In this document: piece after piece, positions 1 to 64,000 of the stretch | How the letters are laid out: every line of letters starts with the position of its first letter | How positions within the stretch are numbered: the stretch's first letter is position 1 | NCBI RefSeq assembly: GCF_028583545.1 | Contig: NZ_CP087106.1 | Coordinates: forward strand, 5,191,001 to 5,255,000 | Source of the DNA: Methylobacterium sp. NMS14P | GTDB lineage: Bacteria; Pseudomonadota; Alphaproteobacteria; Rhizobiales; Beijerinckiaceae | Direction of reading: 5' to 3' | DNA: 64,000 nucleotides | Translations under genes and position numbers: made by a program | The notes under the pieces: generated by a model | Told to the model about the DNA's origin: nothing | The model's input: the letters and a program-made list of their open reading frames with translations, nothing else | Database searches by the model: none

Positions 1-227
1 GAGGCCACGAGCTTGAGGTGGTCGGCATCGGCGGCGCGCTCGCGGCCGGTGGTGCGCGGCGCCTCCGCGGGCACCCGCACCACGGCCGGCCGCACGGTCG
101 CCTCGGTCTGGTCGGCGACGCAGGCGCCGAGCAGCAGGGCCAGGCCGCCCAGCGCCGCCGCGCCGAGTGGGCGTCGGCCCGCCGCGCGGGCCCGCCCCGC
201 GATGATGTGCCCCGTGATCCCGCCCAT
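1..227 (-). CDS. M48-type metalloprotease lipoprotein, N-terminal fragment
   Basis: The frame opens at ATG 227 on the minus strand and runs off the left edge, so only about 75 residues are visible. They comprise a basic start, a hydrophobic stretch and a lipobox (LLLGAC, Cys at about residue 36), so the product should be an outer-membrane or periplasmic lipoprotein. The mature N-terminus (VADQTEATVRP, then ERAADADHLKLVA) resembles the start of alphaproteobacterial M48 (BepA/YfgC-like) peptidases. The catalytic HExxH would lie outside the window, so the family call is an inference. It begins 5 nt after the stop of the preceding nuclease-like gene and is probably co-transcribed with it. Confidence 0.6.
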   Translation of the reverse strand, partial: MGGITGHIIAGRARAAGRRPLGAAALGGLALLLGACVADQTEATVRPAVVRVPAEAPRTTGRERAADADHLKLVA

Positions 228-232
228 CGCGA

Positions 233-1078
233 TCAGCGCCGCAATCCCCGTTCCCCGTCCGAATCGGCCTCCGGCCGGTCCGTCTCCTCGAGCGTCTCGA
301 GCCCGTCGGGGGCGACCTCCAGGGTCGGGCCGCGCCGGACCTCCAGGAGGCCGCGCACCCGCACGCGCCGGCCCTCGAGCGAGGCCGCACTCAAACCACG
401 GGCGCGCATCATTCGCCAAGTGCGTTTCGGTACCGTCACCGTGAGGCCGTCCGTGCCGCGGGCCGCGAAATCGAGATAGGTGCGCGCGCCGCGCTCGCCG
501 ACATGGCGGATTCGGCCCTCCGCGACGACGAAATGCCCGGCCCTCGCCCGGAGCGCCGGACCGTCCCGCGCCGCCGGGAGCGCGGCGCCCCAGAGACCGA
601 GCCCGCGCGCGCGGGCGGCCGCCTCCACGAGGCGCAGGCCGGGCCGGCAGAGCGAATCGGCCTCGCCCGCGTCCGCGTACGCCAGCCCGGCCCCGATGAG
701 GCCGCCCGCCAGATCCGCGCCCTCCGTTATGTCGTCCTCCGCGACCAGGAGATCGGCCCGCACGCGCTCCCACCGGTCGGGCTGCCCGCGGGGAACCACC
801 GTGACCCGCGCGCCCCGCCGGGCGTCGAGCCAGGCCTGCGCGGCGGACGCGGCCTCCGGCGCGTCCGGCCAGCGCAGCGAGTCCAGCACCGCGCGCAGGC
901 CCGAGGCCAGCTGGATCTCCCCGCGGGGTCCGACCCCCGCCACGACCTCGTCGCGCGCCGGCCCGGCCGCGCAGTCGGTGAGACCGGCGCGCGGCGCGGC
1001 GCGGGCCGGACAGGTCGGCACCCCGGCGAGCGCCGCCGCCAGGGAGGCTGCCAGCATGACCGCCGCGCCCCCGCGCAT
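233..1078 (-). CDS. Secreted thermonuclease-like (SNase-fold) protein
   Basis: A protein of about 281 residues with an N-terminal signal peptide (hydrophobic AVMLAASLAAALAG, cleavage near PARA). The middle has the layout of a staphylococcal-nuclease (TNase-like) OB-fold: a VLDSLRWPD strand, a Gln/Ala-rich helix, then GLAYADAGEADSLCRPGLRLVEAAARARGLGLW split over two strands and ending in the family's usual GLW. The usual catalytic Arg/Glu pattern is weak, so activity is uncertain. ATG 1078 was chosen over GTG 1108 because a G-rich ribosome binding site (GGGGGG) sits just upstream. It is followed within 5 nt by the M48-type lipoprotein gene, suggesting a two-gene envelope operon. Confidence 0.65.
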   Translation of the reverse strand: MRGGAAVMLAASLAAALAGVPTCPARAAPRAGLTDCAAGPARDEVVAGVGPRGEIQLASGLRAVLDSLRWPDAPEAASAAQAWLDARRGARVTVVPRGQPDRWERVRADLLVAEDDITEGADLAGGLIGAGLAYADAGEADSLCRPGLRLVEAAARARGLGLWGAALPAARDGPALRARAGHFVVAEGRIRHVGERGARTYLDFAARGTDGLTVTVPKRTWRMMRARGLSAASLEGRRVRVRGLLEVRRGPTLEVAPDGLETLEETDRPEADSDGERGLRR

Positions 1079-1169
1079 CGATCCCCCCAGATCGCAAGGT
1101 CCCGACACCGCGCCTCTCCCCCGGGCGCGGTTGGCCTCGGCCGGCGAGAATGCTATGGAGCGCGCGGTC

Positions 1170-1511
1170 GTCTCCGTAGCTCAGCTGGACAGAGCACAGG
1201 TTTCCTAGAAGGTTCAATTGGGCGTCGCGCCGGGAAACCGCGCGACGGATCCGCTCAAAGTCGGGGAAAGCTTCCGGCATCGACGCGCCGCCGTCCGATG
1301 CTCTGCCGATCCCGAGCCAAGCCCGCGCGGCGCCCCGGCGCTCTGCGGGAAGGTGTAGAGACTAGACGGGCGGCACCTACCGGCTGGATGCAGTCCAGCC
1401 CACGGTGAAGGGATAGTCCAGGCCACGAACGCGGTCCTTCGGGACGCGGCGGCGAAAGCCGAAGTGGTATGAAACCTGGGGTCGCAGGTTCGAGCCCTGC
1501 CGGGGACACCA
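1170..1511 (+). tRNA. tRNA-Arg(CCU), split by a group I intron
   Basis: Exon 1 is 1170-1206 and exon 2 is 1472-1511. Joined, they give a full cloverleaf: acceptor GTCTCCG/CGGGGAC (one G-U), D stem GCTC/GAGC, anticodon stem CAGGT/ACCTG with loop TTCCTAA (anticodon CCT at 1204-1206), T stem GCAGG/CCTGC with loop TTCGAGC, discriminator A and an encoded CCA. The gene is interrupted directly 3' of the anticodon. A scanner that does not allow group I introns would miss it. It is transcribed away from the nuclease gene and towards the XRE regulator. Confidence 0.93.
1207..1471 (+). ncRNA. Self-splicing group I intron in tRNA-Arg(CCU)
   Basis: A 265-nt insertion. The 5' splice site follows a U (1206), and an internal guide GGGAAACC (near 1232-1239) pairs over eight positions with exon GGUUUCCU, ending in the expected G-U. 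The catalytic core is recognisable: an R-like element around 1355-1368 with GACTA at 1360-1364 pairs with TAGTC at 1414-1418 of the S element (AAGGGATAGTCC), forming P7. P8 is a perfect hairpin, GGCTGGA/TCCAGCC (1382-1400). P9 has a UUCG loop, followed by a GGC-GAAA-GCC hairpin (1451-1460). The last intron base is G1471. No homing endonuclease is encoded. Small introns at this site are known from other alphaproteobacteria such as Agrobacterium. Confidence 0.92.
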
Positions 1512-1652
1512 AGTTGTCTTATCTCGCAGATCTCGCGGTCTAAGAGCCGTGAGCAAATCGTCCACCACGTCGGCCGCCTGCCGGTGACAAGTACCGAGGG
1601 CCGCGCTAAGCTTTGCCGCCAGGATTCATGGCAGGGGGTGGACGAGCACTTC

Positions 1653-2060
1653 ATGGCGGGCCAGAAGACCGATCAGCGCGACGTCTATGTCGGGCAACGC
1701 ATCGCCGAGCAGCGCCGTAAGGCATCGCTCACACAGCGCCGCGTCGCGCAGAGCTTCGGTATGTCTGCAGCTCAGCTCCAGAAATACGAGAAGGGCACCA
1801 ACCGGATCAGCGCCGTCCATCTCGACATCTTCTCGCGGATGACCGGCGTGCCGATGGATTACTTCTTCAAAGGTATGCCCCGGAACGATGACTTCATTGC
1901 GCCGGGCTTCAGCGAGCGCGAGCAGTCGACCCTGTCGGAAGCCGGGCTGAAGGGCCTGGCGGAAGTCGTGGGCCGGCACATCACCGAGAACTTCTCCGAA
2001 GAGGCGCGCCGCGACGTGGCCGACGCCATCCGGGCGCTCGAGAGCAAGCTCGGCGGCTGA
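1653..2060 (+). CDS. XRE-family helix-turn-helix regulator
   Basis: A 135-residue cytoplasmic DNA-binding protein. Residues about 10-65 form a Cro/CI-type HTH (VGQRIAEQRRKASLTQ, then SAAQLQKYEKGTNRIS), followed by the FSRMTGVPMDYFF segment typical of the alphaproteobacterial family that sits next to metK. The C-terminal half is helical and probably dimerises. ATG 1653 was preferred because a GGGGGTGG run lies about 12 nt upstream and the family normally starts just before the HTH. The target is unknown. The conserved order HTH-metK-trmB suggests a link to methionine/SAM metabolism, but that is inference. Confidence 0.85.
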   Translation: MAGQKTDQRDVYVGQRIAEQRRKASLTQRRVAQSFGMSAAQLQKYEKGTNRISAVHLDIFSRMTGVPMDYFFKGMPRNDDFIAPGFSEREQSTLSEAGLKGLAEVVGRHITENFSEEARRDVADAIRALESKLGG

Positions 2061-2235
2061 GCCGGGGCCGACCCCGAGGGTCGGATTGATCGTTCTTCCG
2101 GTCGCTTCGTCCGTTATAGCGGATCCGTTCGTTCCTCCATCTTGACCGACTCCCGGTCGGGTGCGAGAACCCCGGCCCCATGAAGGGTCAAACGCCGCGA
2201 TCGCGACGGCGTACCTCTGCAGCCGAGGCCGTCCG

Positions 2236-3414
2236 ATGCCGCGTTCCAACTACCTGTTCACCAGCGAGTCCGTGTCCGAGGGGCACCCCGACAAGGTCTG
2301 CGACAGGATCTCGGACACCGTGGTCGATGCCTACCTCACGGCGATGCCGGAGGCGCGGCTCGGCGTCGAGACGCTCGCCACGACCAACCGCATCGTCATC
2401 GCCGGCGAGGTGCGCGGGCCCGACTCGGTGACCTTCAAGGACCTCGAGGCCCTGACCCGCGAGGCCGTGAAGGACATCGGCTACGAGCAGTCGGGCTTCC
2501 ACTGGAAGAACAACGACGTCGCGATCCACCTGCACGCCCAGTCGGCCGACATCGCCCAGGGCGTGGACGCGGCCGGCAACAAGGACGAGGGCGCGGGCGA
2601 CCAGGGCATCATGTTCGGCTACGCCGCCGACGAGACGCCCGAGCTGATGCCGGCCCCGATCTTCTACGCCCACAAGATCCTCAAGGACCTCGCCGACGCC
2701 CGCAAGGCGAAGCAGGGCGACGCCGCCAAGCTCGGCCCCGACGCCAAGAGCCAGGTCACGGTCCGCTACGAGAACGGCCGCCCGGTCGAGGTCACCCAGA
2801 TCGTGCTGTCGACCCAGCATCTCGACGAGTCCCTCGATTCAGCGGACGTGCGCGCCATCGTCGAGCCCTACATCCTGAAGGCGCTGCCGCAGGGCTGGGT
2901 CAACGAGGGCACGGTCTGGCACGTGAACCCGACCGGCAAGTTCGTGATCGGCGGCCCGGACGGCGACGCCGGCCTCACCGGCCGCAAGATCATCGTCGAC
3001 ACCTACGGCGGCGCGGCCCCGCACGGCGGCGGCGCGTTCTCCGGCAAGGACCCGACGAAGGTCGACCGCTCGGCGGCCTACGCGGCGCGCTACCTCGCCA
3101 AGAACGTGGTGGCCGCGGGCCTCGCCAGCCGCGCCACGATCCAGCTCGCCTACGCGATCGGCGTCTCGAAGCCGCTCTCGATCTACGTGGACCTGCACGG
3201 CACCGGCACGGTGGACGAGGCCAAGCTCGAGGCCGTGCTGATGGACGCCATGGACCTGTCGCCCCGCGGCATCCGCACGGCGCTCAGCCTGAACAAGCCG
3301 ATCTACGCGCGCACCTCGGCCTACGGCCATTTCGGCCGCGCTCCGGAGGCCGACGGCGGCTTCTCGTGGGAGCGCACCGACCTCGCCGGCAAGCTGAAGT
3401 CGGCGCTGGCCTGA
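2236..3414 (+). CDS. metK: S-adenosylmethionine synthetase MetK
   Basis: Makes S-adenosylmethionine from methionine and ATP. The 392-residue length fits alphaproteobacterial MetK. Visible signatures are the N-terminal [16 protein letters not shown], the [15 protein letters not shown]-binding motif and the [16 protein letters not shown] loop. ATG 2236 gives the standard [12 protein letters not shown] start. The 175-nt leader after the XRE gene contains a CCGAC/GTCGG hairpin and a GCCG/CGGC hairpin, but I could not match it to any known SAM riboswitch. A perfect GC hairpin lies 17 nt after the stop. Confidence 0.98.
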
Positions 3415-3431
3415 GGGCGGCCTCAGCTCGA

Positions 3432-3452
3432 CCCCGGGCCGACGGCCCGGGG
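3432..3452 (+). terminator. Perfect GC hairpin after metK
   Basis: CCCCGGGCC / GAC / GGCCCGGGG forms a perfect 9-bp stem directly after metK. There is no T-tract, which is common in such GC-rich genomes, so it may terminate transcription or stabilise the mRNA. Confidence 0.6.
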
Positions 3453-3596
3453 CCGGAGCGGAGATCGGCGGCGCGCCGGGGCGACGTGAACGCGGGGCGG
3501 GCGGTGCGCCGAGCACCGTCCGGTCCCGAACGCCGACGTCACCGGCGGCACGCGATCCGGAAACCGGCGCCGGGCGACGCGCCGCGTCCGACGCGA

Positions 3597-3618
3597 CGGC
3601 ACCCGCACGCGGGTGCCG
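3597..3618. repeat. Inverted repeat between metK and trmB
   Basis: CGGCACCCG-CACG-CGGGTGCCG is a perfect 9-bp stem with a 4-nt loop. It lies 135 nt before trmB in a 338-nt gap that otherwise shows no gene. It could be a second terminator or a leader element. Confidence 0.45.
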
Positions 3619-3752
3619 CGCCAACACATCATGTCGCGGCGTGTCGGGCGCGGTGTCCTGAATGGCACCCCGCCGACGCTCCCCGTGTCCGGTCGGGACC
3701 CGGGACGTGTCGGGGATCGGGCCGCGTCTCATCTCCGAGGTAGACCGAGCCG

Positions 3753-4490
3753 GTGGACACCGACACTCCTGGACGCCCCGATCACACGGCCGAGGAGCCG
3801 GAGCGCGCCTTCTTCGGGCGGCGCAAGGGCAAGCGCCTGCGCGGCCAGCAGGAGCGCCGGCTCGCCGAGCTGCTGCCGGCCCTGCGGGTCGACCTGCCGC
3901 CGGGTGACGCGATCCTCGATCCGCGCACGCTGTTCCCGGCTATGCCGGCGCCGCCCGAGGCGCTCTGGCTGGAGATCGGCTTCGGCGGCGGCGAGCACCT
4001 CGCCGCCCAGGCCGCCGCGCAGCCGGCCGTCGGCATCATCGGCGCCGAGCCCTTCGTCAACGGCGTGGTCAAGCTGCTGGCGGCGATCGAGGCGCGGGCG
4101 CTGCGCAACGTCCGCATCCGCGACGAGGACGTGACAGCCCTGTTGGCGCGCCTGCCGGACGCCTGCCTCGACCGGGTCTACCTGCTCTATCCCGATCCCT
4201 GGCCCAAGCGGCGGCAGCGCAAGCGCCGGTTCGTCTCCGACGCCTCGCTCGCCGAGATCGGCCGCGTCCTGAAGGACGGCGGACTGTTCCGCTTCGCCAG
4301 CGACATCGACGACTATGCCGGCTGGACGCTCGTCCGCGCCGCACGGTGCCCGGTCCTCGCCTGGACGGCGCGGGACGCGCGGGACTGGACGCGGCCTTTC
4401 CCGGGCTGGCCCGGCACGCGCTACGAGGCCAAGGCGCTGGAAGCGGGCCGCCGGCCCACCTACCTGGAATTCGTCCGCCGCCCCCGCTGA
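3753..4490 (+). CDS. trmB: tRNA (guanine-N7-)-methyltransferase TrmB
   Basis: Methylates G46 in the tRNA variable loop using SAM. The 245-residue protein carries the family marks: the RRKGKRLRGQQ basic N-terminus, the SAM motif LEIGFGGGEHLA (about residues 73-84), the GAEPF acidic motif, and the catalytic LLYPDPWPKRRQRKRRFV segment. The start is GTG 3753, since no ATG sits near the family's N-terminus. It lies downstream of metK, which supplies its cofactor, although the long gap with two hairpins suggests separate control. Confidence 0.95.
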   Translation: MDTDTPGRPDHTAEEPERAFFGRRKGKRLRGQQERRLAELLPALRVDLPPGDAILDPRTLFPAMPAPPEALWLEIGFGGGEHLAAQAAAQPAVGIIGAEPFVNGVVKLLAAIEARALRNVRIRDEDVTALLARLPDACLDRVYLLYPDPWPKRRQRKRRFVSDASLAEIGRVLKDGGLFRFASDIDDYAGWTLVRAARCPVLAWTARDARDWTRPFPGWPGTRYEAKALEAGRRPTYLEFVRRPR

Positions 4491-4661
4491 AGGCCCTCGC
4501 GGGCGGATCGTGCGGGTGCCCGGTCGCCGCAGGCGGAGCGGAACGCCTTGCCACAGTCACGCTCGGGCGCCATCCTCAGGGCCCGCCGCGGTCCCGGATC
4601 GTGGCGGGAGGGGGCCATCTCCGGCGGAAGCGTGCCACGGCACGTTCGAGGATTCTTCCGA

Positions 4662-6374
4662 GTGAATGAGAGGGTGGGGCAGGACCCGGCGGAGGATCCG
4701 TCTCGCGCCGGCTTCGACGAGGCCGCGATCGGCCTCGCCGTGCTGTCGGCGGACGAGACGGGGATCGTCGCCGCCAACCGGGCCCTGCACGATCTCGTCG
4801 GCTGGCCGCCCGGCACCCTGCCCGGGCGCGCGGCCGCCGAACTCCTGAACGAGGGACCGGAGGCGCTCCGGGACGGTCTCCAGGTCTGGCGCCGGGCGGA
4901 CGGCACGCCCTTCGACGTGCGGGTCCGGCGCGCGGGCCGGACCCTGGTGGTCGAGACGGTCGACGTGGACGCGGCGGCCCATTCCGAGGCGAACCGCGAG
5001 GCCCTGGCGGCCGCCGGGCTCGGGGAGTGGCGCTGGGACCGCGCGACCGGCCTCCTCACCCTGTCGCGCCGCGCCGCCCGCATCCTCGGGCGCCCGCCGG
5101 GCCGCTCCGTCTCGTGGGAGGAGTTGAAGACCGGCCTGTCGCCGGCGGAGCTCGCGCGCCTGAGCGCGCTGATCGCCCAATCCGACGGGACCGACGAGCC
5201 CTACCAGTTCGACACGGCCACTTCGGTGGCCGGGCGGACCGTGATCCTGCGGGTGCGGGGGCAGGCCGTGCCGGGCCCCGACGGCACGCCGACCGGCATG
5301 GCCGGCGTCCTCCAGGACATCACCACGCGGGTCGAGGCCCGGGACGAGATCCTGTCCCGCGACCAGCGCCTGCGGGTCGCCACCACGGTCGCCCGGCTCG
5401 GCATCTTCGAGTGGCACATGCTCGAGGACCAGGCGATCTGGGAGAACGAGCACATGTACGAGATCTTCGGGCACGCGCCCGAGGACGGGACGATCGGCAA
5501 GACCGAGTTTCTCAACGACATCCTCCACCCGGACGACCGCCCCGCGGTCCGCCGGGCGATCTCCCAGGCGCTGCGGGAGGACGGGGACCTGCACATCAGC
5601 GGCCGCATCCGCCGGAAGTCCGACGGCGTGTGGCGCACGATCGACATGGCCGGCCGGTTCGAGCGCGACGCCCCCAGCCGCCTGCCGCGCCGCCTGATCG
5701 GCGTCGTCGCGGACGTGACCGACCGCCGGGTCGCGGAGGAGCGCCAGAGCCTGCTGATCCGCGAGCTGCACCACCGGGTGAAGAACACGCTGGCCACCGT
5801 CCAGGCCATCGTGGGCTCCACCGCGCGGACGGCGTCGAGCATCGAGAGCTTCTACGAGGCGTTCGTCGGGCGGATCAAATCCCTGGCGCACACGCACTCG
5901 GTGCTCACCGAGGACACGTGGCAGACGGCGTCGCTGGCCAACCTCCTGCGCAACGAGCTGAGGCCCTACGCGGAGGTGGCGCCGGACGGCGCCGCCGAGG
6001 GCCGCATCAGCCTCGACGGGCCGGCGATCGACCTGCCCTCCGAGATCGCGGTGCCGATCGGCATGGCGATCCACGAGCTCACCACCAACGCGGCGAAGTA
6101 CGGGGCCCTGTCGAACCGCACCGGCCGGGTGGCGGTGGAATGGTCGCTGGAGCCCGGCGGCCCGGCCGGGATCCTCCGGTTCTCGTGGCGCGAGACCGGC
6201 GGGCCGCCGGTCGCGCCGCCGAGCCGCCAGGGCTTCGGCTCACGCCTGCTCCAGCGCGTCCTGATCACCCAGGTCCAGGCCGAGGTGGCGACCGACTACG
6301 CCCCCGGGGGGTTCTCCCTGACCATGCGGGCCCCGATCCCGCCGCGCAACGACAGCCTCAACCCGCTGGTCTGA
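4662..6374 (+). CDS. HWE-family sensor histidine kinase with PAS domains
   Basis: A cytoplasmic signalling kinase of about 570 residues with no membrane segment. At least three PAS folds come first: residues about 15-90, 100-220 (ends in GVLQDITTRVEARDE) and 235-355 (IFEWHMLEDQAIWENEHMYEIFG, ends in GVVADVTDRRVAEE). The HWE phosphoacceptor box RELHHRVKNTLATVQAI follows, with His at about 370-371. The ATPase has an HELTTNAAKYGAL N-box and a WSLE (WxE) motif typical of HWE kinases. GTG 4662 is preferred; TTG 4548 would add 38 low-complexity residues. No partner regulator is adjacent. In Methylobacterium, HWE kinases commonly feed the general stress or light response (family knowledge). Confidence 0.88.
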   Translation: MNERVGQDPAEDPSRAGFDEAAIGLAVLSADETGIVAANRALHDLVGWPPGTLPGRAAAELLNEGPEALRDGLQVWRRADGTPFDVRVRRAGRTLVVETVDVDAAAHSEANREALAAAGLGEWRWDRATGLLTLSRRAARILGRPPGRSVSWEELKTGLSPAELARLSALIAQSDGTDEPYQFDTATSVAGRTVILRVRGQAVPGPDGTPTGMAGVLQDITTRVEARDEILSRDQRLRVATTVARLGIFEWHMLEDQAIWENEHMYEIFGHAPEDGTIGKTEFLNDILHPDDRPAVRRAISQALREDGDLHISGRIRRKSDGVWRTIDMAGRFERDAPSRLPRRLIGVVADVTDRRVAEERQSLLIRELHHRVKNTLATVQAIVGSTARTASSIESFYEAFVGRIKSLAHTHSVLTEDTWQTASLANLLRNELRPYAEVAPDGAAEGRISLDGPAIDLPSEIAVPIGMAIHELTTNAAKYGALSNRTGRVAVEWSLEPGGPAGILRFSWRETGGPPVAPPSRQGFGSRLLQRVLITQVQAEVATDYAPGGFSLTMRAPIPPRNDSLNPLV

Positions 6375-6398
6375 CGCCGCGCCCGCCCTGGCGGAAGG

Positions 6399-7244
6399 TC
6401 AGGCCGCGCCGCGGGTCCCGGACTCGCCGCCGCCGTCCACGAAGGCCTTCAGCTCGTCGAGGGACGCGAAGGTGAAACGGCCCTGCGGCGTCTCCGCCTC
6501 GATCGAGCCGTCCTCGAACATCACGTAGGTGTTGCCGCCCGAGGCGTAGCGCCCCACCACGGTGCGCGGAGTGGCCTGCGGGGCCGGCTCGGGCTCGGGG
6601 GGCGTGTCGAGGCTCGGGCGCAGGGCCGGTAGCTCCTCCGCGGCCGCCTTCTCGGGCTCCTCCCGCGGGGGCGACGGCTCGGGGGCGGCGAACAGGTCGT
6701 CCTCGGGCGCGATCGCGCGCTCGGTCGGCGCGTCCGGCTCGGGCCGGCGGTCCGCCTCCGGAACGCGGACGGGCGGGGCCAGGGGCGCCGGCTCGGCCGG
6801 AGCCGGCTTCGGGCCCTCGACGGCGCCGAGGTCCGGGAAGGGGGCGCGGGCCTCGTCGGCCCGGAGCTCCAGGCTCGGCTCGATCCGGGGCCGCTCGGGA
6901 TCGAAGGACGGCTCGACCACCGACGGCACGATGAAGGCGGGCGCCGCCGGCAGGACCGGCGGCAGCCGGGTCCGGGCCTCGTCGACGGGGGCCGGTGCCG
7001 GTGCCGCGGCGGGCGCCGGCCGCTCGCCGGCCGCCGGGGCGCGACCGAACGCCCGCTCCACCCGCCGGAAGCCGAGCGCCACGACGCCGAGGCCGAGCAG
7101 CACCGCGCCCGACGAGGCCGCGACCGACCCCGCGATCACCATCGCGAGTCCGCTCTCCAGACGCACGTACGGGAAGCCCTGGATCACGGCGGCGCAGCCC
7201 CCGATGATCATGGCGGCGGCGAGCGCGAACAGCGCAGCGATCAT
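6399..7244 (-). CDS. Membrane protein with Pro/Ala/Glu-rich linker
   Basis: About 281 residues, family unknown. Two N-terminal membrane segments (IAALFALAAAMIIGG and VIAGSVAASSGAVLLGLGVVAL) are followed by an arginine-rich turn and a roughly 150-residue proline-, alanine- and glutamate-rich linker that should be disordered in the cytoplasm. A short folded tail carries YASGGNTYVMFEDGSIEAE and FASLDELKAFVDG, resembling a small beta-hairpin seen in uncharacterised rhizobial proteins. ATG 7244 has an AGAGAG site 5 nt upstream; GTG 7259 is an alternative. It converges on the HWE kinase gene. Confidence 0.75.
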   Translation of the reverse strand: MIAALFALAAAMIIGGCAAVIQGFPYVRLESGLAMVIAGSVAASSGAVLLGLGVVALGFRRVERAFGRAPAAGERPAPAAAPAPAPVDEARTRLPPVLPAAPAFIVPSVVEPSFDPERPRIEPSLELRADEARAPFPDLGAVEGPKPAPAEPAPLAPPVRVPEADRRPEPDAPTERAIAPEDDLFAAPEPSPPREEPEKAAAEELPALRPSLDTPPEPEPAPQATPRTVVGRYASGGNTYVMFEDGSIEAETPQGRFTFASLDELKAFVDGGGESGTRGAA

Positions 7245-7571
7245 GTTACTCTCTGACACGGGCCGGCTGACGGCCGGCGCTCAAGGCGTGCCGCACAGTA
7301 AGGCCTAGCCGTCATATTGCAAAACTCGGGGCCGAGATGTCTGGGAAACCGGAATAGTCCTGATCTGCGCCGGCTATGCCCGGGCCGGCCGACCCGCGGC
7401 CGGGGAATCCGCGCCCGGATCCGCGATCGGCGGAGCTTCTTGCGCCACTTCCCGCGCCGCCGTGGCGGAACGGCGTTGCCGTCCCGCGGCCACCGACTTA
7501 CCTAGCGGGCTCTCGACTCGGGAGCCCCCGCCGGGGACGAGGCCGCCCCCTGCTTAGCGGAGATAGACGCG
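7245..7571. other. Intergenic region upstream of sodB
   Basis: A 327-nt gap between two divergent genes that must hold both promoters. I see no gene, no clear -35/-10 pair and no RNA signature. Confidence 0.4.
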
Positions 7572-8171
7572 ATGACCTTCACCCTGCCGGAACTGCCCTA
7601 CGCCTACGACGCGCTGGGGCCGTACATGTCGAAGGAGACCCTCGAGTTCCACCACGACAAGCACCACAAGGCCTACGTCGACACGGGCAACAAGCTGCTT
7701 GAGGGCACGGATCTCCAGGGCAAGAGCGTCGAGGAGATCGTCAAGGCCGCCTACAACACGAATCAGCCGCTCTTCAACAACGCCGGCCAGCACTACAACC
7801 ACATCCACTTCTGGCAGTGGATGAAGCCGAACGGCGGCGGCGCGATCCCGGGCGCCCTCGCCAAGAAGATCGACGAGGATCTCGGCGGCGCCGAGAAGTT
7901 CAAGGCGGACTTCATCCAGGCGGGCGTCGGCCAGTTCGGCTCGGGCTGGGCGTGGCTCGCCGTCAAGGACGGCAAGCTCGCGATCATGAAGACCCCGAAC
8001 GGCGAGAACCCGCTGGTCCACGGCGCCAAGCCGATCCTCGGCGTCGACGTGTGGGAGCACTCCTACTACATCGACTACCGCAACCGCCGGCCCGACTACC
8101 TGAAGGCGTTCATCGAGAACCTCGTGAACTGGGAGCACGTGGAGAAGATGTACGCCGAGGCGACCCGCTGA
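7572..8171 (+). CDS. sodB: Fe/Mn superoxide dismutase
   Basis: Converts superoxide to hydrogen peroxide and oxygen in the cytoplasm. The 199-residue protein has all metal ligands of the Fe/Mn family: His in FHHDKHHKAYVD, His in FNNAGQHYNHIHFW, and Asp/His in DVWEHSYYIDYRNRRPDYL. The GGAGAKFK-type region is present as LGGAEKFKADF. The QHYNHIHFW motif and lack of a signal peptide favour the iron-type cytosolic enzyme, but metal choice cannot be settled from sequence alone. It is monocistronic, with a strong hairpin 11 nt after the stop. Confidence 0.96.
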   Translation: MTFTLPELPYAYDALGPYMSKETLEFHHDKHHKAYVDTGNKLLEGTDLQGKSVEEIVKAAYNTNQPLFNNAGQHYNHIHFWQWMKPNGGGAIPGALAKKIDEDLGGAEKFKADFIQAGVGQFGSGWAWLAVKDGKLAIMKTPNGENPLVHGAKPILGVDVWEHSYYIDYRNRRPDYLKAFIENLVNWEHVEKMYAEATR

Positions 8172-8182
8172 GGCGCATCGCC

Positions 8183-8212
8183 GGTGCCGCGGACCCTGTG
8201 TCCGCGGCACCC
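8183..8212 (+). terminator. Terminator hairpin after sodB
   Basis: GGTGCCGCGGAC / CCTGT / GTCCGCGGCACC is a perfect 12-bp stem followed by CTT. It is the clearest intrinsic-terminator-like hairpin in the window. Confidence 0.8.
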
Positions 8213-8396
8213 TTGAGGTGGCGCACGAAACCGGCTCTTGATGCGCCCGACGCCGGATGACCCGGTGCGGAAGGGTCCGGCCATTCCTTTGTTGCGCGAC
8301 GCTTGCCCCATCACGCCTTCCCCCCTCTGCCGGCTGCGAGAGACACAGGTTTCTGGTCGCGGCCGCTTCATCCTGTTGCCGGACGGGGCGCGGGTC

Positions 8397-8533
8397 CCCT
8401 CTCCCGAGCGGGAGAGGGACAGGGTGAGGGACGCGAACGATCCGGATGAAGCGCGGCTTGGACGCCGACCGAAGTCGTGCTTCGTCCTGCCCATTCTCCT
8501 CCCTCACGCCAAACCTCTCCCGCTCGGGAGAGG
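8397..8533. repeat. Paired CCCTCTCCCG hairpins (REP-like element)
   Basis: Two hairpins, CCCTCTCCCG/CGGGAGAGGG (8397-8418) and CCTCTCCCG/CGGGAGAGG (8514-8533), flank about 95 nt. Inside them GTGAGGGA near the left is matched by TCCCTCAC near the right, so the whole element is one large inverted repeat. It resembles the mosaic intergenic repeats common in proteobacteria, and it sits in the 428-nt gap before murJ, which otherwise has no gene. Confidence 0.7.
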
Positions 8534-8599
8534 GGGCAGGTCGCGCACCGTCGCCGGCGCCGTGTCCCGAACCCGAGTAAATCGCGTTGGAGAGAGGGG

Positions 8600-10153
8600 A
8601 TGGCGGCCGTTCGGACGGCCCCACCCATGATCCGCTCCATCCTGTCCGTCGGCGGCTGGACCCTGGTCTCGCGCGTCACCGGCTTCGCCCGCGACGTGGT
8701 GATGGCCGCCGTCATGGGCGCCGGGCCCGTGGCCGACGCTTTCGTGGTCGCCTTCCGGCTCCCGAACCATTTCCGGGCGATCTTCGGCGAGGGCGCGTTC
8801 AACACCGCCTTCGTGCCGGCCTATGCCGGTCTCGCGGAGGCCGGCGAGCCCGGGGCGGCGCACCGCTTCGCCGACCGCGTCTTCACCCTGATGCTGATCG
8901 TGCAGCTCGTGCTGCTCAACCTCGCCCTGCCGGCCATGCCCTGGGTGGTCCACGCCCTGGCGCCGGGCTTCGCGGAGGACGGCGAGCGCTTCCAGCTCGC
9001 GGTGGCGCTGACCCGCATCACCTTCCCGTACCTGCTGTTCATGACGCTGGTGACGCTGCTGTCGGGCATCCTGAACGCCCACCGGCACTTCGCCGTGGCG
9101 GCGGGCGCCCCGGTCCTGCTCAACCTCGCCATGCTGGCGGCCTTGAGCGTGAGTTTCCTGTTCCCGAACGCGGCCTACGCCGCCGCCTGGGGCGTCGCCG
9201 TCTCGGGCGTGCTCCAGTTCGGCCTGCTGTGGTGGGGCTGCCGCCGGGTCCGCGTGATGCCGGACCTCGCGGTGCCGCGCCTCGATCCCGCGCTGAAGCG
9301 CTTCTTCGTCGTGCTCGGGCCGGCGGTGGTCGGCTCCGCCGGCTTCCAGATCGCGGCCTTCGCCGACACGATCATCGCGAGCTGGCTGCCCACCGGGGCG
9401 GTCTCGGCGCTCTACTACGCCGACCGGCTCTACCAGCTGCCCTTCGGCGTCATCGCCATCGCGGCCGGCACCGTGCTGCTGCCGGAGATGAGCCGCCGGA
9501 TCGCGGCCGGCGACGTGGCGGGCGCCCACGCGGCCCAGAACCGGGCCGCGGGCTTCTCCTTGGCCCTCTCGGCGCCGTTCACTGTGGCGTTCCTGACCAT
9601 CCCGGGCCTGATCATGGCAGCCCTGTTCCAGCGGGGCGCCTTCAGCGCCGAGGACGCGGCGCGGGCGGCCTCGGTGCTGGCCGCCTACGGCCTCGCCCTG
9701 CCGGCCGTCGTGCTGGTGCGCAGCGCCGTGGCGAGCTTCTACGCCCGCCAGGACACCAGGACGCCGCTCTGGGCCTCGCTGACCGCGATCGGCGTCAACG
9801 TCGCTCTGAAGCTGTGGCTCACCGGCCCCTACGGCGTCACCGGCCTGGCGCTCGCCACCGCGGTCGCCCAGTGGGTGAACCTGCTGCTGCTGCTCGTCCT
9901 GGCCAGGCGCCGGGACTGGACGGCGCCGGGGCGCACGCTCGGCCTCACCGTCGCGGGGGTGGCGCTGGCCTGCCTCGGGCTGGCGGCGGTCGCCGTCTAC
10001 GGCCAGGGGCTCGTCCAGGCGCTGGTGCCGGCCCTCCCGCACGGGCGCGACCTCGTCGTCCTGGCAGTGCTGGGGCTCGTCGGGGCCCTGGTCTACGGCG
10101 GCCTGCTGGCGGGCCTGCTGCACCTGTTCGGCCTGCGCCTGCGCCGGGCCTGA
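8600..10153 (+). CDS. murJ: Lipid II flippase MurJ
   Basis: Flips lipid II across the inner membrane for peptidoglycan synthesis. About 517 residues with some 14 predicted membrane helices. It starts with the MOP/MVF signature WTLVSRVTGFARDVVMAAV, then DAFVVAFRLPNHFRAIFGEGAF split by a loop, and later ALYYADRLYQLPFGVIAIA and SFYARQDTRTP, all typical of MurJ. ATG 8600 is favoured because GGAGAGAGG lies immediately upstream; ATG 8627 is the internal alternative. A HAD-type dehalogenase gene follows after 71 nt. Confidence 0.96.
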   Translation: MAAVRTAPPMIRSILSVGGWTLVSRVTGFARDVVMAAVMGAGPVADAFVVAFRLPNHFRAIFGEGAFNTAFVPAYAGLAEAGEPGAAHRFADRVFTLMLIVQLVLLNLALPAMPWVVHALAPGFAEDGERFQLAVALTRITFPYLLFMTLVTLLSGILNAHRHFAVAAGAPVLLNLAMLAALSVSFLFPNAAYAAAWGVAVSGVLQFGLLWWGCRRVRVMPDLAVPRLDPALKRFFVVLGPAVVGSAGFQIAAFADTIIASWLPTGAVSALYYADRLYQLPFGVIAIAAGTVLLPEMSRRIAAGDVAGAHAAQNRAAGFSLALSAPFTVAFLTIPGLIMAALFQRGAFSAEDAARAASVLAAYGLALPAVVLVRSAVASFYARQDTRTPLWASLTAIGVNVALKLWLTGPYGVTGLALATAVAQWVNLLLLLVLARRRDWTAPGRTLGLTVAGVALACLGLAAVAVYGQGLVQALVPALPHGRDLVVLAVLGLVGALVYGGLLAGLLHLFGLRLRRA

Positions 10154-10224
10154 GTGACCCGGCCGGACTCGCCGCCGCGCGGGTCCGGCCCCAGATCGGG
10201 CGAGAGCACCCAGTGAGGACCGCC

Positions 10225-10902
10225 ATGACCGACGCACCGAATCCCCTCGCGGGTGTGAAGGCCGCGGTGTTCGACGCCTACGGCACGCTGTTCGACGTGA
10301 ACGCCGCGGTCCAGCGCTACGCCGAGGCGGTGGGGCCGGACGCCGACCACCTCTCCGAGGTCTGGCGCAACAAGCAGCTCGAGTACAGCTGGACCCTGTC
10401 GCTGATGGGCCAGTACGCCGCCTTCTGGGACCTCACCGTGCGGGCGCTGGACTACGCCCTGGCGGTCCACCCGAACGTCGATCCCGGCCTGCGCGAGCGG
10501 CTCCTCGACGCCTACCGCGACCTCGAGGCCTACCCGGAGGTCCCGGGCGTGCTGGCGGCCCTGCGCAAGCGCGGCATCCGCACCGCCGTCCTCACCAACG
10601 GCAACGCCGCCATGGTCGACCGGGCGGTGGCCTCCGCGGGGCTGGCCGACCACCTCGACGCGGTCCTCTCGGTGGACGACGCGCAGGTGTTCAAGACCCA
10701 TCCCGACGCCTACCGGATCGCCCTGACCCGGCTGGCGGTGGGGCAGGGCGACGTGCTGTTCTGCTCGTCGAACCGCTGGGACGTGGCGGGGGCGGGGGCC
10801 TTCGGGTTCCGGACCGCCTGGGTCAACCGCAGGGGCCTGCCCGACGAGTACGCCGATCTGGCGCCCACGACGGTGGTGGGGTCTCTCGACGGGCTGCTCT
10901 GA
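10225..10902 (+). CDS. Type II (S)-2-haloacid dehalogenase
   Basis: A 225-residue HAD-superfamily enzyme expected to hydrolyse short L-2-haloacids to D-2-hydroxyacids. The nucleophilic Asp lies in VFDAYGTLFDV, followed by the YTWTLSLMG-like EYSWTLSLMGQYAAFW segment typical of L-DEX enzymes, VLTNGNAAMV (motif II), the motif III Lys in VFKTHPDAYRIA, and SSNRWDVAGAGAFGF (motif IV). The SSNxWD sequence separates type II dehalogenases from ordinary phosphatases. ATG 10225 matches the family start. It is probably co-directional with murJ by chance. Confidence 0.93.
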   Translation: MTDAPNPLAGVKAAVFDAYGTLFDVNAAVQRYAEAVGPDADHLSEVWRNKQLEYSWTLSLMGQYAAFWDLTVRALDYALAVHPNVDPGLRERLLDAYRDLEAYPEVPGVLAALRKRGIRTAVLTNGNAAMVDRAVASAGLADHLDAVLSVDDAQVFKTHPDAYRIALTRLAVGQGDVLFCSSNRWDVAGAGAFGFRTAWVNRRGLPDEYADLAPTTVVGSLDGLL

Positions 10903-10947
10903 GGGGGGATCTGCGGCAGCCGCGTCCGGCGCGGGAAGTGCCCATTC

Positions 10948-11040
10948 CGTCCTCGCGAGCGCAGCGAAGCAATCCAGGGACACGGCTACATCCGGGCAAA
11001 GCGCGCTGCCCTGGGTTGCTTCGCTGCGCTCGCAAGGACG
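10948..11040. repeat. Dispersed palindromic repeat, copy A
   Basis: Left arm CGTCCTCGCGAGCGCAGCGA and onward to CAATCCAGGG, about 30 nt of variable centre, then a complementary arm ending GCTCGCAAGGACG. It lies downstream of the dehalogenase and is one of four related copies in this window. Confidence 0.9.
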
Positions 11041-11158
11041 AAGCGGAGATCGCGCCGTCAGGGCCTCCGCCGCGGCTTATCTGGTACACGATCGAATTGG
11101 CCCACTTCGCGGATTCTTAATCCTCCCGGTGTTGGATCGTCCTCAACACGAACGGGAG

Positions 11159-11515
11159 ATGTTTCGCGTGTCCTTGAACGGTTCCTTCACGACGATCCGC
11201 GCTGGGGCCGCAGCCCTCGCGGTCACCCTGGTGCTCGGCGCGGTCGCCCCGGCCGCCGCCCGCGACCAGACCGGTGCCATCGTCGGCGGCCTCGCGGCCG
11301 GCGTCGTCGGCGGCATGGTCGGCAGCGCCCTCGTCAACGGCGCGAACCCGCCGCCCCCGCCGCCGCCGGAGTACCGCCCGCGCCGGGTCGTGGTCGAGGA
11401 GCCAGAGACCATCGTGGTGCGCGAGCGCCGCGGCCCGATCTGCCACTACGAGCGCCGCAAGGAGTGGCTCGGCGACGGCGAGTTCACCTACCGCCGCGTC
11501 GAGGTCTGCGAGTAA
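11159..11515 (+). CDS. Small exported Gly-zipper and polyproline protein
   Basis: 118 residues. A signal peptide (AAALAVTLVLGAVAPAAARD) is followed by a glycine-zipper-like membrane segment (GAIVGGLAAGVVGGMVGSAL), a run of seven prolines, an arginine/valine-rich stretch and a C-terminal region with two cysteines (ICHYERRKEW and RVEVCE) that could form a disulfide. Many Rhizobiales encode such small envelope proteins of unknown function. ATG 11159 has ACGGGAG upstream. It converges on the carbamoyltransferase gene. Confidence 0.8.
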   Translation: MFRVSLNGSFTTIRAGAAALAVTLVLGAVAPAAARDQTGAIVGGLAAGVVGGMVGSALVNGANPPPPPPPEYRPRRVVVEEPETIVVRERRGPICHYERRKEWLGDGEFTYRRVEVCE

Positions 11516-11569
11516 ATCGCGCTCGCGGGTATCGAGTTGGCGCCGCGTCCCCCCGGGGCGCGGCGCGTC

Positions 11570-13327
11570 TCATTTCACGACCAGCCAATCCTCGACCACG
11601 AGGGCGTCGAGGCCGGTGGTGTAGAACATCAGGATCGCGTCCTCCGCGCCGTGGAGGATCGGCTTGCCCATCACGTTGAAGCTCGTGTTGAGCAGGATCG
11701 GCACGCCGGTGATCTCCGCGAAGGCGCCGATCAGGGCCGCGTAGGCCGGGTTGCGCGCCGCCGTGACGCTCTGGAGCCGGCCGGTGCCGTCCGCGTGGAC
11801 CACCGCCGGCACGCGGGCGCGGATCGCCGCGCGCCAGACCAGCGTGCGCTCCATGTAGGGGCTGTCGGCGTAATCCTCGAACCAGTCCGGCCCGGCCTCC
11901 GCCAGGATCGACGGGGCGAACGGCCGGAACGCCTCCCGGTACTTCACCTTGGCGTTGAGCGCGTCCTTGGCGCCCTCCGGCCGCGGATCGGCCAGGATCG
12001 ACCGGTTGCCGAGCGCCCGGGGCCCGAACTCCGCCCGGCCCTGCACCCAGCCGACGAGGCCGCCCTCGGCCAGGATCCGCGCCGCCGCGCGGGTCGCCTC
12101 CGCGTGGCCGACGCGCCGGGCGCGGGGTTCCTGCTCGGCGAGCCGCTCCATGGCGCCGGTCGGGACCCGCGAGCCCAGATAGGGCGAGAGCGGGCGCTGC
12201 GCCGGCGGCGGCCCGGCCCAGTCCGGATGGTCCTCCGCGTAGGCGAGCCACGCCGCGCCGACCGCGTTGCCGTCGTCCGCCGGGGCCGAGGGCACGTGCA
12301 GCCGGGTGAAGCCGGACCGGCCGAGCACCCGGCCGTTGTAGGAGGAGTTCAGCCCGCAGCCCCCCGCGATCACGAGGTTCTCGGACGGCGCCAGGGCCTC
12401 GGCCTCCGCCACCAGCGCGTCCATCAGCGTCGCGAACAGGTCCTGGCCGCAGCGGGCGAGGGCGGGCCAGCCATTCTCCAGGGCATCGGCCGGGCGGCGG
12501 GCGCGGATCTCCGCGGCGACCGCCCGGATCGTCTCCGCGTCGGCGTAGCGCAGGCGGTGGCCCTCGACCGTGCAGAGCCGGCCGAGCAGGGCGGCGAGGT
12601 CCGAGTCGGGCCGGCCGTAGGGGGCGAGCCCCATGATCTTCCACTCCTCGCCCTTCACCTGATCGAAGCCGGCGAGGTCGGTGATCAGCCCGTACAGGAA
12701 GCCCAGCGAGCCGCGCCCGCGGTGGCGGCGCAGCTCCGTGATCCGGCCGCCCTCCAGGCGGTAGATCGCCGCCGCGCCGGTCTCGCCCATGCCGTCGACC
12801 ACCAGGGCGGTGGCCGTCTCGAACGGGCTGCCCCAGAGGCCGTAGGCGGCGTGGCAGAGGTGGTGCGGGTAGCGCCGCTGCCCGGCGATCGTCGCCCGGG
12901 GCGCCGCGCCGGTGATCCGCGCCTCCTGGTTCAGGGCCAGCAGGGTGCCGTGGCCGGCCCGCTCCTGGGCGCCGTGGAGGTCGGCGATGAACACCCGCTC
13001 GGCCTGCTCGGGCACGTAGGAGCGGTTGAGCGCCGTGGTGTGGGCGGCGAGCGCCATCAGGTCGAAGGCCCCGGCGCCGGCCTGGCCCCGCAGGAAGTCG
13101 GTGAATTGCGGGCCCCAGGTGGAGGCGACGACGAGTTCGGAGCCCGGCGGGACGTGCGCCTTCAGCAGCGCCGCCATCGCGGACGGGGCGTCCGGCTCGC
13201 AGTTCGGCGCGCGCTTGTACTGCAGGGCGCGCTCCGCCGCCTCGGCGAAGAGCAGGGTGCCGTCGGGCCCGACTAGGGCGAGGGCCGGGTCGTGGAAGGT
13301 GGTGGCGAGGCCGAGATAGAAGCGCAT
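11570..13327 (-). CDS. Carbamoyltransferase, NodU/CmcH family
   Basis: 585 residues. Transfers a carbamoyl group from carbamoyl phosphate to a hydroxyl via an adenylate intermediate (family knowledge). The N-terminal ASKHA-type domain shows GLATTFHDPALALV and the metal-binding HHLCHAAYG motif. The C-terminal YrdC-like part shows GWVQGRAEFGPRALGNRSILADPR over two strands and the closing NTSFNVMGKPI. ATG 13327 gives the family's MRFYLGL start. Rhizobial NodU decorates Nod factors, but no nod, nol or polyketide genes are nearby, so the acceptor is unknown. Repeat copy B lies just upstream. Confidence 0.93.
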   Translation of the reverse strand: MRFYLGLATTFHDPALALVGPDGTLLFAEAAERALQYKRAPNCEPDAPSAMAALLKAHVPPGSELVVASTWGPQFTDFLRGQAGAGAFDLMALAAHTTALNRSYVPEQAERVFIADLHGAQERAGHGTLLALNQEARITGAAPRATIAGQRRYPHHLCHAAYGLWGSPFETATALVVDGMGETGAAAIYRLEGGRITELRRHRGRGSLGFLYGLITDLAGFDQVKGEEWKIMGLAPYGRPDSDLAALLGRLCTVEGHRLRYADAETIRAVAAEIRARRPADALENGWPALARCGQDLFATLMDALVAEAEALAPSENLVIAGGCGLNSSYNGRVLGRSGFTRLHVPSAPADDGNAVGAAWLAYAEDHPDWAGPPPAQRPLSPYLGSRVPTGAMERLAEQEPRARRVGHAEATRAAARILAEGGLVGWVQGRAEFGPRALGNRSILADPRPEGAKDALNAKVKYREAFRPFAPSILAEAGPDWFEDYADSPYMERTLVWRAAIRARVPAVVHADGTGRLQSVTAARNPAYAALIGAFAEITGVPILLNTSFNVMGKPILHGAEDAILMFYTTGLDALVVEDWLVVK

Positions 13328-13399
13328 GCCCACGGGGGGTAGCGCATTTTCGCGCCGGACGGAGCCCGGCACGTGGAAGAGGTGCCGTCCTTGCGCCGC

Positions 13400-13490
13400 C
13401 GTCATTGCGAGCGGAGCGAAGCAATCTAGACGGCGCCACGCTTCCCGATGTTCCGCTGCACTGGGTTGCTTCGCTGCGCTCGCAATGACG
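13400..13490. repeat. Dispersed palindromic repeat, copy B
   Basis: CGTCATTGCGAGCGGAGCGA...GCAATCTAG, a variable centre, then CTGGGTTGCTTCGCTGCG...CGCAATGACG. It fills the gap between nhaA and the carbamoyltransferase and lies in the latter's upstream region. Confidence 0.9.
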
Positions 13491-13504
13491 AAGCGCGCCG
13501 CCCG

Positions 13505-14707
13505 CTAGTGCGAGGTGACGCGGCGCTTCGCGACGAGGAGGATCGCCGCGCCGGCGAGTCCCGACAGGGCCGAGCCCGCGAGCACGCCGAGCTTCACGGC
13601 GGTCTCGTGCTGCGGGTCCGGGAAGGCGAGGCCGCCGATGAACAGGCTCATGGTGAAGCCGATGCCGCACAGGACCGCGACGCCGTAGACCTGCCCCCAG
13701 CCGGCCCCGGCCGGGCGCTTGGCCCATCCCAGCGCCACCGCCAGCCGCAGGCTCGCGAACACGCCGGCCTGCTTGCCGAGGAACAGGCCCGCCGCGATGC
13801 CGAGCGTCACCGGCTGGAGCAGGGCCTCGGGGGTGAGGCCGGAGAGGTCCACGCCGGCATTGGCGAAGCCGAAGACCGGCACCACCCCGTAGGTGATCCA
13901 GGGCGCGAGGGCGTGCTCCAGCCGGTGCAGGGGCGAGTGCGCGTCCTCCGGCCGGCCCGGGCTGACCCGGATCGGGATCGTGAGCGCGAGCAGCACGCCC
14001 GCGATCGTCGCGTGGATCCCGGAGCGCAGCACGAGGACCCACAGTAGGAGGCCGAGGAGCCCGTAGGCCGGAAGCCACCCGATCCCCGCCCGGTTGAGGC
14101 CGTAGAGGGCCGCCAGCACCAGCGCGGCGAGCCCCAGCATGGTGAGGTCGAGGCCGGAACTGTAGAACAGCGCGATCACCACGACGGCGCCGAGGTCGTC
14201 GACGATGGCGACCGCGCTGAGGAAGATCTTGAGGGAGACCGGCACCCGCGAGCCGAGGAGCGCCAGGACCCCCAGCGCGAAGGCGATGTCGGTGGCCGCC
14301 GGGATCGCCCAGCCCCGCAGGGTGCCGGCGCCGAGATTGGCCAGCGCGTAGAACGCGGCCGGCACCGCCATGCCGCCGAGCGCCGCGAAGCCGGGCAGGA
14401 CCCGGTCGGGCCAGGTCCGCAGCCGCCCGTCGAGGGCCTCGCGCTTGATCTCCAGGCCGACCAGCAGGAAGAACCCGGCCATCAGGCCGTCGTTGATCCA
14501 GTGCTGGACGCTCATCGGGCCGAGTTCGGCGTGGAGGGCGTGCGCGTAGGTCCCGGCCGATGGGCCGTTGGCGACGACCAGCGCCAGGGCCGCCGCCGCC
14601 ATCAGGATCAGCCCGCCCGCCGCCTCGCCGGCGAGCAGCGTGCGGATGATCGAGAGGGGGCGGGGCCTCCGCCTCGGAGGGGCGCGGTCAGGGGCGGGCG
14701 AGGTCAT
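13505..14707 (-). CDS. nhaA: Na+/H+ antiporter NhaA
   Basis: Exchanges sodium for protons at the inner membrane. 400 residues with about 12 membrane helices. Hallmarks visible are [22 protein letters not shown] split over two segments, the paired aspartates region [22 protein letters not shown] (Asp of TDIAFA) and [21 protein letters not shown] (VDD pair), plus FGFANAGV and [20 protein letters not shown] 14707 is used. It lies downstream of tlpA in the same direction with a 54-nt gap. Confidence 0.97.
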
Positions 14708-14761
14708 CGCGACACGCCTTGCCGCGCATCGGAGACGCGCGCAACCGCGCGGCCGCGACCG

Positions 14762-15403
14762 TTACGACGTCCGCTCCAGCGCCGCGCGGATCAGCGCCAG
14801 CCCGTCCGGGCTCGACCACGCGGCCGGCCCCTTCATCACCCCGATCGTGCAGCCCTGCGCGTCGACCAGCATCGTGGTCGGCAGGCCGGGCGACTGCGTG
14901 TCGCGCTGGAGGATCGGCAGCACGCGGCCGCCGGGATCGGCGTAGAAGGCGAGATCGCGGATGCCCGCCTGCTTCAGCCATTCCGCCGGCTTCTCGAGGT
15001 TGCGCGTGTCGACGTTGATGGCGACGACCTGGAAGTCGGGGCCGCCGAGCTGCGCCTGGAGCCGGTCGAGGGCCGGCATCTCGGCCTTGCAGGGCGCGCA
15101 CCACGTCGCCCAGAGATTCACGAGGAGCAGCCGGCCCCTGAGGTCGGCGAGGCCGGTCTCGGCGCCGTCCGGCCCCTTGAACCGGATGTCCGGCGCGGGG
15201 CGGGCCTGCGGCGGGGCCTGCATGGCGGCGACCTCGCCCTTCGCGGCCGCGTCGACCCGGGCGAGCCCCGGCTTGGCGGCGGCGCAGGGCTGAAGGGCGC
15301 CGCCCGTGTTGCCGGGCAGGAGACCGCTCCCGTATAGGGCGAGGCCGAGGACGGCGAGCGCGGCGACGCCCGCGCCGGCCAGGATGGGCGTGCGGCCGGG
15401 CAT
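14762..15403 (-). CDS. tlpA: Thiol:disulfide interchange protein TlpA
   Basis: 213 residues. An N-terminal membrane anchor ([19 protein letters not shown]) precedes a periplasmic thioredoxin domain with active site [15 protein letters not shown] (CAPC at about residues 105-108) and the cis-Pro in LPTTMLVD. TlpA reduces periplasmic targets in cytochrome oxidase assembly in Bradyrhizobium (family knowledge). In many alphaproteobacteria tlpA is divergent from argH, exactly as here, with only 42 nt between the two starts. Confidence 0.93.
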
Positions 15404-15445
15404 CAGGCTCGGGCCTCGGGACGGTCAGGGCGCGGAAGGATCGAC

Positions 15446-16825
15446 ATGAGCAACCGGATGTGGGGCGGCCGCTTCGCGAGCGGCCCGGCGGAGATCATGG
15501 AGGAGATCAACGCCTCCATCGGGTTCGACAAGCGCCTCGCGCCCCAGGATATCCGCGGCTCGCTGGCGCATGTGGCGATGCTGGGCCAAGCCGGCATCCT
15601 GCCGGCGGAGGATGTGGCCGCGATCGAGGCCGGGCTCAAGTCCGTGCGCGACGAGATCGAGGGCGGCACCTTCGCGTTCAGGCGCGAGCTCGAGGACATC
15701 CACATGTCGGTGGAGAGCCGGCTGACCGAGATCGTCGGCCCGGCCGCCGGGCGCCTGCACACGGCGCGCTCGCGCAACGACCAGGTCGCCACCGACATGA
15801 AGCTCTGGGTGCGCGACACCCTCGATTCCCTCGACCAGCAGGCCGCCGACCTGCAGCGCGCCCTCAGCCAGGCGGCGCTGAAGCACGCCGACACCGTGAT
15901 GCCGGGCTTCACCCATCTCCAGTCGGCCCAGCCGGTGACCTTCGGCCACCACTGCCTCGCCTATGTCGAGATGCTGGCCCGCGACCGGGGCCGGTTCCGC
16001 GACGCGCGGGCGCGGCTCAACGAGTGCCCGCTGGGCGCCGCCGCGCTGGCCGGCACGTCCTTCCCGATCGACCGGCACGCCACCGCGGCGGCCCTCGGCT
16101 TCGACCGGCCGACCGCCAACTCCCTCGATTCGGTCGCCGACCGCGACTTCGCCCTGGAGGCGCTGGCGGCGGCCTCGATCTGCGCCGTGCACCTGTCGCG
16201 CTTCGCCGAGGAGCTGGTGGTCTGGACCTCGGCCCAGTTCAACTTCGTGCGGCTGTCGGACGGGTTCACGACCGGCTCGTCGATCATGCCGCAGAAGCGC
16301 AATCCCGACGCCGCCGAGCTGGTGCGGGCCAAGAGCGGCCGGATCATCGGCGCGCTCACCGGCCTGCTCATCGTCATGAAGGGCCTGCCGCTCGCCTACT
16401 CGAAGGACATGCAGGAGGACAAGGAGGGCACGTTCGACGCCCTCCAGGCGCTGTCCCTGTGCCTCGCCGCCCTGACCGGCATGGTGAAGGATCTGGAGCC
16501 CAACGCCGAGGTGCTCAGCCAAGCCGCCGGCTCCGGCTACGCCACCGCCACCGACCTCGCCGACTGGCTGGTGCGCGAACTCGGCCTGCCGTTCCGGCAG
16601 GCGCACCACGTCACCGGCCGCCTCGTCGGCGTCGCCTCGGCCAAGGGCGTCGGGCTCGAGGCGCTGTCGCTGCCCGAGATGCAGGAGGCGGAGCCGCGGA
16701 TCACCGAGGCGGTCTACGCCGTGCTCGGCGTCGCGAACTCGGTGGCGAGCCGCACCAGCTACGGCGGCACCGCGCCCGACAACGTCCGGCGCCAGGCGCA
16801 GGCCTGGATCGAGCGGCTGGGCTGA
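15446..16825 (+). CDS. argH: Argininosuccinate lyase ArgH
   Basis: Last step of arginine synthesis: cleaves argininosuccinate to arginine and fumarate. 459 residues, the normal length. Signatures are [20 protein letters not shown] across the N-terminus, [32 protein letters not shown] with the catalytic His, and the lyase signature [18 protein letters not shown] containing the catalytic Ser. It is divergent from tlpA and followed by a 200-nt gap holding only a 20-codon open frame I do not call. Confidence 0.98.
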
Positions 16826-17025
16826 GCCGCCGCGCTCGCCCGGCGCCCCTTGGCGGCGGCGCCCGGCGGATGGCAGAGTGGGAACATGACCTTGCCGATT
16901 CACAGCGCGGGGGCCGCGATGCGCGGCCGAATTCGGAACCCGGCCTGATCCGTCAGGCCGGGCCGATCCGCCTGTGAACGTCCCGCGGCCCCCGCCGCGC
17001 CCGAGGTCTGCCTCCGAGATTCCCC

Positions 17026-17517
17026 ATGTCCTCCCACGTCCCGACGCTGCACCTCGTGTGCGGCAAGATCGCCGCCGGCAAATCGACGCTGACCGACCGC
17101 CTGGGGCAGAGCCCCGGCACCCTCGTGGTCGCGGAGGATCCGTGGCTCGCGCGGCTCTATCCCGGTGAGCAGACCTCCCTGGCCGACTACGCGCGCAACG
17201 CGGCGCGCCTGCGCGACGCGATGGCGCCGCACCTCGTGACGCTGCTGCGCCACGGCCTGTCGGTCGTGCTGGACTTCCCGGCCAACACCGTCGCCAGCCG
17301 GGCCTGGATGCGGACCCTGTTCGAGGCGGCCGGCGTCGCCCACCGGCTCCACGTCCTCGACGTGCCCGACGCGGTCTGCAAGGCCCGCCTCCGCCTGCGG
17401 AACGCCGAGGGTGCCCATCCCTTCACGGTGACGGACGCGGAGTTCGACCTGTTCAGCCGCTACTTCGTGCCGCCGGCGCCGGAGGAAGGCTTCACCCTCG
17501 TCGTTCACCGGGCATGA
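17026..17517 (+). CDS. P-loop ATP-binding protein (kinase-like)
   Basis: 163 residues. A Walker A loop (LVCGKIAAGKSTL) at the N-terminus, an EDPWL segment, a helical lid region, and LSVVLDFPANTVASRAWM, which resembles the Walker B and acceptor region of the AAA_33 group (zeta toxin, chloramphenicol phosphotransferase, polynucleotide kinase). The later RLRLRN segment looks like a lid with arginines. The substrate cannot be inferred. No antitoxin-like partner is adjacent, so I do not call it a toxin. Confidence 0.82.
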   Translation: MSSHVPTLHLVCGKIAAGKSTLTDRLGQSPGTLVVAEDPWLARLYPGEQTSLADYARNAARLRDAMAPHLVTLLRHGLSVVLDFPANTVASRAWMRTLFEAAGVAHRLHVLDVPDAVCKARLRLRNAEGAHPFTVTDAEFDLFSRYFVPPAPEEGFTLVVHRA

Positions 17518-17665
17518 CGCGGGCTGCCCCACCCGCAGGACGGCGCCCGCTCATCCACAGGGCCCTTCAAAATTGTGCATTGCAACCCTCGGCCCGCCCG
17601 CGCGTTCACCGTCTGGCTAAGTCCGCTCAGCTACAAGCTTCGCCGTCTGGATCGGAGTTCGCAGG

Positions 17666-17947
17666 ATGCCTGTCGAGAGTTGGCTGAACACGGAGGAGGT
17701 GCCGGATTTCGCGGCGCATGCCACGGCGATGATCGACGCCGCTTTGACCGGTTCGGGCCTGACGCGCGAGTCCTACTGGGCTGCCGTGCGCAAGGGCTAC
17801 AACACCCCCTACAACGATCCGCCCCGCCAGCGCGCCGCGCCGGCCCAGCCGAACGTGATCGCGGTGCCCGCCGGCCCGGCGGTCGAGCCGCTGCCGGTTC
17901 CGGCCGGCCTCATCGCGGCCCTGGCGACGGAAGCCCGCGCCGTCTGA
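17666..17947 (+). CDS. Small hypothetical protein
   Basis: 93 residues, not recognised. The N-terminal half (PDFAAHATAMIDAALTGSGL, then SYWAAVRKGYNTPYNDPP) looks helical and folded. The C-terminal half is alanine/proline-rich. ATG 17666 has GGAG about 13 nt upstream. No signal peptide or membrane helix. It lies between two unrelated genes and is probably monocistronic. Confidence 0.6.
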   Translation: MPVESWLNTEEVPDFAAHATAMIDAALTGSGLTRESYWAAVRKGYNTPYNDPPRQRAAPAQPNVIAVPAGPAVEPLPVPAGLIAALATEARAV

Positions 17948-18055
17948 TTTTCGACAGATCCGGCCTCGCCATCTTGCCGACGTTTTACGCAAGCTTCACT
18001 AATCCCGAACCCCGGTACGGCTCCTGACGGAGCCGCCCGTCGTCAGGAAGTGAAG

Positions 18056-18784
18056 ATGGTCCGCGTCCCCCGCTCGCTCCCGGTCGGAGCTCTCGCCCTG
18101 CTCGCCTCCGGGCTGATTACCGGTCTCGTTGGGGGCGTTCTCGGCGGGACTTGCCTGGTCGCGACGGCGGCCCACGCCCAGGACGCGGCGGCGGCCCCGG
18201 ATGCGGGGGGTGGCGACGCGGCCCCGTCGCGGCGCGGGCGGCGGCACGGCCGCGAGCGGAGCAAGCGCGCCGAGAAGAAGACCGCGACCCCGCCCGGGAT
18301 GCAGCAGGCCACCCCGGTGGCGATCTTCGGCGACTGGAACGTGTTCGTGAACGGCGACGGCCGCAACAAGCTCTGCTACGCGATCGCGCAGCCGCAGACG
18401 CGCACGCCCAAGACCCTCAAGCGCGACACCGCCTACCTGTTCGTGAGCGTACGCAAGGGCGAGAACATCCAGAACGAGGTGGCGGTGATGCTGGGCTTCC
18501 CGTCGAAGCCCGCGGCCTCCCAGCTCAAGCCTGGCTCCGCGGCCGCGCCGAGTGACCCGAGCCTCAACCTCGGCGCCAGCCGCTACGGCCTCGTCGTGAA
18601 GGACGGCAATGCCTGGCTGCAGAACCCCGCCGAGGAGGCGCGGGTCGTCTCCGAGATGAGCGCCCGCAACCCGAAGCTGATCATCAAGACCACCTCGCTG
18701 CGCGGGAGCCCGACGAGCGACGAGTACGCGCTCGGCGGGTTCGCGGAGGCCATGAAGCGCACCCGCGACGAGTGCAGCAAGTAG
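18056..18784 (+). CDS. Invasion-associated locus B (IalB)-family protein
   Basis: About 242 residues, secreted or periplasmic: a signal peptide (LALLASGLITGLVGGVLGG ... AAHAQD) is followed by a basic/alanine-rich linker and an IalB fold beginning IFGDWNVFVN and LCYAIAQPQT. Only two cysteines (one in LCYA, one near the C-terminus in DECSK) remain in the mature part, which could pair. ATG 18056 has AGGAAG five bases upstream and is preferred to GTG 18050. IalB proteins are widespread in Rhizobiales; outside Bartonella the role is unclear. Confidence 0.85.
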   Translation: MVRVPRSLPVGALALLASGLITGLVGGVLGGTCLVATAAHAQDAAAAPDAGGGDAAPSRRGRRHGRERSKRAEKKTATPPGMQQATPVAIFGDWNVFVNGDGRNKLCYAIAQPQTRTPKTLKRDTAYLFVSVRKGENIQNEVAVMLGFPSKPAASQLKPGSAAAPSDPSLNLGASRYGLVVKDGNAWLQNPAEEARVVSEMSARNPKLIIKTTSLRGSPTSDEYALGGFAEAMKRTRDECSK

Positions 18785-18792
18785 CCGGCGAG

Positions 18793-19080
18793 TCAGGCCC
18801 GCCGCAGCGCGGGCCGGTGCGCCCGGGCGGGTGACCGGGTCCGGGCGCTCATGCGCGCGCGGGCGGCGCGGGCCGCCTGCTCGGCCGTGCGGAACACGGC
18901 GCCGTCGAGTCCGTCGAAATCGCGCGCGGACGAGAAGAACCGGACGCCGCGCCCCTCGGGGACGGCGATCCCGGCGGTGACCTCACCGATCTCGATCACC
19001 CGCGCGGGCTCGGTCGGCCCGAGGGCCGGGTCTGCGAGGTCGGGACGGTCTTCGGGCTGGTACTCTGCGAGACTGTGCAT
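18793..19080 (-). CDS. Small hypothetical protein
   Basis: 95 residues, family not recognised. The central part (RVIEIGEVTAGIAVPEGRGV, then RFFSSARDFDGLDGAVF) has a compact alternating pattern typical of a folded domain; the tail is arginine/alanine-rich. ATG 19080 is preceded by AGGGAG at a good distance. It converges on the IalB-type gene with an 8-nt gap. Confidence 0.65.
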   Translation of the reverse strand: MHSLAEYQPEDRPDLADPALGPTEPARVIEIGEVTAGIAVPEGRGVRFFSSARDFDGLDGAVFRTAEQAARAARARMSARTRSPARAHRPALRRA

Positions 19081-19487
19081 CGGATTGGGAACTCCCTGGG
19101 CCGGCTTCTCGCCGTGCCGGATCGCGGTGGCTGCTGCGGAGGGTCGACGGGGCTCAGCGTCGACAGCGCCGACGGGCGGCGGGGCAGCAGGGGGCGATCG
19201 GGAGCAGGGATCGAAGGGACGATGTGCGAGTGACCATCGGACGTCCTCCAGACTGAAGGACCGCGCGGCGCGGGGCCGGCGCAGTGCTTTAGCGTTTGAT
19301 CACGCGGCGCAAGCTACGCTTCTCAAATGACCGCGGCCGGCCTTGTCGAGCGCCCGAGGGGCTCGGCCGAACCGGCATCCCTGAAAATGGGCGCGGCGCC
19401 GCGCACCGTCAACGGAACGGACTTCCGATTTTCCGGATCCGCCTGGCAGGAAGCCGGTCCCGAGCGCGCGTCCGAGAGGCGGATCGT
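19081..19487. other. Intergenic region, no gene seen
   Basis: About 400 nt between the small hypothetical gene and the HAD phosphatase. It contains only shadow frames; I see no RNA or repeat. Confidence 0.4.
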
Positions 19488-20183
19488 TCAGGCCGCGGCG
19501 ATCACCGCGGCGAGGTCGGAGAAGTCCGAGAAGATCCGGGCCGCCCCGGCCTCCGCGAGCCCGGCGCCCGCCGGGTCGTGCCCCCAGTGGCCGCCGCCGG
19601 TGAAGCCCGCGACCCGCATGCCGGCGCTCCGGGCCGCCGTGACCCCGGGGACGCTGTCCTCGATCACCAGGCAGGCCGCCGGAGCGACGCCCATCCGCTC
19701 GGCGGCGAACAGGAACAGGTCGGGGAAGGGCTTGCCCCGCGCCACCTGCGCCGAGGAGAAGACGCGGTCGCCGAACAGGGGGAGCAGCCCGGTCAGCGTC
19801 AGGGAGTGGCGCAGCCGCACCGGGTCGCTGCTCGACGCGACGCAGACCGGCAGGCCCACGGCGGCGACCGCCTCGGCGACGCCGCGCATCGCCCGCAGCT
19901 CGGCGTCGAACAGCGCTAGGGTCTCGGCCTTCACCGCCTCGACGAAGCCGTCGGGCGCGGTGACGCCGTAGTCGCGGGCGACGTGCGCCATGATCGAGGG
20001 CATCGCGGTGCCGGTGAAGCGCGCCCGCACGGTGGCGAAGTCGATGTCCGCGCCGATCCGGTTGAGCCCGGCCGTCAGGCAGGCGAGGCTCAGGGGCTCG
20101 CTGTCGACCAGGACGCCGTCGCAATCGAAGATCACGAGGCCGAGATTCGTCGCGCGCGCGTCCAAGGTCGACCGTTCCCGCAC
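19488..20183 (-). CDS. HAD-family phosphatase (beta-phosphoglucomutase-like)
   Basis: 231 residues. HAD motifs: [14 protein letters not shown] (motif I with nucleophilic Asp at about residue 19), [11 protein letters not shown] (motif II), Lys in [17 protein letters not shown] (motif III) and [18 protein letters not shown] (motif IV). The DGVLVDSEP form and helical cap place it with phosphoglycolate-phosphatase/beta-PGM-like enzymes acting on small phosphorylated sugars. The substrate is not deducible. GTG 20183 is used; TTG 20165 would also fit. Confidence 0.88.
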
Positions 20184-20352
20184 GGCCCGCCGCCGCCGGG
20201 CGACCCTGTGGCACGGGTCCGAAGGCCCGGCAACCGTGCGGATCGACGCTCGCGCCGGGCGCTTGCACCTTGCGGCGCGGCCCCATACTCCCGGGGCGGG
20301 CGCGCCGCTCCGGCGCCCACGGCCCGTAAGGCAAGGCTCAGAAGGCCCCGCG

Positions 20353-20673
20353 ATGTTCCGCTTCCTGGCCCGCGTCCTGGGCTTCCTGCTGATGGCCGGC
20401 GGCTTCGTCGCGCTGGTCTACGACGGCGCCCGCTCCATCGCCAACAACGGGCTGCGGATGACGCCGCTCTCCGACGTGATCGCCACCCTGTTCAAGGACA
20501 AGGCCAGCGCCCTGCAGGGCAGCGTGGAGGGGGCGGCGCCCTGGCTCTGGCACATCCTGGGCCTGCCGCTCACCCTGGCGCCGGCCTCCCTGATCGGCCT
20601 CGGGCTCGGCGCGGTCCTGCTCTGGCTCGGCCAGCCGGGCCGGGAGCCGATCGGGTTCCTGACGAAGCCCTGA
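20353..20673 (+). CDS. Small membrane protein
   Basis: 106 residues with two hydrophobic segments ([20 protein letters not shown] at the N-terminus; [21 protein letters not shown] near the C-terminus) separated by an amphipathic region ([18 protein letters not shown]). I recall similar short proteins in other Rhizobiales but know no function for them. It is flanked by a divergent HAD gene and a convergent LOV gene, so it stands alone. Confidence 0.75.
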
Positions 20674-20686
20674 CCCTCCGGGCGGC

Positions 20687-21181
20687 CTAGCGGGCCGCGA
20701 GCTTGGCCTCGGCCTCGGCCAGGGCGGCCTTCAGCCGCTCGATCTCGGCGGTCAGCGCGTAGTGCGCGCTGACGTCGAGCTGCGAGGCGAAGAAGTAGAC
20801 CACCCGGCCCGCCTCGTCCCGTACCGGCCCGACGTAGAGGGCGTTCTGGAAGGTCGAGCCGTCCTTGCGGTAGTTGAGGACGTCGACCCGGACATCCTCC
20901 TCCCGCCGGACGGCCGCCCGGAGGCGGTCGACGGCCGCCGCCTCGGTGTCGGGCCCCTGCAGGAAGCGGCAATTCCGGCCGACCACCTCCATCCGGGTGT
21001 AGCCGGTCAGCTTCAGGAACGCGTCGTTCACGAAGACGATCGGGTTATCGTGCTGGGCCGGATCGGTGATGATCATCGGCATGCGGGTCGCCCGCACGGC
21101 GGCCGCGAAGGGGTCGCCCCGGTGCGCCCCCGCCTTGAGGTCGTCCGGCACGTGGCTCGTGGCGGTCCCGCCCGTCTCCAT
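20687..21181 (-). CDS. Short LOV blue-light photoreceptor
   Basis: 164 residues consisting of a single PAS/LOV domain with helical extensions. The flavin-binding signature GRNCRFLQG is intact, with the photoactive Cys at residue 71, and the conserved VNDAFLKLTGY, NYRKDGSTFQNALYV and FASQLDVS strands are present. A C-terminal coiled helix (AEIERLKAALAEAEAKLAAR) probably dimerises. No kinase, HTH or other output domain is fused, so it is a short LOV protein like those of Pseudomonas putida and Dinoroseobacter (family knowledge). It should bind FMN and act through a partner. Confidence 0.9.
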   Translation of the reverse strand: METGGTATSHVPDDLKAGAHRGDPFAAAVRATRMPMIITDPAQHDNPIVFVNDAFLKLTGYTRMEVVGRNCRFLQGPDTEAAAVDRLRAAVRREEDVRVDVLNYRKDGSTFQNALYVGPVRDEAGRVVYFFASQLDVSAHYALTAEIERLKAALAEAEAKLAAR

Positions 21182-21318
21182 CCGGATCAGCCCCTCATAG
21201 CGCCGCGCAGGGCCGCCATCCGGCCCCCGCCTCTCGGGGCAACAAGCCGGAATTTGCCCGCGAGGTCCAGTCTCTCGCGGCGCGGTTCGCGGAGGCCTGC
21301 CACCAGCAGTCCCCGGCC

Positions 21319-21402
21319 GAGAACCCGGCCAGGAACCCGGCCGAGAACCCGGCCAGGAACCCGGCCAGGAACCCGGCCAGGAACCCGGCCAGGAACCCGG
21401 CC
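21319..21402. repeat. 12-bp tandem repeat, 7 units
   Basis: Seven perfectly spaced 12-nt units, AGGAACCCGGCC or GAGAACCCGGCC, in the gap between the LOV gene and a small membrane protein gene. Because 12 is divisible by 3, several frames stay open (AGFL on minus, NPAR/NPAE on plus). No start codon and ribosome binding site fit either, so I do not call a gene. Confidence 0.9.
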
Positions 21403-21468
21403 GGCTGTTGCGGCCTGGGCGGCACCGGCGTCAGCGGCCCGGTGGGAACCGGCGTCGCCGCCTGAGCC

Positions 21469-21636
21469 TCACGGGCTCCGGCTGTCGGGCCGCGTCTGCG
21501 GGCTCGGCACCGGGGCGCCGGCGGCGCTGCCCCGCAGGGGCGGCGTGCTGTTCGGGCTGCGCAGCACGATCAGGACGCTGCCGAGGACCGAGAGCGCGAG
21601 GGCGGTCGCGAGGAGGATGAAGAGCCAGCGGGGCAT
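21469..21636 (-). CDS. 55-residue single-pass membrane protein
   Basis: Begins MPRWLFILLATALALSVLGS, a clear membrane anchor, followed by a short proline/serine-rich tail with no recognisable domain. It starts 9 nt after the stop of the FAD monooxygenase gene and is probably translated from the same mRNA. Function unknown. Confidence 0.6.
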   Translation of the reverse strand: MPRWLFILLATALALSVLGSVLIVLRSPNSTPPLRGSAAGAPVPSPQTRPDSRSP

Positions 21637-21645
21637 CCGGGGCCG

Positions 21646-23172
21646 TTAGCACATCGGAGCCGGCGCGCCGAGCGGCGCGCACGGCGGCGGACCGAACCAG
21701 CGGCCCACCGCCTCCCGCAGGCCGTCGAGGGCGTGCGCCGCCCCCGTCCAGGCGATGCAGCCGTCGGGACGGACCAGCATCGAGGGCCCCTCCGGGACCG
21801 CGACGCAGGTCACCCGCTCCGTGGCCGCGGCGACCATCCGGGAGGCCGCGCCGTCGGCGCTGCCGTCGACCAGGAGGCCCCGTCCGTCCTGCATCGCGCC
21901 GTAGAGCGTCGCGCCGCCGGGGCCGAGCGGCCCGTCGCCGGCCAGCCGGCCGACCGCGTCCTCGGCCGAGCCGAGATCGTACCGGGCGCTCAGGCCGCGC
22001 ATCAGGCCGCCGAGGATCCGGCTGACCTCGTCGCTCTCCAGGAGCCGCGCCATCAGGTCGCGCAGCGCGCCCGATTGCGGATCGGGCCGCAGGATCGCCG
22101 CCTGGGCGCGGGTGTTGGCCGTGACGGCCTCGGCCACCGGGCGCCGCTCGGCCGTGTAGGTGTCGAGCAGGCTCTCGGGCATCTCCCCGCGCAGCACGGC
22201 GGCGAGCTTCCAGCCGAGATTGGCGGCGTCGCCCAGGCCGAGGCTCAGGCCCTGGCCGCCGAAGGGCGCGTGGACGTGCGCCGCGTCGCCAGCGAGCAGC
22301 ACGCGGCCCCGGCGGTAGGTGTCGACGAGGCGCGTGTTGTCGGCCCACCGGTTCGCGACCTCGACCCGGGCGACGCGGACATCCGTGCCGCTGACCCGGC
22401 GCAGCACGGTCTCGATCTCGTCGCGGGTGACGGGCGCCTGCCGGTCGGCCGGCGGGCCGCTGAAATCCAGCATGAACAGGCGGCGCGGGAACGGCCCGTT
22501 TCCGTAGACGCCCCCCGGTCCGCGGTGCCAGCCGACCGGCAGCGCGCCGGCGGGATCGTCGAGATCGGCGATCGCCTGGTACATGGTCAGCGTCGGCGGC
22601 GTGCCGGGGAACGCGAAGCCGGCCATCTTGCGGACCGCGCTGCGGCCGCCGTCGCAGCCGACGAGATAGGCGCAGCGGACGCGCGCGTCGCCCGTCGGCG
22701 CGGTCCAGGCCACCTCGACCCCGTCGGCCGCCTCCGCGAAGCCCGTGAGCGTGCAGCCGCGGCGCAGGTCGATCCCGAGCGCCGCGGCGCGGTCGAGCAG
22801 CATGGCTTCGAGGCTCTGCTGATCGACCGCGCGCATGCGCCGGTCCGGTTCCGCCTGGGGGTCGCGGCGGATGAACAGGAAGCCGAAATGGCCGCTGACC
22901 TTCGCCCCGCGCGGGCCGCCGCCGATCTGACCCGGCAAGCGGTCCATCGCCGCGAGGCTCCGCGCCTCGGCGGCCTCGATCGCCGCGCCCATCCCCCGCC
23001 GCTGCAGCGCCTCGACGCCCAGTGGGCCGATCCCCAGCGCCTTGATGGTAGTGCTCGGCGCGGTGAGGCGCTCCAGCACCCGGACGCGCGCGCCCCCGAG
23101 GGTCAGCTCGATGGCGGTGAGGAGCCCGACCGGCCCGGCTCCGGCCACGACGACGTCGATCGGCTCTTTCAT
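21646..23172 (-). CDS. FAD-dependent aromatic hydroxylase-type monooxygenase
   Basis: 508 residues, PheA/TfdB-like flavoprotein hydroxylase group. N-terminal Rossmann motif VVVAGAGPVGLLTAIEL, a DG motif in LVGCDGGRSAVRKMAG, and the second FAD motif RVLLAGDAAHVHAPFGGQGL. The C-terminal thioredoxin-like domain is present but reduced. Substrates of this family are phenols and antibiotics such as tetracycline or rifampicin; nothing here decides which. It is transcribed divergently from a TetR regulator across a perfect 29-bp palindrome, so it is almost certainly under that repressor's control. Confidence 0.92.
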   Translation of the reverse strand: MKEPIDVVVAGAGPVGLLTAIELTLGGARVRVLERLTAPSTTIKALGIGPLGVEALQRRGMGAAIEAAEARSLAAMDRLPGQIGGGPRGAKVSGHFGFLFIRRDPQAEPDRRMRAVDQQSLEAMLLDRAAALGIDLRRGCTLTGFAEAADGVEVAWTAPTGDARVRCAYLVGCDGGRSAVRKMAGFAFPGTPPTLTMYQAIADLDDPAGALPVGWHRGPGGVYGNGPFPRRLFMLDFSGPPADRQAPVTRDEIETVLRRVSGTDVRVARVEVANRWADNTRLVDTYRRGRVLLAGDAAHVHAPFGGQGLSLGLGDAANLGWKLAAVLRGEMPESLLDTYTAERRPVAEAVTANTRAQAAILRPDPQSGALRDLMARLLESDEVSRILGGLMRGLSARYDLGSAEDAVGRLAGDGPLGPGGATLYGAMQDGRGLLVDGSADGAASRMVAAATERVTCVAVPEGPSMLVRPDGCIAWTGAAHALDGLREAVGRWFGPPPCAPLGAPAPMC

Positions 23173-23180
23173 GGACTCGA

Positions 23181-23209
23181 TCCATTTATGGACTCAGTCC
23201 ATAAATGGA
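23181..23209. promoter_or_regulatory. Perfect 29-bp palindromic operator
   Basis: TCCATTTATGGACT, one central C, then AGTCCATAAATGGA: a perfect 14-bp inverted repeat. It lies 8 nt from the monooxygenase start and 18 nt from the TetR start, so one dimer pair bound here could block both genes. It is strikingly AT-rich for this genome. An extra half-like ATGGACT occurs at 23171-23177, inside the first codons of the monooxygenase. Confidence 0.85.
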
Positions 23210-23227
23210 TGTGGTATGAGATAGCGC

Positions 23228-23881
23228 ATGTCAACGCCCCCCGACCGCCGGTCCCGCAAGCGCCTCGCCACCCGGCAGGCCATCTCCGACGCCGCCACGC
23301 AGCTGTTCCTGGAGCGCGGCTTCGACGCCGTGACGGTGGATGAGATCGCGGCGGCGGCCGATGTCGGCCGGATGACCGTGTTCAACCACTTCCCCCGCAA
23401 GGAGGACATGTTCTACGACCGCGACGAGGCGGGCCGCGAACTCCTGCGCGAGACCCTGCGGCAGCGCGATCCCCGCGTCGCGCCGGTCGAGACGCTGCGC
23501 CAGCTGGCCCACCGGCTGGTGACGGACCGGAACCCGGTCGTGGAATTCTCCGCGCGCAGCGGCGCCTTCGTGGCGACCGTGGCGGGGAGCGAGACGCTCA
23601 AGGCCCGGGCCCGGGCGATCCGTGACGAGCTCGCGGCCGTGGTGCGGGTCGCGCTCGCCGAATCCGTCGGGCGCGGGCCGGAGGATCCCGACGCCGACCT
23701 GGCGGCCGGCCTGCTGCTGGCGACCTGGAGCGTGGCCTTCCTCCAGGCGCACCGGACCTTCCGGGCGACCCGGCGGACGGAGGCGGCGAACGCCGCCTTC
23801 CTGGCGATCATCGACCGGGGTACGGCCGGGATGCGGGCGGCGCTGGCCGGCACGCCCTACGCGGCGGCCGCCGCGTCCTGA
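23228..23881 (+). CDS. TetR/AcrR-family transcriptional repressor
   Basis: 217 residues. The N-terminal HTH is typical: TRQAISDAATQLFLERGF, VTVDEIAAAADVGRMTVFNHFPRKEDMF split over two helices. The C-terminal all-helical ligand domain (about residues 75-210) has no obvious relative. Divergent from the FAD monooxygenase, with a shared perfect palindrome, which fits autoregulation plus control of the enzyme in response to an aromatic or drug-like inducer (inference). Confidence 0.95.
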   Translation: MSTPPDRRSRKRLATRQAISDAATQLFLERGFDAVTVDEIAAAADVGRMTVFNHFPRKEDMFYDRDEAGRELLRETLRQRDPRVAPVETLRQLAHRLVTDRNPVVEFSARSGAFVATVAGSETLKARARAIRDELAAVVRVALAESVGRGPEDPDADLAAGLLLATWSVAFLQAHRTFRATRRTEAANAAFLAIIDRGTAGMRAALAGTPYAAAAAS

Positions 23882-23909
23882 GGATCGGCGGCCGCCGCGC
23901 GGGCCCGGC

Positions 23910-24830
23910 CTACGGCGCCTTCAGCACCGCCCGGCAGGCGGCGGGCAGCGCCGCCATGGTCATGGCGGGCTTGGCCTTCGGCGGCGTCTTCGGCGGCTTC
24001 GGGTGGAGCACCGCGTCCGAGAACCAGTAGCCGAGGTCGTCGCAGCCGTCGCCGGACGGGGGCGCGCCCTGCGGCTGACAATCCTCCTGGCCGGCCGGGC
24101 AGGCGAGCCGGATATGGTAGTGGTAATTGTGCCCGTACATTGGGCGCACCTTGGACATCCAGCGGCTGCCCGCGGCGTCGCGGCAGAGGGCCTTCTTGAT
24201 CGCCGCGTTGACGAAGATGCGCTCCACCTCCGGCTGCTCGGCGGTGATCTTGATCAGCTGCAGGTGCGTCGGCGTCCAGACCTCGGGATCGATGTCGAGG
24301 CGGTCGCGGCGGACCATGTCGGTGGCCGAGGTCTCCTCGCGCTCCGCCCGGCTCATGCGGTGGTCGGGCATCGGCGTCAGCCAGACATCGGCGTCGATGC
24401 CGATCTGGTGCGAGGCGTGGCCGGTGATCATCGGGCCGCCCCGCGGCTGGGCCATGTCGCCCACGAGCAGGCCGGGCCAGCCGACCCGGGCGGCCTTCTG
24501 CGACAGCCGCTCGATGAAGTCGACGAGGTAGGGCGTGCCCCACATCCGGTTGCGGGACGGGCGCATGACCTGCCAGTTCGGCCCGTCCATCGGCAGCGCC
24601 TCGCCGCCGGCGAAGCAGCCCTTGGCGTAGAAGCCGTAGATGTGGGCCGGACCGGAGGACGCCTTGGTGACCCGCCCGAACAGGGCCTTGGCGGGCGTCG
24701 AGGGCGCGTCGGGATGCTCCAGGGGCGGCAGCGGCTTCGGATTGACGCTGCCGCGATCCTGGGCCTGCGCGGCGGCGGGCAGGAGCAGGGCGGCGAGCGC
24801 GAGGCTCTGGGCGAAACGCGGCATCGGCAT
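23910..24830 (-). CDS. mepA: Penicillin-insensitive murein endopeptidase MepA
   Basis: 306 residues with signal peptide (SLALAALLLPAAAQAQD). A LAS-family zinc peptidase that cleaves D-Ala-meso-DAP crosslinks in periplasmic peptidoglycan. Zinc and catalytic motifs are present: GHASHQIGIDADVWL with His/Asp ligands and YGHNYHYHIRLAC with the HYH motif. Cysteines (GCFAGG, LACPAGQEDC, GDGCDD) match the family's disulfides. The proline/lysine-rich insert PKPPKTPPKAKP lies near the C-terminus. ATG 24830 is used; ATG 24824 is equally possible. Confidence 0.93.
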   Translation of the reverse strand: MPMPRFAQSLALAALLLPAAAQAQDRGSVNPKPLPPLEHPDAPSTPAKALFGRVTKASSGPAHIYGFYAKGCFAGGEALPMDGPNWQVMRPSRNRMWGTPYLVDFIERLSQKAARVGWPGLLVGDMAQPRGGPMITGHASHQIGIDADVWLTPMPDHRMSRAEREETSATDMVRRDRLDIDPEVWTPTHLQLIKITAEQPEVERIFVNAAIKKALCRDAAGSRWMSKVRPMYGHNYHYHIRLACPAGQEDCQPQGAPPSGDGCDDLGYWFSDAVLHPKPPKTPPKAKPAMTMAALPAACRAVLKAP

Positions 24831-24951
24831 GCGGGGGGCTGTTCGTCCGGCTGAAGAGGGCGGGCGCGGGCGCCCGCCGGAACGTGGCCCAGGGGCGGGG
24901 CGTTTTTCGGGCAGACGGCGCGCGCCGCGCGGAAACGGTCGGGAGGCGACG

Positions 24952-25368
24952 ATGACGGCCACGGGAACGGGAACGGCGACCGGTCAGCCCGGCACGGCGG
25001 ATCCCGCCGACAGGGCGCCCCGCCGCCTGATCGCCAGCGATCGGGTCATCGGGACGGATGTCCGCCGGCCCGACGGGACCCGGGTCGGACGGATCGAGCG
25101 GCTGATGCTCGACAAGGTCTCCGGCCGGGTCGCCTACGCGGTGATGAGCTTCGGCGGATTCCTGGGCCTCGGCGAGGACTTCTACACGCTGCCCTGGTCG
25201 GTGCTGCGGTTCGAGCCGCAGCACGACGCCTACGTGGTCGACATCACCGAGGAGCAGCTGCGCGCCGCCCCGGCCCGCACCCCCGAGGGCACCGATCCGG
25301 CCGCGGACGGCGCCTGGGAGGAGCAGATCCACCGCTACTACGACGCGGCGCCCTACTGGGGCATCTAG
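24952..25368 (+). CDS. PRC-barrel domain protein
   Basis: 138 residues. The PRC-barrel core runs from residue 28 to about 100 (LIASDRVIGTDVRRPDGTRV, RIERLMLDKVSGRVAYAVMSFGG split over strands, then YTLPWSVLRFEP). The tail HRYYDAAPYWGI is typical of small stress-related PRC-barrel proteins of Rhizobiales. Soluble, with no signal peptide; a conserved role is not known. GGGAGG lies eight bases before ATG 24952. It converges on the ParB-like gene. Confidence 0.88.
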   Translation: MTATGTGTATGQPGTADPADRAPRRLIASDRVIGTDVRRPDGTRVGRIERLMLDKVSGRVAYAVMSFGGFLGLGEDFYTLPWSVLRFEPQHDAYVVDITEEQLRAAPARTPEGTDPAADGAWEEQIHRYYDAAPYWGI

Positions 25369-25393
25369 GCGGCGCCGCGACCGTCGGCGGGTC

Positions 25394-26020
25394 TCAGCGG
25401 ACGTGGCGCGTGACCGGCCCGCACCAGCCGGGCAGGTAGTCGGCGTCCTTGGACTTGGCGAGCGACATCGCCCGCTCCAGGGCCGAGGAGAAGTCGTTCT
25501 CGATCCGCTTCTCCTTGATGTTCCGCCGCAGGAAGTCGGCCCAGAGGAACTCGCTGAACGGCGTCGTGTCCTTCGCGAAGCCGCCGGCCCGGCGCAGCTC
25601 GCCGGCGAGGCTGCGATAGGGGTCGTCCACCAGGGCGTCGACCGATTTCGGGATGTCGTCGAAGTGCTGGCGCACGCCGTCGGCGTCGTAGGGATGGGTC
25701 CAGGACTTGTGGTCGCAGACCGTCCAGAACGCACCCTTGTCGAGGTAGTGCAGGTCGGCCACCACGGTGACGAGCACGCTCTCGACGCCCTCCTCGTGCA
25801 GGGCGCGGGAGAGGTGATGGTGGTCGATGATGTAGTGGCGCTTCTTCGGGCCGAGCAGCGTCGGGATCATGTGGGCGCCGAGGAATTCCTTCTTCTTCTC
25901 GCCGTCGTAGTCCCGCCAGCGCCGCCGCTTCTCCGCCACTTCCCGGTAGCCCACCGTCATCTGCGTCGGGCGCAGCTCCGCGATCGGGATGGTCTTGAGC
26001 AGCGGCTCTCGGTTGGCCAT
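25394..26020 (-). CDS. ParB-like (ParBc_2-type) protein
   Basis: 208 residues. The N-terminal IPIAELRPTQMTVGYREV and the IIDHHHLSRALHEEG motif match the ParB-like nuclease/sulfiredoxin-fold family PF08857. This is not the chromosome-segregating ParB: there is no HTH or KorB-like domain and no ParA nearby. Basic patches (KKRHYI, EKRRRWRDYDGEKKK) could contact nucleic acid or nucleotide. The biochemical activity of this family is poorly known. Adjacent genes do not suggest a role. Confidence 0.82.
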   Translation of the reverse strand: MANREPLLKTIPIAELRPTQMTVGYREVAEKRRRWRDYDGEKKKEFLGAHMIPTLLGPKKRHYIIDHHHLSRALHEEGVESVLVTVVADLHYLDKGAFWTVCDHKSWTHPYDADGVRQHFDDIPKSVDALVDDPYRSLAGELRRAGGFAKDTTPFSEFLWADFLRRNIKEKRIENDFSSALERAMSLAKSKDADYLPGWCGPVTRHVR

Positions 26021-26101
26021 GAGGTCTCCTTCCTGCGTGGATTTGTCACGCGATCGTCACAACCTATTCAGGATCGGGAGACCGGCCAGGGCGCGCGGCG
26101 C

Positions 26102-26326
26102 TCACGTTTCCGGCATCGCGCGGACGGCTTCCAGCACGAACACGCGGATCGCCGACGACAGGTTCTGCCCGTCGCGGCCGGCGTCGATGTGCCCGATGAG
26201 GGCCTGGACCGACTGGCCCCGCGCCTCCGCGATCGCCCGCAGGGACACCCAGAACGGGTCCTCCAGCGACACGCTGGTCCGGTGGCCGGCGATCATCACG
26301 GAGCGCTTAGTGATGCCCGGGCTCAT
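26102..26326 (-). CDS. Ribbon-helix-helix domain protein
   Basis: 74 residues. RHH_4-type fold (PF13467): strand RTSVSLEDPFW, helix WVSLRAIAEARGQSVQALIG, turn, then helix LSSAIRVFVLEAVRAM. Likely a small dimeric DNA-binding protein. In many alphaproteobacteria it follows DUF4169 and fumC, as here; repeat copy C has been inserted between it and DUF4169. Confidence 0.88.
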   Translation of the reverse strand: MSPGITKRSVMIAGHRTSVSLEDPFWVSLRAIAEARGQSVQALIGHIDAGRDGQNLSSAIRVFVLEAVRAMPET

Positions 26327-26346
26327 GGCGAGGCGGCTGCGCGTCC

Positions 26347-26436
26347 CGTCCTCGCGAGTGGAGCGAAGCGATCCAGGGCAGCGCGACCCTGGTCTGCGTG
26401 GCGCGACTGGATCGCTTCGCTCCGCTCGCGAGGACG
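26347..26436. repeat. Dispersed palindromic repeat, copy C
   Basis: CGTCCTCGCGAGTGGAGCGA...GCGATCCAGGG, variable centre, then CTGGATCGCTTCGCTCCG...GCGAGGACG. It separates DUF4169 from the RHH gene inside an otherwise conserved gene string. Confidence 0.9.
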
Positions 26437-26463
26437 GTGGGGCTGCTGCATCCGGATTTGCTC

Positions 26464-26661
26464 TCAGTCTGCCGGATCGGGCTCGTCCCGCTCCAGGCGG
26501 TGGCCCTCGTGCCGCTCGGCCTCCAGGGCCTTGCGGCGCTGCTGGAGGGTCTTGGCCTTCTTCGGCTGCCCGAAGGCGATGCGGTTGGACTCGGCCTTCG
26601 CGTCGGCCTCGGCCCGGGCCTTCGCCTTGCGGACCTGACGCAGGTTGATGATCTCGGCCAT
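26464..26661 (-). CDS. DUF4169 family protein
   Basis: 65 residues, highly charged: begins MAEIINLRQVRKAKARAEAD and continues with alternating Lys/Arg/Ala/Glu, ending acidic. Matches DUF4169, a short helical protein of alphaproteobacteria with no known role. It lies 59 nt after fumC in the same direction, the usual neighbourhood. Confidence 0.88.
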   Translation of the reverse strand: MAEIINLRQVRKAKARAEADAKAESNRIAFGQPKKAKTLQQRRKALEAERHEGHRLERDEPDPAD

Positions 26662-26720
26662 GGATCGTCTCCCGGCAATGGCGGCCGGCGCGGGACATCC
26701 GCGCCGGCCGAGTCGCGAAA

Positions 26721-28130
26721 TCAGTCGGCGCTCGGCGCCAGCATGGTCTCCGGCCGGACCACGCGCTCGAACTCCTCCTCGGTCACGTAGCCGAGGCGCA
26801 GCGCCTCCTCCTTGAGGGTCGTGCCGTTCTTGTGCGCGGTCTTGGCGATCTCGGCGGCCTTGTCGTAGCCGATCGAGGGGGCGAGCGCGGTCACCAGCAT
26901 GAGCGAGCGGCTCATCAGGTCGGCGATCTTGTCCTCGTTGGCCTTGATGCCGACGACGCAATTGTCGGTGAAGCTCACCGCCGCGTCGGCGAGCAGGCGG
27001 ATCGACTGCAGCACCGCGTTGGCGATCACCGGCTTGAACACGTTGAGCTCGAAATTGCCCTGGGAGCCGGCGAAGCTCACCGTGGTGCCGTTGCCGATCA
27101 CCTGGGCGCAGACCATCGTCAGGGCCTCGCACTGGGTCGGGTTGACCTTGCCGGGCATGATCGACGAGCCGGGCTCGTTCTCGGGCAGCGACAGCTCGCC
27201 GAGGCCCGAGCGCGGGCCCGAGCCGAGGAAGCGGATGTCCTGCGCGATCTTGAACAGGCCGGCGGCGAGCGCCGACAGCGCGCCCTGCGTGAACACGAGG
27301 GCGTCGTGGGTGGCCAGCGCCTCGAACTTGTTCTCGGCCGACGTGAACGGCAGGCCGGTCAGCTCGGCGACCTTGGCGGCGAAGCGCTCGGCGAATTCCG
27401 GATGGGCGTTGAGGCCGGTGCCGACCGCGGTGCCGCCCTGGGCGAGCGCCAGCACCCCCGGCAGGGTCGCGGCGACCCGCGAGCCGCCGAGCGCGACCTG
27501 CGCGACGTAGCCGGAGAATTCCTGGCCGAGCGAGACCGGCGTCGCGTCCTGCAGGTGGGTGCGGCCGATCTTGACGATCGCGTCGAACGCCTTGGCCTTG
27601 GCGTCGAGCGCCGCGTGCAGGTGGCTGAGCGCCGGCAGCAGACGTCCCTGGATCTCGCGGGCCACCGCGATGTGCATGGCGGTGGGGAAGGTGTCGTTGG
27701 AGGACTGGCCGCGGTTGCAATGGTCGTTCGGGTGGACCGGAGACTTGCCGCCGCGCTGCCCGCCCAGGCGCTCGTTGGCGAGGCTGGCGATCACCTCGTT
27801 GGCGTTCATGTTCGACTGCGTGCCCGAGCCGGTCTGGTAGATGACGAGCGGGAACTCGTCGTCGTGGCGGCCCTCCACCACCTCGGCGGCCGAGGCCGCG
27901 ATGGCGTCGGCGAGCTTCGCGTCGAGGGCGCCGAGATCCTTGTTCACCAGGGCGGCGGCCTGCTTCACCACCCCGAGGGCGTGGACCAGCGGCGCCGGCA
28001 TCCGGTCGGTGCCGATCTTGAAGTTCTGGATCGAGCGCTGCGTCTGCGCGCCCCAGTAACGGTGGGCCGGGACCTCGATCGGACCGAAGGTGTCGGACTC
28101 GGTGCGGGTGGCGGTCTCGGTGGGCGACAT
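26721..28130 (-). CDS. fumC: Class II fumarate hydratase FumC
   Basis: TCA-cycle enzyme interconverting fumarate and malate; no iron-sulfur cluster. 469 residues. Motifs: [14 protein letters not shown], the [20 protein letters not shown] region split over two strands, [16 protein letters not shown], and the superfamily signature [13 protein letters not shown] with the catalytic Ser. ATG 28130 gives [20 protein letters not shown]. Divergent from the P450 gene across 121 nt. Confidence 0.97.
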
Positions 28131-28251
28131 CGTGGCCTCTACGTCTGGTGCAGTGCGGTGCCTACTTAAATGAGGCGCGGGTGAATCGCGATGCCGGTTT
28201 TCCCGGCGCGCCGACAAGGGCGGGGCTCTGTTCCCGCCGGACAAGGAGCCG

Positions 28252-29646
28252 ATGAGCGCGACGATCGATCTCTCCGAGCCGAAGGCCGCCACCCGGTTCC
28301 GCCCGACCGTACCGCCTCCGCTGAGGGAGCCGCTCGGCCTGTTCGAGTTCCTGCGCGCGGCGCGGAAGAACCCGATCACCACCTGGATGGACGCGCATTT
28401 CAAGCTGCCGGTGGTGGCCGCCGAGGGCGCGATGGGCCGCATCACCCTGGTGAGCGACCCGGCGCTGATCCGCTACCTCCTCATCGAGAACCCCGACGGC
28501 TACCGCAAGGACGACCTCCAGCGCCGCGTGCTCGCCCCCGGGCTCGGCAACGGCCTGCTCAGCGCCGAGGGCGACGAGTGGCGGCTCCAGCGCCGGACGC
28601 TGGCGCCGATCTTCAACGCCCGCACGGTCCAGGGCTTCTCCGACGCGATGAACGCCGCCGGCGCGCGCCTCGGCCGGCGCCTCGTCCGCCGCGACGGCAA
28701 GCCGGTCGACGTCGCCCTTGAGATGACCCGCGTCACCCTCGACGTGCTGGAGCGGACGATCTTCACGCAGGGATTGCCGAGCGATCCCGACGCCCTGGGC
28801 CGCGCCATCACGCGCTTCCTGGAGGCCGTCGGGCCGATCGACCCCCTCGACGTGTTCGGCGTGCCCGACTTCGTGCCGCGGATCGGCCGCCTGCGGGCGC
28901 GTCCGGCGGGCCGCTTCTTCGCCGAGGTGGTCGACGAGCTCATCGCCCGGCGCAAGGCGCTGATGGCGGGGGGCGAGGCGCCGCGCGACCTGCTGACGCT
29001 GCTGCTCGCCGCGCAGGATCCCGAGACCGGCAACGGGCTCTCCGATCTCGCCGTGAAGGCCAACATCGTCACCTTCATCGCCGCCGGCCACGAGACCACG
29101 GCCAATTCCCTGACCTGGGCGCTCTACTGCCTGTCGCAGGATCCCGCCGCGCAGGCGCGGGTCGAGGCCGAGGTCGACGCGGCCGGGCCGGGGGATTTCG
29201 CCGTCGAGCGCCTGCCCTTCACCCGGGCGGTGATCGAGGAGGCGATGCGCCTGTTCCCGCCGGTCCCGTTCCTCAGCCGGCAGGCGGTCCGCGACGACCG
29301 GCTCGGCCGGATCAAGGTGCCGCGGGGCTCGCTGGTGATGGTGGCGCCCTGGGTGCTCCACCGCCACCGGCTGCTCTGGGACGACCCGGAGGCCTTCGTG
29401 CCGGAGCGGTTCCTGCCCGGGAACCGGGACGCGATCCCGCGCTTCGCCTACCTGCCGTTCGGGGCCGGCCCGCGGGTCTGCATCGGCCAGAGCTTCTCGA
29501 TCCAGGAGGCGGTGATCGTGCTGGCCCACGTGGTCCGGGCGGTGCGCTTCCGGCTGACGGCGGATCACCCGCCGGTCACGCCGCTCCACCGAGTGACGCT
29601 CCGGCCGGAGCACGGGCTGCGCATGGAGGCGACGGCGCGGGGCTAG
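28252..29646 (+). CDS. Cytochrome P450 monooxygenase
   Basis: 464 residues, soluble, no membrane anchor. The I-helix oxygen-activation motif [10 protein letters not shown], the ExxR pair in [10 protein letters not shown], and the heme ligand region [15 protein letters not shown] with Cys410 are intact. The pattern resembles the CYP4/CYP102-like fatty-acid group more than class I P450cam types (inference). No ferredoxin or reductase is adjacent, so electrons must come from elsewhere. AAGGAG stands 3 nt before ATG 28252. The gene sits between fumC and sspB, which are usually close in relatives. Confidence 0.93.
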
Positions 29647-29777
29647 TCGCCCCGCCGCGCTTCGAGCCTGCGCGTGTTGCGGTCGTGGATCCGGCTCGCG
29701 ATCCGGACACCGACGAGGATCGTCGCCGACATGGCGAGGGCCAGCGCGGGGATCTGGTCGGCATAAGCTTGGGTCAT
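29643..29777 (-). CDS. 44-residue single-pass membrane protein
   Basis: Begins MTQAYADQIPALALAMSATI and has one hydrophobic segment (IPALALAMSATILVGVRIA) followed by a basic cytoplasmic tail ([14 protein letters not shown]). Its stop overlaps the P450 stop by 3 nt in convergent orientation. It starts 4 nt after the next upstream gene on the same strand. Function unknown. Confidence 0.5.
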   Translation of the reverse strand: MTQAYADQIPALALAMSATILVGVRIASRIHDRNTRRLEARRGD

Positions 29778-29781
29778 GCGA

Positions 29782-30042
29782 TCAATCCTCCGGACGCCGG
29801 AATCTGATCATGATCTGACCCATCGGATGTAGGACGATCGCCGCGATCAGCGAAGTCCGGCCGCCATCGGCGAACAGATCCAGACGCCGCCGCGCCAGGG
29901 GATCGATGACCGCGATGCCGACCGCCGCGATGGCCGGCGGGCTCAGCAGGGTCGCGGCTCGCTCGAGACCCTCGCTGCAGCGCTCGGCGCGATGCTCCCG
30001 CCCACTCGCCGACCGCACCGGCGGCGCGACCGTGCCGTCCAC
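29782..30042 (-). CDS. Small hypothetical membrane protein
   Basis: 86 residues from GTG 30042. One or two hydrophobic segments (LLSPPAIAAVGIAVIDPL and TSLIAAIVLHPMGQIMI). Not recognised. It lies 39 nt after sspB and is tightly followed by the 44-residue membrane protein, so the three could form one transcript. Moderate confidence because codon choice is not decisive and the start is GTG. Confidence 0.45.
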   Translation of the reverse strand: MDGTVAPPVRSASGREHRAERCSEGLERAATLLSPPAIAAVGIAVIDPLARRRLDLFADGGRTSLIAAIVLHPMGQIMIRFRRPED

Positions 30043-30081
30043 CGCTCGAACCCCCAGCTATCGCGCCGGCCCGGGGAGAGT

Positions 30082-30708
30082 TCAGCTCTTCTTGCGGAAG
30101 GCGTCCAGGCTCACGACCTCGGCGCTGCCCTCCTCGCCCTCCTTCTTGGCGGCGGGGCGGGGGGCCTTCTCGTCGGACGTGCCGGCGGCCTTCTCGCCCT
30201 GGGCGGCGGGCGCGGGAAGCCCCTTCGGCGCGCTCGCGCCGATCGTGGCGAGACCGGCGCTCTTGGGCCGCACCTCGCCGGGTTCCGAGCCGGCCCCGCG
30301 GGGACCGGGCTTGGCCGGGGCGGCGTTCGCCTCCTCGGGGGTCTCGCCGGCCTCGCTGAGGTCGAACTTCAGGCCGAACTGCACGGAGGGGTCGAAGAAG
30401 CCCGACAGGGCGTCGAACGGCACCAGCAGGCGCTCCGGCACGCCCGAGAAGGACAGGCCGACCTCGAAGGCGTGCTCGGTGACGTTGAGGTCCCAGAACT
30501 GGTGCTGCAGGACGATGGTCATGTCCTGCGGGTACTTCTCGCGCAGGGCCTGCGACATCCGCACGCCGGGGGCTTCCGTCCGGAACGAGACGTAGAAATG
30601 GTGCTCGCCCATCAGCCCCTCGCGGGCCGCGTCGGTCAGCACCTTGCGCACCACGCCGCGCAGGGCGTCCTGTACCAGGAGATCGTAGCGGATCAGGTCG
30701 TCTGCCAT
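30082..30708 (-). CDS. sspB: SspB-family ClpXP adaptor
   Basis: 208 residues. The alphaproteobacterial SspB-like fold occupies about residues 1-125 (DLIRYDLLVQDALRGVVRKV, then LREKYPQDMTIVLQHQFWDL, FEVGLSFSGVPERLLVPFDA). It tethers ssrA-tagged proteins to ClpX. The rest is a proline/alanine/lysine-rich linker ending EVVSLDAFRKKS, which matches the ClpX-binding tail layout. Strikingly, the ssrA (tmRNA) gene encoding the tag it recognises lies directly upstream on the same strand. Confidence 0.92.
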   Translation of the reverse strand: MADDLIRYDLLVQDALRGVVRKVLTDAAREGLMGEHHFYVSFRTEAPGVRMSQALREKYPQDMTIVLQHQFWDLNVTEHAFEVGLSFSGVPERLLVPFDALSGFFDPSVQFGLKFDLSEAGETPEEANAAPAKPGPRGAGSEPGEVRPKSAGLATIGASAPKGLPAPAAQGEKAAGTSDEKAPRPAAKKEGEEGSAEVVSLDAFRKKS

Positions 30709-30764
30709 CTGCGGTCGCGCTCTAGCCCGGTCTGCCCGGCGCCCCGCCGCGGATGGCCGGACCG

Positions 30765-31082
30765 AGGACTTGAAGTGGAGGCTTCTGTTGCCAGGCGCCT
30801 CCGAACCCCGCCTATGCGGTGCTACCCGCGAGGACTTCAGGTCGGTATTGGGGACCGCTTACGCGGCCACCGCCACCGGAGCAAAGTTGTCGTTGGCAAC
30901 TATTGCGAAGGCCCGATAACGGCGGAACCATGCCGAGCGAAAGTCCAACCTTTACGCCCTCGTCGATCCTACTTCGCCCCCGCCGAAGCCCAGGCGCCGG
31001 GCATGCACCTTGCGGCAGCATGTCCTGGGCTCGGGTGGAGGCGCCGGGTACCGCCCCCGGGTCCGATAGGTTTATTGCGAAG
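30765..31082 (-). ncRNA. ssrA: Two-piece permuted tmRNA (alpha type)
   Basis: Read on the minus strand, the acceptor piece comes first: a T-arm CCGGG/CCCGG (31044-31060), then CGCCTCC-ACC at 31043-31034. The coding piece follows, beginning GGGGGCGAAGTAGGATCGACG minus its last base at 30981. GGGGGCG pairs with CGCCTCC to rebuild the acceptor stem. The tag frame at 30897-30859 reads ANDNFAPVAVAA and stop. A GGAGGC/GCCTCC hairpin closes the 3' end near 30780-30800. The outer ends are approximate. Partner genes: sspB directly downstream. Confidence 0.95.
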
Positions 31083-31146
31083 AACGTTTATCGCCATAGC
31101 CGGCCTCGCGACCGGCTCGTGAGATATAGAGGGGATCGGTCCGGTT

Positions 31147-32004
31147 TTGAAGCCCGATCGTGTCGCGCCGCTGTCTCATTTGGAGCCTCGGGGCGAGGCT
31201 GTTGCCGGAAGTGCGCAGTCGCGCGCCGCCGCCGCCGATGAGCGGGGCCCGCTCGCGCGCGTCTGGGCCGCGACGTGGCGGCTCGGCGCCCTGGTCGCCC
31301 TCGTGGTCGTCTATCTCGGCGCGGCGAGCCTGCTGTCGCTCGCCACGGTGCGCGTCGGCTTCGACCTGTGGAGCGGGATCGACCCGTTCCTGCCCCCCGA
31401 GCGGCGCCCGTTCCTGGGCGCGGTGGAGCTCGCCCACCGGGCCTTCGCGATCGACGCCCTGCGCCAGGTCTACCTCGCCGCCCTGGTGCTCGGCGGCGCG
31501 TGGTGGCGCGACCGGGCCGGCTGGCGGCGGCGCCTCGCCCTCGACCGCGAGCGGCCGAACGGGATGCGGCCGGTCGCGCTGCTCGGCCTGCTCCTGGTCT
31601 GGCCCGTGCTGCACATCGCCTGGGTCACCGGCACGGCGGAGCTGTTCGGCGCGAGCTTCGGCCAGCACGTGCGGCTGTCGCCGTTCATGAGCCAGGCCGC
31701 GGTCGCGGCGTGGCTCGTCTATCTGGCGATCCTGGCGCCGGTGGCCGAGGAGCTGCTGCTGCGCGGCGAGGCCTTCGCCCGCGCCCGGGCGGCCGTCGGG
31801 CCCGCCGGGGCGATCCTGGTCACCGCGCTCGTCTTCGCCGCCGCCCACATCTCGTCCTGGGGTCTCGCCAGGCCGGTCTCGCTGCTGCCCCTCGCCCTGG
31901 CGCTGGGCTGGCTGCGCTGGCGGACCGGCCGGCTCTGGCCCGGCATCGCCCTGCACGGCTGGTCGAACCTCGCTTTGGTGACCTACCTGCTCTGGCCGGC
32001 GTGA
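31147..32004 (+). CDS. CPBP-family intramembrane metalloprotease
   Basis: 285 residues with about seven membrane helices. The Abi/CPBP motifs are present: EELLLRGEAF (motif 1, glutamate pair), FAAAHISSW (motif 2, His) and HGWSNLALV (motif 3, His/Asn). Relatives cleave prenylated or membrane substrates; this one's substrate is unknown. The start appears to be TTG 31147, since the first 40 residues are non-membrane and the next ATGs lie inside helices. Divergent from ssrA. Confidence 0.88.
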   Translation: MKPDRVAPLSHLEPRGEAVAGSAQSRAAAADERGPLARVWAATWRLGALVALVVVYLGAASLLSLATVRVGFDLWSGIDPFLPPERRPFLGAVELAHRAFAIDALRQVYLAALVLGGAWWRDRAGWRRRLALDRERPNGMRPVALLGLLLVWPVLHIAWVTGTAELFGASFGQHVRLSPFMSQAAVAAWLVYLAILAPVAEELLLRGEAFARARAAVGPAGAILVTALVFAAAHISSWGLARPVSLLPLALALGWLRWRTGRLWPGIALHGWSNLALVTYLLWPA

Positions 32005-32130
32005 GGGCCTGTCCGGGGGGGGGAGGGCGCCGGTCGGACGCCGCACCCGGACGGGCTCCCGGCGCGACGGCGGTGGACATGTCGCGGCGGCGCGCTTGCC
32101 GGCCGGCGCGCCGGCGCGCAGGAATGGGCG

Positions 32131-32925
32131 ATGGACGCTTACCACGACCTGCTCCGGCGCATCCTCGACGCGGGCGTCGCCAAGGACGACCGCACCGGGA
32201 CCGGCACGCTCTCGGTCTTCGGCCACCAGATGCGCTTCGACCTGTCGGCGGGCTTCCCGCTGGTCACCACGAAGCGGCTGCACCTGCGCTCGATCATCCA
32301 CGAGCTGCTCTGGTTCCTGGCCGGCGACACCAACGTGGCCGCGCTGAAGGCGAACGGCGTGACGATCTGGGACGAGTGGGCCGACGCGAACGGCGATCTC
32401 GGCCCGGTCTACGGCCGGCAGTGGCGCTCGTGGGAGAAGCCCGGGGGCGGCACGGTCGACCAGATCGCCTGGGTGCTCGACGAGATCCGGCGCAACCCCG
32501 ATTCCCGCCGCCTGATCGTCTCGGCCTGGAACCCGGCCGACCTCGACCGGATGGCGCTCGCGCCCTGCCACTGCCTGTTCCAGTTCTACGTCAGCGAGGG
32601 GCGGCTCTCCTGCCAGCTCTACCAGCGCTCGGCGGACGCCTTCCTGGGCGTGCCCTTCAACATCGCGAGCTACGCGCTCCTGACCCACATGATCGCCCAG
32701 GTCACCGGCCTCGGGGTCGGCGACTTCGTCCACACCTTCGGCGACGCGCATCTCTACCGAAATCATATGGAGCAGACCCGGACCCTGCTGGCCCGGGAGC
32801 CGCGTCCGCTGCCGCAGCTGCGGCTCAACCCGGAGGTCCGCGACCTCTTCGCCTTCCGGTACGAGGACATCGCCATCACGGGCTACGAGCCGCATCCCGC
32901 CATCGCCGCCCCGGTGGCGGTATGA
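32131..32925 (+). CDS. thyA: Thymidylate synthase ThyA
   Basis: Methylates dUMP to dTMP using methylene-tetrahydrofolate and releases dihydrofolate. 264 residues, the normal short form. Signatures are [20 protein letters not shown] split over a strand, [16 protein letters not shown], the catalytic Cys in [12 protein letters not shown], and [14 protein letters not shown]. The stop overlaps the folA start (ATGA), a classic coupling since DHFR recycles the dihydrofolate made here. Confidence 0.98.
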
Positions 32926-33410
32926 GCCCCCTCGTCTCCCTGGTCGCCGCCGTCGCCCGCAACGGCGTGATCGGCCGCGACAACGGGCTCGCCTGGCGTC
33001 TCTCCAGCGATCTCAAGCGCTTCAAGGCCCTGACCATGGGCAAGCCGATGCTGATGGGCCGGCGCACCTGGGACTCGATCGGCCGGCCGCTGCCGGGGCG
33101 CCGCACCCTGGTGCTCACCCGGGACACGGGCTTCCGCGCCGAGGGGGTCGAGACCGTCCACGACTGGGAATCCGCGCTGGCCGCCGCCGGGGCGGAGCTG
33201 ATGGTGGTCGGCGGTGCCGAGATCTACGCGCTCGCACTCCCGCACGCCGACCGGCTCCATCTCACCGAGGTCGAGGCGGAGCCCGCCGGCGACGTGCGAT
33301 TCCCCGCCTTCGACCGCGCCCGCTTCCGGGAGACGTTCCGCGAGGCGCACCCCGCGGGACCGCGGGACGAGCACGCCTTCGCCTTCGTCGACTGGGAGCG
33401 CGCACGCTGA
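32922..33410 (+). CDS. folA: Dihydrofolate reductase FolA
   Basis: Reduces dihydrofolate to tetrahydrofolate with NADPH. 162 residues. Motifs: [28 protein letters not shown] across the folate site, [21 protein letters not shown] and [14 protein letters not shown] (NADPH site). ATG 32922 overlaps the thyA stop, so translation is coupled. The trimethoprim target. A 282-nt gap without a visible gene separates it from hflK. Confidence 0.97.
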
Positions 33411-33692
33411 GGCGCGCCGCCGCATTTGCGTTCCGCGCCGCGCATGCCCACCTGCCAGCCTTGACAGCACGGGGCGTGCGCCCGCAGGTGCCTGACAGGT
33501 GCGCGCGCTCACGCCGGGCCTGCACATCCTGCGGGAAGATGCGCGTGCGGGCTCTCGAGGCCTCCAACCGGGTGCGGTCGCGGTGCGATCGGTCCGAATG
33601 GTCGGGACTAGGCGGGCGAGCGTGGCCGTTCAGGCAGGGGGCGCCGGCCGGGACGTGGGCCGGGCGCGGACAGGCAGGAGACGACGGCTAGG

Positions 33693-34883
33693 ATGCCTTG
33701 GAGCAATCAGAGCGGCGGCGGGGGCCCGTGGGGCCGGCCCGGCGGCAACGGCGGCGGTCCCTGGGGTGGTGGCGGTGGCGGCGGCGGGGGCAAGACGCCG
33801 CCGAACCTCGAGGATCTGCTCCGGCGCGGGCAGGATCGCCTGCGCGGCCTGATCCCGGGCGGCGGCGGCTCGGGCGGCGGCTACGGCGGCGGCGGCTCGA
33901 CCGGCGTCGGCGGCGGCCGCAGCGCGGCGGTCATCGCCGTCCTGGCCATCGCCATCTGGCTCGCCACCGGCTTCTACACCGTCTACCCCCGGCAGGTCGG
34001 CATCGAGACGATCTTCGGCCGCTACGTCGGCACCAAGGGCGAGGGCCTGCGCTACAACTTCCCCTATCCGATCGGCGGGGTGGTGAAGCCGGATGTCGGC
34101 TCCCAGAACTCGATCCAGATCGGCTTCCGCTCCGGCCCGAACGGCCAGGGCCGCACCCGCGACGTGCCGGACGAGAGCCTGATGCTCACCGGCGACGAGA
34201 ACATCGTCGACCTCGACTTCGAGGTGCAGTGGCGGGTCAACCCGCTGAAGGCCTCCGACTTCGTGTTCAATCTTCAGAACCCGGAGGGCACCATCAAGGC
34301 GATCTCCGAGAGCGCGATGCGCGAGGTGATCGGCCGCCGCAACATCCAGGCGATCCTCACCAACGAGCAGTCGAGCATCGCCCAGGAGGTGAAGGAGATG
34401 GTCCAGAAGGCGCTCGACGAGTACGGCGCCGGCGTGCGCATCGAGGTGGTGCAGCTCGTCTCGGTCAACCCGCCGCCGGAGGTGCGCCCCGCCTTCATCG
34501 ACGTGAACGCGGCCCAGCAGGACGCCGACACGGCGCAGAACGAGGCCAAGACCTACGCCAGCCGCGAAGTGCCGCAGGCCCGCGGTAAGGCGTCCCAGAT
34601 CGTCCAGCAGGCCGAGGCCTACCGGACGAAGGCGACCGCCGACGCCACCGGCCAGGCCGCGCGCTTCAGCGAGGTCTATGCCTCCTACAAGGCCGCCCCG
34701 GCGATCAGCCGCGAGCGGATCTTCCTGGAGACGATGGAGAAGGTCCTGGGCTCCGTGAACAAGGTGATCATCGACCAGAACGGGACGCAGCCCGGCGGCG
34801 CGACCGCGGCCGGCGTGCTGCCGGTCCTGCCGCTCTCCGAGTTCGGCGCCCGCGCCCAGACCCAGACGGGAGCCGCCCGATGA
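33693..34883 (+). CDS. hflK: FtsH protease modulator HflK
   Basis: 396 residues. A glycine-rich N-terminus (GGGGPWGRPGGNGGGPWGGG), one membrane helix (SAAVIAVLAIAIWLATGFYTV), then a periplasmic SPFH/band-7 domain (VYPRQVGIETIFGRYVGT to about residue 310). With HflC it forms the cage around FtsH in the inner membrane and limits access to membrane substrates. ATG 33693 follows AGG closely. The stop overlaps hflC by 4 nt. Confidence 0.96.
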   Translation: MPWSNQSGGGGPWGRPGGNGGGPWGGGGGGGGGKTPPNLEDLLRRGQDRLRGLIPGGGGSGGGYGGGGSTGVGGGRSAAVIAVLAIAIWLATGFYTVYPRQVGIETIFGRYVGTKGEGLRYNFPYPIGGVVKPDVGSQNSIQIGFRSGPNGQGRTRDVPDESLMLTGDENIVDLDFEVQWRVNPLKASDFVFNLQNPEGTIKAISESAMREVIGRRNIQAILTNEQSSIAQEVKEMVQKALDEYGAGVRIEVVQLVSVNPPPEVRPAFIDVNAAQQDADTAQNEAKTYASREVPQARGKASQIVQQAEAYRTKATADATGQAARFSEVYASYKAAPAISRERIFLETMEKVLGSVNKVIIDQNGTQPGGATAAGVLPVLPLSEFGARAQTQTGAAR

Positions 34884-35857
34884 AGCAGGCTCTCCGCACC
34901 GGCCTGATCGTGGTCGCGGCGATCGTCGCGATCGGCCTCTACGCCTCGATCTTCACCGTCGGCCAGATGCAGCAGGCGCTCGTCCTGCAGTTCGGCCGCG
35001 TCCGCGCCGTCCTCAACGCCACCGGCGAGGACAAGCCCGGCCTCTACTTCAAGATCCCGTTCATGGAGAACGTGGTCATCTTCGACAAGCGCGTCCTCGA
35101 CCTCGACCTGCCGGTGCAGACGGTGCTCACCGCCGACCGGCAGAACCTGGAGGTGGACGCCTTCGCGCGCTACCGGATCGTCGATCCGCTGCGCTTCTAC
35201 CAGGCGGTGGGCAATATCGGGCTGGCCAACCAGCGGCTCGCGAGCTTCGCCAATTCCGGCCTGCGCAACGTGCTCGCCCGCTCGACCCGCGACGCGATCG
35301 TGAAGACCGATCGCGGGCAACTGATGCACCAGATCCAGGAGGACGTGAACCGGCAGGCCAAGGCGCTCGGCATCGAGATCGTCGACCTGCGCATGACCCG
35401 CGTCGACCTGCCCGCGCAGAACTCGGCCGCCGTCTACCGGCGGATGAAGACCGAGCGCGAGCGCGAGGCCGCCGACATCCGCGCCAACGGCGATCAGATC
35501 GCCGCGACGATCCGCGCCAAGGCCGACCGCGAGGTCACGGTGATCCTCGCCGAGGCGACGCAGAAGTCCGAGCAGCTGCGCGGACAGGGTGACGCGGACA
35601 AGAACCGCATCCTCGCCGACGCGTTCGGCAAGGACGCGGACTTCTTCAGCTTCTACCGCTCGATGCAGGCCTACGAGAGCGGGCTGAAGGGATCCGACAC
35701 CCGCCTGGTGATCAGCCCGAACACGGACTTTTTCCGCTTCTTCAGCGATCCGCAGGGCCGGGCACCCGCCCCGGCGGCCCGCGGGCCGCGCGGACCGGCC
35801 GATCCGGGCGCCACCACCGGGTCGACGACCGGCTCCACGGCCGGGACGGCGCGCTGA
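34880..35857 (+). CDS. hflC: FtsH protease modulator HflC
   Basis: 325 residues. N-terminal membrane helix (LIVVAAIVAIGLYASIFTV), SPFH domain (GQMQQALVLQFGRVRAVL, DKRVLDLDLPVQTVLTADRQ), a long coiled-coil (KTEREREAADIRANGDQIAA) and a Ser/Thr/Gly/Pro-rich tail longer than in E. coli. Translationally coupled to hflK (ATGA). A DegP-type protease gene follows after 112 nt, a standard alphaproteobacterial arrangement for envelope quality control. Confidence 0.96.
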   Translation: MKQALRTGLIVVAAIVAIGLYASIFTVGQMQQALVLQFGRVRAVLNATGEDKPGLYFKIPFMENVVIFDKRVLDLDLPVQTVLTADRQNLEVDAFARYRIVDPLRFYQAVGNIGLANQRLASFANSGLRNVLARSTRDAIVKTDRGQLMHQIQEDVNRQAKALGIEIVDLRMTRVDLPAQNSAAVYRRMKTEREREAADIRANGDQIAATIRAKADREVTVILAEATQKSEQLRGQGDADKNRILADAFGKDADFFSFYRSMQAYESGLKGSDTRLVISPNTDFFRFFSDPQGRAPAPAARGPRGPADPGATTGSTTGSTAGTAR

Positions 35858-35969
35858 GGGGACCGTTGGCGCCCCGGCGCCCGGGGACTATCGTGCAGGA
35901 CAACCCGCGGGCGATCGGCCATCGGTCGAGGCCCGCGGGACCGGAAACGCGTTCTTGAAGAGGTCGACC

Positions 35970-37526
35970 ATGCACCCCGTCGCGAGCGCCCCAGAGGCGC
36001 CGTTCGGCCGCGCCCCGGCGCAGCCCCGCTCCCGCGCCCGCGCGCTGATGGCCTCGATCCTGATCGGCGCCTCCGTCAGCGTCTCCGTGGCCGCGGCCGC
36101 CCTGCCGGTCCCGGCCTTCGCCAAGGGGCCGGCCTCCCTCGCCGACCTCGCCGACCAGGTCACCGACGCGGTGGTGAACATCTCCGCGTCCACCACGGTC
36201 GAGGCCCGCGCCGGCCGCGCCGGGCCGCAGGTGCCCCCGGGCACCCCGTTCGAGGACCTGTTCGAGGAGTTCTTCAACCGGCGCGGCGGCCGTGGCGGCG
36301 GCGGCGGTGGCGGTGACAGCGACGGGCCGCGCCAGCAGCGCAAGTCGAACTCCCTCGGCTCCGGCTTCATCATCGATTCCGCCGGCCTCGTGGTGACGAA
36401 CAACCACGTCATCGGCGACGCCAACGACATCCAGGTCATCCTGCACGACGGCACCAAGCTGAAGGCCGAGATCGTCGGCAAGGACTCGAAGATCGACCTC
36501 GCGGTCCTGCGGGTGAAGCCCCCGGCCGACCGCACGCTGAAGGCCGTGCCGTTCGGCGATTCCGACAAGATGCGGCCGGGCGACTGGGTCATCGCCATCG
36601 GCAACCCGTTCGGTCTCGGCGGCTCGGTCTCGGCCGGCATCGTCTCGGCGCGGGGCCGGAACATCGAGTCCGGACCCTACGACAACTACATCCAGACCGA
36701 CGCGGCCATCAACAAGGGCAATTCCGGCGGCCCGCTGTTCAACATGGACGGCGAGGTCATCGGCATCAACACGGCGATCCTGTCGCCGACCGGCGGCTCG
36801 GTGGGCATCGGCTTCGCGGTCCCGTCGGGCACGGCGAAGCCCGTGATCGACCAGCTCCGCGACTTCGGCGAGGTCCGCCGCGGCTGGCTCGGCGTGCGCA
36901 TCCAGAACGTCGACGACACCACCGCCGAGGCGCTCAACCTCAAGGGCGGCGCGCGGGGCGCCCTGGTGGCCGGCGTCGACGAGAAGGGACCGGCCAAGAC
37001 CGCCGGGATCGAGGTCGGCGACGTGATCCTGAAGTTCAACGGCGCGCCGGTGAAGGCCTCGGGCGACCTGCCGCGCATCGTCGCCTCGACCCCGGTGGGC
37101 CAGAAGGTCGACGTGGTCGTCATGCGCAAGGGCGAGGAGGTGACGAAGCCCGTCACCCTCGGCCGCTTGGAGGACAGCGACAAGCCGCAGCTCGCCAACC
37201 TGCGCCAGCCGGAGCCCGAGAGCGCGACCCGGCAGGCGCTGGGCCTCAACCTCTCCGGCATGACCGACGAGCTGCGCAAGAAGTACTCCATCAAGGACAC
37301 CGTGAAGGGCGTGGTCGTCACCCGCGTCGACCCGAACTCGACCGCCGCCGACAAGCGGATCCAGCCCGGCGAGGTGATCGTCGAGGTCGGCCAGGAGGCG
37401 GTGAGCACCCCCGCGGAGGTGACCAAGCGGATCGAAGCCCTGAAGAAGGACGGGCGCAAGTCGGTGCTGCTGCTGGTGGCGGGCGCCACCGGCGACGTGC
37501 GCTTCGTGGCCGTCGGCCTCGACTGA
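35970..37526 (+). CDS. degP: DegP/HtrA-family periplasmic serine protease
   Basis: 518 residues, secreted (signal peptide ending LPVPAFAKG). A trypsin-like domain with catalytic triad His146 in TNNHVIGDAND, Asp in SKIDLAVLRV and Ser in NKGNSGGPLF. A glycine-rich loop (RRGGRGGGGGGGDSD) precedes it. Two PDZ domains follow (about residues 285-385 and 405-510). Degrades or refolds misfolded envelope proteins. AAGAGG stands 6 nt before ATG 35970; TTG 35955 is less likely. Last gene of the hflKC-degP string. Confidence 0.95.
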   Translation: MHPVASAPEAPFGRAPAQPRSRARALMASILIGASVSVSVAAAALPVPAFAKGPASLADLADQVTDAVVNISASTTVEARAGRAGPQVPPGTPFEDLFEEFFNRRGGRGGGGGGGDSDGPRQQRKSNSLGSGFIIDSAGLVVTNNHVIGDANDIQVILHDGTKLKAEIVGKDSKIDLAVLRVKPPADRTLKAVPFGDSDKMRPGDWVIAIGNPFGLGGSVSAGIVSARGRNIESGPYDNYIQTDAAINKGNSGGPLFNMDGEVIGINTAILSPTGGSVGIGFAVPSGTAKPVIDQLRDFGEVRRGWLGVRIQNVDDTTAEALNLKGGARGALVAGVDEKGPAKTAGIEVGDVILKFNGAPVKASGDLPRIVASTPVGQKVDVVVMRKGEEVTKPVTLGRLEDSDKPQLANLRQPEPESATRQALGLNLSGMTDELRKKYSIKDTVKGVVVTRVDPNSTAADKRIQPGEVIVEVGQEAVSTPAEVTKRIEALKKDGRKSVLLLVAGATGDVRFVAVGLD

Positions 37527-37546
37527 GCGGCCTCATCCGCGTTGCC

Positions 37547-37580
37547 GAGGGCCGTCGCTCCGCGGGGAGCGGCGGCCCTC
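37547..37580 (+). terminator. Terminator hairpin after degP
   Basis: GAGGGCCG-t-CGCTCC-gcgg-GGAGCG-g-CGGCCCTC: two stacked stems of 8 and 6 bp, 20 nt after the degP stop. It ends the hflK-hflC-degP transcript and lies between convergent degP and serB. Confidence 0.75.
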
Positions 37581-37669
37581 GCGCGTTCGGGGGGGCGGCG
37601 TTGACGCGCCGCCGCGGGGCTCAGGCGCTCGCCGCGGTTATCGCCCTGACCCGCGCCCTCCACTGAGCC

Positions 37670-38563
37670 TCACCCCACGAACTCCGCCGCCGCGTAGCCC
37701 TGCAGGTACAGGAGCGCGGTGAGGTCGCCGTGCTCGACCCGGACGCGCGCCGCGGCCGCGACCGCGGGCTTCGCCCGGAACGCCACGCCGAGGCCGGCCT
37801 CGCCCAGCATGTCGAGGTCGTTGGCGCCGTCGCCGACCGCGAGGGTCTCGGCGGCGCCGAGGCCCAGATGTCCGCGCAGCGCGATCAGCGCCGCGCGCTT
37901 CTCGGCCTTCCCGACGATCGGGTCCTCGACGCGGCCGGTGAGCCGCCCGTCCGCCACGCCCAGCACGTTGGACCGGTGCTCGTCGAAGCCGATCATCGCG
38001 GCGATCGGGCCGGTGAACAGCGTGAAGCCCCCGGAGACCAGGCAGGTATGGGCGCCGTGCGCCCGCATCGTCCGCACCAGCGTGCGGCCGCCCGGGGTCA
38101 GGGTCAGGTGCTCGGCTATCAGCCCGTCGACGGCGCCGACCGGGATGTCCTTCAGGAGCGCGACGCGCTCGCGCAGGGCCGGCTCGAAGGCGATCTCGCC
38201 GCGCATCGCCCGCTCGGTGATCGCCGCCACGTGGTCCTTGAGGCCGAGCGTCCCGGCGAGCTCGTCGATGCATTCCTGCTCGATCATGGTGGAATCCATG
38301 TCGGCCAGGAACAGGCGCTTGCGCCTGTGCGCGTCGGCGGGCAGCACCGCGAGGTCGATCGGCTCGCCGGTCAGCGCCGTCCGCAGCCTGTCGGTGAGGG
38401 ACGCCGCGGCCGCGGGCTCCCCCGGCACCGGCAGCTCGGCCGCGACCTCGCCGTGCAGGATCCGGGGCTGGTGCTCCGTCCGCAGCACGGCGCGCGTCTC
38501 GGCCAGCACCGCGTCGGTGATGGACGGCCGATCCGGGTTTGCTATCAGGACCGCGACCAGCAT
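37670..38563 (-). CDS. serB: Phosphoserine phosphatase SerB
   Basis: Last step of serine synthesis: phosphoserine to serine. 297 residues. An N-terminal ACT-like region (about residues 1-85) precedes the HAD domain with [18 protein letters not shown] (nucleophile and acid Asp), [14 protein letters not shown] and [20 protein letters not shown]. The start lies only 14 nt from the miaA start on the other strand, so the promoters of the two genes must overlap each other's coding start. Confidence 0.97.
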
Positions 38564-38577
38564 CGTGGAGTTTCGCC

Positions 38578-39504
38578 TTGCCGCCAGACCGGGAGGAAGC
38601 CGGGGGGCGCCCGGCCGCGGTCCTCATCGCAGGGCCCACCGCCTCGGGCAAGTCGGCGCTGGCCGCCCGTCTGGCGGAGCGTCGCGGCGGCGTGGTGATC
38701 AACACCGATTCCATGCAGGTCTACGCGGACCTGCGCCGCCTGACCGCCCGGCCCGACCCGGACGAGGAGGCGCGGGTGCCCCACCGGCTCTACGGCCACG
38801 TCGACGGCGCCGTGAACTACTCCGCGGGGCACTTCTCGCGGGAGGCGGCGGCGCTGCTGGCGACGCTCGGCGGGCGCCTGCCGGTCTTCGTGGGCGGCAC
38901 CGGCCTGTACTTCCGGGCGCTGGAGCAGGGCTTCTCGGAGCTGCCGCCGGTGCCCGAGGCGGTGCGCGCGCGGGTGCGGGACGCGGCCGAGGGCCGCCCG
39001 ACCGAGGCGCTGCACGCCGAGCTCGCCCGGCACGATCCCGCGGGGGCCGCCCGCCTGCGGCCGAGCGACCGGATGCGGGTGATGCGCGCCCTGGAGATCT
39101 TTCTCGCGACGGGCCGACCGATCGCCAGCTTCTACGGCGACCCGGTGCCCGGGCCGCTCGCCGGCCGGCATCTCCGGAAGTTCTTCCTGGCGCCCGACCG
39201 CGCCGTGCTGCGGGCCCGGATCGACGCCCGCTTCCGCACCATGATCGCCGAGGGGGCGCTGGACGAGGTCGCCCGCCTGCGCGCGCGCGGCCTCGACCCG
39301 ATGCTGCCGGTGATGCGCGCCCACGGGGTGCCGGGCCTGATCGCCCACCTCGACGGGGCGTTGAGCCTCGAGGACGCGATCGTCCGGGGGCAGGCGGACA
39401 CGCGGGCCTACGCCAAGCGCCAGTTCACGTGGTTCCGCCACCAGATGGGGGCGGACTGGCGCTGGGTGGATCCGGAGGCGGCGGAGGTCGAGGAGCTGTT
39501 CTGA
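38578..39504 (+). CDS. miaA: tRNA dimethylallyltransferase MiaA
   Basis: Adds the isopentenyl group to A37 of tRNAs reading UNN codons. 308 residues. P-loop [37 protein letters not shown] (DSxQ tRNA contact), [14 protein letters not shown] and the RQFTWFRHQ end. TTG 38578 is chosen because GGAG sits 7 nt upstream and no ATG or GTG lies near the P-loop. Divergent from serB with almost no spacer. Confidence 0.95.
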
Positions 39505-39559
39505 GGCGAGCGTCCGACCCGCCGGGCGAGATCGGCTCGCCCGGTGCCGCGATCGGTGC

Positions 39560-39588
39560 GGCCCCCTCTCGCGCGGGAGAGGGGGGCC
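39560..39588. terminator. Hairpin between convergent miaA and dehydrogenase genes
   Basis: GGCCCCCTCTC / GCGCGG / GAGAGGGGGGCC, an 11-bp stem with one bulged G. It also resembles the CCCTCTCCCG repeat seen before murJ. Likely a bidirectional terminator. Confidence 0.6.
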
Positions 39589-39634
39589 TGTCGCGTCTCG
39601 CCCGGTCGTAGGCTCCGGGCGAAGGCCGGAGGCG

Positions 39635-40504
39635 TCAGCGCTCCAGCCGCGCCACGAGGCTCGACGTGTCCCAGCGGTTGCCGCCCATGGCCTGCACCTC
39701 GGCGTAGAACTGGTCGACGAGGGCCGAGACCGGCAGCTTGGCGCCGTTGCGGCGGGCCTCGTCGAGCAGGATGCCGAGATCCTTGCGCATCCAGTCGACC
39801 GCGAAGCCGAAGTCGAACTTGCCCGCGTTCATGGTCTTGCCGCGGTTCTCCATCTGCCAGGAGCCGGCGGCGCCCTTGGAGATCACGTCGAGCACCGCCT
39901 CGACGTCGAGGCCGGCCCGCTTGGCGAAGTGGACGCCCTCCGACAGGCCCTGGACCAGGCCCGCGATGCAGATCTGGTTGACCATCTTGGTGAGCTGGCC
40001 GGCGCCCACCGGGCCCATCAGCCGGCAGGCGCGGGCGAAGGACCCGATCGCGCCCTCGACCTTGGCGTAGGTCGCCGCGTCGCCGCCGCACATCACGGTG
40101 AGCACGCCGTTCTCGGCGCCCGCCTGGCCGCCGGAGACCGGCGCGTCGATGAAGCCGAGCCCCTTGGCCTCGGCCGCCGCGGCGAGCTCCCGGGCGACCT
40201 CGGCGGAGGCCGTGGTGTGGTCCACGAACACCGCGCCGGGCTTCATGCCGGCCAGCGCCCCGTCGTCGCCCAGCACGACGCTGCGCAGGTCGTCGTCGTT
40301 GCCCACGCAGGCGAACACGATCTCGGCGCCCTCGACGGCCTGCCGGGGCGTGGGCGCGGAGGCGCCGCCGTAGGTCTTCACCCAGGCTTCCGCCTTGGGG
40401 GTGGTGCGGTTGTAGACGGTGACGTCGTGGCCACCCTTCTTGGCGAGATGGCCGGCCATCGGGCCGCCCATGACGCCGAGACCCAGGAATGCGACCTTCG
40501 CCAT
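39635..40504 (-). CDS. 3-hydroxyisobutyrate dehydrogenase-like oxidoreductase
   Basis: 289 residues of the beta-hydroxyacid dehydrogenase family. Rossmann motif MAKVAFLGLGVMGGPMAGHL, substrate motif FIDAPVSGGQAGAENGVLTV across one strand, and the catalytic Lys in AGQLTKMVNQICIA. Could act on 3-hydroxyisobutyrate, tartronate semialdehyde or glyoxylate/succinic semialdehyde; the sequence alone does not decide. No valine-degradation genes adjoin it. Monocistronic between two gaps; convergent with miaA. Confidence 0.9.
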   Translation of the reverse strand: MAKVAFLGLGVMGGPMAGHLAKKGGHDVTVYNRTTPKAEAWVKTYGGASAPTPRQAVEGAEIVFACVGNDDDLRSVVLGDDGALAGMKPGAVFVDHTTASAEVARELAAAAEAKGLGFIDAPVSGGQAGAENGVLTVMCGGDAATYAKVEGAIGSFARACRLMGPVGAGQLTKMVNQICIAGLVQGLSEGVHFAKRAGLDVEAVLDVISKGAAGSWQMENRGKTMNAGKFDFGFAVDWMRKDLGILLDEARRNGAKLPVSALVDQFYAEVQAMGGNRWDTSSLVARLER

Positions 40505-40789
40505 TGTCGTGCGCTCCTCGCAGGCCCGGACCGCGCCGGCGCCCTTCTCCGACGGCGGGCGGCGATCGAGCTCGGCAGCCGGGCCGTGAAGGGGGTCGGG
40601 GCCGTGCCGGGGACCCGATGTGACAGATTGGGCGTCGTGCCGCCGCCGACGCTGCATCACAGCTCGGATCGCTTGCGTCAACGGCGGACCAATAGGATAA
40701 CCCGCCCGTGTAGCCCGGGACCACGAAGTCCCAGCCGGAGCCCCCCGCGCGTGGCCCCGCGCGCGAGGCGTTCGGTCAGGGAGTGGGAC

Positions 40790-42850
40790 ATGGGTACGGC
40801 GATCGGCAGGCACGGGCCCTGGGCCCTCGTGGGGGCGCTCGGTGCCGCGGCGCTGGCGATCGTGGCGAGCCAGCGCGGCGAGACGATCAACGCCCTCTGG
40901 ATCGTGGTCGCGGCGGTCTGCGTCTACCTCATCGCCTACCGCTACTATTCCCAGTTCATCGCCGACAAGGTGATGCGGCTCGACCCGAAGCGCGCGACGC
41001 CCGCGGTGCGCCACAACGACGGGCTCGACTACGTGCCCACCAACCGCGGCGTCCTGTTCGGCCACCACTTCGCGGCGATCGCGGGCGCGGGCCCGCTGGT
41101 CGGCCCGGTGCTCGCCGCCCAGATGGGCTACCTGCCCGGCATGCTCTGGATCCTGGCCGGCGTGGTCCTCGCCGGCGCCGTGCAGGACTTCATGGTCCTG
41201 TTCGTGTCGATGCGCCGGGACGGCCGGTCGCTCGGCGAGCTGATCCGGGCCGAGCTCGGCACGATCCCCGGCATCATCGCGCTGTTCGGCACCTTCCTGA
41301 TCATGGTGATCCTGCTGGCCGTGCTGGCGCTGATCGTCGTCAAGGCGCTCGCCGAGAGCCCCTGGGGCACCTTCACGGTGATGTCGACGATCCCGATCGC
41401 CATGCTGATGGGCGTCTATTCCCGCTACATCCGCCCCGGCAAGATCGGCGAGGTCTCGATCCTGGGCTTCGTCCTGCTGATGCTGGCGATCGTCGCCGGC
41501 GGCTCCGTGGCGTCGAGCCCGGTCTGGGGCCCGGCCTTCACCTTCACGGGGCCGCAGCTCTGCTGGATGCTGATCGGCTACGGCTTCGTGGCGTCGATCC
41601 TGCCGGTCTGGCTGCTGCTCGCCCCGCGCGACTACCTGTCGACCTTCCTCAAGATCGGCACCATCGTGGGCCTCGCGCTCGGCATCGCCTTCGTGGCGCC
41701 GCACATGCAGATGCCGGCGGTCACCAAGTTCGTGGACGGCACCGGCCCGGTCTGGGCGGGCAGCCTGTTCCCGTTCCTGTTCATCACCATCGCGTGCGGC
41801 GCGGTCTCGGGCTTCCACGCCCTGATCTCGTCGGGCACCACCCCGAAGCTGATCGCCAGCGAGTCCGACGCGCGCTTCATCGGCTACGGCGGCATGCTGA
41901 TGGAATCCTTCGTGGCGATCATGGCGCTGGTCTCGGCCTGCGTGATCGACCCGGGCGTCTACTTCACCATGAACTCGCCGGCCGCCCTCATCGGCACCAC
42001 GCCCGAGACCGCGGCCGCCGCGGTGACCAAGCTCGGCTTCGCCACGACGCCCGAGGTGATCACCCAGACCGCCGCCGACGTCGGCGAGCACACGATCATC
42101 TCGCGGGCCGGCGGCGCGCCGACGCTCGCGGTCGGCATGGCCCACATCATCTCGTCCGCCATCGGCGGCAAGGCGATGATGGCCTTCTGGTACCATTTCG
42201 CGATCCTGTTCGAGGCCCTGTTCATCCTCACCGCGGTGGACGCGGGCACCCGCGCCTGCCGGTTCATGGTGCAGGATCTCGTCGCGCTGGCGGTGCCGTC
42301 GTTCAAGAACACCACGTCGTGGGGGCCGAGCATCGCGGCGACCGCGATCTCGGTGGGGGCCTGGGGCTACTTCCTGTACCAGGGCGTGACCGACCCGCTG
42401 GGCGGCATCAACACCCTGTGGCCGCTCTTCGGCATCTCGAACCAGATGCTGGCCGCGGTGGCGCTCACGCTGTGCACGGTGGTGATCTTCAAGATGAAGC
42501 GCGAGCGCTACGCGTTCGTGACCATCATCCCGACCGCGTGGCTGTGCATCTGCACTCTCACGGCCGGCTGGCAGAAGATCTTCTCGGCCGACCCGAAGAT
42601 CGGCTTCCTGGCCCACGCCGAGCGCTACGCGGCCGCCGCCGCGGAGGGCAAGGTCCTGGCCCCGGCCAAGAACGCCGACCAGATGAGCCAGATCATCCTC
42701 AACGACCGCATCGACGCGGTGCTGGCGGCCCTGTTCATCGGCCTCGTCGTCGCCATCGCGGGCTTCGGCATCGCCGCCTGCCTGAAGGCGTGGCGCGCGG
42801 ATCGCTGGACCGCGCTGGAGACCGAGCCGCACATGGTCCCGGCGGAGTAG
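40790..42850 (+). CDS. cstA: Carbon starvation protein A, peptide/pyruvate transporter
   Basis: 686 residues with about 16-18 membrane helices, typical of CstA. Signatures include VPTNRGVLFGHHFAAIAGAGPLVGP split over two strands, AAQMGYLPGMLWILAGVVLAG in part, SGFHALISSGTTPKLI and TLWPLFGISNQMLAAVAL. The family takes up pyruvate or peptides when carbon is short. ATG 40790 follows GGGAG closely. It is followed after 8 nt by a YbdD/YjiX gene, the universal CstA partner. Confidence 0.95.
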   Translation: MGTAIGRHGPWALVGALGAAALAIVASQRGETINALWIVVAAVCVYLIAYRYYSQFIADKVMRLDPKRATPAVRHNDGLDYVPTNRGVLFGHHFAAIAGAGPLVGPVLAAQMGYLPGMLWILAGVVLAGAVQDFMVLFVSMRRDGRSLGELIRAELGTIPGIIALFGTFLIMVILLAVLALIVVKALAESPWGTFTVMSTIPIAMLMGVYSRYIRPGKIGEVSILGFVLLMLAIVAGGSVASSPVWGPAFTFTGPQLCWMLIGYGFVASILPVWLLLAPRDYLSTFLKIGTIVGLALGIAFVAPHMQMPAVTKFVDGTGPVWAGSLFPFLFITIACGAVSGFHALISSGTTPKLIASESDARFIGYGGMLMESFVAIMALVSACVIDPGVYFTMNSPAALIGTTPETAAAAVTKLGFATTPEVITQTAADVGEHTIISRAGGAPTLAVGMAHIISSAIGGKAMMAFWYHFAILFEALFILTAVDAGTRACRFMVQDLVALAVPSFKNTTSWGPSIAATAISVGAWGYFLYQGVTDPLGGINTLWPLFGISNQMLAAVALTLCTVVIFKMKRERYAFVTIIPTAWLCICTLTAGWQKIFSADPKIGFLAHAERYAAAAAEGKVLAPAKNADQMSQIILNDRIDAVLAALFIGLVVAIAGFGIAACLKAWRADRWTALETEPHMVPAE

Positions 42851-42858
42851 GAGGTCCC

Positions 42859-43080
42859 ATGCTGCCGTCGTCCAACCTGCGGGACCGGATCCGGACGCTG
42901 TCCAAATGCGTCTGCGACGGCGCCCGGCTGATGGTCGGGCAGGGGGACTACGCGGCCTACGCCGAGCATGTCCGCCGCACCCATCCCGACCAGGCGCCGA
43001 TGACCGAGGTGGAGTTCTTCCGCAACCGGGAGAACGCCCGCTTCGGGGTCGGCAACACCGCGGGCTTCCGCTGCTGCTGA
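42859..43080 (+). CDS. YbdD/YjiX family small protein
   Basis: 73 residues. Family marks MVGQGDYAAYAEHVRRTHPD, MTEVEFFRNRENARFG and the C-terminal RCC cysteines are all visible. GAGG lies 5 nt before ATG 42859, 8 nt after cstA. The family is always cotranscribed with CstA-type transporters and is thought to be needed for their function (family knowledge). Confidence 0.94.
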   Translation: MLPSSNLRDRIRTLSKCVCDGARLMVGQGDYAAYAEHVRRTHPDQAPMTEVEFFRNRENARFGVGNTAGFRCC

Positions 43081-43101
43081 GCGGCGGCCGGCGAGCCCGG
43101 T

Positions 43102-43192
43102 CGTCCTTGCGAGCGGAGCGAAGCGATCCAGGCAGCGCTGCGTCCTCCAGCGTCGCGTTGCCCTGGGTCGCTTCGCGGCGCTCACGATGACG
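43102..43192. repeat. Dispersed palindromic repeat, copy D
   Basis: CGTCCTTGCGAGCGGAGCGA...GCGATCCAGG, variable centre, then CCCTGGGTCGCTTCGCGG...TCACGATGACG. Located 21 nt after ybdD. It is the most diverged of the four copies on its right arm. Confidence 0.88.
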
Positions 43193-43304
43193 GCGGCGCG
43201 TCTTCGCGGCGAACCGAGCCCCGCTGCGGCGCGGACCCGTTTCCCTTCGGCCGGCGTTCTCCACGCCGGAGGGCCGCCCGGCCCTCGCGCGACGCGGAGA
43301 GCCG

Positions 43305-43505
43305 ATGACCGACCAGAGCGTGCAGGACCCGATCGAGCCCCGGGCCGTCAACACCGCCCATGCCTGGGAGCGGGCCTACTGGGCGCGCCGGTTCATGGTC
43401 CCGGTGGAGCAGGTCGAGGCCGCCGTGGTGGCGGTCGGCGACGATCCGGCCCGCGTGGCCGCCCATCTCGGGCGGGACTGGCCGGGCCACGAGCCCGCCA
43501 CCTGA
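43305..43505 (+). CDS. DUF3606 family small protein
   Basis: 66 residues: NTAHAWERAYWARRFMVPVE followed by QVEAAVVAVGDDPARVAAHL matches DUF3606, a short helical domain common in Rhizobiales, with unknown role. ATG 43305 is the first codon of the conserved region plus a short polar lead. After the stop, a short near-duplicate (CCACCTGAGCCCG twice) is seen at 43499-43524. Confidence 0.82.
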   Translation: MTDQSVQDPIEPRAVNTAHAWERAYWARRFMVPVEQVEAAVVAVGDDPARVAAHLGRDWPGHEPAT

Positions 43506-43650
43506 GCCCGCCACCTGAGCCCGCCCGCCGAGCACGGCCGCCGAGCCCCCTGCGCGAGAACTAGTCCTCCGCGATCCAGGGCTTAAGCTCGGCCGCATCT
43601 TGACTCGGCCGCCACAATATCCGCCATCTCGGACCCGACGGGAGGTCGGC

Positions 43651-44085
43651 ATGAGCATTTTCCAGGACGCCATCCTTCGGTTCGGCCGCACGATCATGTC
43701 GTACGCGGGCGACGCGGTCTTCCTGCAGGCCGCGGTCTCGTCCGCCGCCAACGTCATCGTGGCGGACGGGGACGTGGGCGAGGAGGAGATCGAGTCGGCG
43801 ATCAGCGGTATCCGCGCCAACCCGATCCTCGAGAAGTCCTACGACACGCTGCGCGTCGAGCAGGAGCTCTACGAGGCGATCGCCCGGGCCAAGACCCGGG
43901 CCGGGCGGCTGGAGAACCTGCGCCATATCGGCGCCATCGCGGAGCGGCCGATCGAGCAGCGCCAGGACGTGTTCCTGATCGGCGCGGACGTGGCCGATAT
44001 CGACGGCATCAGCGCGGTCGAGCACAAGGCGCTCGACGAGATCGCCGGAGCGCTGCAGGTCGACAAGTCCGCCCTGCTGCGCTGA
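43651..44085 (+). CDS. TerB-like (tellurite-resistance-fold) protein
   Basis: 144 residues, all helical. VFLQAAVSSAANVIVADGDV, EEEIESAISGI, and a second repeat DVADIDGISAVEHKALDEIA match the TerB/DjlA-type fold with two acidic metal-binding helices. Not evidence for tellurite resistance on its own: no ter operon genes are near. GGGAGG lies 6 nt before ATG 43651. Confidence 0.85.
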   Translation: MSIFQDAILRFGRTIMSYAGDAVFLQAAVSSAANVIVADGDVGEEEIESAISGIRANPILEKSYDTLRVEQELYEAIARAKTRAGRLENLRHIGAIAERPIEQRQDVFLIGADVADIDGISAVEHKALDEIAGALQVDKSALLR

Positions 44086-44388
44086 CTCGGCGGGCGCGGC
44101 GCCCGGCAGACGCCGCGACGGTGCGCCGGGATCCCTCTCCGGTCCGCACCCTCATCGCGATACGCCGGAGCGCCGCGGAGGCCGCGAAGGCGTTCTCGTG
44201 CGCGGCCCGCCGGTGCGCGCACCCCCGGACGCGGGTGCGGTGTGGGGCATGACGGGCCCGCCGCAGCCCTGCGGCGACGCGGCCCGTCCTTTGCCTACCC
44301 GGACGTGATAGCGAAACATTCCGGGTTTAGCCGGTGAGCCGGTACACAACGCGGAGTTGCCGGCCCGGGGCCGGACGGCGGAGACCGC

Positions 44389-47300
44389 ATGGGCCTCGTC
44401 CTCTACGCGCTCAAGTTCCGGATCACGACCTACGTGCTCGCGGTCCTGATGATGCTCGGCGGCGTCGGGGCGATGGTCGTCACGCCGAAGGACGTTCTCC
44501 CGGTCGTCGACATCCCGGTCGTCGTGGTGGTCTGGACCTATACCGGACTCTCGGCGCCGGAGATGGAGCAGCGCGTCACGACCTACGCCGAGTACGGCAT
44601 CTCCAACAACGTCAACAACATCCGCCGCATGGAGTCGACGACGCTCCAGGGCACGGCGGTGCAGCGGATCTACTTCGAGCCCACCGTCAGCCTCGATCTC
44701 GCCATCGCCCAGGTGGTGTCCTCGACCAACTCGATCCGCGCCGTGATGCCCCCCGGCACGCAGCCGCCGGTGATCGTGCGCTACTCCGCCTCCTCGGTGC
44801 CGGTCATCCAGCTCGCCCTGACCTCGGCCAAGGAGAGCCTCAACCAGGTCTACGACTACGCCCAGTACCGGATCCGCCAGACCCTGGCGCAGGTCCCGGG
44901 CTCGACCCTGCCGTCGCCCTTCGGCGGCGCGCCCCGGCAGATCATGGTCGACCTCGACCTCAACGCCCTCCAGGCGCTCGGCCTGACGCCGCTCGACGTC
45001 ACCAACGCCATGACGGCCCAGAACCTGACCGTGCCGTCCGGCCTCGCCAAGATCGGCGAGCAGCAGTACCCGATCCAGCTCAACGCCACCCCGCCGTCGA
45101 TCGAGACCCTGAACCTCGCGCCGATCAAGGTGGTGGCCGGCCAGCCCGTGCTGGTGCGCGACGTCGCCTACGTCCGCGACGGCGGCCCGCCGCAGGTCAA
45201 CGTGGTCAGCGCCGACGGCCAGCAGGCCGTGCTGATGCAGATCATCAAGAACGGCAACGCCTCGACCCTCAGCGTGGTCAACAACGTCAAGAAGGCGATG
45301 CCGACGATCCGCGCCGCCGCGCCCGAGGGGCTGGCGATCAAGCAGCTCTTCGACCAGTCGGTCTTCGTCTCGAACGCCATCGAGGGCGTGCTCCACGAGG
45401 CGCTGACCGCGGCGGCCCTGACGGGGCTGGCCATCCTGCTGTTCCTCGGCTCCTGGCGCTCGACGATCATCGTGCTGATCTCGATCCCGCTCTGCGTCAT
45501 GACCTCGCTCGCCGTCCTGGCGGCGCTCGGCGAGACCATCAACGTGATGACGCTGGGCGGCCTCGCGCTCGCGGTCGGCATCCTGGTGGACGACGCCACG
45601 GTGGCGATCGAGAACACCTACCGGCTGTTCGAGGAGGGCGAGGAGTTCCGCGAGAGCGTGGTCCACGGGGCCGCCGGCATCGCCAAGCCGGCGCTGATCT
45701 CGACGCTGGCGATCTGCGCGGCCTTCACGGCGGTGTTCGCGCTCACCGACACGCCGAAGTACCTGTTCACCCCGCAGGCGCTCGCGGTCGTGTTCGCGAT
45801 GCTGACCTCCTACCTGCTGTCGCGGACCCTGGTGCCGCTCCTGATCGACGTGATCGTGGCGCCGGAGTACCGCCAGAAGCACGCCAAGGATCGGGACGCG
45901 CACCGGGCGCAGCACGCGGCGCCCCGGCGGGGCCGGATCGCCCGGGCCGTCGGCCTCGTGGGCGCCCCCGCGCTGCGGCTCGCCGGCCGGATCCACGGCG
46001 CCTTCGAGCGCGGCTTCGCGCGGTTCCACCGCGGCTATGTCGGGCTGCTCCACGCGGTGCTGCGCCACCGCGTCGTCACCCTGGGCGCGGCCGGCGGCGT
46101 GCTCGGCATGACCGGCGTGCTGTTCGTGTTCGTCGGCCAGGACTACTTCCCGCAGATCGAGGCGAGCCAGATGACCATGCATCTGCGCACCCGCGTCGGC
46201 ATGCGCATCGAGACCGCCCGGCAGGTCTTCGCCGAGGTCGAGGACACCGTCCGCGAGGTGATCCCGGCGGGTGAGGTCGACCAGATCCTCCAGAACATCG
46301 GCCTGCCGTCGAACAACTACAACTTCGCGTTCTCGGACGGCTCGTTCGTCTCCTACAATGACGGGCAGATGCTGATCAGCCTCAAGGAGGGGCACGGCCC
46401 GGTGGCGGGCTACACGAAGCGCCTGCGCGACGTGCTGATGAAGCGCTTCCCCGACGTGATCGTCTATTTCCAGCCCGCCGACATGATCACCCAGATCCTG
46501 AACTTCGGCGTCCTCACGCCGATCGACGTGCAGGTCTCCGGCCGGCACAAGGAGAAGGACCTGGAGGTCGCGCAGCGCATCGTCCAGCGGCTGAAGCACA
46601 CCAAGGGCCTCGTCGACGTCCACCTGCAGCAGATCGTCAACGAGCCGCAATTCTACGTCGACGTGGACCGGCGCCTCGCCTCCGAGCTCGGGCTGACCGA
46701 GCAGCAGGTGGCGCAGAACATGAACATCTCGCTGTCCGGCAGCTACCAGGTCACCCCGAACTTCTGGCCCGACCCGAAGACCGGCATCCCCTACCAGCTC
46801 TGGGTGCAGACGCCCGAGTACCGCAACAGCTCGCTCACCGACCTGCGCAACACGCCGATGTTCGTGCGCGCCGCCGCGACCTCCGGCTCCGGCCCCGGGG
46901 TGCTGACCCTCCTGTCGAGCCTCGCCGACATCCGCCGGACGCCGACGCAGACCATGATCAGCCACGTCAACATCCAGCCGACCTTCGACATCTTCGCCTC
47001 GGTGCAGGACCGGGACCTCGGCTCGGTCGCCCGCGAGATCGACAGGATCGTCGAGGACGAGCAGAAGAACCTCGAGGCGCCGGACAAGATCGTCGTCCGC
47101 GGCCAGATCGAGAACATGCGCTCGGCCTTCTTCCGCCTGGAGATCGGCCTCGGCATCGCGCTGATCGCCGTCTACCTGCTGATGGCGGTGAACTACCAGA
47201 GCTGGGGCGACCCGTTCGTGGTGATCGCCGCCCTGCCGATGGCCTTCTGCGGCATCACCTTCGCGCTGTTCGTGACCGGCACGCCCTTCTCGATCCCGTC

Positions 47301-47673
47301 GATCTTCGGGGCGATCATGTCGGTGGGCATCGCCTCGGCGAACTCGATCCTGCTCGTGACCTTCGCCAAGGAGCACCGGGAGGAGACCGGGTGCAGCGCC
47401 CTGGAGGCGGCGATCACCGCGGGCGAGACGCGGCTGCGGCCGGTGCTGATGACCGCCTCGGCGATGTTCCTGGGGCTGATCCCGATGGCGCTCGGCACCG
47501 GCGAGGGCGGCGAGCAGAACGCCGCGCTCGCCCGCGCCGTGATGGGCGGCATCGCCTTCGCGACGCCCGCGACCCTGCTGCTGGTGCCGTTCCTCTACGT
47601 GCTGATGCGCGGCGGTCCGGCCCAGCCGGTGCAGGATTACCTGGAGCCGGAGGGCCGGCCGGCGACGGCCTGA
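44389..47673 (+). CDS. RND-superfamily efflux permease
   Basis: 1094 residues with the usual two-fold repeat: 12 membrane helices and two large periplasmic loops. TM4 keeps the proton-relay pair (AVGILVDDATVAIENTY). In TM10 the AcrB Lys position is Ala (GIASANSILLVTFAKEH). A basic insert (KHAKDRDAHRAQHAAPRRGR) separates the halves. It ends with the transporter body. No membrane-fusion protein or outer-membrane channel gene is adjacent, so its partners must be elsewhere. Substrate unknown. Confidence 0.92.
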   Translation: MGLVLYALKFRITTYVLAVLMMLGGVGAMVVTPKDVLPVVDIPVVVVVWTYTGLSAPEMEQRVTTYAEYGISNNVNNIRRMESTTLQGTAVQRIYFEPTVSLDLAIAQVVSSTNSIRAVMPPGTQPPVIVRYSASSVPVIQLALTSAKESLNQVYDYAQYRIRQTLAQVPGSTLPSPFGGAPRQIMVDLDLNALQALGLTPLDVTNAMTAQNLTVPSGLAKIGEQQYPIQLNATPPSIETLNLAPIKVVAGQPVLVRDVAYVRDGGPPQVNVVSADGQQAVLMQIIKNGNASTLSVVNNVKKAMPTIRAAAPEGLAIKQLFDQSVFVSNAIEGVLHEALTAAALTGLAILLFLGSWRSTIIVLISIPLCVMTSLAVLAALGETINVMTLGGLALAVGILVDDATVAIENTYRLFEEGEEFRESVVHGAAGIAKPALISTLAICAAFTAVFALTDTPKYLFTPQALAVVFAMLTSYLLSRTLVPLLIDVIVAPEYRQKHAKDRDAHRAQHAAPRRGRIARAVGLVGAPALRLAGRIHGAFERGFARFHRGYVGLLHAVLRHRVVTLGAAGGVLGMTGVLFVFVGQDYFPQIEASQMTMHLRTRVGMRIETARQVFAEVEDTVREVIPAGEVDQILQNIGLPSNNYNFAFSDGSFVSYNDGQMLISLKEGHGPVAGYTKRLRDVLMKRFPDVIVYFQPADMITQILNFGVLTPIDVQVSGRHKEKDLEVAQRIVQRLKHTKGLVDVHLQQIVNEPQFYVDVDRRLASELGLTEQQVAQNMNISLSGSYQVTPNFWPDPKTGIPYQLWVQTPEYRNSSLTDLRNTPMFVRAAATSGSGPGVLTLLSSLADIRRTPTQTMISHVNIQPTFDIFASVQDRDLGSVAREIDRIVEDEQKNLEAPDKIVVRGQIENMRSAFFRLEIGLGIALIAVYLLMAVNYQSWGDPFVVIAALPMAFCGITFALFVTGTPFSIPSIFGAIMSVGIASANSILLVTFAKEHREETGCSALEAAITAGETRLRPVLMTASAMFLGLIPMALGTGEGGEQNAALARAVMGGIAFATPATLLLVPFLYVLMRGGPAQPVQDYLEPEGRPATA

Positions 47674-47771
47674 GGGACGGCGGCGCGTCGCGCGCCGCGG
47701 CCGGTGTCGCTGGCCCGATCCGGATGTATGAACCTCGGATCCCGGTCGGGGGGATGCCCGCCCGGGGTCGC

Positions 47772-48260
47772 TCACCCCTCCTTGAAGCCGTATTCCGGCG
47801 TGTCGTCGTCGTTGCCGTAGTACTTGTACGGCAGGAACTTGCCCGACATGGTGAGCTTCACGCGGTCGCCCTTGTTGTTGGCCTCGCGGGCCATGTCCAT
47901 GTTGAAGTCGATCGCCGACATGATGCCGTCGCCGAACTCCTCCTGGATCAGCTCCTTGAAGGTCGTGCCGTAGACCATCACCAGCTCGTAGAATCGGTAG
48001 ATCAGCGGGTCGGTGGGCGGCATGGACGGGATCGAGCCGCGATAGGGCGCCTCGTTGAGCATCCGCTCCTCCGCGCCGGTGAGGCCGAAGAGCTCGGCCG
48101 CCCGCTTGGCCTGGGCCTTCGGCAGCTTCATCTGGCCCAGGCAGGCCGCGGTGATCAGGAACGGCGACAGGCCGCCGATCTCCGCGTGGATGTGCTTCCA
48201 GCTCCAGCCCTTCTCGCGCTTGATGTCGAGAAGCTTCTCGGTGAGGTCTTCGCGCTTCAT
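47772..48260 (-). CDS. cynS: Cyanate hydratase (cyanase) CynS
   Basis: Converts cyanate and bicarbonate to ammonia and CO2. 162 residues. N-terminal helical domain (LLDIKREKGWSWKHIHAEIG) and the catalytic domain with Arg, Glu and Ser in LIYRFYELVMVYG and GDGIMSAIDFNMDM, ending PYKYYGNDDDTPEYGF. All three catalytic residues are intact. No cynT carbonic anhydrase or cyanate transporter adjoins it. Divergent from a sigma-54-type activator across a 307-nt region containing repeated boxes. Confidence 0.97.
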   Translation of the reverse strand: MKREDLTEKLLDIKREKGWSWKHIHAEIGGLSPFLITAACLGQMKLPKAQAKRAAELFGLTGAEERMLNEAPYRGSIPSMPPTDPLIYRFYELVMVYGTTFKELIQEEFGDGIMSAIDFNMDMAREANNKGDRVKLTMSGKFLPYKYYGNDDDTPEYGFKEG

Positions 48261-48530
48261 CGTCGGCTCCCGGAGTTCGAATCTGCGATGGGTCCGGTGA
48301 GGCCGCGCGCTCCGCGGCCCCACCCACCCGATGCGGGTGCGCGTCCGGAGCGCGACCGGTGAGGGGGGACGGTCGCGTCCGGACGCGGACATCCGCCGGG
48401 CATCGTCGCGGCGTGGCTTCGGGAGCTGCGCCGGCCGACGGGCGGACAGGCTCCCTCGGCAAAGCGTATGCCAGCCGGGACCCCGGAGAAATCGCTCGAC
48501 TTGACAGAGACTTGGCGCGCCAGGCGGTAC

Positions 48531-48567
48531 GCACGACATCTCGTCGGAAACGAGATATCGTGCGTGG

Positions 48568-48582
<15 letters not shown>
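48531..48582. promoter_or_regulatory. Triple ACGATATCTCGT-type boxes upstream of the activator
   Basis: GCACGACATCTCGT (48531-48544) and ACGAGATATCGTGC (48550-48563) form an inverted repeat with one mismatch and a 5-nt loop. A third copy, ACGATATCTCGT (48571-48582), overlaps codons 2-5 of the activator. A TTGACA at 48501-48506 could be its -35 box. Likely operator or enhancer sites in the cynS/activator divergent region. Confidence 0.7.
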
Positions 48583-50460
<1,878 letters not shown>

Positions 50461-50546
50461 TCCGGCGGGCCCTTGATCCGATCTTAAGGCCGCTGTGCCA
50501 ACGATCGCGCCGGGCTTTCCCCGCGAAGGCGCAGCGTTCCCGACCG

Positions 50547-51827
50547 ATGCAGGACCTCTCCGATCCCGTCACCCTCCCGGCCGGCGCCGTCCTGTTCGAC
50601 GAGGGGTCGATCGGGCACTGCGCCTACCTGATCCTGAGCGGGCGCATCGCGATCTTCCGGCGGCGCGACGGCGGCGAGGCCGTGCTCGCCCGGCGCGGGG
50701 CCGGCGAGATCTTCGGCGAGATGGCGATACTCGACGCCCTCCCGCGCTCCGCCGGGGCGCGCGCCGAGGCCGATTGCGTGCTCGTCCCGGTCGACGCGGC
50801 GCAGATCCGCCAGCGGCTCGCCGGTGCCGACCCGATCCTGCGCCTCTGCCTCGAGGGGCTCATCGCCCGGTTCCGCGAGACCCTGCCGCGCCTCGGGCCG
50901 GCCGCGGCCGGGGGGCCTCTGGCTCCGCTCTCGCCCTCCGCCCGCGCCGATTTCGACGCGACCGTCGCGTCCCTCACGCAGGAGCGCGCCCTGCGGCGGG
51001 CCCTGGCCCGGGACGAGTTCGCGCTGTTCCTGCAGCCGATCGTGCGGCTCGCCACCGGGCGGCTCGCCGGCTTCGAGGCCCTGATCCGCTGGCACGATCC
51101 CGAGCGCGGGCTCGTGGCGCCCGCCTCCTTCATCCCGGCCGCCGAGGCGAACGGCTTGATCCTCGCGATCACCGCCTGGGTGATCGGCGCGATCGGCCGG
51201 ATCGTGCCCCGGGTCCTGCAGGCCGGCCTGCGCGCCCCCGCCTCCGTCGAGGCGTCCCTGTTCGTGAGCTTCAACGTCACGGCCCAGGACCTCGCCCGCG
51301 CGGACATACCGGGCCTCGTCGACGCGATGCTGCGCCGGACCGGCATCGCGCCCGGCGCCCTCAAGCTCGAGGTCACCGAGAGCGCGCTGATGCAGGATCC
51401 GGCCGGGGCGGCGGCCGCCCTCGCGCGCTGCCGCGCCGCCGGCCTCGGCATCGCGGTGGACGATTTCGGCACCGGCTACTCCTCGCTCAGCCATCTCAGC
51501 ACCCTGCCGATCACTACGCTCAAGGTGGACCGGGCCTTCGTCCGGGCGATGCTGGCGGAGCCGCGCGATCGCCGGATCGTCCAGACCATCCTGCGGCTCG
51601 CCGAGGAGATCGGGGTGGCGGCGGTCGCCGAGGGCATCGAGGGCCGCGCCGAGGCGGAGGCCCTCGCCGCGATGGGCTGCGCCCTGGGCCAGGGCTACCA
51701 TTTCGGCCGCCCGATGCCGGAGGCCGACGCCCTCGCGGCGGCGGCGGCCTGGAACGCCGAGGCCTGGCGCACCGGCCTGCCCCGCGGGGGCGACCAGGAC
51801 CGGCCGAGAGTCCACGCCCGGGCCTGA
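50547..51827 (+). CDS. Cyclic-nucleotide-binding EAL-type c-di-GMP phosphodiesterase
   Basis: 426 residues. N-terminal cNMP-binding fold (about 8-115: LPAGAVLFDEGSIGHCAYLI, GEIFGEMAILDALPRSAGAR; the phosphate-cassette Glu and Arg are present). C-terminal EAL domain (about 150-400) with EAL at residues 177-179, NVTAQDL, EVTESALM, DDFGTGYSSLSHL and VAEGIEG, so all catalytic metal ligands look intact. It should hydrolyse c-di-GMP, perhaps gated by cAMP or cGMP. ATG 50547 lies 86 nt after the activator gene. Confidence 0.92.
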   Translation: MQDLSDPVTLPAGAVLFDEGSIGHCAYLILSGRIAIFRRRDGGEAVLARRGAGEIFGEMAILDALPRSAGARAEADCVLVPVDAAQIRQRLAGADPILRLCLEGLIARFRETLPRLGPAAAGGPLAPLSPSARADFDATVASLTQERALRRALARDEFALFLQPIVRLATGRLAGFEALIRWHDPERGLVAPASFIPAAEANGLILAITAWVIGAIGRIVPRVLQAGLRAPASVEASLFVSFNVTAQDLARADIPGLVDAMLRRTGIAPGALKLEVTESALMQDPAGAAAALARCRAAGLGIAVDDFGTGYSSLSHLSTLPITTLKVDRAFVRAMLAEPRDRRIVQTILRLAEEIGVAAVAEGIEGRAEAEALAAMGCALGQGYHFGRPMPEADALAAAAAWNAEAWRTGLPRGGDQDRPRVHARA

Positions 51828-52006
51828 GGGGTTCCCGGGGTCCCGGCGCGGTCTCCCGCCGCCTCCGCGAGCGTGGTTTCGATGCACCGGGCGGGCGGGA
51901 AGCGCGCAGCTCCGGGCGGAAACGCTTGCATCCGGTGCGTGTTTTCGGACCATGCGTCTTCGGGTCTCGGAGGCGGGCTTTGGGCGGAGACGAGCAGGAC
52001 GGGCAG

Positions 52007-53569
52007 ATGGCCGAAGGGGCGGCGGGGGCATCCGCGCAGCCGGCGCCCTGGGAATTCGTGCTGCCGGAGGAGACGGCCACCGAGGATCTCGGCCTGTTCC
52101 TCTCCGAGTTCCTGATGCCCGGGGACGTGGTGGCCCTGTCCGGAGGACTGGGCGGCGGCAAGACCACGCTCGCCCGCGCGATCATCCGCGAGCTCGCCGG
52201 CGACGCGGGCCTGGAGGTGCCGAGCCCGACCTTCACGCTGATCCAGCCCTACGCGGCCCGCGACGGCCGGCCGATCGTCCACGCCGACCTGTACCGGCTG
52301 CGCGACCCCGACGAGTTGGTGGAGCTCGGCTTCGACGAGATGGCCGAGGGCGCGATCACCCTGGTGGAGTGGCCCGACCGGATGCCGCCCCGCGACGGCC
52401 CGGTGCTGACCGTGGACCTGTCCCTGCGGGCGGAGTTCGGCCCCGAGGCGCGGCTCGCCCGGATCGACGGCACCGGCGGCATGCGCGCCCGCCTCGACCG
52501 GGCCCGCGCGGTGCGCCGCCTCCTCGACCGCAGCGGCTGGGACATCGCCGAGCGGACCTTGATGCAGGGGGACGCCTCCTCCCGCGCCTACGAGCGCCTG
52601 ACCAAGCCCGACGGCACCAGCGCCGTGCTGATGATCGCGCCGCCGCGCCCCGACGGGCCGCCGGTGCGGGACGGCAAGCCCTACAGCGCGATCGTGCACC
52701 TCGCCGAGAGCGTCCACGCCTTCGTGGCCCTCGACCGCGGCCTGCGGGCGCTCGGCTTCTCGGCCCCGAAGATCTACGGCGAGGACCTGACCGAGGGCCT
52801 GCTCATCCTGGAGGATCTCGGCAGCGAGCCGGTGATCGAGGGGGGCGCCCCGCGGCCCGAGCGCTACGCCGAGGCCGTGCGCGTGCTGGCCAAGCTCCAC
52901 GCCAACCCGCTGCCCCCAGTCCTGCCCGTGGCGGAGGGGATCGAGCACAGGCTGCCGCCCTACGACATGGAGGCGCTGCTGTTCGAGGCGGAGCTGATGC
53001 CCGAATGGTACGCCCCGGCGATCCGGAACGTCAGCCTGTCGGCGGAGGCGCGGACGGCCTTCGTCGACCTGTGGCGGGGGGCGCTACAGGGCGCGATCCC
53101 GGACCGGCCGACCTGGACCCTGCGCGACTACCATTCCCCGAACCTGATCTGGCTGCCCGAGCGGGACGGGCTGGAGCGGGTCGGGCTGATCGATTTCCAG
53201 GACGCCGTCATGGGCCACCCGGCCTACGACGTCGCCTCGCTGCTGCAGGATGCCCGGGTCGATTCCAGCGCGGAGTTCGAGCTGCGGCTCCTCGGCCTCT
53301 ACGCCCGCGAGCGCCGCGGCCGGGACCCGGCCTTCGACGTCGGCGCCTTCGCCACCGCCTACGCGCTGCTGGCGGCCCAGCGGGCCACCAAGATCCTCGG
53401 CATCTTCGCGCGCCTCGACCGGCGCGACGGCAAGCCCGGCTACCTCGCCCACCTGCCGCGGATCGAAGGCTACCTCGCCCGCAACCTCGCCCATCCGGCG
53501 CTCGCCGGGCTGCGGGCCTGGCACGCGGACCACCTGCCGGGCCTCGTCGCCCCGGCACCCGACCCCTGA
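52007..53569 (+). CDS. TsaE-AmgK fusion: t6A ATPase plus sugar kinase
   Basis: 520 residues with two parts. Residues about 15-155 are TsaE, the ATPase for tRNA t6A37 synthesis: Walker A LSGGLGGGKTTLARAI (Lys52), SPTFTLIQPY and HADLYRLRDPDEL. Residues about 170-510 are an APH-fold kinase: GDASSRAYERL, the DYHSPNLIWL catalytic loop and LIDFQDAVMGHPAYDVASLL. Next to MurU this half is best read as AmgK, the anomeric MurNAc/GlcNAc kinase. The fusion is recurrent in Rhizobiales as I recall. Start ATG 52007; TTG 51980 cannot be excluded. Confidence 0.92.
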   Translation: MAEGAAGASAQPAPWEFVLPEETATEDLGLFLSEFLMPGDVVALSGGLGGGKTTLARAIIRELAGDAGLEVPSPTFTLIQPYAARDGRPIVHADLYRLRDPDELVELGFDEMAEGAITLVEWPDRMPPRDGPVLTVDLSLRAEFGPEARLARIDGTGGMRARLDRARAVRRLLDRSGWDIAERTLMQGDASSRAYERLTKPDGTSAVLMIAPPRPDGPPVRDGKPYSAIVHLAESVHAFVALDRGLRALGFSAPKIYGEDLTEGLLILEDLGSEPVIEGGAPRPERYAEAVRVLAKLHANPLPPVLPVAEGIEHRLPPYDMEALLFEAELMPEWYAPAIRNVSLSAEARTAFVDLWRGALQGAIPDRPTWTLRDYHSPNLIWLPERDGLERVGLIDFQDAVMGHPAYDVASLLQDARVDSSAEFELRLLGLYARERRGRDPAFDVGAFATAYALLAAQRATKILGIFARLDRRDGKPGYLAHLPRIEGYLARNLAHPALAGLRAWHADHLPGLVAPAPDP

Positions 53570-53588
53570 CCTCCGGATTCCCGCCCGC

Positions 53589-54341
53589 ATGAGCGATCCC
53601 AGCCCCGCCGTCAGCCGCGCCTTCGTCCTGGCCGCGGGCCTGGGGAAGCGCATGCGGCCGGTGACCGCCACCGTGCCGAAACCCCTGGTGGAGGTGGCCG
53701 GCAAGGCCCTGCTCGACCACGCCCTCGACCGGGTCATCGAGGCCGGGATCGGGACCGCGGTCGTCAACGTCCACTATCTCGCCGACCTGATCGAGGGGCA
53801 TCTCGCGCGCCGGGCCGAGGGGACGGACCGGGGACCGGCCACGCTCGTCTCCGACGAGCGCGCGGCGCTGCTGGAGACGGGCGGCGGCATCCGCAAGGCG
53901 CTGCCGCTCCTGGGGGACGCGCCGTTCGTGGTGCTGAACTCGGACTCGTTCTGGCTCGAGGGGCCGGCCTCCAACCTGCGCCGGCTGATCGAGACCTGGG
54001 ACGGCGACCGCATGGACGGCCTGCTGCTGGTGGCACCGACCGCCACCAGCCTCGGCTACGAGGGCGCCGGGGATTTCGTGATGGACCCGGACGGCCGCCT
54101 GGAGCGCCGCGGCGAGCGCGCGGTCGCCCCGTTCATCTACGCGGGCGTGGCGATCCTCACGCCGGGCCTCTTCGCCGACACGCCGGAGGGCGCGTTCTCG
54201 CTCAACCTGCTGTTCGACCGGGCGATCGCGGCGGGGCGGCTGTTCGGGATGCGGCTCGACGGCCAGTGGCTGCATGTCGGCACGCCGGAGGCGATCCGGG
54301 CCGCGGAGGAGCGCGTGCGCGCGAGCGCCCGGACCCCGTAG
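53589..54341 (+). CDS. murU: N-acetylmuramate-1-phosphate uridylyltransferase MurU
   Basis: 250 residues, nucleotidyltransferase fold: AFVLAAGLGKRMRPVTATVPKPLVEVAGK across the UTP site, then LETGGGIRKALPLLG, VVLNSDSFWL and WLHVGTPEAI. Together with the AmgK half of the preceding gene (19 nt upstream) it turns recycled MurNAc into UDP-MurNAc, bypassing MurA and fosfomycin (established in Pseudomonas). The AmgK-MurU adjacency supports this over a glucose- or mannose-1-phosphate enzyme. Confidence 0.9.
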   Translation: MSDPSPAVSRAFVLAAGLGKRMRPVTATVPKPLVEVAGKALLDHALDRVIEAGIGTAVVNVHYLADLIEGHLARRAEGTDRGPATLVSDERAALLETGGGIRKALPLLGDAPFVVLNSDSFWLEGPASNLRRLIETWDGDRMDGLLLVAPTATSLGYEGAGDFVMDPDGRLERRGERAVAPFIYAGVAILTPGLFADTPEGAFSLNLLFDRAIAAGRLFGMRLDGQWLHVGTPEAIRAAEERVRASARTP

Positions 54342-54466
54342 GGTGCGGGATGCCGAGGCGCACGCACGGGCCGCGAAAGTCGTTGTCCGAAGTGTCTTGC
54401 CAAGCCGGATTTGAGCCTCTAGAAGCCCCTTCACACCGGCGGGCCGAGAGCCCGCCGCCGTGTCAG

Positions 54467-54543
54467 GCGCCCGTAGCTCAGCTGGATAGAGCACCAGACT
54501 ACGAATCTGGGGGTCAGAGGTTCGAATCCTTTCGGGCGCGCCA
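54467..54543 (+). tRNA. tRNA-Arg(ACG)
   Basis: A full 77-nt cloverleaf: acceptor GCGCCCG/CGGGCGC, D stem GCTC/GAGC, anticodon stem CCAGA/TCTGG with loop CTACGAA (anticodon ACG at 54501-54503), T loop TTCGAAT, discriminator G and encoded CCA. Unlike the tRNA-Arg(CCU) gene it has no intron. Confidence 0.98.
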
Positions 54544-54971
54544 TTCCCTGTCATTTCGAGCCATTCTGGACGAGCGTGACCCCGCGTTAGGGCCGTTCGC
54601 AGGTCTCGCTCGACCTCTCGAGCCATATGCGGATCCGTTTTGCCCGCGGCGGTGAACCGGCCGAGAGTCTCCGGAATGGACGGGGGCGCACTGGCCGTCG
54701 AGCTGTCGGCGGTCGGTCTGTTCCAAGCTCGCGCGCAGGGATGCGCAATCGAGTTCGCCTTCTACATCCGCCGGTGACGAACCCAGGGAACGAGGCCGCA
54801 GCCGTCAGGCGCAGATCGTTGTCTCGGGTCCCGAAATTTGATCTGACCCGCGGTCATGCGCCTGAAATAAGCGGTTCGGAACTGGTTGATCGAGCGTTTG
54901 TTCTGTTAGGAACTGATGAATGTAGGTTCGGGCCGGCGCAGCGCCTCGCCTGCACGCCCGTGAGGTTCGTC
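54544..54971. other. Intergenic region after tRNA-Arg(ACG)
   Basis: About 430 nt with slightly lower GC than its surroundings. I see no integrase, repeat of the tRNA 3' end or other island-boundary sign, and no gene. Confidence 0.4.
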
Positions 54972-55328
54972 ATGTCGCGATGGAGATTGAGGACGGTCGC
55001 GCTCGGCGTCGCATCCGTATGCTGCGCGACAGGCGCACTGGCCCAAGGTGCACCGGTGCCGAACGTCAACGACTGCACCTTCATCCGCGACCCGACGGCG
55101 CTGCGGGACTGCATCGAGCTCTACGAAGGCCAGCGGCTCGCACCCGGCCCCCGGCCTGCAGCCTTCCAGCAGCCGCCCGTGATCGACCAATCCTTGCTCG
55201 AAGCGGCGGGTCCGATCCCGGCGACCGGCGTGTCGCGCCGCGGGAAGCGGCGCAAGCTCCGGCAGAGCCGCCGGCCCGCCACGCCGGCCCAGGCCGTCCA
55301 AGTCGAGCAATTGGCGCCGCCTCAGTAA
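54972..55328 (+). CDS. Small secreted NDCT-motif protein (curli-locus paralog 1)
   Basis: 118 residues. Signal peptide (TVALGVASVCCATGALAQ), then VPNVNDCTFIRDPTALRDCI and YEGQRLAPGPRP, and a basic, Pro/Gln-rich tail. The NDCT-x3-DP-x-ALR-x-C core recurs in the gene at 61527-61892, at the other side of the curli block; two cysteines nine or more residues apart could bond. Its stop overlaps the end of the transglycosylase gene in convergent orientation. Function unknown; a link to curli is inferred from position and paralogy. Confidence 0.78.
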   Translation: MSRWRLRTVALGVASVCCATGALAQGAPVPNVNDCTFIRDPTALRDCIELYEGQRLAPGPRPAAFQQPPVIDQSLLEAAGPIPATGVSRRGKRRKLRQSRRPATPAQAVQVEQLAPPQ

Positions 55329-56368
55329 ACCGCCTGCACCAGACAGGTGCGTCCCTGGCCGTTCAGGACCCCACAGAGGGCCTGCTCGGATCGCGGCTGC
55401 TGCGACTGGGCCGGCAGGCGCTGAGCGCCCCGCTTGAGGGCCAACTTGGCGACGGGCTGGGCAGCCCGCTCGCTCGCCACCGCCGCCACGCTGCGCCCGA
55501 CCGGCGGAGCCCCGAACAGGGTCGAAGGCCGCGTCGGCGGATCGGTGGGCCAGCCGGCGACGCGGCCGAGACCGCGGGGGCCTGAGAAGAGCGATGGGGT
55601 GCTCAGGAAGGATCGGCCGCTCTCCGCGGCCCATTCCTCAACGGTGCGGCCCGTGATGCGGACCACGTAGTCGCGCGTCTCGGCAGGCATGCCCGAGCGG
55701 CCATCGAGCCAGCCGCGCACCCGTTGCGGCCCGGCATTGTAGGCCGCCGCGGCCAATCCGAGATTGCCGAAGCGCGCCCTGTGCTCCCGCAGCAACTCGG
55801 CCGATTTCGGGATCGCCTCCAGGGGATCGAACGGGTTGCGCAGGCCGCGCTCCGCGGCTGTGCCGGGCATGAACTGGGCGATGCCGAGCGCGCCCACCGG
55901 GCTCACGGCGTTGGGGTTGAGGCCGCTCTCCTGACGCAGCAGGCGCAGGAAGAAGTCGCCGGGCAGACCGTGGGCGGCGGCCGCTGCGGCGATCAGGGCG
56001 TGCATCCCGTCCCCAACCTGCGGGAACAGCAGGGTGGTCGCCTCGATCGGTCGGAACGCGCCGCGGCCCAGAACCAGCAGGTCGGCGAGCGCCGGCGCGA
56101 TGATCGGCGCCGCCGCCGGCCTATCCGCCGGCCTGTCCGCCGGCCCGTTCGCGAGCCCGAGCGGGGGCGGCGCCGCGATCGGCGGGAAGGGCGCGAAGGG
56201 CGTGAGGGCGGCGGCGTCGGGGATCGCCGGGCTCCGGGCCGTGCTCGAGGCTCGCGAGGCGATCACCGGCGTCAGGGCGGCGGACACGACGAGGCACAGG
56301 GCCAGCGTGCCCCGCACGCTCCTCCGGCGGCGGCCGAACCTGTGCGTCGGTGCGAAAGGCCTGTCCAT
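55322..56368 (-). CDS. Secreted lytic transglycosylase (curli locus)
   Basis: 348 residues. Signal-anchor-like N-terminus (GTLALCLVVSAALTPVIA), a proline/alanine linker, then a Slt70-type SLT domain at about residues 120-240: LRLLRQESGLNPNAVSPVGA with catalytic Glu in RQESGL, ALGIAQFMPGTA and LAAAAYNAGPQRV. It cleaves peptidoglycan glycan strands. It starts 6 nt after csgG and so is most likely part of the csg transcript, perhaps clearing wall for the export complex. Its C-terminus has two cysteines (ALCGV, RTCLV). Confidence 0.9.
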   Translation of the reverse strand: MDRPFAPTHRFGRRRRSVRGTLALCLVVSAALTPVIASRASSTARSPAIPDAAALTPFAPFPPIAAPPPLGLANGPADRPADRPAAAPIIAPALADLLVLGRGAFRPIEATTLLFPQVGDGMHALIAAAAAAHGLPGDFFLRLLRQESGLNPNAVSPVGALGIAQFMPGTAAERGLRNPFDPLEAIPKSAELLREHRARFGNLGLAAAAYNAGPQRVRGWLDGRSGMPAETRDYVVRITGRTVEEWAAESGRSFLSTPSLFSGPRGLGRVAGWPTDPPTRPSTLFGAPPVGRSVAAVASERAAQPVAKLALKRGAQRLPAQSQQPRSEQALCGVLNGQGRTCLVQAVY

Positions 56369-56374
56369 GGCGGA

Positions 56375-57283
56375 TCAGGATTTCACCACCAGCGGGCCCG
56401 CCGCCACCGTCGGTCCCGGGACCTCGAGGGGCGTCGGCCGGTCGCGGGCCAGGTACTCGTCCACGAGGCGGGTGCCGAGCACCGGGTCGCGGAAGCGCCA
56501 CAGCTTCTTGCGGCTGCCCTCGATGATCGTCGCGTAGACGGCGAGGTCGATCGCCTCGCGGACCGCCATCTGGGTCGGCTCGTTCCGGGTCACGCCCGTC
56601 TCGACCTGGAGCAGCTTGGCCACCGCGACGTAGCGGTAGGCGTTGGCGTTGAGCGCGACCGAGTAGATCGTCTTCGTCACCGTGACGCTGTTGAGCACCT
56701 CGCCGCTCTGCACGGAGACGATGCGCATCGCCACCGTCACCTCGTCGCGCCGGTACTTGGTGTCGCCGCCGATGCCCAGGAGGTTGGCGCCGGCGCCACC
56801 CGTGACCGTGTTGGCGTCGTAGCCGATGATGCCGCCCTCGACGATCAGGCCGGCGAAGCGGATCGGCGGCAGCGGCTTCGCCTCCGTGCCGTCGAATTCC
56901 TGGCGGGTCGCCCGGATCAGCTGCCGCTCCTGCAGCAGGTTGGCGAGGCCGGTGCGCTCGACCACCGAGAACCACTGGCCGCGCCCGGCGCGCCGCAGCG
57001 CGTCGACCACGAAGGCGCCGCCGCCCTGTGTCACGGCGCGGGAATACTCCGCGATGTTGTCGTTCGGCTTGTTCTGGCCGGTCAGGTCCGGGAAATTGTA
57101 GATCGCGATGTCGATCTTGCGGGTCGGCGGCGGCAGCGTCTCGAGATTGAGATCGGTCGGGGAGGGCGGCGTCACCACGGGCGCCTGCGCGAGCAGCTCG
57201 CGCTCCCACGGCGCGCAGGCGGCCAGACCCGCGCAGAGCAGCGCGGCGCCGGCCAGGCTCTTCAGAAAGCTACGCACGGGCAA
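56375..57283 (-). CDS. csgG: Curli export pore lipoprotein CsgG
   Basis: 302 residues. Lipobox LAAC near residue 23, then the CsgG fold: IDIAIYNFPDLTGQNKPND, SVVERTGLANLLQERQLIRA split by a helix, GGIIGYDANTVTGG and YRRDEVTVAMRIVSVQSGEV. It forms the nonameric outer-membrane channel that secretes curlin. The start is TTG 57283 or GTG 57277. It is followed after 6 nt by the transglycosylase. The C-terminal tail after RFRDPVLGTRLVDEYL is longer than in E. coli. Confidence 0.96.
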   Translation of the reverse strand: MPVRSFLKSLAGAALLCAGLAACAPWERELLAQAPVVTPPSPTDLNLETLPPPTRKIDIAIYNFPDLTGQNKPNDNIAEYSRAVTQGGGAFVVDALRRAGRGQWFSVVERTGLANLLQERQLIRATRQEFDGTEAKPLPPIRFAGLIVEGGIIGYDANTVTGGAGANLLGIGGDTKYRRDEVTVAMRIVSVQSGEVLNSVTVTKTIYSVALNANAYRYVAVAKLLQVETGVTRNEPTQMAVREAIDLAVYATIIEGSRKKLWRFRDPVLGTRLVDEYLARDRPTPLEVPGPTVAAGPLVVKS

Positions 57284-57401
57284 CCCCGTCTCCGTTCGGC
57301 TTCGGAGCTCCGGCCCTCCGCGCGGCCGCCCGAGCGGGCGACGGAGGGGGGCGGAGCCGGCTCCGGCTTCGATGCTCGACGACCATGGCTGCGCCTCGCC
57401 C

Positions 57402-57899
57402 TCAGGGCGCGCCCGAGATCGGCGACGTGCCGGTCGAGCTGCCGCCGACGGCCGCGGTCGCCGGGACGACGATGGTGGTGGTCGACTGGCCGTCGAAGAT
57501 TTGGAGCTGGATGTTGCTGCCCAGGCGCTGGAAGGTCACCTGCGAGCCGCCGAAGCTGTAGCTGCCGCTCTGCTGGGCGTTCTCGCCGAAGAGCGACTGC
57601 GTGATCTGGTTGGCCAGCGAGCTGTAGATCTGCGTCTGCAACTGCTGGGCGAAGATCTGGCCCGGGGTCTTGGTGTTGGCGGCGCTCTGGTTGGCCGAGA
57701 ACAGCTGCTGGTCGCGCTGGGCCGACCGCTGCGCGTCGTTCTGGGCGGCGGCCTCGGCCTGCAGCCAGGATCCGTTCAGCGGGCTTCCCCCGAAGGACGG
57801 GTTGACCGGCTGGTAGACGAGGCTGCCCGCCTGCGCACCCGCGACGGCGAGGAGGGCCCAGCCGCAGACGAGCGGCCCGAGGAGACGGGACTGGCGCAT
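57402..57899 (-). CDS. csgF: Curli assembly factor CsgF
   Basis: 165 residues. Signal peptide (CGWALLAVAGAQAG), then the conserved SLVYQPVNPSFGGSPLNGSW, whose N-terminal segment inserts into the CsgG pore in E. coli, and a helix/neck region (QIFAQQLQTQIYSSLANQIT). The C-terminal part (TIVVPATAAVG) ends the fold. It starts 4 nt after the csgB stop, so csgB-csgF are co-transcribed. Confidence 0.94.
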   Translation of the reverse strand: MRQSRLLGPLVCGWALLAVAGAQAGSLVYQPVNPSFGGSPLNGSWLQAEAAAQNDAQRSAQRDQQLFSANQSAANTKTPGQIFAQQLQTQIYSSLANQITQSLFGENAQQSGSYSFGGSQVTFQRLGSNIQLQIFDGQSTTTIVVPATAAVGGSSTGTSPISGAP

Positions 57900-57903
57900 G
57901 GGA

Positions 57904-58476
57904 CTACCTCTGGGTGACCGAGACGCTGGGACCGTTGCCGACCCGCGTGATGCTGATCGGCGTCGGGTTGGTGCCCTGCTGCTGCGCCGAGATGGCGTTG
58001 TTGTCGCCGCGGACCGTGATGGTGGCCGCCGCGCCGCCGTCCTGCTGGGTCCCGACCGTGTTGGACTGGCCGAAGACCGACACGGTCGACTGGTTGTACG
58101 ATCCCGTCTGCTGCTGGGTCACCGTGTTGCGCGAACCGATCACGTTCTGGATCGCCACGTTCGCGTAGCCCGACATGTCGATCGTGCCCGTGTTGCCCGA
58201 TCCGATCTGCAGGGCCCGGGCCTGGTTGGCCTGCGCCGACTGGGGCGGGCCGCTCGGATTGAGCAGCAGGATGCCGGACTGATTGCCGAGGATGTAGTCG
58301 CTCTCCTGGATCCCCCGTCCCTGAGTGCCGGTGGGGCGCTGAGCGGCCGCCTGGATCTGCTCGATCGCGACGCGATCCTGCGCCGCCGCGGAGCCGGCCG
58401 CACTCGCGACGGCGAGCGGGACGACAACGAGCAGCGCTCGACCTGCAGCGCGGCTGCGACGCGTACGGCGCATCAT
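57904..58476 (-). CDS. csgB: Minor curlin/nucleator, CsgB-like
   Basis: 190 residues. Signal peptide ending GSAAAQD, about 60 residues of non-repeat, then about four imperfect curlin repeats rich in Gln/Asn: ALQIGSGNTGTIDM, NVIGSRNTVTQQQTG, VSVFGQSNTVGTQQ, ITVRGDNNAISAQQ. Placement next to csgF and fewer repeats than the CsgA gene support the nucleator role. It opens the csgB-csgF-csgG-transglycosylase unit. Confidence 0.85.
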   Translation of the reverse strand: MMRRTRRSRAAGRALLVVVPLAVASAAGSAAAQDRVAIEQIQAAAQRPTGTQGRGIQESDYILGNQSGILLLNPSGPPQSAQANQARALQIGSGNTGTIDMSGYANVAIQNVIGSRNTVTQQQTGSYNQSTVSVFGQSNTVGTQQDGGAAATITVRGDNNAISAQQQGTNPTPISITRVGNGPSVSVTQR

Positions 58477-58575
58477 CTGCCTCCCTAGCCCCTTTTGGGC
58501 TACCTTAAATCAGTGTTCCGTGTGATTGTATAGTATCAGGGTTTATCCACACATGGTCACATCTGTTATGTGGTG

Positions 58576-58586
58576 AATTGGACACA
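58576..58586. promoter_or_regulatory. AATTGGACACA box upstream of csgB
   Basis: This 11-mer lies 100 nt upstream of csgB and recurs exactly at 60616-60626 upstream of csgA. The 58477-58713 gap is AT-rich, with CACAT...ATGTG flanking (58551-58573), so it probably holds the csgB promoter. Confidence 0.5.
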
Positions 58587-58713
58587 CGTGTCGAGGCCGG
58601 AGACTCGCTGTAGCTGTCTTTCGGGTGCGGCAATGTCAATGGAGCCGCAGGCACTCGTCCCATCAGGAAATGACGGAGCTCGACCTGTCGGCTTGCAGGG
58701 CTCGAGCGGCGTG

Positions 58714-59043
58714 TCACAGGTCCTGCGTGCTGTCGTAGGCGCAGCTGATCCTGTGGCCGTCCACCTGCACGGAGGCGTCGACGCTCAGCTGACCGTCCGC
58801 ACGGACGCTGATCGTCAGCTTGCCGACCTCACGGGTACCGCTGTCGGCGAGGTCGAAGCCGCCGCCCTGCTGCATCGTTGCTGTGCCTGACGGATCGGAC
58901 TTGCGTACGACCAAATTGTAATGGCCGGCGGTCCCGGGAGGAGCCTCAATCCGCAGAGTCAAGCGTGCAATGTCTGCCGAACGAGTTTCGACCACGCGGC
59001 AGAGGACCGGGGGATCAACGATGAAGCTGGGCATGATCGGCAC
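58714..59043 (-). CDS. csgH: Curli inhibitor CsgH-like protein
   Basis: 109 residues. A single beta-sandwich-like domain: VLCRVVETRSADIARLTLRI, HYNLVVRKSDPSGTATMQQG, EVGKLTISVRADGQLSV and RISCAYD, matching CsgH, the alphaproteobacterial chaperone that blocks CsgA aggregation in the periplasm. The two Cys (LCRV, SCAY) could pair. No signal peptide follows from GTG 59043 or ATG 59034; the frame stays open upstream but shows no canonical start. How it reaches the periplasm is unclear. Confidence 0.85.
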   Translation of the reverse strand: MPIMPSFIVDPPVLCRVVETRSADIARLTLRIEAPPGTAGHYNLVVRKSDPSGTATMQQGGGFDLADSGTREVGKLTISVRADGQLSVDASVQVDGHRISCAYDSTQDL

Positions 59044-59081
59044 CGCGCCCGCAATTGAGTTGGCTATTTGGTTTCAGGACT

Positions 59082-59111
59082 GGAAGGAACGCTCCTCAGA
59101 GCGCCCCTTCC
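59082..59111 (-). terminator. Hairpin between csgA and csgH
   Basis: GGAAGG-aa-CGCTC-ctca-GAGCG-cc-CCTTCC, two stacked stems in the 107-nt csgA-csgH gap. It may partly terminate after csgA, giving much curlin and less inhibitor. Confidence 0.6.
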
Positions 59112-59150
59112 GTCAAAGTCGGTGTCTAAAAGGGCTGTCGGCCCGGTTTC

Positions 59151-60284
59151 TTAGCGCTGCCGGATCGTCACATTGTTGCCGCTGCCGAACTGAGCGAAGC
59201 CCGCGTTGGAGTAATACGCTCCGCCCTGAGTGATCGAGCCGCCGTTGTTATTGCCGTTCTGGTAGATAAATGCACCGACTCCCTGATTGCCGGCCTGCGA
59301 GATGTAACCGCTGTTGCCATCGCCAATCTGAAGGATCGCCGCGTAGTTCGTGAAGCCGTTTTGATCAATGTTTCCGGTATTGCTGTTACCGACTTGGCGG
59401 ACGGCCGCATACGCGTTCGAGCTGCTGCCATACTGATTGATCAAGGAGTAGTTGCCGTTGCCTTCCTGGGTGATGCCCGCAAAAATCGAGCTGCCGTACT
59501 GTTCGATGTAGCCCTGGTTGCTGCTGCCATTCTGCCGAACCGACGCATTGGCATCGCTGCTGCTGGAATACTGCCGGATGCGGGAGATATTGTCGTTCCC
59601 ATCCTGAACAATGTCTGCGCTTGTCCGGGTGCTGCCTTGTTCAATGTATCCCTGGTTCCTGTCGCCCCGCTGGGTAACAGTGGCGGTTACATTCGAGCTC
59701 GTGCTGTACTGGTTGATCTGAGAATTATTCGAAGTTCCGTTCTGGAAAATGCCGGCGTAGGTGGTATTGGAATTTGCGTCAGCAATGATTGTCGCGCTGT
59801 TCTTGTCGCCGTTCTGCTGGAACTGAGCCTTGCCGTTCATTCCGTTCTGGGTAATGGACACTCCATTGCCACTGCCTGCCGAGAAGGAGCCCTTCGTGGG
59901 ATCAAGCGAGAAATCGGCGCGAGAATAATTGCCGTTTGTCGTGACAACCTGATTGTTGTTGCCGCCTTGGACGATCGATAGACCGTTGTCGTACCCAGAC
60001 TGTACGACAGTATTTGCGTCATTTAAGGCAGCATTTCCATTAGCGGCGGTGAGATTTGTTGCCGTCAGATCAATCTGATTGTTCAGAAATCCGGCCTTGG
60101 CGTTCGTGCCCTGCGTTTGATCAACCGTTGCCCTGTTGCGATCGCCGCGCTGAAGAACGATGGCCTCGTTCGCCGTGGTGCCGGCACCGAGGACCGGTGA
60201 AATCATGGACTGCGCCGAGGCGCCGGTCGCGAAGGCGGTCAGGCTGGCGACGGCGACGGAAGCCAGAAGAACTGATTTGAACAT
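59151..60284 (-). CDS. csgA: Major curlin, unusually long CsgA
   Basis: 377 residues, more than twice E. coli CsgA. Signal peptide (LASVAVASLTAFATGASA, cut before Gln25). About ten or more curlin-type repeats fit V/I-x-Q-x-G-x2-N-x3-I-x-Q: e.g. IVLQRGDRNRATVDQ, TVTQRGDRNQGYIEQ, SVRQNGSSNQGYIEQ, AVRQVGNSNTGNIDQ, AILQIGDGNSGYISQ and FAQFGSGNNVTIRQ. Serine/tyrosine linkers separate them. It should assemble into extracellular amyloid. AGAGGGAG precedes ATG 60284. Codon use is less GC-biased than neighbouring genes. Confidence 0.93.
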   Translation of the reverse strand: MFKSVLLASVAVASLTAFATGASAQSMISPVLGAGTTANEAIVLQRGDRNRATVDQTQGTNAKAGFLNNQIDLTATNLTAANGNAALNDANTVVQSGYDNGLSIVQGGNNNQVVTTNGNYSRADFSLDPTKGSFSAGSGNGVSITQNGMNGKAQFQQNGDKNSATIIADANSNTTYAGIFQNGTSNNSQINQYSTSSNVTATVTQRGDRNQGYIEQGSTRTSADIVQDGNDNISRIRQYSSSSDANASVRQNGSSNQGYIEQYGSSIFAGITQEGNGNYSLINQYGSSSNAYAAVRQVGNSNTGNIDQNGFTNYAAILQIGDGNSGYISQAGNQGVGAFIYQNGNNNGGSITQGGAYYSNAGFAQFGSGNNVTIRQR

Positions 60285-60379
60285 GGATACACTCCCTCTT
60301 TTCTCTTTTGTGCTCTTTTGAACACAATCCAGGCCATCGCGGTCGCACTGTTGTCGCGGCGCTTTAACGGCTTGTTAAG

Positions 60380-60408
60380 CGTATCCATGGGCTCAAGACG
60401 GGTGTCAA
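60380..60408 (-). promoter_or_regulatory. Candidate csgA promoter
   Basis: On the minus strand TTGACA (60408-60403), 17-nt spacer, then GATACG (60385-60380). Transcription would begin about 90 nt upstream of csgA. The -10 match is modest. Confidence 0.45.
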
Positions 60409-60615
60409 GTTCGGGTTGACCGAAAAACTACAATTGTCGGAATTTCTCAGCTGATTTGAGGCGGCAAAAATGACTTGATGTCTGACAAAGCGCCCAGAGA
60501 AAATTCTGTTTTCTCAATTGTTTAAGGATGCGCGTTAACGATCTCTGGAGTCGGTGTCCAGAACCGGATTAGGCAGTTTTCGCCGCCGAAGGCCCGGGCC
60601 GCTATATGCGTGTTA

Positions 60616-60626
60616 AATTGGACACA
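60616..60626. promoter_or_regulatory. AATTGGACACA box between csgA and the secreted-protein operon
   Basis: Exact copy of the box at 58576-58586. It lies 332 nt upstream of csgA and 206 nt upstream of the divergent gene at 60832. A mirror-image GTGTCCA is at 60554-60560. Confidence 0.5.
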
Positions 60627-60831
60627 TCAGTCATCGTCAAAAGTGGTATTCTATTGAGCAAGCAAGACCGTTCTGAATGGTCGTATGCGGCGCGATTCCT
60701 CGGGGTGAGCCCTGCCGCTGCCGAACGGCCGTCGCCCGTGCGTGAGCCGGAGGGTTCACCCGGTCGACGGAGCGGTCGATGTCCTCGCGAGGCGGAAACC
60801 GTCCGCGCCGTGTGTTGATTGGGAGGCTACG

Positions 60832-61530
60832 ATGAGGCAGCGCGGCCCATCGCGCGTGCAGATCCTGCTCGCCGCCGCGACCGTGTGGTCGGCCGGGACC
60901 CTGTCGGCGGCCGCACAATCCGCGGCGCCGCCCGGGCCGCCGCAACCGGCGCCGGCCCAGCCGGCGCCCGCACAGCCCGCACCGGTGCAGGCCAATACCG
61001 CCAATCCCGGGCAGGGGCAGCCCGCTCCCGCCGCTCCGGGCTGCGACGCGACCTGCGTGCGCGCCAACAACGAGCTCGCGTCCCAGATCTGCGCGCCTCG
61101 GATCGAGGCGCAGGCGCCGACGGATTTCGAGTGGGTCTCCCGGCCCTTCGCCAAGATCTTCCAGCAGGCCGAGGCGCCCGAAGGCGGCGCCACGGTGGTC
61201 CGCTACCGCGGCGACTCGATCCGCTTCCTCAGCCCCGCCAAGGAGTGGGTGCGGGTGACCTACGAGTGCGGGTTCGACGCGGCCAAGCGGTCGGTCGAGT
61301 ACGTGCGGGTGCGGCTCGGCCGGCTCGACAGGGCGGATGCGCCCGCGCAGCCGGCGCAGCAGGGCCGACCGAACGCCCCGGCGCCGCAACCGATGTCGCC
61401 CCAGGCGCAGCAGCAGCAGCAGCAGGCCGCCCGAACCGGGACGGCACCCCCGCGCAAGCTGCTGCCGTCGGAGCCGAGCGAGATCGAGGTCCGTCAGGTC
61501 AATCCGCGAACCCGGCAGGCGCAGCCGTGA
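60832..61530 (+). CDS. Secreted Cys-containing protein of the curli region
   Basis: 232 residues, family not recognised. Signal peptide (ILLAAATVWSAGTLSAAAQS), a Pro/Ala/Gln linker (APAQPAPAQPAPVQ), then a folded part (about 70-165) with GCDATCVRANNELASQICAP (three cysteines) and FLSPAKEWVRVTYECGFD (a fourth), and a Gln/Pro-rich tail. GGGAGG sits 6 nt before ATG 60832. It is divergent from csgA and overlaps the next gene by GTGA, so the pair is translationally coupled. A curli-related role is inferred from position only. Confidence 0.75.
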   Translation: MRQRGPSRVQILLAAATVWSAGTLSAAAQSAAPPGPPQPAPAQPAPAQPAPVQANTANPGQGQPAPAAPGCDATCVRANNELASQICAPRIEAQAPTDFEWVSRPFAKIFQQAEAPEGGATVVRYRGDSIRFLSPAKEWVRVTYECGFDAAKRSVEYVRVRLGRLDRADAPAQPAQQGRPNAPAPQPMSPQAQQQQQQAARTGTAPPRKLLPSEPSEIEVRQVNPRTRQAQP

Positions 61531-61892
61531 GCCCGCGGCCGATCCCCCGGGGGGGCGCGGTGCGAATCGCGACCGGCGCGCTCGCGCTCCTCGCGGCGAG
61601 CGCTGTGGCGGCCGCCGCACAGCCGAGTCCGCTCTCCGTGAACGACTGCACGCTGCTGCCCGATCCCGGGGCTCTCCGGCGCTGCCTCGACCAAGCCGAG
61701 GGGCGTGTCGTCGCGCCGCTTCCGCCGGTCGCGAGCCCGGCTCCGGTCGACCGGCCCGAACAGCCGGCGCAGTCCGTGCGCGGGGCGCCTGCCGCCAAGC
61801 CCGCGGCGCCGCCGGCCGATTTCCTCGGCAACCGCGGCGCACCTGTGCGGAGCGCGCAACCGTCGTCCCGGAAGGTCATCGAGCTCGAGTGA
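61527..61892 (+). CDS. Small secreted NDCT-motif protein (curli-locus paralog 2)
   Basis: 121 residues from GTG 61527. Signal peptide (ATGALALLAASAVAAAAQ), then PLSVNDCTLLPDPGALRRCL and EGRVVAPLPPV, the same NDCT-x3-DP-x-ALR-x-C core as the protein at 54972-55328, followed by a Pro/Ala-rich tail. Start overlaps the stop of the preceding gene. GTG 61560 would also preserve most of the signal peptide. Function unknown. Confidence 0.75.
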   Translation: MSPRPIPRGGAVRIATGALALLAASAVAAAAQPSPLSVNDCTLLPDPGALRRCLDQAEGRVVAPLPPVASPAPVDRPEQPAQSVRGAPAAKPAAPPADFLGNRGAPVRSAQPSSRKVIELE

Positions 61893-62336
61893 GGCGCGAG
61901 CCTGGTCGCGCCCGCTCCGCTTGCCCGAACAACAGCGTCGCGCCTGTCGATGACGCGGACGGCCTCCGAGCCGAGAGGCCGGTCGCTCCTCGCGCGCTGG
62001 TCGGCATCGGTGAACGGCCCGGCGTCCGGGCCTCCGCGTCTGTGGCCACCGCACAGCAGAGCGGCATCACGCCAGTCATCCCGGGCGAGCGGGGCCGCGG
62101 CGCCAGCCGCACTCGGCAGGCGCGATTATTGCGGGCGTCCGCCCTGCAGATCCGGATGTCGGGTTGCGAAACCGCGCGGGCGTGCGCCGGCCCGTTGTCA
62201 GGTTCCCCCTGTGATCGCGCGATCAGACTTCGCCGTCGCGCGTTCGAGGCCGCCCCTGCCGAAGCCTTGAGGCGAAAGCCGTCCGAGCGTTAGAACCAGT
62301 ACCCAGTAATCGCCCCTGCGATTCGGAGCGCCTTGA
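61893..62336. other. Intergenic region, no gene seen
   Basis: About 440 nt between the NDCT protein and the GH16 gene. Only weak GC-driven frames; no repeat or RNA recognised. Confidence 0.4.
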
Positions 62337-63281
62337 ATGATGAAGCCAGGATGGGTCCGCCGAGATATTGTGAAAACCGGTCTTCGAGGTCTGCCGCTCT
62401 GCACGATGGCGTCCCTGATGGGAATCGAACGCTCGAATGCGGCGATCGACGCGACCGCGGATCCCACCCAGGGGCGTGCGCTCATCTTCGATGAGCCGTT
62501 CAAGGAGATCAACGGCCGGATCTGGAACGGTGGTCCGAAGGCGACAACGGGGCCGTCCGGATTCTACGGACGCTCCGCCTTCGCGCCCCTCTCCGGGGCT
62601 GAGGGCTTCAAACCGTACGAGATTATCGACGATCCGGATGCCACGGGAGGCACTGCCCTTCAGATTTCCGCGAAATATATCGGGCGCACGATGACCGTCG
62701 TGAATTATTATGGAAACAACACGCCCGATTACCAATGGATTTCCGGTAACTTGCAGGCTGGAAGCCGCAGCGGCGTCGTGTCGATCGGCTGGGCACAGGG
62801 CTATTTCGAGGCCAGGATGAAGTTCCCGCGCCATCCATTGACCTGGCCCGCTTTCTGGTTGCTGAACCGAGACGGTATTGCGAATACAAAAAGAAGCATT
62901 GAAGTCGATATCGTTGAGCAGAAAGGGTTTGAGCCCAACCTCTACGGTGCATACCTGCACGAGTGGGGACAGCCCGGCGAGCATAACGAAGGGAGTGGCG
63001 TGCCGACGTCGGTCGACATGACCCAACAGTATTGTCGCTACGGCGTGCTGATCCGCGACGGGCAGTGCATTCCCTATTTCGAGCGCAAGCCGATCATCAA
63101 CCCGGCCACAAACCAGATCAACATCTGGACACTCACGCGTGCGTCGGAAATGGAGAGAACCGGCGATGTCTTCTGGCCGCTCCTCACCCTGGCGTTACGG
63201 ACAGATGTTCCGGCTCCCCAACTGACGGAAGCGCAGAAACTTGCCCATATGCGGGTCGATTACGTCCGCGTGTATGGCTAG
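62337..63281 (+). CDS. Secreted glycoside hydrolase family 16-like enzyme
   Basis: 314 residues. A twin-arginine-like start (WVRRDIVKTGLRGLPL) suggests Tat export. The jelly-roll domain shows WAQGYFEARMKFPRH, WPAFWLLNRDG and the catalytic ExDxxE motif in SIEVDIVEQKG (Glu189, Asp191, Glu194), then YGAYLHEW and VDYVRVYG at the end. GH16 members cut beta-glucans, agar-type galactans or bacterial exopolysaccharides; the substrate here is unknown. Composition is more AT-rich than neighbours, which may reflect transfer. Close to curli genes, so a matrix role is possible. Confidence 0.88.
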   Translation: MMKPGWVRRDIVKTGLRGLPLCTMASLMGIERSNAAIDATADPTQGRALIFDEPFKEINGRIWNGGPKATTGPSGFYGRSAFAPLSGAEGFKPYEIIDDPDATGGTALQISAKYIGRTMTVVNYYGNNTPDYQWISGNLQAGSRSGVVSIGWAQGYFEARMKFPRHPLTWPAFWLLNRDGIANTKRSIEVDIVEQKGFEPNLYGAYLHEWGQPGEHNEGSGVPTSVDMTQQYCRYGVLIRDGQCIPYFERKPIINPATNQINIWTLTRASEMERTGDVFWPLLTLALRTDVPAPQLTEAQKLAHMRVDYVRVYG

Positions 63282-63712
63282 GGATATGCCGCCCGGGATC
63301 GCGGCGGCCCGGGCGCGGAGACCCGCGATCGGCAGCGGCTCTCGGACGGCGCCGTTCCCGAGTTCTCGGTGACGGCCTGCCGGAACCGATTGTCGTCGAC
63401 GGCTCTGTGCCCCGGCCCGCCTGGCCGGGACGGTTATCGCGCTGGCCTCGTCGGATGTCTGCAGAGGACTGCGCGCGGGCACGCAGGACGACGATGCGCG
63501 CGGGGATCCGGTCGATGTGCGCCTGCGCGACAGGATCTTACCTGCGCCGTCGCCCCTCTTGGTTGCAGAGATGGAACCGCGGACGTGGATGCGGCTGCTG
63601 TTTCGCCGGCCCGTTCAGATCTGACCGGGCGGTGAACATCGCTCTCCAGGCGTCGCGGGTGACCGGACGGTCGCGCGCGCGACACGCCGAGATCCGGCCC
63701 GATCGCTCGGCT
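63282..63712. other. Intergenic region, possible gene remnant
   Basis: About 430 nt between GH16 and the methyltransferase fragment. All frames are broken or lack a start; some stretches look protein-like but no family is recognisable. Confidence 0.4.
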
Positions 63713-64000
63713 TCATTCGGCAAGCACCAGAAGCGAGTATCCTCCCAGTACTCTGACAGTCGCATCCTTGTTGAGCGCGAACAGGGCCCGCCGCGGGACG
63801 CTCATCAGACGGCTCGACAGCGCCTGGTTCGGCAGCTCGATCCGGCTTGCAGTATAGCAATAATCGATCACATTGTACCCGCAATCACGTAGAGTAGCCA
63901 GCGCCGAATCTTTGAAGAAGTAATGGAGGTGACCAACGCTCTCCCTGAGGCGGAGGATCGGTTCGCGTCGGAGCAGCGACTGGACCGAAAGATCGAGCGG
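63713..64000 (-). CDS. SAM-dependent methyltransferase, C-terminal fragment
   Basis: 95 residues up to the stop at 63713; the start lies beyond the right edge. The sequence SVGHLHYFFKDSALATLRDC, GYNVIDYCYTASRIELP and a final LLVLAE match the end of class I methyltransferases acting on sugars or lipids, where the H-x-H-Y-F-x-K-D segment closes the fold. The SAM-binding core is not visible, so the exact family is open. Convergent with GH16. Confidence 0.7.
   Translation of the reverse strand, partial: PLDLSVQSLLRREPILRLRESVGHLHYFFKDSALATLRDCGYNVIDYCYTASRIELPNQALSSRLMSVPRRALFALNKDATVRVLGGYSLLVLAE

Follow-up and report, generated by a model that had tools for sequence, protein, structure and literature searches.

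Exported proteins of an undescribed family associated with curli loci in Methylobacterium and a few other Hyphomicrobiales

Introduction

The genes csgC, csgD and csgE have been reported to be missing in Alphaproteobacteria, a statement that refers to the class and not to the genome studied here (PMC3521004). The published curlin kernel reads N-x-psi-x-psi-x-Q, and prior studies of the interaction between CsgF and CsgB are reported to point to the last repeat of CsgB (PMC10192328). Within Methylobacterium, every carrier of csgG in a set of 29 genomes has been reported to be a plant isolate, with csgG more abundant in the microbiomes of soybean than in those of rice (PMC5017803). Here we describe a curli locus of Methylobacterium sp. 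NMS14P, found in a stretch of 64,000 nucleotides (contig NZ_CP087106.1, positions 5,191,001 to 5,255,000; hereafter the window, to which all coordinates refer), and the two small related proteins, A and B, that stand at its ends.

Results

The genes for A (54972..55328, plus strand) and B (61527..61892, plus strand) bracket a run of curli genes, as a previous sequence-only reading had pointed out. All the genes of this run lie on the minus strand, i.e., an SLT lytic transglycosylase whose C-terminal tail is conserved and contains cysteine (55322..56368; PF01464, E 4.1e-21), ending in Y in 24 of the 25 rows printed, the outer-membrane secretion channel CsgG (56375..57283; PF03783, E 8.7e-51), CsgF (57402..57899; PF10614, E 4.1e-35), a CsgB-like minor curlin (57904..58476; a weak Curlin_rpt match below the cut-off and a weak match to the CsgB model), the chaperone CsgH (58714..59043; NF041112 above the cut-off, E 1e-19) and a CsgA-like major curlin (59151..60284; PF07012 in seven stretches, E 1.7e-31). 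Directly before B, on the plus strand, is the gene of a protein that we call X (60832..61530), for which sequence and model analysis predicts export, a domain made of a helix and a three-stranded sheet, a linker and a C-terminal tail with a conserved glutamine (Q-tail).

Both A and B were delimited by open reading frame, motif and homologues, and in both a signal peptide, judged by eye as in the rest of the family, is followed by a core C-x11-C with DP and R, a linker (disordered in A) and a C-terminal tail, which is a Q-tail in A and VIELE in B. The gene of A starts with ATG, codes for 118 amino acids and is convergent with the gene of the transglycosylase, sharing 7 bases with the 3' end of the latter. 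A GTG start gives 121 amino acids for B and would overlap the stop of X by 4 bases; the exact start is uncertain, since the database copy of B (P0043) is annotated 11 residues shorter. The core of A, defined by invariant columns, comprises residues 30-58 (55059..55145, plus strand) with cysteines 35 and 47; two short helices were predicted in it, at residues 32-37 and 41-55. That of B, defined by invariant columns and pN/pS, comprises residues 37-66 (61635..61724, plus strand) with cysteines 41 and 53. The shared motifs noticed before are indeed in register: VNDCT, after which we refer to the family as NDCT, DPxALRxC (DPTALRDC in A, DPGALRRC in B) and EGx3AP (EGQRLAP and EGRVVAP). In BLASTP 16 of 30 positions were identical (E 4e-9), and the mature parts gave a Smith-Waterman score of 98, a value that shuffling the residues of B did not reach in any of 20,000 trials (maximum 71), excluding that the motif is a product of chance. 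A and B are the only copies in their genome with E < 0.05, the next matches having values of 0.055 and 0.075.

A crude pN/pS of the core, over all pairs of five genomes, was 0.06 for A and 0.08 for B; the NDCT core is under strong purifying selection and A and B look like real genes. Neither matched any Pfam or NCBIfam model, and in a Pfam scan of the 26-member set A4 just two proteins matched anything (COQ9_N, best E 0.16). Judging by their sequences, A and B are paralogues within an undescribed family of exported proteins, their signal peptides suggesting export and nothing beyond it. Both cysteines of C-x11-C are invariant in 26 diverse NDCT rows and probably form a disulfide that clamps a helical-hairpin head, although the structure model is weak (pLDDT 63, pTM 0.25).

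The co-occurrence with csgG that had been proposed as a check turned out to be marked. Among 111 genomes of the same genus, csgG was found in 25 of the 27 that carry NDCT versus 5 of the 84 without it (25/2/5/79), that is, 79 of the 81 genomes lacking csgG had no NDCT and five csgG genomes lacked the family. The weak NDCT matches of G010 (E 0.001) and G039 (0.007) were left out of these counts, as were those of another search in G006, G052, G056, G062 and G092. These genomes are not independent trials, because those CsgG proteins that occur together with X form what is roughly a single clade. At the level of individual genes, 30 of 45 NDCT copies were within 10 kb of csgG and two more were on contigs carrying X and the transglycosylase. 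The scatter away from csg genes named earlier as evidence against the association was thus found for a minority of copies, 13 of 45 being off curli loci, while the bulk remained linked. Ten of the unlinked copies are in a flagellar region (10/10 loci), in genomes that have a further copy at the curli locus, two are near peptide-transporter-like genes and one is near groES. In four genomes a divergent type (CTLIADPTAQRLC) is found some 0.8 kb away from a distant CsgG, and the one of them examined in detail has ORFs with curlin repeats there.

Outside the genus, the clear NDCT loci were all (4/4) within curli loci; Microvirga subterranea, Rhodopseudomonas sp. B29 and the genomes G445 and G478, from two other genera of the bacterial family, have NDCT, X, csgF and csgG together. 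With this and the strong linkage inside the genus, the suggestion that the family is tied to curli holds, and its association with curli genes is well supported. On the other hand, neither NDCT nor X nor the transglycosylase was found beside csgG at 19 csgG loci of other Hyphomicrobiales (taken from 19 genomes, out of 25 with csgG beyond the genus; four of the stretches measured 12 kb or less). Profile searches for NDCT beyond the bacterial family, which scored at most 26-71 candidates per genome and can miss distant members, detected NDCT in 4 of 297 genomes of the order (E <= 0.01) and in 1 of 289 of the class, namely the source genome. Two of the four order matches, in G279 and G345 (E 0.008 each), were taken as chance, and two weak tblastn matches for A (L277, E 0.009; L278, 0.007) had no NDCT core on inspection. 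A scan of named genomes with one degenerate NDCT pattern matched 31 stretches, of which 21 were confirmed, giving 20 loci; the protein search scored the 7994 candidates sharing most words. NDCT is therefore a narrow family, present in Methylobacterium and a few other Hyphomicrobiales, and not a general curli component. No title dealing with the NDCT family or with X at curli loci was among the matches listed in a search of the open-access literature.

X was present in exactly the 23 genomes with a strong CsgF (23/0/0/88 over the 111 genomes, leaving out a partial match in G019, 5.9e-6). There was no detectable homology between NDCT and X (hhalign probability 0.2%). No X member reached the gathering score of DUF930 (PF06059; best E 0.069), sub-threshold matches being found in 5 of 21. 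Comparison of folds left X as at most a candidate for a cystatin-like fold.

Many NDCT proteins and most X proteins of curli loci have in common a linker followed by a strand-like tail that resembles the curlin kernel and the ends of minor curlins. In A this tail is VQVEQL (55296..55313, plus strand), assigned from the tail pattern counts, and in X it is IEVRQV (61483..61500, plus strand), with Q222 invariant in 21 aligned rows. Of 28 X proteins at curli loci, 24 have the Q-tail pattern, the remaining four comprising three altered tails and one ORF that ends before any tail; four relatives of the X domain from genomes lacking csgG end without it. Within the last 25 residues it occurred in 50 of 114 NDCT database proteins (123 minus nine without the strict core pattern), 6 of 15 called NDCT genes, 5 of 5 called X genes, 16 of 94 curlin-like and 6 of 603 other gene calls, figures that give no true probability, since the pattern was picked after the tails had been seen, the background was drawn from these same loci and the database proteins are relatives of one another. 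Among 17 tails classed as other, 13 finish with VIDL and one or two further residues; another is Q-like, and the tail is missing in the remaining three. The tail model falls short of the whole NDCT family, because B-type proteins end in VIDL or VIEL, the type found without csgF ends in WRLQIP and the copies of Rhodopseudomonas and G478 have no Q-tail. Curlin repeats (PF07012) were not matched in A, B or X.

Discussion

Since the NDCT family mostly travels with curli genes, A and B are probably additional components of a curli machine distinct from that of E. coli. How they would work is more tentative. The reading that we lean to, with some hesitation, is that these are exported accessory proteins with a small disulfide-clamped helical-hairpin head and a disordered arm leading to a conserved C-terminal tail, curlin-like in many of them, that would dock on the fibre, the nucleator or the secretion machinery. 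The tails of A-type NDCT proteins and X, each of which resembles in sequence one strand-like copy of the kernel of curlins, could bind curlin subunits or the part of CsgG-CsgF-CsgH that holds the nucleator end, and the docked proteins may act at the envelope as tethers, caps or chaperones of subunits. B, with its different tail, might act as a partner of X, its paired neighbour, and the linked transglycosylase might open the peptidoglycan for the pore. A bolder version, which we consider doubtful, is that A-type NDCT and X, of no detectable common origin, each gained one kernel strand on a disordered arm as a plug into the amyloid or nucleator, by which the fibre would be attached, capped or decorated.

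Other explanations can be weighed against the same data. The proximity to the transglycosylase, which has its own conserved cysteine-containing tail, might mean that NDCT proteins are regulators or partners of this enzyme, confining the cutting of peptidoglycan to the surroundings of the CsgG pore and leaving curlin untouched. The A-type gene converges on and meets or overlaps that of the enzyme in the window, G017, G029, G098, G064 and G059, and in Microvirga, G055, G105, G095, G053 and G078 the two genes share a strand, with NDCT ca. 0.1-1.1 kb downstream of the enzyme. However, a transglycosylase match is absent from the fetched stretches of the NDCT loci without csgF, Rhodopseudomonas, G445 and G478, four csgG loci have the enzyme without NDCT, and B-type copies are paired with X instead, so that we regard this explanation as unlikely. 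We would give no more credit to the idea that NDCT and X aid periplasmic export or folding as functional stand-ins for CsgE and CsgC, with tails that mimic substrates for recognition by CsgG or CsgH. The reported lack of csgC, csgD and csgE in the class would agree with it, and a factor of the periplasm would be in keeping with signal peptides, cysteines and curlin-like tails, but such a stand-in is not generally needed, given the 19 csgG loci of other Hyphomicrobiales without NDCT or X. CsgE and CsgC were not among the fold matches listed for X, which does not settle the point.

Least probable of all seems a general envelope protein of this lineage hitchhiking with a curli cluster that is inherited as a block. 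The copies in the flagellar region and near other genes, and the nearly single clade of X-accompanied CsgG proteins, are what this would predict; nevertheless, the linkage to curli persists in at least four genera with differing gene orders, nearly all genomes without csgG are also devoid of NDCT, and the core is strongly conserved by purifying selection.

The close tracking of csgG and csgF makes NDCT and X candidates for missing parts of alphaproteobacterial curli systems. As the csgG carriers among the 29 Methylobacterium genomes are reported to be plant isolates, with csgG commoner in the microbiomes of soybean than in those of rice, both proteins may have a part in the colonisation of plants. 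Tails that do dock on curlin would be an example of how a functional amyloid has other proteins attached to it.

Among described proteins, CsgC, CsgE, CsgF and CsgH are, like NDCT, small exported proteins from curli loci that track csgG. However, A and B match none of the known accessory models (CsgC, CsgE, CsgF, CsgG and CsgH in Pfam/NCBIfam), and the NDCT family has its C-x11-C core and a narrow lineage. The minor curlins of CsgB type resemble A-type NDCT and X in another way, their ends at the same loci being similar to the C-terminal strand [V/I]x[V/I]xQ[V/I], but they have curlin repeats, absent from A, B and X, whereas A-type NDCT and X have only one kernel-like strand. Finally, the domain of X is shared with Hyphomicrobiales proteins ending in ...GDxxxxQNxFGAx..YxCDxD..GR[LI], the X of curli loci having a linker and a tail in addition.

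The NDCT Proteins and their Gene Neighbourhood

The curli genes of the window are enclosed by two small exported proteins, A (54972–55328, 118 aa) and B (61527–61892, 121 aa), which, as the sequence-only reading had proposed, share VNDCT, DPxALRxC and EGx3AP in register. This likeness is not due to chance, the alignment score being above all of 20,000 shuffles, and A and B are the only clear copies of this family (NDCT, with a C-x11-C core) in the 6.9 Mb host genome. Neither matched any Pfam or NCBIfam model. The crude pN/pS of the cores (all-pair comparisons, five genomes) was 0.06 for A and 0.08 for B, indicating that both are selected proteins and ruling out chance frames in GC-rich DNA as their source.

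By Pfam and NCBIfam matches, weak ones in the case of the minor curlin, the minus-strand genes enclosed by A and B encode an SLT lytic transglycosylase, the curli proteins CsgG and CsgF, a minor curlin (CsgB-like), CsgH and a major curlin (CsgA-like). Gene A is convergent with the transglycosylase gene (7-base overlap). On the plus strand lies X (60832–61530), a second exported protein without a family name; the stop of X and the start of B overlap provided that the GTG of B is used. Much of the same gene set was found again in related genomes, in varying order. The last residues of the curli-linked transglycosylase (55322–56368) form a conserved tail that contains two cysteines and closes with a tyrosine (terminal Y in 24 of 25 rows); this tail is present also at curli loci without NDCT. 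Just past B there is a GH16-like glycan hydrolase (62337–63281, sub-threshold PF00722), and a tmRNA gene, labelled tmRNA* by ARAGORN, is located at 30768–31125 on the minus strand.

In an alignment of 26 diverse NDCT rows neither cysteine varies (nor does the start), and V, T, D, P and R are almost fully conserved. AlphaFold models the core as two short helices (pLDDT ca. 75–79 per ten residues) and the remainder with lower confidence; the head would be clamped by a putative disulfide. Apart from A and B, the types found were B-like (NVNECTFITDPIALRRC), downstream of the transglycosylase (GNVNDCTLIQDPTELRNC), near a distant CsgG (CTLIADPTAQRLC) and near transporter genes (SKINDCTFLTDPTDLRYC). 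X is modelled as a single long helix plus a sheet of three strands, several ten-residue blocks reaching at least 90, and a fold search with the model gave no significant match.

Association with Curli Genes

Co-occurrence with csgG had been set as the test of a curli accessory family. We searched 111 same-genus genomes for NDCT (E < 1e-6), CsgF, CsgG and X. CsgG was found in 25 of the 27 NDCT genomes (all except G027 and G089), and NDCT in 25 of the 30 with CsgG. The five others were G051 and four (G007, G012, G077 and G102) that have a weak CsgF match and a CsgG in a separate clade. CsgF was present in 27 genomes, 23 of them with a strong match (E < 1e-20), and X appeared in exactly these 23, including G051, plus one further partial, low-scoring match. 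NDCT is an exported family associated with curli, and X a second protein that tracks csgF and merits study of its own. On the tree, CsgG proteins that occur together with X fall almost into a single clade (two changes; one in 64% of the bootstrap trees). The genomes are therefore less independent than their counts suggest, and the stronger argument is a neighbourhood conserved while gene order changes.

Physical linkage to csgG held for 30 of 45 NDCT copies (<10 kb) and failed for 15. Two of the latter (G053, G078) lie on contigs carrying X and the transglycosylase. Ten, all A-type, are in a flagellar region with FliJ, FliI-like and FlhA genes and a CtrA-like regulator (10/10 loci, FliI and CtrA falling beyond the contig end in one). 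In these ten genomes (loci L048–L057) the copy adjoins those genes and not curli genes, and all ten have a second NDCT copy at the curli locus. The three remaining copies lie close to groES (one) or to peptide-transporter-like genes (two). At a second curli-like locus (L079:8518–10927), which lacks csgF, a divergent NDCT and a distant CsgG are accompanied by two short proteins that match the curlin repeat, one of them below cut-off; similar NDCT–csgG pairs occur in L078, L080 and L273.

A diverse NDCT alignment gave 140 matches at E ≤ 0.01 among 5.8 billion proteins; the organisms named among the 120 listed were Methylobacterium and Methylorubrum, as they were for the database relatives of A and B with organism given. 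One degenerate DNA pattern, scanned over 84,980 named species genomes, yielded 20 confirmed loci, two of them outside these genera, Microvirga subterranea and Rhodopseudomonas sp. B29, both with NDCT, X and csgA-, csgH-, csgB-, csgF- and csgG-like genes in one curli locus. In Rhodopseudomonas (L258) an FlhA-like gene also adjoins NDCT. At family level, 7 of 248 genomes had an NDCT match (E ≤ 1e-4), five within the genus; the other two (G445, G478), one of which could be Microvirga, have it together with X, csgF and csgG. NDCT–curli linkage extends over at least four genera. At 19 csgG loci from other Hyphomicrobiales there was no match to NDCT, X or the transglycosylase, indicating that the NDCT/X module is a lineage-specific addition and not a general curli part.

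Curlin-like Tails

A-type proteins carry a disordered linker and then close with stretches like VQVEQL, VYIQQV or AYIDQV; X closes with IEVRQV or VEIRQV (glutamine invariant in 21 aligned rows), and several minor curlins of NDCT loci with, for example, KSINIQQVRAR. The pattern [AVILST]x[VI]xQ[VIL] within the last 25 residues, picked after the tails had been seen and counted in related proteins against a background from the same loci, was found in 50 of 114 database NDCT proteins, 6/15 called NDCT genes, 5/5 called X genes and 16/94 curlin-like proteins vs. 6/603 other calls. It is absent from B-type, csgF-less-type, Rhodopseudomonas and G478 NDCT proteins. Among the X proteins at curli loci it is present in 24 of 28; three others show altered tails (ELFQV, IEFFQV, IEIQQQ) and one ORF ends before any tail. 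The X gene of G070 (L243) was called tail-less, its open frame ending just ahead of the tail. In four genomes that gave no csgG match, relatives sharing the X domain end without this tail.

In many members the tail may dock on curlin, nucleator or secretion machinery. In E. coli, CsgB anchoring on the cell surface requires CsgF (PMC10133297), and prior studies cited in PMC10192328 implicate the final CsgB repeat in the CsgF–CsgB interaction. The tail pattern of NDCT and X resembles the curlin kernel N-x-psi-x-psi-x-Q as published there (PMC10192328).
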